34,424 bases of DNA from an uncultured Pelagibacteraceae bacterium (GTDB lineage: Bacteria; Pseudomonadota; Alphaproteobacteria; Pelagibacterales; Pelagibacteraceae), in contig CABXCB010000006.1 of the NCBI GenBank assembly GCA_902510635.1, forward strand, positions 1 to 34,424. The letters run 5' to 3'. The notes beneath the pieces were generated by a model that was not told the DNA's origin, searched no databases, and saw only the letters and a program-made list of their open reading frames with translations. Shown piece by piece: positions 1-34,424 of this stretch. The stretch's first letter is position 1. Every line of letters begins with the position of its first letter. The translations under genes and the position numbers were made by a program.

Positions 1-62
1 CTGACTATATTTCTGGTATGACTGATCGATTTGCAATAAATATTTATAAATCATTTAAATGA
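1..62 (+). CDS. dgt: deoxyguanosinetriphosphate triphosphohydrolase-like protein, C-terminal end only (truncated by window)
   Basis: Frame 3 reads DYISGMTDRFAINIYKSFK*; the DYI(S/A)GMTDRFA motif is typical of dGTPase C-termini, and dgt upstream of argS is a common alphaproteobacterial order. Stop overlaps the argS start (ATGA). Confidence 0.75.
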   Translation, partial: DYISGMTDRFAINIYKSFK

Positions 63-1789
63 ATATATTTGAAGAATATAAAAATAAATTAATAACAATT
101 ATCAAAAAAGCTCAAACTGATAATTTGTTAATGCTTCCAGATAATTTAAATGGAATTAATGTAGATTCAACTCCTCCCAAAATTGATTTTGATATATCAA
201 CTAATGTTTCTATGGTTCTTGCAAAACCAAATAATAAATCACCAAATGATTTAGCTCAAATTTTAATCGATCTTTTAAAAAATGAAGATAAAGATATAGA
301 GGAAATATCTTTTGCTAAACCTGGGTTTATTAATATTAAATTTAATAAAAATTACTGGAATAATTTTACTAATAATCTAATTAATTCACCTAATAACTAC
401 GGCTCATCAAATGAAAAAAAGAGGAAATATTTAGTTGAATTTGTTTCGGCTAATCCAACAGGACCTTTACATGTTGGACACTGTAGAGGTGCTATTTTAG
501 GAGATGTTATTTCAAATATTTTAGAATTTAATCAAAATGTTGTTGAACGCGAATATTATGTTAACGATTATGGTAATCAAATTTCTCATTTTAATAATTC
601 GATTTATTTAAGAATTAGAGAAAAATTGTATGATGAAAAATTTCCATTAGATAATCCAGACCTTTACCCGGGAGATTATTTAAAAGATATAGCTAACAAT
701 ATTATCAAAAATAATAAGGATATAAACTTTGAAAACTTTGAAGATATAGAAGAGCATTTAAAAAAAATCTCAGTTAATGAATCCTTAAATTTAATTAAAA
801 AAAACTTAATCGATCTAGGTATCAAACATGATAATTTTATAAGTGAGACAAAACTGGTTAATGATAATGAAGTTACAAAGGTAATTGAAAAACTTGAAAA
901 AACTAATCATGTCTATAGAGGTAAAATTAAAGCTCCGGAAGGTGAAGATCAAAGCAAGTGGACTGAAAGAGAGCAGCTATTGTTTAGATCTACTGATTTT
1001 GGTGATGATAAGGATAGAGCTCTACAAAAAAGTGATTTAACTTGGACATATTTTGCAAGCGATGTTGCTTACCATAATACAAAAATTAATAGAAAATTTG
1101 ATAAGTTAATAAATATTTTAGGTGCAGACCACGCTGGATATATAAAAAGAATTACATCTGTAGTCGAAGCTATTTCAGGAGAAAAAAACAAATTATCCTG
1201 CAAAGTAAGTCAGTTAGTAAAATTAATTAAGGACGGCAAACCATTTAAAATGTCAAAAAGAAAAGGTGATTACATAACTGTTGAAGATTTAATTAAAGAA
1301 GTAGGTAAGGACGCAACTCGTTTTATAATGTTAAGCAGAAGTAATGAAGTTGAACTTGATTTTGATTTTTCTAAAGTAAAAGAAAAATCTAAAGATAACC
1401 CACTTTATTATGTTCAGTATAGTTATGCCAGAATATGCTCCGTATTTAGAAATATTAATTTGGATATCAATGATGAATTAAAAATTAAAAATCATAATTA
1501 TAATTATACAAATGATGAGATTAAAATTTTAAAAAAAATTTCTGAATGGCCAAGATGTTTAGATATTACCTCAAGCAAATTGGAACCTCACAGAATACCT
1601 GTTTATTTATATGAGCTATCTTCAGAATTTCATTCTTATTGGAATAAAGGAAAAGCTGATATAAATAAAAGGTTTATTGATAAAGATAATAAAATTTCTG
1701 ATGATAAAATTGCTTTTTTAAAAGTTATTTCAATAGTAATAAAATTAGGCATGAATATATTGGGAGTTAATACTCCAGAAAAAATGTAA
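59..1789 (+). CDS. argS: arginyl-tRNA synthetase
   Basis: 576 aa; VEFVSANPTGPLHVGHCRGA (HIGH region), FKMSKRKGDYITVEDL (KMSK), DALR-type C-terminal region. Confidence 0.97.
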   Translation: MNIFEEYKNKLITIIKKAQTDNLLMLPDNLNGINVDSTPPKIDFDISTNVSMVLAKPNNKSPNDLAQILIDLLKNEDKDIEEISFAKPGFINIKFNKNYWNNFTNNLINSPNNYGSSNEKKRKYLVEFVSANPTGPLHVGHCRGAILGDVISNILEFNQNVVEREYYVNDYGNQISHFNNSIYLRIREKLYDEKFPLDNPDLYPGDYLKDIANNIIKNNKDINFENFEDIEEHLKKISVNESLNLIKKNLIDLGIKHDNFISETKLVNDNEVTKVIEKLEKTNHVYRGKIKAPEGEDQSKWTEREQLLFRSTDFGDDKDRALQKSDLTWTYFASDVAYHNTKINRKFDKLINILGADHAGYIKRITSVVEAISGEKNKLSCKVSQLVKLIKDGKPFKMSKRKGDYITVEDLIKEVGKDATRFIMLSRSNEVELDFDFSKVKEKSKDNPLYYVQYSYARICSVFRNINLDINDELKIKNHNYNYTNDEIKILKKISEWPRCLDITSSKLEPHRIPVYLYELSSEFHSYWNKGKADINKRFIDKDNKISDDKIAFLKVISIVIKLGMNILGVNTPEKM

Positions 1790-2043
1790 TGATTAAAGAA
1801 TTAAAGTACGTTTTTTATATAATAACAATATTTTTTTTTATTTTTTTTATTTCAAGATACTATTTTTCAGATGAATATAAAAAAAGATCTTATCGATCAT
1901 TAAGCTTAGTAGAAGATAATATTAATATTTTTTCTGAAAATCTTGTTATATTAGAGAATAATACAAATGATATAATTGAGTATGTTGAATATCAAAAAGG
2001 TAAAACAAAAAAAAAGTACCATTTTTGGGAATTATTAAAATGA
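1789..2043 (+). CDS. small single-TM protein of unknown function, in the slot often occupied by a SPOR-domain protein
   Basis: 84 aa ORF with N-terminal TM segment; overlaps argS stop and nagZ start (ATGA), so likely translated in the operon. Confidence 0.6.
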   Translation: MIKELKYVFYIITIFFFIFFISRYYFSDEYKKRSYRSLSLVEDNINIFSENLVILENNTNDIIEYVEYQKGKTKKKYHFWELLK

Positions 2044-2990
2044 TTAGTAGAAGAAGAAGCTTTATTACAGGTATTAAGGGTACAAAATTAAGTAAAAAAG
2101 AAGTTCTTTTTTTAAAAAAATATAAACCATGGGGTGTCATATTATTTTCTAGAAATATTGTATCTGTAACTCAGACTCAAAAATTGACATCTCATATAAA
2201 AAAAATATTCAATGATAAGAATTACCCTATTTTAGTTGATGAGGAAGGTGGTCGTGTTTCTAGGTTAAATAAATTTATTGATAATTCAATTTTTTCTGCT
2301 GAATTTTTTAGCAAGCTTTACAAAAATAATAAAAAAAAATTCTACATATATTATGAAGTATACATCAAACAAATTGCCTATCTGCTAAATTTATTAGGTA
2401 TCAACATAAACAATGTTCCTGTTTTAGATGTTAGGAGAAAAATAACTAATAATGTTATAGGAAATAGATCTTTTTCAACAGATCCATATTTAGTATCAAA
2501 ATTAGGTAAAATTTGTATTAATAAATTTCACGAAAATCACATAGGTACAGTATTAAAGCATATACCGGGTCACGGACTATCTAAATTTGATACCCACAAA
2601 AAATTACCAATTGTTAATCAAAATATTAATGATTTAAATAAAATAGATTTTTATCCTTTTAAAAAACAAAAATCCATATTAGCGATGACTGCACATATAA
2701 TTTTTCGTTCTATAGATAAAAAAAATACTGTCACTCATTCAAAAAAAGTTCTTAATATGATTAGAAAAAAAATAGGATTTAAGAACTTAATTATGTCTGA
2801 TGATATATCAATGAAAGCATTAAAATTTTCTATATCAAAAAATACAACCCAAGCTTTTAATGCTGGTTGTGATATAGTTTTACATTGTAATGGAAAATAT
2901 AATGAAATGTTAATGGTAGCTAAAAATTCTCCACTATTAAGTACTTTTACTATAAAAAAAACATCGCTATTATTAAATATAATTAGATAA
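2040..2990 (+). CDS. nagZ: beta-N-acetylhexosaminidase (glycoside hydrolase family 3)
   Basis: ILVDEEGGRVSRLN, GTVLKHIPGHG, DTHKKLPIV, MSDDISMKAL motifs. The supplied ORF starts at TTG 2025; ATG at 2040 (ATGA overlap with upstream stop) is the better start. Confidence 0.9.
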   Translation: MISRRRSFITGIKGTKLSKKEVLFLKKYKPWGVILFSRNIVSVTQTQKLTSHIKKIFNDKNYPILVDEEGGRVSRLNKFIDNSIFSAEFFSKLYKNNKKKFYIYYEVYIKQIAYLLNLLGININNVPVLDVRRKITNNVIGNRSFSTDPYLVSKLGKICINKFHENHIGTVLKHIPGHGLSKFDTHKKLPIVNQNINDLNKIDFYPFKKQKSILAMTAHIIFRSIDKKNTVTHSKKVLNMIRKKIGFKNLIMSDDISMKALKFSISKNTTQAFNAGCDIVLHCNGKYNEMLMVAKNSPLLSTFTIKKTSLLLNIIR

Positions 2991-2998
2991 TAGATTTT

Positions 2999-3733
2999 AT
3001 GAACGATTCTCTTTCATTTAATGTAAATCTTAATAACTTTAATGGACCATTAGAAGTGTTACTAGATTTAGCAAAATCTCAAAAAGTTGACCTTGAGAAA
3101 ATTTCTATTACTACGTTAGTGGACCAATTTCTCGATTTTATTAAATCAAAAGAAAAAATAAATTTAGAATTAGCTTCTGAGTATTTGCTTATGGCTACCT
3201 GGTTAACTTACTTAAAGTCCAAACTATTATTACCTGAATCTGATGAAGAAGAATTTAAAGCATTAGAAGTTGCTGAAAAGCTTAAACTCCAATTAAAAAA
3301 ACTTGAGCTAATTCGATTATTGTCTGATCAAATGTTAAAAAGAAAAAGATTAGGAAAAGATATTTTTATGAGGGGAATTAGAGGTAGAATTAAATCTATA
3401 TATAGTTCAAAATATTCTCTCAGTATGTTTGAAATTTTAAAAACTTACTCAACAATAATCATGTCTAGAGAATTTCAAAGAATGAATATACCTAAACTTC
3501 CTGTGTTTACAACCGAAGAAGGAATTAAAAGAATTAAAGAATTTTTTGGAAAATTAAATGATTGGAAAAATATTAACGAATTGATGCCTTTAGGTTTTTC
3601 TAAAAATAAAAAATTTAAACGAACTGGTAAAGCAGGAATATTTGCTGGATCCTTAGAACTTGCTAAAGAAGGTAATATATCAATAAAGCAAAATAATTTA
3701 TTTGATGATATTTTTATTAAGGAAAATAAATGA
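2999..3733 (+). CDS. scpA: segregation and condensation protein A
   Basis: FNGPLEVLLDLAKSQKVDLEKISITTLVDQFL...ASEYLLMATWLTYLKSKLLLP; adjacent scpB. Confidence 0.95.
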   Translation: MNDSLSFNVNLNNFNGPLEVLLDLAKSQKVDLEKISITTLVDQFLDFIKSKEKINLELASEYLLMATWLTYLKSKLLLPESDEEEFKALEVAEKLKLQLKKLELIRLLSDQMLKRKRLGKDIFMRGIRGRIKSIYSSKYSLSMFEILKTYSTIIMSREFQRMNIPKLPVFTTEEGIKRIKEFFGKLNDWKNINELMPLGFSKNKKFKRTGKAGIFAGSLELAKEGNISIKQNNLFDDIFIKENK

Positions 3734-4419
3734 AAAAATTAAAAAAAACAAATGTTGTAAATTTTCCATCATCTTTAAGTTATGGTGAGAAGGAAGTTGA
3801 GGCTATTTTGTTTGCTGCTGCTGAGCCTTTAGATGTAGATACTATTGAGTCTAAACTTCCAAAAAAAATTAATGTTTTAAGTATTCTTACTAAATTACAG
3901 AATATTTATAAAAATAGGGGAATTAATCTAGTTTGTATTTCTAAGAAGTGGTCTTTTAGAACTTCTGAAAGTTTATCAGAATTAATGTCTGAACAAAAAA
4001 CTGTAGAAAAAAAACTATCTAAAGCAGCTATAGAGACTTTGTCTATCATTGTTTATCACCAACCTGTTACTAGGGCTGAAATTGAAGAAATAAGAGGTGT
4101 TGCTTTTGGAGCAAATACACTTGAGATTCTAATGGAATTAAATTGGGTTAGAACACAGGGTAGAAAAGATGTTCCAGGTAAACCTATACAATACGGGACA
4201 ACAGAAGAATTTTTAAGTCATTTTAATTTACAAAATTTATCTGATTTACCAACAGTTGATGAACTAGGAACAGCTGGTCTTATCGATACTGCAAATGTCG
4301 ATTCAACTATTTTCGGCACAGGTAAATTTTATAAGGAACAAGAGGAAAAAAAGGAAAATATATACTCTGATATTGATGAAATGATAAGTAGCACTCTTAA
4401 AAATGATAAAGACAAATAA
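3730..4419 (+). CDS. scpB: segregation and condensation protein B
   Basis: EAILFAAAEPLDVDTIE...LSKAAIETLSIIVYHQPVTRAEIEEIRGV...GRKDVPGKPIQYGTTEEFLSHF; 4-nt overlap with scpA. Confidence 0.95.
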   Translation: MKKLKKTNVVNFPSSLSYGEKEVEAILFAAAEPLDVDTIESKLPKKINVLSILTKLQNIYKNRGINLVCISKKWSFRTSESLSELMSEQKTVEKKLSKAAIETLSIIVYHQPVTRAEIEEIRGVAFGANTLEILMELNWVRTQGRKDVPGKPIQYGTTEEFLSHFNLQNLSDLPTVDELGTAGLIDTANVDSTIFGTGKFYKEQEEKKENIYSDIDEMISSTLKNDKDK

Positions 4420-4437
4420 AAATAACTTTAATTATTA

Positions 4438-4443
4438 TATAAT
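4438..4443 (+). promoter_or_regulatory. possible -10 element (TATAAT) upstream of tatA
   Basis: Perfect TATAAT in the 41-nt scpB-tatA gap; no convincing -35, and the background is AT-rich. Confidence 0.25.
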
Positions 4444-4460
4444 ATGTTTATAACACTTGT

Positions 4461-4676
4461 ATGAGTATAGGATTTTGGCAAATAGCTATTGTTGTTATAT
4501 TAGTTGTACTTCTTTTTGGTAGAGGTAAAATTTCTAGTTTAATGGGAGATGTAGCTAAAGGAATCAAAAGTTTTAAAAAAGGTATGGCCTCGGATGTTAA
4601 TGAAGAGGATGGTCAGAAAAATATCTCTGAAAATCAAGATACCTCTGAAAATCAAGATATAGATAAAAAAGAGTAA
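4461..4676 (+). CDS. tatA: Sec-independent protein translocase subunit TatA
   Basis: [42 protein letters not shown]; followed by tatB and tatC. Confidence 0.93.
4623..4658 (+). repeat. 2 x 18-bp tandem repeat (ATCTCTGAAAATCAAGAT / ACCTCTGAAAATCAAGAT) in tatA 3' end
   Basis: Direct reading; 17/18 identity, encodes [12 protein letters not shown]. Confidence 0.9.
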
Positions 4677-4681
4677 TACTA

Positions 4682-4924
4682 ATGCCAACAATTGGCTGGT
4701 TTGAAATTTTAATTATAGTAGCTGTTGCAATAATTGTTGTTGGTCCAAAAGATTTTCCATTAATGTTAAAAAAAGTTGGATCTTGGATAGGTAGTGCAAA
4801 AAGATACGTTAACAACATACAAAACGAAGTTAGCTCAATTACTGAAGATACAATTGATAAAAACTTGAACGATGATGTTAATATAAATAAAAAAAAGGAT
4901 AAAGATGAGCAAAAATCAGACTGA
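4682..4924 (+). CDS. tatB: Sec-independent protein translocase subunit TatB
   Basis: MPTIGWFEILIIVAVAIIVVGPKDFPLMLKKVGSWIGSAKRYVNNIQNEV; between tatA and tatC. Confidence 0.9.
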   Translation: MPTIGWFEILIIVAVAIIVVGPKDFPLMLKKVGSWIGSAKRYVNNIQNEVSSITEDTIDKNLNDDVNINKKKDKDEQKSD

Positions 4925-5678
4925 GGGTGGTTTTTTTAGTCATCTTTCAGAACTTAGAAAAAGATTAATCCACTCATTAATTTTTTTATCAATTTTATTT
5001 GTTTTTTGTTACTATTTTTCTGAATATATTTATGGTTTTCTTGTTGATCCATACGCGCAAGCGGTAAAAAATGATGATTTAAATAGAAGACTTATTTTTA
5101 CAGCTTTACAAGAAACCTTTCTTACTTATTTAAAAGTATCTTTTTTTGCTGCATTTTTTTTTACTAGCCCAATTATTTTAATTCAAATATGGAAATTTAT
5201 TGCACCAGGATTATACGAAGAAGAAAAATCTGCCATAATGCCATATCTAGTTATAACACCTATCCTTTTTTTATTAGGTGGCATGTTGGTTTATTATTTG
5301 ATTATGCCTTTAGCTATTAAATTTTTTCTTTCATTTGAAAGTAGCGGTTTAAATACATCTCTTCCAATTCAGTTAGAAGCCAAAGTTAATGAATATTTAT
5401 CTTTAGTAATGAAATTAATATTTGCATTTGGATTAAGTTTTCAATTACCAGTAGTTTTAAGTTTATTGGCAAGAATTGGTGTAGTTGATTCTTATTTTTT
5501 AAAAGAAAGACGAAAATATGTTGTAGTCATTATATTTGCTGCTGCAGCAATGTTAACTCCACCAGATCCAGTTACTCAAATAGGTTTAGCAATACCTTTA
5601 TTATTATTATATGAATTATCAATTATTTCTGTAAAATTTATAGAGAAAAAAAATAAAGAAAAAAATGCACAACATTAA
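4905..5678 (+). CDS. tatC: Sec-independent protein translocase subunit TatC
   Basis: FFSHLSELRKRLIHSLI; six-TM profile; AAAAMLTPPDPVTQIGLAIPLLLLYELSI. Confidence 0.97.
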   Translation: MSKNQTEGGFFSHLSELRKRLIHSLIFLSILFVFCYYFSEYIYGFLVDPYAQAVKNDDLNRRLIFTALQETFLTYLKVSFFAAFFFTSPIILIQIWKFIAPGLYEEEKSAIMPYLVITPILFLLGGMLVYYLIMPLAIKFFLSFESSGLNTSLPIQLEAKVNEYLSLVMKLIFAFGLSFQLPVVLSLLARIGVVDSYFLKERRKYVVVIIFAAAAMLTPPDPVTQIGLAIPLLLLYELSIISVKFIEKKNKEKNAQH

Positions 5679-6924
5679 AGATATAAGAAATAATTTTGAT
5701 AATTTTAAAAATATTGTTAAATCAAGAAATGTTTCTGTAGATTTAGATGAAATTTTATTATTAGATAAAAAAAATAGAGAACTTATTAATGATAAAGAAA
5801 CCCTAGAGCATGAAAAAAAAAATATATCAAAGAAACAAGATAAATCTTTGTTTGTAAAATCAAAAGAAATTTCAGAAAAAATTTTAATAATAAACAAAAA
5901 ACAATCATTAGTTAAAAAAAAATTAGATGACGTACTATCTACTATTCCTAATTTACCAATGGAGGATGTTCCAATAGGTAATGATGAAACTTCAAATAAA
6001 GAAATTTCAAAATCAGGATCAATAAAAGAGTTTAGTTTTAATCCTAAATCACATTACGAACTAGGTGAAAATTTAAAAATGTTAGACTTTGATCTAGCTA
6101 CTAAAACGACAGGTGCCAGATTTGTTTTTGTTAATGATAAACTTGCATTATTAGAAAGAGCAATTGCAAATTTTATGCTAGATACACATACTCGCATAAA
6201 TAAATATAAGGAAATCTCACCTCCATTAATCGCTAATGATCTTGCAATGTATGGTACTGGACAACTACCTAAATTTGAAGATGATCAATTTGAAATTAAA
6301 ATTGAAGAAAAAAGTAATAGAAAATTTTTAATTCCTACAGCAGAAGTTATTTTAACCAACATTGTTAGAGATAAAATTGTTAATATTAAAGATTTTCCTA
6401 TGCGTTTTGTTGCATTAACACCATGTTTTAGAAAAGAAGCTGGTAGCTATGGAACGGATACAAAGGGTATGATTAGGCAGCATCAATTCTATAAGGTGGA
6501 ACTTGTTAGCATCGTTGAAAATAACAAATGTAAGGATGAGCTTGAGAGAATGACTAATTGTGCAACAATGATATTAGATAAATTAAAGTTACCTTACAGA
6601 AAAATAATTTTATCAACTGGAGATATGGGTTTCAGCGCTGAGAAAACTTACGATATTGAAGTTTGGTTACCTTCTGAAAAAAAATATAGAGAAATTTCTA
6701 GTTGTTCATCTTGTGGAACTTTTCAAGCAAGAAGAATGAAAGCAAGATATAAAAATAAAGATAACGAAACTGAATTTGTGGGTACGCTCAATGGTAGTGG
6801 TTTGGCTGTTGGCAGAACACTTATAGCTATATTAGAAAACTATCAAAATTCAGATGGTTCAATAACAATTCCAGATGTTTTAAAACCTTACATGAATAAT
6901 ATAGAAAAAATTTCAAATAATTAG
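5665..6924 (+). CDS. serS: seryl-tRNA synthetase
   Basis: IPTAEVILTNI, FRKEAGSYGTDTKGMIRQHQFYKVELV, EISSCSSCGTFQARRMKARYK, LNGSGLAVGRTLIAILENYQ. Confidence 0.97.
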   Translation: MHNIKDIRNNFDNFKNIVKSRNVSVDLDEILLLDKKNRELINDKETLEHEKKNISKKQDKSLFVKSKEISEKILIINKKQSLVKKKLDDVLSTIPNLPMEDVPIGNDETSNKEISKSGSIKEFSFNPKSHYELGENLKMLDFDLATKTTGARFVFVNDKLALLERAIANFMLDTHTRINKYKEISPPLIANDLAMYGTGQLPKFEDDQFEIKIEEKSNRKFLIPTAEVILTNIVRDKIVNIKDFPMRFVALTPCFRKEAGSYGTDTKGMIRQHQFYKVELVSIVENNKCKDELERMTNCATMILDKLKLPYRKIILSTGDMGFSAEKTYDIEVWLPSEKKYREISSCSSCGTFQARRMKARYKNKDNETEFVGTLNGSGLAVGRTLIAILENYQNSDGSITIPDVLKPYMNNIEKISNN

Positions 6925-6978
6925 AGTTGTTTTAACAACTTAGATGGTATAAAAAACTTTTAATTTACAAAGGATTTT

Positions 6979-7266
6979 ATGTCAGGATCAGGAATAGGTC
7001 AGTTTATACCTCTAATTTTAATTTTTGTTATATTTTATTTTTTCTTAATTCGTCCACAACAAAAAAAAGTTAAAGAACACAAGCTAATGGTAGAAAATTT
7101 AAAAAGGGGAGATAAAGTTGTTACCTCAGGAGGTATTATTGGTACTATTGAAAGAGTGGTAGATAACGATAAGGTTGAAGTTGTAATATCAGAAAATGTA
7201 AAAGTCGAAGTTGTTAAATCTACAGGGATTCAGGCATTAGTTAGCAATAATGAAGCAAAAAAATAA
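6979..7266 (+). CDS. yajC: Sec translocon accessory subunit YajC
   Basis: IPLILIFVIFYFFLIRPQQKKVKEHKLMVENLKRGDKVVTSGGIIGTI; precedes secD/secF. Confidence 0.96.
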   Translation: MSGSGIGQFIPLILIFVIFYFFLIRPQQKKVKEHKLMVENLKRGDKVVTSGGIIGTIERVVDNDKVEVVISENVKVEVVKSTGIQALVSNNEAKK

Positions 7267-7278
7267 CATTATAATAAA

Positions 7279-8844
7279 GTGTTATACTTTTCAAAATTAA
7301 AAATTATCTCAGTTTTAATTTTTACTTTTTTAATATCTTTTTTCACAATATCTAATTTTGTTAATACAGATAATAAGTTTTTTAAAAGAAATATAAATTT
7401 AGGTTTAGATCTTCAGGGTGGATCATATTTACTTTTAGAAATAGATAATTCACCAGTAGTAATACAAAAATTACAGAATAAACTTTCTTCAATTAAAAAT
7501 TTTTTTAAGGATAAAGGTTTAAAACCTAATAACTTTAAAATAATAGACAATAATAAAATTTCTTTTGTCGTTGATGAAGTTTCTTTAGATAATATTTTGT
7601 CTCTTTTAAATGACAAAGAAAGTGAAATTAATCCATACTTTCCAAGATTTAAAACGCACGAATTTGATGTTAAAGAAACTAAAGTTTTGTCGTCTATCAA
7701 TGTAACATTGCAGTATTCTGAATATGGTTTAGTTCTACTAAAGTCAGCATCGCAAGAGCAAGCTATTGAAATTGTCAGAAGAAGAGTAGATGAAATTGGA
7801 ACAAATGAACCTAATATTCTTAAAAGAGGAAATGACAGGATACTTGTTGAACTTCCTGGTTTAGATAATCCTGATAGAATTAAAAACTTGTTGGGAAGAA
7901 CTGCAAACCTTACATTTAGGTTTGTTACACAAAACGAAGAAGAGAGTTTTGGAACAGAAAGACTTTCATACGAAGATGGATCAGAAGTAATAATAAGTAA
8001 AAGAATAATTCTAAGTGGTGACAATTTAATTGATGCACAACCACGTATGGATAATCAATCAAATCAAACTGTTGTTTCATTTAATCTTGATAGAGTAGGT
8101 GCAAAAAAGTTTGCTAGAGCTACATCATCTGGTGTTGGAAAAAGACTTGCTATAATATTAGATGGAAAAATTATAAGTGCACCAAATATAGTTGAACCAA
8201 TTCTTGGTGGAGCAGGTCAGATAACTGGTGATTTTACTTTTCAATCTGCTACTGATTTAGCATTATTATTAAGATCTGGAGCTTTACCAGCTCCAATGAA
8301 TATAATAGAAGAAAGAACAGTTGGTCCTGATTTAGGTCAAGATTCTATAAACGCTGGAATACTATCTCTTATTATTGGTTTTGTATTAGTTGTTCTTTTT
8401 ATGATAGCTAAATATAAAATTTTTGGCGCAATAGCTAATGTAACATTAATAACTAATTTATTTTTACTAATAGGTGTTCTTAGCTTATTTGAGGCCACGC
8501 TAACACTTCCAGGTATAGCAGGGATAATTTTAACAGTAGGTATGGCGGTGGATGCAAATGTTTTAATTTATGAAAGAATTAAAGAGGAAATTAAAAGCGA
8601 AAATAACAAAATTTTAGCATTTGATAGTGGTTACATTAAATCAAAAACAACAATTTTAGATGCTAATATAACTACACTGATTGCTGCAATGATTTTATTT
8701 ATTTTAGGATCTGGGCCAGTAAAAGGATTTGCTCTAACTTTAGGTGTGGGAATTTTAACAACGTTATTCTCGGTATATTATATTGCTCGATTACTAACTG
8801 CTTTATATGTAATTAAAAATAAACATAAGGAAAAATTAATATAA
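7279..8844 (+). CDS. secD: protein translocase subunit SecD (GTG start)
   Basis: NLGLDLQGGSYLLLEID; EIVRRRVDEIGTNEPNI; GMAVDANVLIYERIKEE. Confidence 0.97.
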   Translation: MLYFSKLKIISVLIFTFLISFFTISNFVNTDNKFFKRNINLGLDLQGGSYLLLEIDNSPVVIQKLQNKLSSIKNFFKDKGLKPNNFKIIDNNKISFVVDEVSLDNILSLLNDKESEINPYFPRFKTHEFDVKETKVLSSINVTLQYSEYGLVLLKSASQEQAIEIVRRRVDEIGTNEPNILKRGNDRILVELPGLDNPDRIKNLLGRTANLTFRFVTQNEEESFGTERLSYEDGSEVIISKRIILSGDNLIDAQPRMDNQSNQTVVSFNLDRVGAKKFARATSSGVGKRLAIILDGKIISAPNIVEPILGGAGQITGDFTFQSATDLALLLRSGALPAPMNIIEERTVGPDLGQDSINAGILSLIIGFVLVVLFMIAKYKIFGAIANVTLITNLFLLIGVLSLFEATLTLPGIAGIILTVGMAVDANVLIYERIKEEIKSENNKILAFDSGYIKSKTTILDANITTLIAAMILFILGSGPVKGFALTLGVGILTTLFSVYYIARLLTALYVIKNKHKEKLI

Positions 8845-9746
8845 TGGAAAATAAAAATATTCCTTTTAATAAATTTTATAAAAGATTTAACATTTTATCT
8901 TTATTGTTAATATTAATTTCACTAATTTTATTAATATTCAAAGGTTTAAATTATGGTGTAGATTTTAAAGGTGGTACATTAATTGAACTAAGAAGTTTAG
9001 ATAAATCATTAAATATTTCTGATTTAAGAAAATCATTTAATAATTTGAATCTTGGAGATGTTACAGTTAAAAAATTTGGCAAAGAAAATGATTATGTTAT
9101 TAAATTTGAAAAAAAACAATCAATTGAAGAAAATTTTATTGAAAATATTAAAATTGAATTAACTAATGATATTGGCAAAATTTTTGAATTTAGAAGAGTT
9201 GAGAGTGTTGGACCAAAAGTTAGTAGTGAATTATTAAAATCAGGTATAATTGCAATTGCCTTGTCATTAGGTGCCATGCTCATATACATATGGATAAGAT
9301 TTGAATGGCAGTTTAGTCTTGGAGCTATTAGTGCAGTATTCCATGATGTGATTATAACACTTGGTTTTTTCTCATTATTAAATTTTGAAATAAACTTATC
9401 AATTGTGGCTGCTGTACTTACTATAGTAGGTTATTCTATGAATGATACTGTAGTTATCTTTGATCGTGTAAGGGAAAATTTAAAAAAATATTCAGATATA
9501 AAAATTTATGAAATTACAAATATTTCAATAAATGAAACTTTATCTAGAACAATAATTACATCTATAACAACTTTGCTTGCACTTTTATCCATATTTATAT
9601 TTGGCGGTGCTATACTTAAAGGTTTTTCATTTGCTATGATTTTGGGCGTTATAGTTGGTACTTATTCTTCTATATATATTGCTAATCCTATATTGGTTAA
9701 ACTGAATGTTTCTCAAAAAACTATAATAAAAGAAGAAAGCGAATAA
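8844..9746 (+). CDS. secF: protein translocase subunit SecF
   Basis: GLNYGVDFKGGTLIELR; VESVGPKVSSELL; IVGYSMNDTVVIFDRVREN. Confidence 0.97.
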   Translation: MENKNIPFNKFYKRFNILSLLLILISLILLIFKGLNYGVDFKGGTLIELRSLDKSLNISDLRKSFNNLNLGDVTVKKFGKENDYVIKFEKKQSIEENFIENIKIELTNDIGKIFEFRRVESVGPKVSSELLKSGIIAIALSLGAMLIYIWIRFEWQFSLGAISAVFHDVIITLGFFSLLNFEINLSIVAAVLTIVGYSMNDTVVIFDRVRENLKKYSDIKIYEITNISINETLSRTIITSITTLLALLSIFIFGGAILKGFSFAMILGVIVGTYSSIYIANPILVKLNVSQKTIIKEESE

Positions 9747-9748
9747 AT

Positions 9749-10369
9749 TTAATATAAATTTTGTGCTGCTACCATTGTTAACAACATTGGCAAAGAAAGA
9801 AGAGTATTGGTTCTAGATGCTATTAAAGCTTTTTTAGCTGCGATAGGTTTTTCTTCAGGTGTTGCTTCAACAATCCCTAACACTTTTTTTTGATTTGGCC
9901 ATATTATAAACCAAACATTAAAAGCCATGATTAGACCAAGCCACATACCAATACCTATAGCCGTATATTTACCTCCACCACTGCCAACACCTAATGTCAT
10001 TGCTTCATGAAGATATCCATTTAGATAAGCAACTAACAAGCCTGTAACAATTGTTACAAATGCAGCCCATCTAAACCAAAATAAAGCAGCTGGTGCTATA
10101 ACTTTTGTAATAGCTGGTTTATGTTCATCGCTAATTTTTGGCATATTTGGCACTTGGACAAAATTAAAATACCATAATAATCCTATCCACATAATTCCAG
10201 CAACAACATGAAAATATCTAAAAAACCAACTCCAAAAAAGTTGATCAAAAGCAAATCCGCCACCAGCAATAAATAAAAATAAAAACAATAATATTGCTAA
10301 AATTATTGAAGTATGAACTACTTTTGATAAAGATCCAAAAAAATCACTCATAAGTATATTTTTATACAC
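9749..10369 (-). CDS. PuuD-like (urate hydroxylase membrane domain) integral membrane protein
   Basis: 206 aa multi-TM; FFRYFHVVAGIMWIGLLWYFNFVQVPNMPK, AALFWFRWAAFVTIVTGLLVAY, GMWLGLIMAFNVWFIIWPNQKK resemble the PuuD/DUF989 membrane domain; no cytochrome c domain. Confidence 0.65.
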   Translation of the reverse strand: MYKNILMSDFFGSLSKVVHTSIILAILLFLFLFIAGGGFAFDQLFWSWFFRYFHVVAGIMWIGLLWYFNFVQVPNMPKISDEHKPAITKVIAPAALFWFRWAAFVTIVTGLLVAYLNGYLHEAMTLGVGSGGGKYTAIGIGMWLGLIMAFNVWFIIWPNQKKVLGIVEATPEEKPIAAKKALIASRTNTLLSLPMLLTMVAAQNLY

Positions 10370-10385
10370 TAATAAAAAGTTTTTA

Positions 10386-13265
10386 TTAAGCTGTTTTTTT
10401 AAATTTATTGTTCAAAATATGTTTAAGAAATTGGCCTGTATAGCTTTCTTTTATGTTGCATATTTCTTCAGGCTTACCTTCTGCTACTATTTGACCACCT
10501 TTGATACCACCTTCTGGTCCCATGTCGACAATATAATCAGCTGTTTTTATTACATCTAGATTGTGCTCTATAACTACCACACTATTTCCTGTTGCAACAA
10601 AAGTATGTAAAATTTCTAATAATTTTTTAATATCATGTTGATGTAATCCTGTTGTTGGTTCGTCTAAAATATACATGGTTCTACCAGTTGATCTTTTTGA
10701 CAGTTCTTTTGCAAGTTTAATTCTTTGAGCCTCTCCTCCAGAAAGAGTTGTAGCTTGTTGACCAATTTTTATATAACCAAGTCCAACCTTTTTTAATGTT
10801 AATAATTTAGACCTTATATTAGAAATATTTTCAAAATAATTACATCCTTCATCAACAGTCATATTTAAAACATCAGCAATACTTTTATCTTTAAATTTTA
10901 CTTCCAAAGTTTCTCTATTATATCTTGTTCCTTTACATTCATCACATTGAATATAAACATCTGGTAAAAAATGCATTTCGTATGTAATTACCCCATCACC
11001 TTCACATGCTTCACACCGTCCACCTTTAACATTGAATGAAAACCTTCCAGGTTTGTATCCTCTAGTTTTAGATTCAGGTAAAGCTGTAAACCAATCTCTT
11101 ATTGGTCCAAATGCTCCTGTATATGTTGCAGGATTTGATCTAGGTGTTCTGCCAATTGGCGATTGATCTATATCAATTACTTTATCAATTAATTCAATAC
11201 CTTTAAAACCTTTAAATGGCATTGGTATTTTTCTTGATTTATTATTATTTAATGTAAGATTTAAAGCATTATATAAAGTTTGTAGAACCATTGTCGATTT
11301 TCCACTTCCCGAAACTCCAGTTACACAAGTAAGACTTCCTAAAGGAATTTTAAAATTAACATTTTTTAAATTATTACCAGTTGCACCATTAATTTCTAAA
11401 AATCTTCCATTTTTTGCAAGTCTTCTATTTTTTGGTATTGGTATAAAAAATTTATGAGATAAATATTTTCCTGTTATACTTTTTTCACTTTTTTTAATAT
11501 CTTCATAACTTCCTTCAACAATAACTTCTCCACCATTATTTCCTGCTTCCGGTCCTAGATCTATAATATGATCTGCATTTTCCATAGTTTCAGTATCATG
11601 TTCTACGACTATTACAGTATTTCCTAGATCTCTTAATCTTTTTAAGGCATTTATCAATTTTACATTATCTTTTTGATGCAATCCAATTGAAGGCTCATCT
11701 AAAACATATAAAACACCAGTAAGACCAGAACCTATTTGTGAGGCTAATCTTATTCTTTGAGATTCACCGCCTGATAACGTTCCTGATTCCCTAGAAAGTG
11801 TAAGATAATCAAGACCAACGTTTAATAAAAAATCTAGTCTTTCATTGATTTCTTTTAAAATATATTCAGCAATTTTTAATTGTTTACTATTTAACTTTTT
11901 TTCTAATGATTTAAACCACTCTATAGAATCTAGTATTGATTTTTCTGTTATTTCACTAATATTAAAATTATCAATTTTAACACATAAAGCCTCTTCTTTT
12001 AACCTATAACCATTGCATCTTTCACATTTAGTATCAGATTGATATTGTGAAATTTCTTCTCTTTTCCAATCACTGTCCGTTTCCAGGTATCTTCTCTCTA
12101 GATTATTTATTACACCTTCAAATGTTTTTTTATGTGAATATTTTTCATATCCATCATCGTAAGTAAATTTTATTTCTTCATCATCAGATCCATAAAGAAT
12201 TATATCTTTAATTTTTTTTGGTAATCTTTCCCATTTTTGATCCATTGGAAAATTATAATGTTTTGAAAGTGATGATAATGTTTGTGCATAATATAAAGTT
12301 GTGGTTTTTGCCCATGGCAAAATTGCTCCATCAGCAATTGTTTTTTTTTCATTAGGCACAACTAGATTTGGATCAACATTCAATTTTACTCCTATACCGT
12401 CACATTCTTCACACGCTCCATAGGGACTATTAAAAGAAAATAATCTTGGTTCAATTTCTTCAATCGTAAAACCACTTTCTGGACAAGCAAATTTTGTTGA
12501 AAATATAATTTTTTCTATTTTTCTAAATTTTTTAGGCAACGTTTCATTTTCGTATTCTACAAACAATAAACCGTTTGCTAAATTTACTGCTGTTTCTACA
12601 CTTTCTGCTAATCTATTACCTAAAGATGAGTTTATTACAATACGATCTACCAAAACCGATAAATCATGCTTAATTTTTTTGTTTAATTCAGGAACATTAT
12701 CAATTTCATATAATTTATTATCTATTTTAATTTTTCTGAAACCTCTTTTTTTGTAAGATAAAATATCTTTTTTATATTCACCCTTACGTCCTCTAACTAC
12801 AGGTGCATATAAATAAATGGTTGATTTTTTTTGGTAATTCTTTAATTTTATCTACAATTTGACTTATAGTTTGTGAGGTTATGGGTTTTCCTGTAAATGG
12901 AGAGTAGGGAACACCTGCTCTAGCATACAATACTCTCATATAATCATAAATTTCAGTCACAGTAGCTACAGTTGATCTTGGATTCTTGGAAGTATTTTTT
13001 TTTGTTCTATTGATATAGCAGGACTAAGACCTTCGATTAAATCAACTTTGGGTTTTTTCATTTTATCCAAAAATTGTCTCGCGTATGCAGACAAGCTTTC
13101 CACATATCTTCTTTGTCCTTCTGCATATATAGTATCAAATGCTAATGATGATTTTCCAGACCCAGAAAGACCAGTTATAACAATAAATTTATCTTTTGGA
13201 ATTTCTACAGAAATATTCTTTAAATTATGTTCTTTTGCACCTTTAATAACTATCTTTTTGATCAT
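10386..13265 (-). pseudogene. uvrA: excinuclease ABC subunit A, reading frame interrupted by two homopolymer indels (possible sequencing error or slippage site)
   Basis: N-terminal ORF 12966..13265 ([66 protein letters not shown]) and C-terminal ORF 10386..12653 (two ABC signatures, zinc-finger motifs, [19 protein letters not shown]). The gap translates in a second frame as [57 protein letters not shown], then returns to the original frame as [29 protein letters not shown]. Confidence 0.92.
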
Positions 13266-13355
13266 ATTTTTGGTTGCTTTATTTTAATTAAATTAATATT
13301 CAAGTAAAATTGTGATATATATATATAAAAATCAAATCAAAAAAATTTAAATTTT

Positions 13356-13805
13356 ATGGCAGGTAGCTTAAATAAAGTATTATTGATAGGGCGTTTAGGC
13401 GCAGACCCAGAAATAAAACAAATGGTCAATGGTAAAAGTGTGGCCAGGTTGAGTTTGGCAACAAGTCAAACATGGAAGGATAAAAATACTGGTGAAAAAA
13501 AAGAAAAAACTGAATGGCACAGAATAGTTGTTTTTAATGAAGGTCTTGTAAATGTTGTTCAACAATATTTGAAAAAAGGAGCTCAAGTTTATATAGAAGG
13601 TCAAATTTCAACTAGAAAGTGGAAAGATGAAAAAAGTGGTCAAGATAAGTATTCAACAGAAGTTGTGATTCAAGGATTTAATTCTTCATTAACTATGCTT
13701 GGTGGTGGTGGTCAAAATTCTATTTCTTCTGAAGAAAATAAACAGAAATTCGACCAAGATTCACAATCGCCCCAAAACGAATTGGATGACGATATTCCAT
13801 TTTAG
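13356..13805 (+). CDS. ssb: single-stranded DNA-binding protein
   Basis: [21 protein letters not shown]...[39 protein letters not shown]-terminal DDDIPF; divergent from uvrA as is common. Confidence 0.97.
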
Positions 13806-13810
13806 TTTTT

Positions 13811-16390
13811 ATGCAAAAAGACGAAATTTCTAATAATCAAAATATAACATCAATATCGATGTATGATGAAATGAGTTCATCATATTTATCGTATGCTATG
13901 AGCGTTATAATTAGTAGAGCTCTACCTGATATAAGGGATGGACTAAAACCTGTGCATAGAAGAATAATTTTTGCAATGCACAAAGGAGGTTTTGATTGGT
14001 CAAAACAATTTAGAAAATCTGCAAGAATAGTTGGAGATGTAATTGGTAAATACCATCCTCATGGAGACCAAGCTGTCTATGATGCTTTAGTTAGAATGGT
14101 ACAAGATTTTTCGATGAGTTTACCTCTTATAGATGGTCAAGGAAACTTTGGTTCTATAGATGGAGATCCTCCTGCTGCAATGAGATATACTGAAACAAGA
14201 TTATCTAAAATTTCACAATTTTTAATTGATGACATTGATAAAGATACAGTTTTATTTAAAAATAACTATGATGAAACTGAAAGAGAGCCGACTGTTCTAC
14301 CTGCGCAGTATCCAAATTTACTTGTCAATGGTGCTGGCGGTATTGCCGTAGGCATGGCCACAAGTATACCTCCGCATAATCTAGGTGAAGTAATAGAAGG
14401 AACTCTTGCATTGATAGATAACAAAGATATTAAAATTAATGATTTAATGAAACATATACCCGGTCCAGACTTTCCTACAGGTGGTGTTATTATTGGAAAA
14501 AATATTATTAAGGAAGGTTACAAAACTGGAAGAGGTTCATTTAAAATAAGAGGTGAAATTCAAGTAGAAAATTTAAAAAATAATAGAGATAGACTTGTAA
14601 TTACCTCTATACCATATCAAGTAAACAAATCAGTTTTGAATGAAAAAATAGCAGATCTTGTTAGAGAAAAAAAAATTGAAGGTATAAAAGATATACGTGA
14701 TGAATCAAATAGAGAAGGTATTAGAGTTGCAATAGATTTAAAATCTGGTGTAGAACCTGAGACAATTAAAAGACAATTATACAAATTCACCTCTATTGAA
14801 AGTTCTTTTGGTTTCAACACTTTAGCAATTGTCAAAAATAAACCAAAGAATTGTAATCTTAAAGAATTTCTAGAACAATTTTTAATTTTTAGAGAAGATG
14901 TAGTAATCAAAAAAACAAAATTTGATTTAAAAAAAGCTGAAGATAGAGCTCATATTTTGATTGGATTATCTATTTCTGTTGAAAATTTAGATAAAGTTAT
15001 TAAAATTATCAGATCTTCAAAATCACCTGATGAAGCAAAAAAAGTTCTTCTAAAAAATAAATGGAAAAGTACAAAATCACAAAAATTTATTAAATTAATA
15101 GAAAATAAAAAAAATCTATTACATTATACGCTGACTGAACCTCAGGTAAATGCTATTTTAGAACTAAGACTTCAAAAATTAACTGCTCTTGGAATTAATG
15201 AAATAGAAATGGAAATTAATAAGTTATCTAACTTAATTATAAACTATAAAAAAATACTGAATTCTAAAAAAGAATTACTTAAAGTAATAAGCAACGAACT
15301 TAAAATGATAAAAGAAAAGTTTTCAGTCCCAAGAAGAACCCAAATAATTGACGCAGTGTTAAATTATGATATTGAAGAAACTATTCAGAAAGAAAGTGTA
15401 ATTATTACTGTTACATTACAAGGTTACATAAAAAGGGGAGCCCTTAATACTTTAAAACAACAAAAAAGAGGCGGTAAAGGCAAAACTGGAATAGTCACAA
15501 GAGAAGAAGACTCTGTGGTTCAAACATTATCAGTTAATACTCATACGCAGGTATTATTTTTTTCTACAGAAGGTTTGGTTTATCGTATTAAATCATGGAA
15601 AATACCTGAAGGATCTTTAAGTTCAAGAGGTAAATCATTATTTAATATTTTACCTTTAAAAAACCATCAATCAATTAGTTCTATCATGCCATATCCTGAT
15701 CAAAACACTGACTCTAAAGGTATGTATATTATTTTTGCAACATCAAACGGCAAAATTAGGAAAAATAACCTAGAAGATTTTTCTTCAATAAACACTTCAG
15801 GCAAAATTGCAATGAAACTTGATAGTAATGATAAAATAGTAGGAGTAAAAATTTGTAAAGATGATCAAGATATTATTTTAAGCACAAAATTAGGAAAATG
15901 CATTAGATTTGAATCAAAAAAACTTAGAGTTTTTAAAGGGAGATCATCAAAAGGTATAAGAGGTATTAATTTACATGATAATGACAATATTGTTTCATTA
16001 TCAATAATTAATCATGAAAATATTAAGAAAAATGGAAAATTAAATAATAATGAAAAATCTGAATTAAAAGCTAAAGAAAAGTTCATATTATCAATAACTG
16101 AAAATGGTTTTGGTAAAAGAACAGATCATAATGATTATAGAGTTACTAACAGAGGTGGTAAAGGAATTATAGGAATAATTAATTCCTCTAGAAATGGTAA
16201 TGTATCATCTTCATTCCCAGTTAATGAAGGTGATGAGATATTAATTTCCACAAACAGAGGTAGAGTTATTAGAACTGCTGTAAAAGAAATAAGAATTGCA
16301 GGTAGAAATACTCAAGGTGTTAGAATAATCAAACTTTCTGGTGAGGAAAAAGTAGTTTCAGCAATTAAAATTGATGATAATTTACTTTAA
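13811..16390 (+). CDS. gyrA: DNA gyrase subunit A
   Basis: [61 protein letters not shown]; GyrA-box-like QQKRGGKG. Confidence 0.96.
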
Positions 16391-16884
16391 TGAAAAAAAC
16401 TGCAATTTATCCTGGTACTTTTGACCCAATAACTTATGGTCATATTGATGTAATTCAAAAATCTTTAAAAATTTTTGATAAAATTATTGTTGCTATATCT
16501 GATGGTAAGCAAAAAAACCATTTATTTTCTATTAATGAGAGAATTGAATTAGTTAACAAAGCACTTTTTTCTGATCTTAAATTTAATAAAAATAATATAA
16601 AAGTTATTTCCTTCAACTCTCTTACTACCGAATTATGCAAAAAATATAACTCAAAAATTATATTGAGAGGATTAAGAGCTGCATCTGATTTTGAATATGA
16701 ATTTCAATTAGCTGGAATGAATAGAAAACTTAATAGTGACATTGAAACAATTTTTTTAATGTCTGATGTTAAAAATCAAATTATTTCTTCGAGGTTAATA
16801 AAGGAAATTGCCGAACTTAAAGGAGATATTAAAAAATTTACAACCAAGACTACAATTAATTCATTAAAGAAAAAATATGAATAA
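16390..16884 (+). CDS. coaD: phosphopantetheine adenylyltransferase
   Basis: AIYPGTFDPITYGHIDVIQKSLKIFDKIIVAI; ILRGLRAASDFEYEFQLAGMNRKL; SSRLIKEIAELKGDI. Confidence 0.97.
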   Translation: MKKTAIYPGTFDPITYGHIDVIQKSLKIFDKIIVAISDGKQKNHLFSINERIELVNKALFSDLKFNKNNIKVISFNSLTTELCKKYNSKIILRGLRAASDFEYEFQLAGMNRKLNSDIETIFLMSDVKNQIISSRLIKEIAELKGDIKKFTTKTTINSLKKKYE

Positions 16885-17437
16885 ATATCTAGTTTTTATA
16901 ATATTTATTATTAACTTGGTATTTTTTAATAATGCTAATTCAAAGGAGAATATAATGATTTTAAAGCTTAAAACTGGAGATGTAAAAATTGAATTATTTC
17001 CTGATGTTGCACCTAAACATGTAGAAAGAATAAAAAAACTCGCTAATGACGGATTGTACGATAATGTAGTTTTTCATAGAGTGATAGATGGATTTATGGC
17101 ACAAACAGGAGATGTTAAATTTGGAAATTCATCTTCGAATAATTTTGATTTAAGAAGAGCTGGTACCGGAGCTTCTGATCTACCAGATCTACCAGCTGAA
17201 TTTAGTGATCTGCCTCATGAAAAAGGAACTGTTTCTATGGCAAGATCATCTGATCCAAATAGTGCGAATAGTCAATTTTTTATTTGTTTTCAACAAGCAC
17301 CACATTTAGATAGAAATTACACTGTGTTTGGAAAAGTTATTGAAGGTATGGAACACGTTAATAAAATCAAAAAAGGTGATGGTCAAAGTGGTTCTGTTTC
17401 TGACCCAGATAAAATTATAAGTTTTAAATCTTTGTAA
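16877..17437 (+). CDS. peptidyl-prolyl cis-trans isomerase, cyclophilin type, with N-terminal signal-like segment
   Basis: MILKLKTGDVKIELFPDVAPKHVERIKKLANDGLYDNVVFHRVIDGFMAQTGD...GTVSMARSSDPNSANSQFFI; MNKYLVFIIFIINLVFFNNANS leader. Confidence 0.94.
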   Translation: MNKYLVFIIFIINLVFFNNANSKENIMILKLKTGDVKIELFPDVAPKHVERIKKLANDGLYDNVVFHRVIDGFMAQTGDVKFGNSSSNNFDLRRAGTGASDLPDLPAEFSDLPHEKGTVSMARSSDPNSANSQFFICFQQAPHLDRNYTVFGKVIEGMEHVNKIKKGDGQSGSVSDPDKIISFKSL

Positions 17438-17446
17438 TTATTATTA

Positions 17447-18559
17447 ATGACATTAAAAAAGTTTACTTTTAATGTTATTGAAAAAAATGAGCTAGCTAGA
17501 ACTGGTTTAATAGAAACTCATAGAGGAACTATTAATACACCAGTTTTTATGCCTGTAGGCACTCAAGCAACAGTTAAGGGTGCATTTATGAATGATATAA
17601 TTGAAGCTGGCAGTGAAATCATACTCTCAAATACTTATCATTTAATGCTTAGACCTGGTGTAAAAAGAATTGAGTTGTCTGGAGGTTTGCATCAATTCAT
17701 GAATTGTAAATTACCTATTCTGACTGATTCTGGTGGCTTTCAAGTAATGTCTTTATCTAAACTTAATAAAATAGATATAGAAAAGGGAGCAATATTTAAA
17801 TCACATATTGATGGTAAAGAATTTATTTTAAGCCCCGAGGAAAGTATAAGTGTTCAAAAGTCTCTTAATTCAGATATTTTAATGGTAATGGATGAATGTC
17901 CAAAAAATAGTAATGATTACAAAAAGATTAAAAAATCTATGGATTTATCAATGTATTGGGCTGATAGATCAAAAAAGGCATTTGGAGAAAATTCACATAA
18001 AGCTTTATTCGGAATAGTTCAAGGAGGCTTGTTTAAAGATTTAAGAATTAGCTCACTAGAACAGTTGATAAATATTGATTTTGATGGATATGCTGTTGGT
18101 GGTTTAGCGGTAGGGGAGAGTCAAAAAGAAATGTTTGAAGTTTTAGATAATATAACAAAAATAATGCCTAAGGATAAGCCAAGATATTTAATGGGTGTAG
18201 GTACACCATCTGATATATTGGGTGCAGTAAAAAGAGGTATTGATATGTTTGATTGTGTTTTACCAACTCGTTCAGGAAGAACAGGCTTAGCTTTCACTTG
18301 GAATGGAAGAATAAATATAAGAAATTCTAAGTATAAAAATGATAGTAGGCCACTTGATGTAAATACAACTAAATTTGAATTAAATAGATATTCAAAAAAC
18401 TACTTAAATCATTTATTTAATACAAATGAGATGCTAGGATCAATGTTATTAACATTGCATAATATTAAATTTTACCATGAGTTAATGAGTGAAATTAAAA
18501 AAAATATTAAAAACGGTACATTTAATGAATTTCATGACAAATATATTAATAAACTTTAA
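17447..18559 (+). CDS. tgt: queuine tRNA-ribosyltransferase
   Basis: GTINTPVFMPVGTQATVKG, LTDSGGFQVMSLS, GIVQGGLFKDLR, YLMGVGTPSDILGAVKRGIDMFDCVLPTRSGR. Confidence 0.97.
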   Translation: MTLKKFTFNVIEKNELARTGLIETHRGTINTPVFMPVGTQATVKGAFMNDIIEAGSEIILSNTYHLMLRPGVKRIELSGGLHQFMNCKLPILTDSGGFQVMSLSKLNKIDIEKGAIFKSHIDGKEFILSPEESISVQKSLNSDILMVMDECPKNSNDYKKIKKSMDLSMYWADRSKKAFGENSHKALFGIVQGGLFKDLRISSLEQLINIDFDGYAVGGLAVGESQKEMFEVLDNITKIMPKDKPRYLMGVGTPSDILGAVKRGIDMFDCVLPTRSGRTGLAFTWNGRINIRNSKYKNDSRPLDVNTTKFELNRYSKNYLNHLFNTNEMLGSMLLTLHNIKFYHELMSEIKKNIKNGTFNEFHDKYINKL

Positions 18560-18568
18560 TATTTAAGA

Positions 18569-18596
18569 TTGATTAAGTAAAAAAAATCAATATAAG
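18569..18596 (+). promoter_or_regulatory. candidate sigma70-type promoter for tRNA-Lys: TTGATT (18569-18574), 16-bp spacer, TATAAG (18591-18596)
   Basis: Spacing and match are reasonable; -10 ends 10 nt before the tRNA 5' end. AT-rich background lowers confidence. Confidence 0.4.
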
Positions 18597-18606
18597 AAAC
18601 GACGTT

Positions 18607-18682
<76 letters not shown>

Positions 18683-18686
18683 TTTT

Positions 18687-19514
18687 TTATATTTCTTTTA
18701 TTGGTGGATAATTAATTATAACTTCATTCATCCATCCATTAAGTTTTTTAACTCTATTATCTGGTGATGGGTGTGTACTCATAAATTCTGGAGGTGTTTT
18801 TCCTTTGTGAGCTTCTTTCATTCTTTCCCAAATTTTAGGAGCTTCTCTAACGTCATAACCTGATAAAGAAGAAAATATTAATCCTAAATAATCGGCTTCA
18901 CTCTCTTGTTTTCTGCTGAAAGGATTTAAAATTCCTATTTGAGATAGTAATCCCACTGTATTCATTCCTGTTGTACGATTTATTGTTGAAAGCTTTCCTC
19001 CAGTTGCAATATCTATTATTTGAGTTCCTGTTTGGACTAACACGCTTGTACTTGCTCTTTCAACTGAATGTTTTGCTACAGCATGTGCTATTTCATGCCC
19101 CATAACAGAAGCAAGACCATTCGTATTTTTTGTTACTTCTAGAATTCCAGAATAAACAGCTATTTTTCCACCTGGCATGCACCATGCGTTTTTAACTTTA
19201 TCATTGTCTATTAAAATATATTCCCAGTCAAAACCATATGTAGGATTTTTCAAATTGGCCCTTTCAAAGTATTCGCTTATTGAATATTCCATTCTTTTAC
19301 CAATTTCTTTTATTTCGTTAAGTTTAGAAATATCAGTACTCAATTTTTCTTTTTGCTTTACTTGTTCATATATTTCTGCTGCTTTAGCATTAAGTTTCGA
19401 CTCTGGAATAAGTTTTAATTGTTTTCTATCTGTGATGGCAACTGAAGAACATGATGTTAATCCAATGGATAAACATCCACATCCAAGAACTTGTAAAAAA
19501 TATCTTCTATTCAT
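18687..19514 (-). CDS. M48-family zinc metalloprotease, lipoprotein-like N-terminus
   Basis: GHEIAHAVAKHSVERAS (HExxH), ESEADYLGLIFSSLSGYD; N-terminal ...LTSCSS lipobox-like. Confidence 0.92.
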   Translation of the reverse strand: MNRRYFLQVLGCGCLSIGLTSCSSVAITDRKQLKLIPESKLNAKAAEIYEQVKQKEKLSTDISKLNEIKEIGKRMEYSISEYFERANLKNPTYGFDWEYILIDNDKVKNAWCMPGGKIAVYSGILEVTKNTNGLASVMGHEIAHAVAKHSVERASTSVLVQTGTQIIDIATGGKLSTINRTTGMNTVGLLSQIGILNPFSRKQESEADYLGLIFSSLSGYDVREAPKIWERMKEAHKGKTPPEFMSTHPSPDNRVKKLNGWMNEVIINYPPIKEI

Positions 19515-19609
19515 TTATTTATTTTTGTCCATTTATCTAAATTGACTATAAACAACAACATTTAATCTACATGATAAGCTCGATTTAATCAAAATATTTG
19601 CTATATAGT

Positions 19610-20242
19610 ATGAAGTTTAAAATGACAAATAAAAGAAAAAAAAAAGCTTCTATAGTTGCTAGATTGAGAAATTATTTTATTACTGGAATAATTGTTTTGG
19701 TGCCAATAGGATTTACTTTGTATTTAACATTATTTTTAATATCAGTTTCTTCAAATCTAATACCTAAAGAAATCAATCCTAATAGTTATCTACCTTTTTC
19801 AATACCTGGAATAGAAATTGCACTATCAATAATTTTTATTACTTTAATCGGATTTATTTCTCTTTCTTTCATTGGAAAAAAAATTTTACAATTTATAAAT
19901 GATCTTTTAAAAAAAATACCTTTCCTTAGAACTATTTACGGTGCAATAGGTCAAATGACTGAAACTTTTGCAAATAAAAAAGGTAAAAAAAAAAGTGTAG
20001 TTTTAGTTCAATATCCAAGAAAGGGTATATGGGCAGTTGGTTTTGCTACTAAAGATAATAAAGGAGAAATTAGCAAAAAAACTAATGACAGTTTGGTCAA
20101 TGTTTTTGTACCAACTACACCAAACCCAACTAGTGGTTTTTTGTTAATGTTTCCAAAAAAAGATGTAATATATTTAGATATGACTTTTGAAGAAGCTTCA
20201 AAATTTATAGTCTCAGCTGGAACTTCTAATCCAAAAAATTAA
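19610..20242 (+). CDS. DUF502 family membrane protein
   Basis: RLRNYFITGIIVLVPIGFTLYLTLF...IPFLRTIYGAIGQMTETF...VLVQYPRKGIWAVGFAT...VFVPTTPNPTSGFLLMFPKKDVIYLDMTFEEASKFIVSAG. Supplied ORF begins at TTG 19598; ATG 19610 (or 19622) is a likelier start. Confidence 0.88.
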   Translation: MKFKMTNKRKKKASIVARLRNYFITGIIVLVPIGFTLYLTLFLISVSSNLIPKEINPNSYLPFSIPGIEIALSIIFITLIGFISLSFIGKKILQFINDLLKKIPFLRTIYGAIGQMTETFANKKGKKKSVVLVQYPRKGIWAVGFATKDNKGEISKKTNDSLVNVFVPTTPNPTSGFLLMFPKKDVIYLDMTFEEASKFIVSAGTSNPKN

Positions 20243-22299
20243 ACTAAATCATTTAAAATATCTGCTCGATCATGCAACTTTAAAAGAGTTATATATTTAT
20301 GTAGACTCTTATTTTCTAGTTCTATTTTTTTAACTTCTTTTTCTGCTAGAAAAAAAAGGTCTTCGTTTATTATAGGATCAGCTAATCTAAAGCTTTGTAA
20401 TCCACTTTGCTTAAAGCCAAGAAGATCTCCATAACCACGCAATTTCATGTCTTCTTCTGAAATTTTAAAACCATCATTGTTCTTTTTTAAAATATTTATT
20501 CTTTTTTTTGCATTTTCACTCAGATTGCTTTTAAACATTAGTATACAATAAGATTCTTTATCACCACGTCCAACTCTTCCTCTAAGTTGATGCAATTGTG
20601 ATAATCCAAACTTATTAGCATTTTCAATGATTATTGTATTAGCATTAGGAAAATCAATACCTACCTCTATAACCGTTGTGGATACTAAAATGTCAATCTT
20701 TTTATTTAAAAATTTAATTAAAATATTATTTTTTTCTTCCTTATCCAATGAACCATGTAAAAGACCAACTTTATCTTTAAATATTTTTTTTAAATCTTCA
20801 TATCTTTTTACTGAAGACTGATGATCAATTTTTTTTGACTCTTCTATTAACGGACATACCCAAAAAACTTGATTTTTAAGAATAATTTGTTTTTTTACAA
20901 ATTTTATAATCTCATTTATTTTATTATCTGGTTTGCTATAAGTTTTAATTTGTTTTCTATTTAAAGGCTTGTATTTAATGATTGATGTATCCATATCACC
21001 AAAAGCTGTCATTACTAGAGTTCTGGGAATAGGTGTTGCTGACATGACAAGAACATCACAATTTTTTCCACCTTTATCCGAGAGTTTTTTTCTTTGCTTA
21101 ACACCAAATTTATGTTGCTCATCAATAATTATTAAACCAAGATTATTATACTCGATTTTTTCTTGAAAAAGTGAATGGGTTCCAATTATTATGTTTATAT
21201 GATTGTTACTAAGATCATTAAGAATTAATTTTCTTTCTTTAAGTTCAGTTTTACTAGTCAATAGTGAAATATTTATATTATTATCAAATAATTTCTTCGC
21301 TTGATTAAAATGTTGTTTAGCAAGTATTTCGGTGGGTGCCATTAAGCAAACTTGATAGCCACTAGTAATAACATTCATGGAAGCAACAAATGCAACAATA
21401 GTTTTTCCACTACCAACATCTCCCTGTAAAAGTCTAAACATTTTTTGATTTGATTTTAGGTCATCATTAATTTCCTTGATTGTACTTAATTGATCATTTG
21501 TTAAATCAAAGTTTATCTTATCTTTTATTTTGTTAAATTCTTTATTATCAAACTTTTTTTTATTTTTTTTTATTTTTTTAATTGATTTTCTTATTTTAGA
21601 ATTAATTAACAAGGTAGCCAATATTTCATCAAATATTAATCTATTTAAAAAATTACCTTTTTTTTTAATGTTTTTAGATTCATGTAACTCAAGAATAGCT
21701 TGCTTCCAACTTATATAATTAAACTTCTCTAATATTTCATCAGATAACCATTCACTTAGATCTGGAATATTTTTTAATACTTCGTTAATTATATTATTAT
21801 ATTTTTTTTCAGTTAGTCCTTCTGTAAGTGAATATGTAGTAAAAATTTTTTTTACAGAATTAACATCAGTGGATATGTGTGTAGGATTTGTTATTTGATA
21901 TTTTTTTTTATAATAACCAACTTTTCCACTAATGGTAACTTTTTTCCCTAAAGGTAATATTTTTTTGATATACCCTTCATAACTGTTAAAGAAAATACAT
22001 TCTAATTTTCCTGTTTCATCATCGCATAATACTCTATTTGGCAAGTTTCTTATTCTGGGAAAATTATATTTTCTAACATTTATTATAATTGTTTGTATTT
22101 TACCTATCTGAAGCTCATTAATTTTAACTATATTTGTTCGATCTACTGTGTCCCGAGGCAAACTCCAAAGTAAATCAAATATTGTATTGATATTTTTTTT
22201 TCTAAATAACTTAGAAGTTTTTATTCCAATACCTTTTATGTTATTGATATCTGATAATAAATATTCATAACTAATCATTAATTTTATATATATATTCAT
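20239..22299 (-). CDS. recG: ATP-dependent DNA helicase RecG (start may be the internal ATG at 22278)
   Basis: RLLQGDVGSGKTIVAFVASM, IIDEQHKFGVKQRKKL, VMSATPIPRTLVMTAFGDMDTSII, TTVIEVGIDFPNANTIIIENANKFGLSQLHQLRGRVGRG. Confidence 0.96.
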   Translation of the reverse strand: MNIYIKLMISYEYLLSDINNIKGIGIKTSKLFRKKNINTIFDLLWSLPRDTVDRTNIVKINELQIGKIQTIIINVRKYNFPRIRNLPNRVLCDDETGKLECIFFNSYEGYIKKILPLGKKVTISGKVGYYKKKYQITNPTHISTDVNSVKKIFTTYSLTEGLTEKKYNNIINEVLKNIPDLSEWLSDEILEKFNYISWKQAILELHESKNIKKKGNFLNRLIFDEILATLLINSKIRKSIKKIKKNKKKFDNKEFNKIKDKINFDLTNDQLSTIKEINDDLKSNQKMFRLLQGDVGSGKTIVAFVASMNVITSGYQVCLMAPTEILAKQHFNQAKKLFDNNINISLLTSKTELKERKLILNDLSNNHINIIIGTHSLFQEKIEYNNLGLIIIDEQHKFGVKQRKKLSDKGGKNCDVLVMSATPIPRTLVMTAFGDMDTSIIKYKPLNRKQIKTYSKPDNKINEIIKFVKKQIILKNQVFWVCPLIEESKKIDHQSSVKRYEDLKKIFKDKVGLLHGSLDKEEKNNILIKFLNKKIDILVSTTVIEVGIDFPNANTIIIENANKFGLSQLHQLRGRVGRGDKESYCILMFKSNLSENAKKRINILKKNNDGFKISEEDMKLRGYGDLLGFKQSGLQSFRLADPIINEDLFFLAEKEVKKIELENKSLHKYITLLKLHDRADILNDLV

Positions 22300-22546
22300 G
22301 TTGAAAAATAAAGAAAAACTTAAAAATAAAATTATTTATAGAGCTTCTTATAGAGGTAGCAAAGAAATGGATTTATTGGTTACTTCATTTGTTAAATCTA
22401 TAATTAATGATTTAAACTTTACTGAACTTAAAGAATTAGATTTTTTAGTTAATTTAGATGATGAAAGTCTTATAAATATAAAAAAAAATATTTTAAATGA
22501 CAAAACATTAGTTAGTAAATTAGTTAAAAATTTTCAAAATTTTTGA
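22298..22546 (+). CDS. sdhE: succinate dehydrogenase assembly factor (SdhE/SDHAF2 family, DUF339)
   Basis: 82 aa; IIYRASYRGSKEMDLLVTSFVK matches the family RGxxExD signature; divergent neighbour of recG. Confidence 0.85.
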   Translation: MLKNKEKLKNKIIYRASYRGSKEMDLLVTSFVKSIINDLNFTELKELDFLVNLDDESLINIKKNILNDKTLVSKLVKNFQNF

Positions 22547-22552
22547 TTTTAA

Positions 22553-22643
22553 TGGCGGAGAGACTGGGATTCGAACCCAGGAAAGAGTTTCCCCTTTGCC
22601 GGTTTTCAAGACCGGTGCTTTCAACCGCTCAGCCATCTCTCCG
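22553..22643 (-). tRNA. tRNA-Ser (anticodon UGA), long variable arm, CCA encoded
   Basis: Reverse complement CGGAGAGATGGCTGAGCGGTTGAAAGCACCGGTCTTGAAAACCGG...GGGTTCGAATCCCAGTCTCTCCGCCA; anticodon loop CTTGAAA. Confidence 0.97.
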
Positions 22644-22654
22644 TCTGGTTGTTT

Positions 22655-22683
22655 TTATTAGTTTATTTAATAATATCAACCAA
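22655..22683 (-). promoter_or_regulatory. candidate promoter for tRNA-Ser: TTGGTT (22678-22683), 17-bp spacer, TAATAA (22655-22660)
   Basis: Correct spacing, with the -10 ending 11 nt before the tRNA; weak -35. Confidence 0.3.
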
Positions 22684-22739
22684 AAATATTATTTGAATTA
22701 ATAAAACCTACTAGTACATATCTAAAATATTCTTTACAT

Positions 22740-23618
22740 ATGAAAATTTCAAATTTTACAAAAGGCTTAATATCAGTAACGACTGGTTCTTTCTTTTGGG
22801 GTTTTCTTGGTACTATATATTTTCAATATATTTCATTTATAGGTTTTTGGGAAGTTGTTGTTCACAGATCAATTTGGACTTTAGTTATACTCTTAATTAC
22901 AACTACAATATTAAAAAAGTGGAATCTTTTTAAAAAAATAATATTTGATTTAAAAAAAGTATTAGTTTTATTTATAACTGGTTTGTTAATATTAGGTAAC
23001 TGGACACTCTGGATCTATGCAGTGTCAACAGATAAAATTATTGATTCAAGTTTTGGTTATTTTATATTTCCAATAATAAGTGTATTTTTAGGATTTTTGT
23101 TTTTAAAAGAGAAACTAAATAAACAAAGGATTTTATCAATTTCACTAGTTTTAATTTCAACTTTATATTTATTATACAATATGACTTCCTTCCCATGGGT
23201 TGGTTTAGGCGTTGCTATTTTATGGAGTGCTTACAATTTATTAAGAAAAAAGATTAATGTTGAAACTGATATTGGATTATTAATAGAAAGTCTTTTTATA
23301 CTCCCTATTATTTTAGTAATTTTGTATTTTATAGTAACGACAGGCAATAATGATTTTAATTTACAAAACATAAGTCTTTCTAGTTTTATAATATTAGCTG
23401 GACCAATGACTTTAATTCCATTGTTTTTATATGTTAAAGGTGTTGAATTAGCAGGTTTAGGTCCGTCAGGAATGGTTTTTTTTATAGTTCCAACTGGTCA
23501 GTTTTTGCTTGGTTTCTTTTATTTTGATGAACCTTTTTCAACAGATAAGTTCATAAGTTTTATTTTTATATGGATTGCTGTATTAATTTATTTAAGAGAT
23601 TTATATGAAAATAATTAA
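22740..23618 (+). CDS. rarD: EamA-family transporter, RarD-like
   Basis: GSFFWGFLGTIYFQYISFIGFWEVVVHRSIWTLVILL; NWTLWIYAVSTDKIIDSSFGYFIFPIISVFLGFLFLKEKL. Confidence 0.88.
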   Translation: MKISNFTKGLISVTTGSFFWGFLGTIYFQYISFIGFWEVVVHRSIWTLVILLITTTILKKWNLFKKIIFDLKKVLVLFITGLLILGNWTLWIYAVSTDKIIDSSFGYFIFPIISVFLGFLFLKEKLNKQRILSISLVLISTLYLLYNMTSFPWVGLGVAILWSAYNLLRKKINVETDIGLLIESLFILPIILVILYFIVTTGNNDFNLQNISLSSFIILAGPMTLIPLFLYVKGVELAGLGPSGMVFFIVPTGQFLLGFFYFDEPFSTDKFISFIFIWIAVLIYLRDLYENN

Positions 23619-24603
23619 AATCATATTTTATGTTTTTTTATTCCTAATAACTTATTTAAAACCTGTTGTTGCTAATGATTTTAACAGTTGGATTATATCA
23701 TTTAAAAATCATGCAATGAAAAATGGAATTTCAAAAAAAACTATAGATAAAACAATGTCTAAAGTTAAATATCTACCTAAAGTTATTGAATATGACAGAT
23801 ATCAACCTGAATTCTATGAAGATACAAATACATATATAGGCAAAAGAACCTCAAATGATAAAGTTAAAAAGGGTAAAAATTTATTTATTAAAAATAAATC
23901 GTTAATTTTAAATGTTGAATCAAAGTTTAATGTAGAAAAAGAATTGCTACTTTCGTTGATGGGTATAGAAACTAATTTTGGAAAATATCTAGGTAAAATG
24001 GATATATTGTCATCTTTAGCTACCTTAAGTTTTGATAAAAGACGTAGTGAATTTTTTACTAAAGAGCTAATTACAATATTAAAATTAATTGATTCAGGAG
24101 TTATAGATAGTAATGTTTTATATGGATCTTGGGCAGGTGCTTTTGGCAATTTTCAATTTATGCCATCAACCATAAAAAATTATGCATTGGATTATAATAA
24201 AGATAATTTTATCGATTTAAAATCATATGGAGATTCATTTGCTTCAGCAGCTAATTATATTAATAAGTTAGGATGGAGTAAGAATGATCCTTGTTTTTAT
24301 AAAATAAAATTAAAAAATAATATACCCGCCAAGTACCTTAATACATCTGCAAAAAAAATTAAAAATAAAAAAAAATTCAAATATTTTAAAAAATACATAA
24401 TTAATAGTGAAAATATCAATATTGATGAAAACTTACTTGCAGGAATAATAACACCTGATAGCGATATAGTTGAAAACTCTGACTTATTAGAACCTGCTTA
24501 TTTAACTTTCGATAATTATGAGCTAATACTTAAATGGAACAGATCTTTAAGATTTGCTTTAGCGATTTGTACATTAAAGGATAAATTTAAAAATGAACTA
24601 TAA
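23605..24603 (+). CDS. lytic murein transglycosylase, MltB family
   Basis: LLSLMGIETNFGKYLG (catalytic Glu), GSWAGAFGNFQFMPSTIKNYALDYNKDNFIDLKSYGDSFASAANYINKLGW; signal peptide. Confidence 0.92.
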   Translation: MKIIKIIFYVFLFLITYLKPVVANDFNSWIISFKNHAMKNGISKKTIDKTMSKVKYLPKVIEYDRYQPEFYEDTNTYIGKRTSNDKVKKGKNLFIKNKSLILNVESKFNVEKELLLSLMGIETNFGKYLGKMDILSSLATLSFDKRRSEFFTKELITILKLIDSGVIDSNVLYGSWAGAFGNFQFMPSTIKNYALDYNKDNFIDLKSYGDSFASAANYINKLGWSKNDPCFYKIKLKNNIPAKYLNTSAKKIKNKKKFKYFKKYIINSENINIDENLLAGIITPDSDIVENSDLLEPAYLTFDNYELILKWNRSLRFALAICTLKDKFKNEL

Positions 24604-25339
24604 AATTCTTATTTTATTTTTTTTGTTTTTATATTCTTGCACTACAAATCAAATTAATAATAAACAGATCATAGAGACAAAAATTTATTCAAATAAAGGA
24701 TTTACTCTAGTTTATAAAGAGGATTTAAAAAAAAAAAAATTAGTTGATCATAATATTGATGAAAGATCTTTAATTATTTTTCAGAAAAATCTTAAAAAAG
24801 ATACAAAAGTTAAGGTTACTAATCTTTTAAATAATAAATCTATTTTAGTTAGTGTTGGAGTTAAATCAAATTATCCAAACTTTTTTAATTCTGTGGTTTC
24901 AAAAAGAATATTTGAAGAACTTGGATTAGATGAAGTAGAGCCTTATGTTCAGATAAAAACTATATCAGAAAATTCAACTTTTCTTGCAAAAAAAGCAAAA
25001 ATGTATGATGAGGAAAAACAGGTTGCTGAAAAAGCCCCAGTTGATGGCATAAGTATCAATGACTTAAGTTTAAATAAAAAAAAGAATAAAAAAAAACAAA
25101 AAAAAGACAAATTTAATTATATAATTAAAATTGCAGATTTTTATTATGAAAATACTGCGATTCTCATGCAAAATAGAATAAAAGAAGAACTTAATTTAAA
25201 AAATTCTAAAATTTCCAAAATTTCCAATACTAATTATAGAGTTTATTTTGGACCATTCAAAGATTTAAAATCTTTAAAAAATGTTTATGATGATATAACT
25301 CCATTAAATTTTGAAAATATTGAAATAATTAAACTATGA
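24593..25339 (+). CDS. RlpA-like lipoprotein with degenerate DPBB-like region and C-terminal SPOR-like domain
   Basis: FLYSCTTNQ lipobox; LKKDTKVKVTNLLNNKSILVSVG resembles the RlpA double-psi-beta-barrel strand; C-terminal NYIIKIADFYYENTAILMQNRIKEEL...YRVYFGPFKDLKSL resembles SPOR; rlpA-dac-tmk-holB order. Confidence 0.7.
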   Translation: MNYKILILFFLFLYSCTTNQINNKQIIETKIYSNKGFTLVYKEDLKKKKLVDHNIDERSLIIFQKNLKKDTKVKVTNLLNNKSILVSVGVKSNYPNFFNSVVSKRIFEELGLDEVEPYVQIKTISENSTFLAKKAKMYDEEKQVAEKAPVDGISINDLSLNKKKNKKKQKKDKFNYIIKIADFYYENTAILMQNRIKEELNLKNSKISKISNTNYRVYFGPFKDLKSLKNVYDDITPLNFENIEIIKL

Positions 25340-26493
25340 AAAAAATATTAATAACTACATTGTTGTTGCTTTTTACCATTTTTAATTCAAAAATTTACTC
25401 TTCTGAATTTAATATAAAGGCTAAAACTGTAATTATGCAAGATTATCTGTCAGGTAAAATACTTTTTGAAAAAGAACCTGATTTAAAAATATTTCCAGCC
25501 TCTATGACAAAAATTATGACTTCAATTATTGCTTTTGAATTAATTAAACAAGGTCAATTAGATCTTGATGAAAAATTCTTTATTTCAGAAAATGCTTGGA
25601 GACTCTCACAAGCAGGTTATTCTTCTATGTTTATAATGGTAGGTGATCAAATAAGTGTTGAAAAATTATTAAAAGGGATAATCATATCATCAGGAAATGA
25701 TGCTTGTGTTGCATTAGCTGAAGGTATTGCAGGTACAGAGGAAGAATTTGCAATTATGATGACTTCTAAAGCAAAAGAAATAGGAATGACAAATACAAAT
25801 TTTGCTAATTCATCTGGAATAAATCATCCAGACAACCTTTCTACCGTAAAAGATATACTTATAATGTCAAATTATTTAATAAAAAATTATCCTGATTTTT
25901 ATGAATGGTTTAAAGAAAAGGAATTCACATGGGATAGAACCGGCGGTGATCCAATCACTCAAGATAACAGGAATCCTTTATTATATAAAAATATTGGTGC
26001 CGATGGAATTAAAACTGGTTTTCTCGCATATGAAAAATATTCTTTAGCTTCATCAATTAAAAAGAATAACAGACGATTAATTGCTGTTGCAAGCGGTTTC
26101 GAAACAAGAAATTTAAGATCAAAAGAATCTCAAAAACTTTTAATATGGGGTTTAACAAACTATGATACTGTTGAAATTGCTAAAAAAAATATTGATTTTA
26201 CAGAATTAGACGTATGGTTAGGCCAAAGTGATAAATTAGGAGTTTATAGCAAAACAGATATTTATAAAACTATAAAAAAAGCGAGACTTAAAAAACTTAA
26301 AGTAGAAATAAATTACGAAGGACCCATTGAAGCTCCAGTAATAAAAGACAGTGTAGTAGCTAAGCTTTTAATTAGTTATGATGGAAATATTCTGTCAGAA
26401 CATAACTTATTTGCCTCTAAGAATATAAGAAAACAAAATATTATATCCAGAATTTTGAAATCAATTAATTATTTAATCTGGGGTGATGTATAA
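25336..26493 (+). CDS. D-alanyl-D-alanine carboxypeptidase (serine type, PBP5/6-like)
   Basis: FPASMTKIMTSIIAFEL (SxxK), SSGNDACVALAE (SxN), GIKTGFLAYEKYSLASS (KTG). Confidence 0.94.
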   Translation: MKKILITTLLLLFTIFNSKIYSSEFNIKAKTVIMQDYLSGKILFEKEPDLKIFPASMTKIMTSIIAFELIKQGQLDLDEKFFISENAWRLSQAGYSSMFIMVGDQISVEKLLKGIIISSGNDACVALAEGIAGTEEEFAIMMTSKAKEIGMTNTNFANSSGINHPDNLSTVKDILIMSNYLIKNYPDFYEWFKEKEFTWDRTGGDPITQDNRNPLLYKNIGADGIKTGFLAYEKYSLASSIKKNNRRLIAVASGFETRNLRSKESQKLLIWGLTNYDTVEIAKKNIDFTELDVWLGQSDKLGVYSKTDIYKTIKKARLKKLKVEINYEGPIEAPVIKDSVVAKLLISYDGNILSEHNLFASKNIRKQNIISRILKSINYLIWGDV

Positions 26494-27103
26494 ATATCCA
26501 ATAATAGTTTTTGAAGGTATAGAAGGATCAGGTAAAAGTTTTCACATTAAAAATTTAGAGAAACATCTTAAAAAAAATAAAATTAAATATTTAAAATTAA
26601 GAGAGCCAGGTGGTTCAAAAAATTCTGAAAAAATAAGGAAATTAATTTTAAAAAAAAGTTCACATTTTAATAAAATGACAGACCTGTTTCTTTATTTGGC
26701 TGCAAGAAATGAAAATTATCTAGCTTTAATTAAAAAAAATTATCAAAAAAAAATTATATTATTAGATAGATTTCTAGACTCAACTATCGCATATCAGCAT
26801 TATGGAATGGGACTTAATAAAAAATTAATATTATATTTAAATAAAATTATATTAAAAAATATTAAACCCAGTTTTACTTTTCTAAATATAGTGAGTATGA
26901 AAAATCTCAAATCACGATTAAAAATAAGATCAAATAAAAATAGATATGATAATTTTAACATTACTTTTTATAATAAAGTGCAAAGAGGATATATTAAATT
27001 ATCAAAAAATAAAAAAAACTATATGATAATTAATTCAAATAAAAAAATTGATGAAAATAGAAAAAAAATTATTAAAAAAATTAATTCACTTTTAAAAATA
27101 TGA
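26483..27103 (+). CDS. tmk: thymidylate kinase
   Basis: IVFEGIEGSGKSFHIKNL P-loop, LREPGGSKNSEKIRKL, LLDRFLDSTIAYQHYGMGL; adjacent holB. Confidence 0.92.
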   Translation: MMYKYPIIVFEGIEGSGKSFHIKNLEKHLKKNKIKYLKLREPGGSKNSEKIRKLILKKSSHFNKMTDLFLYLAARNENYLALIKKNYQKKIILLDRFLDSTIAYQHYGMGLNKKLILYLNKIILKNIKPSFTFLNIVSMKNLKSRLKIRSNKNRYDNFNITFYNKVQRGYIKLSKNKKNYMIINSNKKIDENRKKIIKKINSLLKI

Positions 27104-28035
27104 ACAATTCACCATCAAGAAACACGTTTCTACTTGGATATAACCAAACTTTTTTAGATTTGATAAATCATTTTGAGAATGAAAAATTTCCTAACAAAAT
27201 TTTACTATCTGGAAAAAAGGGTATAGGTAAATCAACATTTGCTTATCATTTAATTAATTATATTTTTTCTAAAAATGAAGAGAATAAATATAACCTAAAA
27301 AATAATTTGATATCAGAAAATAACAAATCATATAATTTAGTAATAAATAATTCGCATCCAAATTTTTTTTTGGTATCGAGCGATGATGATAAAAAAAACA
27401 TTCAAGTATCAAAAATAAGAGAAATGATTAATTTTACAAATAAATCCTCATTCAATAATAATTATAAAATTATATTAATTGATAATGTTGAATATTTAAA
27501 TAATAATTCAATTAATGCATTGCTTAAAGTAGTTGAAGAGCCAAATAATAAAATAATTTTTATTTTAGTGCATGATAATAGTAAAAAAATCCTTGGGACT
27601 TTAAATTCTAGATGTATAAAGTTTAATTTTTTTTTAAATAATGACAATAGTTTAAATATTGTTAATAAACTTTCCAATTTTGATTTTTATAATAATTTAA
27701 ATAATGATTTCAAAAATATATATTTATCACCTGGTGAAATAATTTCTTTGTATAAATTTTTTAAAGATAACAATATTAATGAAGAAATTTCTGTTGATGA
27801 TTTTTTAAAATTAGTTATTGAAAAACGTTTTTACAAGAAAGATTTATTTGTTAAGGAAAAATTACCTTTTTTTGTTGAATTATTTTTTAAAAAAAAACTT
27901 AATTATTATAAATCTAAGGACAAAATTTATAATATGTATAAATATTTTTTATTAAAATTTCATGATTGTACAACATACAATTTGGATATTGAAAATGTTT
28001 TAATTGAATTAAACCAAAAATTACTTAATGAGTAA
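27100..28035 (+). CDS. holB: DNA polymerase III delta' subunit
   Basis: KILLSGKKGIGKSTFAYHLINYIF, HPNFFLV, YKIILIDNVEYLNNNSINALLKVVEEPNNKIIFILVHDN...LNSRCIKF. Confidence 0.9.
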   Translation: MNNSPSRNTFLLGYNQTFLDLINHFENEKFPNKILLSGKKGIGKSTFAYHLINYIFSKNEENKYNLKNNLISENNKSYNLVINNSHPNFFLVSSDDDKKNIQVSKIREMINFTNKSSFNNNYKIILIDNVEYLNNNSINALLKVVEEPNNKIIFILVHDNSKKILGTLNSRCIKFNFFLNNDNSLNIVNKLSNFDFYNNLNNDFKNIYLSPGEIISLYKFFKDNNINEEISVDDFLKLVIEKRFYKKDLFVKEKLPFFVELFFKKKLNYYKSKDKIYNMYKYFLLKFHDCTTYNLDIENVLIELNQKLLNE

Positions 28036-29566
28036 AAATTTTTACATTACTACGCCTATATACTATCCCTCTGCTAAACCACACATGGGTCATGCTTATT
28101 CAAGTATTGTTTCTGATGTAATTGCTAGGTTTAAAAGATTAGATGGATATAATGTTGATTTTTTAACTGGAACTGATGAACATGGTTTAAAAATACAGCG
28201 TGCCGCTGAAGAGAAGGGTATTGATGCTAAAAAATTCTGTGATGAGATAAGTAAAACTTTTAGAAATTTATCTAAGACACTAAATCTTTCAAATACTGAT
28301 TTTATTAGAACTACTGAGGATAGACATATTAAATCTGTACAAAACTTGTGGAAAATTTTAGAACAAAAAGATCAAATTTATCTATCAAAATATTCTGGAT
28401 GGTACTCTGTTTCTGATGAGGCTTTTTATAATGATGATGAAGTTAATGAAAAAAATGGTATAAATGTTTCTACTATCTCTGGATCTAAAGTTGAATGGGT
28501 TGAAGAAGAGTCGTATTTTTTTAAATTATCAAAGTGGCAAAATAAATTATTAAAGTTTTATGAGGATAATCCTAAATTTATTTTACCTGTTACTAGACGC
28601 AATGAGGTTTTAAGCTTCGTTAAAAGTGGACTCAAAGATCTTTCGGTAAGTAGAAAGTCTTTCTCCTGGGGCATAAAAGTTCCTAGCAATAAAGATCATG
28701 TTATTTATGTTTGGTTAGATGCATTAACTAACTATATAAGTGCTTTAAATTATCCTGACACTCAGGATATTAAATATAAAAATTTTTGGCCTGCTGATGT
28801 TCATATGATAGGAAAAGATATACTAAGATTTCATGCAGTTTATTGGCCAGCTTTTCTCTTGGCAGCAGACTTACCGCCACCAAAAAGAGTTTATGGTCAC
28901 GGATGGATATTGTCAGGTGATGAAAAAATGTCCAAATCAAAAGGCAATATATTAGATCCTTTAGAGATTGTTGATAAGTATGGACTTGATTGTCTTAGAT
29001 TTTATTTATTGAAAGAAGTTTCTTTTGGTAATGATGGAAGTATCACTCAAGAAAAATTAGAAAGTTGTATAAATAGTGATTTAGCTAATAATTTTGGAAA
29101 TTTATGTCAAAGAGTAATTTCTTTTAATGAAAAAAATTGCAATCTTTTAGTACCTGAAAATGTTAATTTTGAAAAAGATGATTTAAATCTACTTAACAAA
29201 ATCAGTGATAATATTGCATCAATAAGATCGTATATAGATAATCAAGAATTAAGTCTATATACAAATTTTATAATTGATTGCATGTTTCAGGCAAATAAAT
29301 ATTTTAACGACCAAGAACCATGGAAGAAAAGGGCAGATGTTGTAAGGTTAAACACGATTGTATATGTTTCCTTAGAAATTATTAGAAAAGTCTCTATTTT
29401 GCTAAATCCTATTATCCCTGACACATCATTGAAAGTTTTAGATATTTTCAATTTAAAGCAGAAACATATCAGTATTGAGTCTATAAAAGATAACAAGTGT
29501 TTAGTGTCTAATTCTAAACTAAAAAAAATTGGAATTTTATTTAAAAAGATAGATAAAAATGATTGA
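28028..29566 (+). CDS. metG: methionyl-tRNA synthetase
   Basis: YITTPIYYPSAKPHMGHAYSSI (HIGH-like), GTDEHGLKIQRAAEEKG, GHGWILSGDEKMSKSKGNILDP (KMSKS). Confidence 0.97.
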   Translation: MSKNFYITTPIYYPSAKPHMGHAYSSIVSDVIARFKRLDGYNVDFLTGTDEHGLKIQRAAEEKGIDAKKFCDEISKTFRNLSKTLNLSNTDFIRTTEDRHIKSVQNLWKILEQKDQIYLSKYSGWYSVSDEAFYNDDEVNEKNGINVSTISGSKVEWVEEESYFFKLSKWQNKLLKFYEDNPKFILPVTRRNEVLSFVKSGLKDLSVSRKSFSWGIKVPSNKDHVIYVWLDALTNYISALNYPDTQDIKYKNFWPADVHMIGKDILRFHAVYWPAFLLAADLPPPKRVYGHGWILSGDEKMSKSKGNILDPLEIVDKYGLDCLRFYLLKEVSFGNDGSITQEKLESCINSDLANNFGNLCQRVISFNEKNCNLLVPENVNFEKDDLNLLNKISDNIASIRSYIDNQELSLYTNFIIDCMFQANKYFNDQEPWKKRADVVRLNTIVYVSLEIIRKVSILLNPIIPDTSLKVLDIFNLKQKHISIESIKDNKCLVSNSKLKKIGILFKKIDKND

Positions 29567-30323
29567 TTCTCATTGTCATTTAGATCATGAGCCAATGTTT
29601 AGTGATCTAAAAAATGTTATTATTAGATCTAAACAAAGTGGTATAGAAAAACTTTTATCAATTTGCACTACAAATGATAGTTTTAAAAAAATAATTGATA
29701 TTATTAAATTTGATCCGATTATATATGGTACGTATGGTATTCATCCACATGAAGCTAGTTCTAATATTGTTTCAAAAGAGGAAATTATAAAAAATGTAAA
29801 TTCTAGTAATAAAATTATAGCAATTGGTGAAAGTGGATTGGACTTTTATTACAATCATAGTTCCAAAGAAAAGCAAATATCAAGCTTTAGATTACATATT
29901 GAAGCTGCTATAGAGTTAAAAATTCCAATTATAGTACATTCTAGAAATGCTGAAAAAGAAACATTTGATATATTAAATGAATATAAAAAATCTAAACCAA
30001 AAATTCTTATGCATTGTTTTACAGGATCTACAGAATTTGCTAATAAATTATTAACATTAGATAGTTATTTTTCTGCTAGTGGTATAATTACTTTTAAAAA
30101 TAGTACAGATCTACAAGAAACTTTTAGATTAATACCTAATGATAAATTATTAATTGAAACTGATAGTCCTTATTTAGCGCCTGTTCCACTTCGTGGTAAA
30201 AAAAATGAACCCAGTTATATAAAGTACACTTTAGAAAAGTTGGCAGATATAAAAAAAATAAATATAGATAAAATTGAAAAAATTACCTCTCAAAATTTCA
30301 ATATATTATTTAGTTTAAAATAA
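29559..30323 (+). CDS. tatD: TatD family metal-dependent hydrolase
   Basis: MIDSHCHLDHE, YGIHPHEA, IAIGESGLDFYYNHS, IVHSRNAEKETFDIL, MHCFTGS, LIETDSPYLAPVPLRGKKNEPSYI. Confidence 0.95.
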   Translation: MIDSHCHLDHEPMFSDLKNVIIRSKQSGIEKLLSICTTNDSFKKIIDIIKFDPIIYGTYGIHPHEASSNIVSKEEIIKNVNSSNKIIAIGESGLDFYYNHSSKEKQISSFRLHIEAAIELKIPIIVHSRNAEKETFDILNEYKKSKPKILMHCFTGSTEFANKLLTLDSYFSASGIITFKNSTDLQETFRLIPNDKLLIETDSPYLAPVPLRGKKNEPSYIKYTLEKLADIKKINIDKIEKITSQNFNILFSLK

Positions 30324-30325
30324 TT

Positions 30326-31102
30326 ATGTCTTTAAAGTTTACAATTCTTGGATGTGGTAGTTCTATGGGTGTTCCAAGATCTGATGGATACTTTGGAAAA
30401 TGTAATCCAAATAATATTAAAAATTATAGAACCAGATGTTCAGCTATTTTGCAAACAAGTACTGATAATATTTTAATTGATACATCTCCAGATTTGAGAG
30501 CACAATTTATTAGTAATAAAATAAATAAAGTGGATAAAGTATTATACTCTCATATGCATGCTGATCAAACACATGGTATAAACGATTTAAGAGTTTTTTT
30601 TATTAAAAATAAAAAACCTATACCAGTATATGCTGATACAAAAACTAAAAAATATTTAAATAATAGTTTTTCTTACTGCTTTAAAAATTTTAATAAAGAA
30701 TATCCAGCAATATTAAAAATGAATTTAATTAAAGATAAATTTCTTATTAAAAATGGATCAAAACAAGTTACAATTAGATCAATTAAAGTAGAACACGGAA
30801 AAGTTAATAGTATTTGTTATATTTTTGATAAAAAACTAGCCTATATTAGTGATGTTAGTAAAATATATAAAAAGGATTATAGATTTTTTAAAAAATTAAA
30901 ATATTTAATTATTGATTGTCTATGGTACAAAAATCATCCTTCACATTTAAATTTAGAACAATCTTTAAAATTAATTAAATTATTCTCACCTAAAAAAGCA
31001 ATTCTTACTAACTTGCACAATGAGCTTGATTACGAAATACTTAAAAAAAATTTACCAAAAAATATTATTCCAGCTTATGATGGACTTAATTTATATTTTT
31101 AA
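30326..31102 (+). CDS. MBL-fold metallohydrolase (PhnP-like)
   Basis: FTILGCGSSMGVPR, NILIDTSPDLRAQFI, SHMHADQTHGINDLRVFF, LAYISDVSK, LTNLHNELDYE; downstream of tatD. Confidence 0.88.
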   Translation: MSLKFTILGCGSSMGVPRSDGYFGKCNPNNIKNYRTRCSAILQTSTDNILIDTSPDLRAQFISNKINKVDKVLYSHMHADQTHGINDLRVFFIKNKKPIPVYADTKTKKYLNNSFSYCFKNFNKEYPAILKMNLIKDKFLIKNGSKQVTIRSIKVEHGKVNSICYIFDKKLAYISDVSKIYKKDYRFFKKLKYLIIDCLWYKNHPSHLNLEQSLKLIKLFSPKKAILTNLHNELDYEILKKNLPKNIIPAYDGLNLYF

Positions 31103-31642
31103 TAATTTTTCAATTTTAGATATAATTTTATCAGATGTTGGACTTGTAAATGATGAATAAGTATTTGCTATTTTTCCATCTTTATTAATTAAAATTTTAT
31201 GAAAATTCCATTTTGGTACTGCTGATTTACCATGATTTTGTTTTGCCCATTTAAATATTTCATGAGCATTATCTCCTTTTACTTCTGTAATAGCTGACAT
31301 AGGAAAGTTAATATTAAAATTAACTTCACAAAACTCTTTAACCTCTTTATTTTCTTTTTTCTCCTGATTAAATGAATTAGATGGAATACCTAAAACAATA
31401 AGTCCATCAAGTTTATATTTATCCCATAAGTTCTGTAAATTATCATACTGTTTTGTAAAACCACAATAACTTGCTGTATTTACTAAAAGTATAACTTTAT
31501 TTCTATATTCATTTAAGTTTATTTCTTCTCCTGAAATGCTATCAATTTTAAAATCAAAAAAAACTTTTTCATAGTCTGCACTTACTTGATTTTTAAAAAA
31601 AAACATTATTATTGTTATTCCAATTATTAAAAATTTTTTCAT
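31091..31642 (-). CDS. glutathione peroxidase family protein with signal peptide
   Basis: VILLVNTASYCGFTKQYDNLQNLWDKY; GIPSNSFNQEKKENKEVKEFC; PKWNFHKILINKDG. Confidence 0.92.
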   Translation of the reverse strand: MKKFLIIGITIIMFFFKNQVSADYEKVFFDFKIDSISGEEINLNEYRNKVILLVNTASYCGFTKQYDNLQNLWDKYKLDGLIVLGIPSNSFNQEKKENKEVKEFCEVNFNINFPMSAITEVKGDNAHEIFKWAKQNHGKSAVPKWNFHKILINKDGKIANTYSSFTSPTSDKIISKIEKLLKI

Positions 31643-31651
31643 TAAAATTAC

Positions 31652-32824
31652 TTATTTATTAGGAGTAAGTAATATCAAAAAGTAACCAAACAAAGTGGAT
31701 AATAATGACCCAGTTAGTACACCTATTTTTACACCATCCATGTACTGCATGTTTTCTACAAAAGCTAAATTTCCCACAAATAAACTCATTGTAAAACCAA
31801 TTCCAGTTAGAACACCTACACCGTAAAAATTATACCAATTTGAATTATTTGGCATTTGTGCAATTTTTAATTTTATAGAAATATATGAAAATACAAAAAC
31901 TCCTAATTGTTTACCAACAAATAGACCCAATACTATACCAAGTGGCACCTTATCAAGTAAGGATGTAAAAGATAATCCATCAAGAGATACACCAGCGTTA
32001 GCAAAAGCAAATAAAGGCATTATTCCAAATGCAACATACGGACTTATTGCATGCTCAACTTTAATTAATAGTGAAAAATCTTTTTCTTTTTTTCTGTGAG
32101 GTATTGTCATTGCTAACAAAACTCCTGCTATAGTCGCATGAATACCAGAGTTATGTGTGAAATCCCAAAGGAAAAGTCCTACAATTAAATATGGGAGAAA
32201 TTTTTTAACATTAAATTTATTTATTACCAATAAAATTAAAAAAGCAATTAACATTAAAGAAAGATATTTGATGCTTAAATCACCGGAATAAAATAATGCA
32301 ATAATTAAGATTGCACCCAGATCATCAATTATAGCAAGAGCTGTTAAAAAAACTTTTAATGATAAAGGAACTCTTCTACCCAATAAAGATAAAACCCCTA
32401 ATGAAAATGCTATGTCAGTAGCTGAAGGTATTGCCCATCCATTTAGAGTTTCAGCGTCACCAAAATTAACATAAACATAAACTAATGCAGGAACTAACAT
32501 GCCGCCAACAGCCGCAATTATAGGTAATAATGCTTGTTTTACATTAGACAGTTCACCCTGTAAAAATTCTCTTTTAATTTCTAATGTAACAAAGAAAAAA
32601 AATATTGCCATTAGGGCATCATTTATCCAATGTATAACAGATAGCTTTAAACCGACTTTATTAATTCCAATAAATATATATTTATTTAATGTAGTAAAAT
32701 ATAAATCAGAAAAATTTGAATTACTTATAAATAGTGCGGTCACAGCTGCAAACAGTAAAACCAAACCACTTGCTGCTTCTAATTTAAAAAACCATTTAAA
32801 TGGAGATGATAAATATCTTAGCAT
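31652..32824 (-). CDS. nhaA: Na+/H+ antiporter NhaA
   Basis: AIPSATDIAFSLGVLSLLGRRVPLSLKVFLTALAIIDDLGAILIIALFYSG; GIHATIAGVLLAMTIP; GVLTGIGFTMSLFVGNLAF. Confidence 0.97.
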   Translation of the reverse strand: MLRYLSSPFKWFFKLEAASGLVLLFAAVTALFISNSNFSDLYFTTLNKYIFIGINKVGLKLSVIHWINDALMAIFFFFVTLEIKREFLQGELSNVKQALLPIIAAVGGMLVPALVYVYVNFGDAETLNGWAIPSATDIAFSLGVLSLLGRRVPLSLKVFLTALAIIDDLGAILIIALFYSGDLSIKYLSLMLIAFLILLVINKFNVKKFLPYLIVGLFLWDFTHNSGIHATIAGVLLAMTIPHRKKEKDFSLLIKVEHAISPYVAFGIMPLFAFANAGVSLDGLSFTSLLDKVPLGIVLGLFVGKQLGVFVFSYISIKLKIAQMPNNSNWYNFYGVGVLTGIGFTMSLFVGNLAFVENMQYMDGVKIGVLTGSLLSTLFGYFLILLTPNK

Positions 32825-32827
32825 TTT

Positions 32828-33298
32828 TTAATTTATTAAATCTAATACAAATAATTTAATATCATTTATAGATTGATACAAATTATCTAATACAATTTCA
32901 ATATTTGGTATAATTATGGAGAGCTGAACTTTAAATGTTTCCAAAATTAATATTAAGGCAATAAAAGAAATAATTATAACAATTAAAATTTTGAAATAAT
33001 TTGCATCGTTTTTTTTACTAACTTTTATATCAAGTTCTTCTTTTGAACTATTTACAGACTCTTTGTCATGATCTTCTTCATCTGTTATATCTTCATTGAT
33101 ATTTTCAGATAAATTTTTATTGTCTTCAATTACTGGTTTGGATATTTTTTTTTCTAATACAGTAATTTCTTCAGTATTTTCCGTTTTAAAAAACCATTTA
33201 TGCTCACAAAAGCCACACTGCAACGTTCTTCCTTCTTGGGGAATTAACGATGTGTCTACATTAAATTTTTTATCGCAACGAGGACACGTAATTATCAT
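32828..33298 (-). CDS. zinc-ribbon (MJ0042-type) membrane protein
   Basis: MIITCPRCDKKFNVDTSLIPQEGRTLQCGFCEHKWFF: CPxC...CxxC ribbon typical of MJ0042-type proteins; single TM near the C-terminus. Confidence 0.88.
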   Translation of the reverse strand: MIITCPRCDKKFNVDTSLIPQEGRTLQCGFCEHKWFFKTENTEEITVLEKKISKPVIEDNKNLSENINEDITDEEDHDKESVNSSKEELDIKVSKKNDANYFKILIVIIISFIALILILETFKVQLSIIIPNIEIVLDNLYQSINDIKLFVLDLIN

Positions 33299-33355
33299 GT
33301 GATCTTTTATACCAGATTCTTGTTAAAATTCTTTCATTTTTGCCCTATTTATACT

Positions 33356-33383
33356 TTGAAAATAACATTATGTACTGTATTAG
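33356..33383 (+). promoter_or_regulatory. candidate promoter for tRNA-Pro: TTGAAA (33356-33361), 16-bp spacer, TATTAG (33378-33383)
   Basis: Elements at plausible spacing; -10 ends 9 nt before the tRNA. Confidence 0.45.
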
Positions 33384-33392
33384 TATCCCATT

Positions 33393-33469
<77 letters not shown>

Positions 33470-33472
33470 TGT

Positions 33473-33754
33473 ATGAAAAAAGCTAAAATATATAAACCTT
33501 CAAAAACAGCAATGCAGTCTGGTACAAAAAAATTTGATAAATGGATAATTGAATTTATAAATGAAAAACCTGGTATTAATCCTTTAATGGGTTGGGAAAG
33601 TTCATCAGACACATATTCCGAATTAAACCTTGAGTTTAAAACAAAAGAACTTGCTATTGAATATGCAAAGAAAAATAAAATTGATTACGAATTAATTGAA
33701 CCTAAGTCTAGGAAAATAAATAAAAAGTCTTATGCTGATAACTTTACAAATTAA
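33473..33754 (+). CDS. ETC complex I subunit (NDUFS4-like, NADH:ubiquinone oxidoreductase accessory subunit)
   Basis: [24 protein letters not shown]...[42 protein letters not shown]...KSYADNF. Confidence 0.92.
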
Positions 33755-34424
33755 TGTTTAAATTTTTTAATTCTAAGAAATGGTTTTTTTGGGCTTGGAT
33801 AGGCTCGTTTATTATTCTTTCATCGCTTTGGGTTCAAGTTATAATAGATGTGAAAATAAATGAATGGTTTGGTTTATTCTATGATATGATTCAGAAAGCG
33901 CTTGCAGAGCCAAATGCTGTTTCAATTGAAGAATACTTTGGAAGTTTGTTTTCATTTATTACATTGGCAGGTATGTATATTGCTGTTTATGTAGCAATTA
34001 GTTTCTTTACAGCACATTTTTTATTTAGATGGAGAACATCAATGGTTGAGTGGTATCACTCTATTTATGACAGAGCTCGAAAAATAGAAGGTGCATCGCA
34101 AAGAGTTCAGGAAGATACAATTAAATTCACAAGAATAATGGAAGGATTAGGTACTAGTTTAATAGAATCTATAATGATTTTGATCCAATTTATTCCTATA
34201 TTATTTGGCTTAAGTTTTGGCATTCCTATATTCTTTTTTGGTGAATGGGAATACGGTTTAATAGTAGGTGCCTTGATTTGGACTGTTGGTGGAACTGTTT
34301 TTTTAATTGTACTTGGTTTGATATTAAGACTCGTTGGTGTTGAATATGATTTACAAAAGCAAGAGGCTGCTTATAGAAAAATCCTTGTAATTGCAGAAGA
34401 CAATGAAACTGTAAGACCAAAAAG
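33754..34424 (+). CDS. SbmA/BacA-family peptide transporter, N-terminal part (truncated by window)
   Basis: Open frame to the window end, absent from the ORF track: [19 protein letters not shown]...NEWFGLFYDMIQKALAEPNAVSIEEYFG...HFLFRWRTSMVEWYHSIYDRARKIEGASQRVQEDTIKFTRIMEGLG...QKQEAAYRKILVIAEDNE. Start overlaps the upstream stop (TAATG). Confidence 0.9.
   Translation, partial: MFKFFNSKKWFFWAWIGSFIILSSLWVQVIIDVKINEWFGLFYDMIQKALAEPNAVSIEEYFGSLFSFITLAGMYIAVYVAISFFTAHFLFRWRTSMVEWYHSIYDRARKIEGASQRVQEDTIKFTRIMEGLGTSLIESIMILIQFIPILFGLSFGIPIFFFGEWEYGLIVGALIWTVGGTVFLIVLGLILRLVGVEYDLQKQEAAYRKILVIAEDNETVRPK

Follow-up and report, generated by a model that had tools for sequence, protein, structure and literature searches.

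Paired homopolymer frameshifts in uvrA of a SAR11 draft genome most likely reflect an artefact of the draft assembly

Does a marine bacterium whose assembled uvrA gene is interrupted by two frameshifts live with a broken excinuclease, mend the message during transcription, or owe the breaks to the way its genome was put together? The question arises from a window of 34,424 nt, the whole stretch of DNA analysed here, which is a complete contig (C6) of a 912-kb, 71-contig and 68%-complete draft genome of the Pelagibacteraceae (SAR11), hereafter G000. An earlier note on this DNA had offered three explanations without choosing among them, namely sequencing or assembly error, recent or phase-variable inactivation, and rescue by RNA polymerase slippage at poly(A).

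Read from its start on the minus strand, the uvrA frame passes through the first Walker motif (GLSGSGKSS) and SIEQ into an A9 tract and meets a stop ten codons further on. The conserved UvrA sequence then continues in a second frame as far as an A8 tract, beyond which it returns to the first. On the minus strand the two tracts read GAAC-A9-TACTTCC (13003-12995) and TTACC-A8-TCAACC (12832-12825). The features of the locus are as follows.

10386..13265, minus: uvrA (excinuclease ABC subunit A), frameshifted in the assembly; matches to TIGR00630 and NF001503
12966..13265, minus: N-terminal ORF of 99 aa with the Walker A motif, ending in ILPRIQDQL and a stop; ORF list and translation
12995..13003, minus: tract 1 (mRNA A9, +2), where nearly all relatives have A7; sequence and relatives
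12833..12994, minus: segment displaced by the two tracts, intact and conserved in its own frame; sequence and comparison with relative L059
12825..12832, minus: tract 2 (mRNA A8, +1), where relatives have A7 or an interrupted run; sequence and relatives
10386..12653, minus: downstream ORF of 755 aa with a TTG start, in the frame of the N-terminal ORF; ORF list and NF001503 match

The match to TIGR00630 covers positions 1-923 with 1307.7 bits against a cut-off of 729.8, across frames only and with six stops inside, while the C-terminal part of the gene scores 1170 bits with NF001503 (UvrA). Sequence and translation confirmed the description in the earlier note of an A9 and an A8 tract displacing ~57 codons, and also that the N- and C-terminal parts share one frame. 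That note had further called the two indels mutually cancelling. The arithmetic is right, but the product is not restored, since six stops lie in the unshifted frame between the tracts; as assembled, the gene is predicted to yield a 99-aa N-terminal fragment and, if translation starts internally, a 755-aa C-terminal piece that lacks the first Walker A motif. Nor does the cancellation carry meaning: paired insertions in thiG of the same genome and in uvrA of another draft (G354) do not sum to zero, and selection for a net shift of zero was therefore rejected. Long A runs were likewise rejected as special signals, because hundreds are present in open ORFs; in the sampled genome, ORFs of at least 450 bp hold 512 A8, 214 A9 and 72 A10 runs, and ~800 runs of A8-A11 fall within open ORFs. 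The gene adjoining uvrA (9749-10369, minus) has a partial Pfam match only, to the urate oxidase N-terminal (membrane) domain, and no NCBIfam match.

We compared the two tracts with those of close relatives, a check that the earlier note had pointed to. By UvrA, the close relatives are Pelagibacteraceae (SAR11), nearly all of which bear AG-nnn names, have NODE contigs and come from single cells. Of about 100 relatives, nearly all show A7, or a run broken by a G, at tract 1, and one (L122) shows A8; at tract 2, nearly all of those that could be read show A7 or an interrupted run. Measured against these lengths, the tracts of the window have gained two bases and one base, respectively; the alternative counts that the note had left standing, -1 and -2 from A10 tracts, do not hold. 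The A9/A8 pair was found in none of these ~100 relatives, and the variant is thus private to one assembly; the other broken copies of the gene break elsewhere or singly. Length variation at the same site amounted to A7 in nearly all and the one A8, in a comparison with relatives of other species, the closest of which is ~87% identical in the region at the DNA level. Open, full-length uvrA was found in about 280 genes of the genus.

A gene released from selection is expected to decay, and the displaced segment was examined for this sign of a pseudogene. Against the nearest relative (L059), pN was 0.020 in the N-terminal part, 0.023 in the displaced part and 0.027 in the C-terminal part, with pS between 0.52 and 0.59, and a single residue differs from L059 across the 57 displaced codons. 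Relaxed selection was thus not found in any of the three gene parts (pN ~0.02-0.03 vs pS 0.5-0.6), which bears out the view that the rest of uvrA is undecayed. Because the displaced frame is still strictly conserved, the indels must be either very recent or not real, and do not mark an old pseudogene.

Broken copies of uvrA occur elsewhere in the genus. Five genomes other than G000, among ~285 other full-length genes, carry frameshifts (G149, G216, G314 and G373 once each, G354 twice), all of them one-base changes at A or T runs and all at gene positions other than those of the window. The change is a gained base in G149, G216, G314, G354, L122 and L098, and one base fewer in G373. Frameshifted drafts are scattered singly through the genus, none of the frameshifts is common to several of them, and about 2% of full-length uvrA genes are affected. 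In L122 (1690-1720) the frameshift sits at tract 1 itself, with A8 for A7, and in another SAR11 draft, L098 (10410-10435), it lies a few codons after tract 2, with T8 for T7. The unrelated drafts G149 and G373 (L219 about 1070; L222 about 2005) share the A run at which they are broken, near codon 306, with a base more in one and a base fewer in the other. A different kind of irregularity was seen in G106, whose contig C24 carries two full-length uvrA genes with equal scores in opposite orientation (1227-4022 and 12288-15083), probably an inverted-chimera artefact of genome amplification.

To place the two insertions in their genomic setting, 775 kb of the 912 kb of G000 were compared with G012, a congeneric genome in a single contig, over 603 genes (187,279 aa, 562 kb), and every candidate frameshift was inspected. 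Nine frameshifting insertions were found, all of them gained bases and spread over four contigs, giving a density of 1.6 per 100 kb of coding sequence. Beyond the two in uvrA, seven insertions affect five further genes; those in C18, C12 and C1 were called mainly against the one reference genome, and thiG against about 95.

C6, uvrA, minus: two insertions; comparison with G012
C12:5302-6071 (L149), minus: thiG, A7 to A8 and A6 to A7, ~330 bp apart; ThiG by Pfam
C18 (L155): tsaC/Sua5, two insertions, A5 to A6 and GG to GGG; Pfam
C18 (L155): sigma-70 family factor of the rpoH type, A5 to A6; Pfam
C18 (L155): polyprenyl synthase, A8 to A9; Pfam
C1, near its start: family-4 glycosyltransferase, A5 to A6; Pfam

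Among about 95 other genomes of the genus, nearly all have an open thiG. Contig C18 accumulates four insertions in 14.5 kb, with breaks near 4400, at 7730-7860 and near 9600, and looks like a patch of poor sequence. Two random homopolymer events within 350 bp have a computed probability of 0.001-0.003, and close pairs occur in three genes (uvrA, thiG and tsaC), so that the clustering exceeds chance. Some of the lengthened runs, A5 and GG, are not places where slippage naturally concentrates. Well-studied bacteria cannot, or can hardly, do without TsaC/Sua5, the heat-shock sigma factor and farnesyl/polyprenyl synthase. The breaks in these three genes are therefore unlikely to be real, and insertions of the error type were found in G000 also outside uvrA, in genes that are mostly essential elsewhere (thiG and tsaC/Sua5 twice each, the sigma factor, the polyprenyl synthase and the glycosyltransferase).

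Several other candidates did not withstand inspection. Those in C4, C8/C9, C20, C22 and others proved to be start or stop differences, and many flags of an early survey were set aside as coming from antisense ORFs. A candidate in the essential mraY gene was rejected for G000, because the break sits in the reference: in G012 (C1:185369-186456; L160-L292 region) mraY is split at an A9 run that is A8 in G000, where the frame is open. Several further candidate frameshifts turned up in G012; either this genome too carries errors or its split mraY is a candidate for slippage rescue.

The composition of the draft also bears on whether the repair pathway as a whole has been lost. We did not find uvrB or uvrC in the sampled contigs of G000, though nearly all relatives have both. 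The two genes lie together inside a block of ~62 kb that is absent from these contigs, and contig C7 starts at the edge of the block. Being part of one missing block, their absence gives no information on pathway loss, and loss of the whole UvrABC pathway was rejected in favour of a single assembly gap due to incompleteness. Judging by its close relatives and its contig structure, in which the last and smallest of the 71 contigs measures 2,165 bp, G000 itself appears to be a single-cell genome.

How, then, did the two tracts come to be lengthened? One answer takes the indels as real and very recent, arising when A7 tracts slipped during replication in a lineage that lacks MutS and MutL; single-cell sequencing would then have caught a short-lived deleterious mutant or a pseudogene at an early stage. 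The genus is suited to such an event, since mutS was not found and mutL had no match above the cut-off in any of 61 genomes, with positive controls run, and loss of mismatch repair raises the rate of homopolymer indels; for uvrA taken alone a real mutation is therefore possible, tract 1 has expanded independently in L122, and a displaced frame free of decay is what a very recent event should leave. Against this, mutation is unlikely to have produced two independent frameshifts in one gene at a distance of 170 bp, the same genome has pairs in thiG and tsaC as well as breaks in the rpoH-like sigma factor and the polyprenyl synthase, some of the affected runs (A5, GG) are too short to be slippage hotspots, and a single assembly gap, the 62-kb block, would seem to account for the missing uvrB and uvrC. 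Neither the clustering nor the short runs nor the other genes would follow from loss of mismatch repair, and recent inactivation would need an error-like pattern to have arisen elsewhere in the genome by coincidence; we regard it as unlikely. Phase-variable switching of uvrA at the A tracts could appeal to the different tract length at the same site in L122, but the reading frame is open in about 280 full-length uvrA genes, the runs at which the few others are broken differ, and a housekeeping repair gene that needs two tracts would make a poor switch, so that this part of the earlier proposal found no support and is hardly credible.

A further possibility is that uvrA is functional and rescued by RNA polymerase slippage at poly(A), as proposed for Buchnera and Blochmannia. 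The genome is AT-rich, the gene holds A9 and A8 runs, and its frame is conserved between the tracts and on both sides of them. Rescue would nevertheless require two slips of different sense in one transcript (+1 mod 3 at tract 1 and -1 mod 3 at tract 2) at tracts that, among ~800 A8-A11 runs in open ORFs, are in no way special; the conservation, common to the relatives, is older than the indels and would be just as expected of errors; and the frameshift is conserved in no relative. Across the transcriptomes of E. coli and Buchnera, slippage at A/T runs is mostly single-base insertion, and no transcription error restored a frame (PMC5574713). Rescue found no support and is very improbable, and just as improbable is its wider form, in which a free-living, mismatch-repair-deficient SAR11 bacterium would tolerate paired frameshifts in uvrA, thiG and tsaC through slippage that yields some full-length protein.

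The explanation that the genome-wide pattern supports is an amplification, sequencing or assembly error of the draft, to which we assign a probability of about 0.87. We infer error at the uvrA tracts because the indels are absent from nearly all relatives, the frame is under full purifying selection, and clustered insertions across the genome break essential genes too. Spurious extra bases would have entered at whole-genome amplification, at library PCR or when the single-cell genome was assembled, in patches that were poorly covered; both the low coverage of these patches and the exact step at which bases were added are what we infer. The cell itself very probably had an ordinary, intact uvrA. 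Several points weigh against the error reading: tract 1 gained two bases, which is rarer than one; the genus lacks mutS and a full-length mutL, raising true homopolymer mutation and making a real mutation more plausible here than in most bacteria; and the insertions outside uvrA were called mainly against one reference genome.

The split gene is accordingly not a real feature in all likelihood, and its chief value lies in caution, since single-cell SAR11 drafts are widely used to draw conclusions about gene loss and clustered homopolymer insertions can make uvrA, thiG and essential genes look inactivated. Counting frameshifts per contig is a cheap way to tell patches of poor sequence from biology. 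Were the frameshifts real, they would mean that nucleotide excision repair has been lost in a lineage of the sunlit ocean, or that slippage rescue is routine in a free-living bacterium.

Three known systems invite comparison, and a literature search on Pelagibacter, homopolymers and frameshifts gave nothing directly relevant. The poly(A) frameshifts of Blochmannia and Buchnera, which transcriptional slippage may correct (PMC3017870), resemble those of G000 in being A-run indels of AT-rich genomes in otherwise intact-looking genes, but they occur singly per gene and some are kept between strains or species, whereas in G000 there are two per gene, in one draft only, and other error-like insertions stand nearby in the assembly. 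Work on SAR11 has reported the lack of MutS/MutL mismatch repair (PMC12374537), in agreement with our failure to find mutS and mutL in the genomes of this genus, although its subject is recombination and divergence and not homopolymer frameshifts. A likeness to our reading is offered by the workflow for marine single-cell genomes, which retains contigs > 2,000 bp and whose data descriptor, from tests of this type of workflow on benchmark cultures, puts the errors at 3.0 indels, 5.0 mismatches and 1.5 misassemblies per 100 kbp (PMC6122165); indel frequencies are also among the benchmark measures of the WGA-X method paper (PMC5519541). Small indels at a few per 100 kb and contigs > 2 kb match the density and contig structure of G000, whose frameshifting insertions, at 1.6 per 100 kb of coding sequence, fall below the published indel figure, while the clustering and the homopolymer preference seen in G000 are not described in the benchmark.
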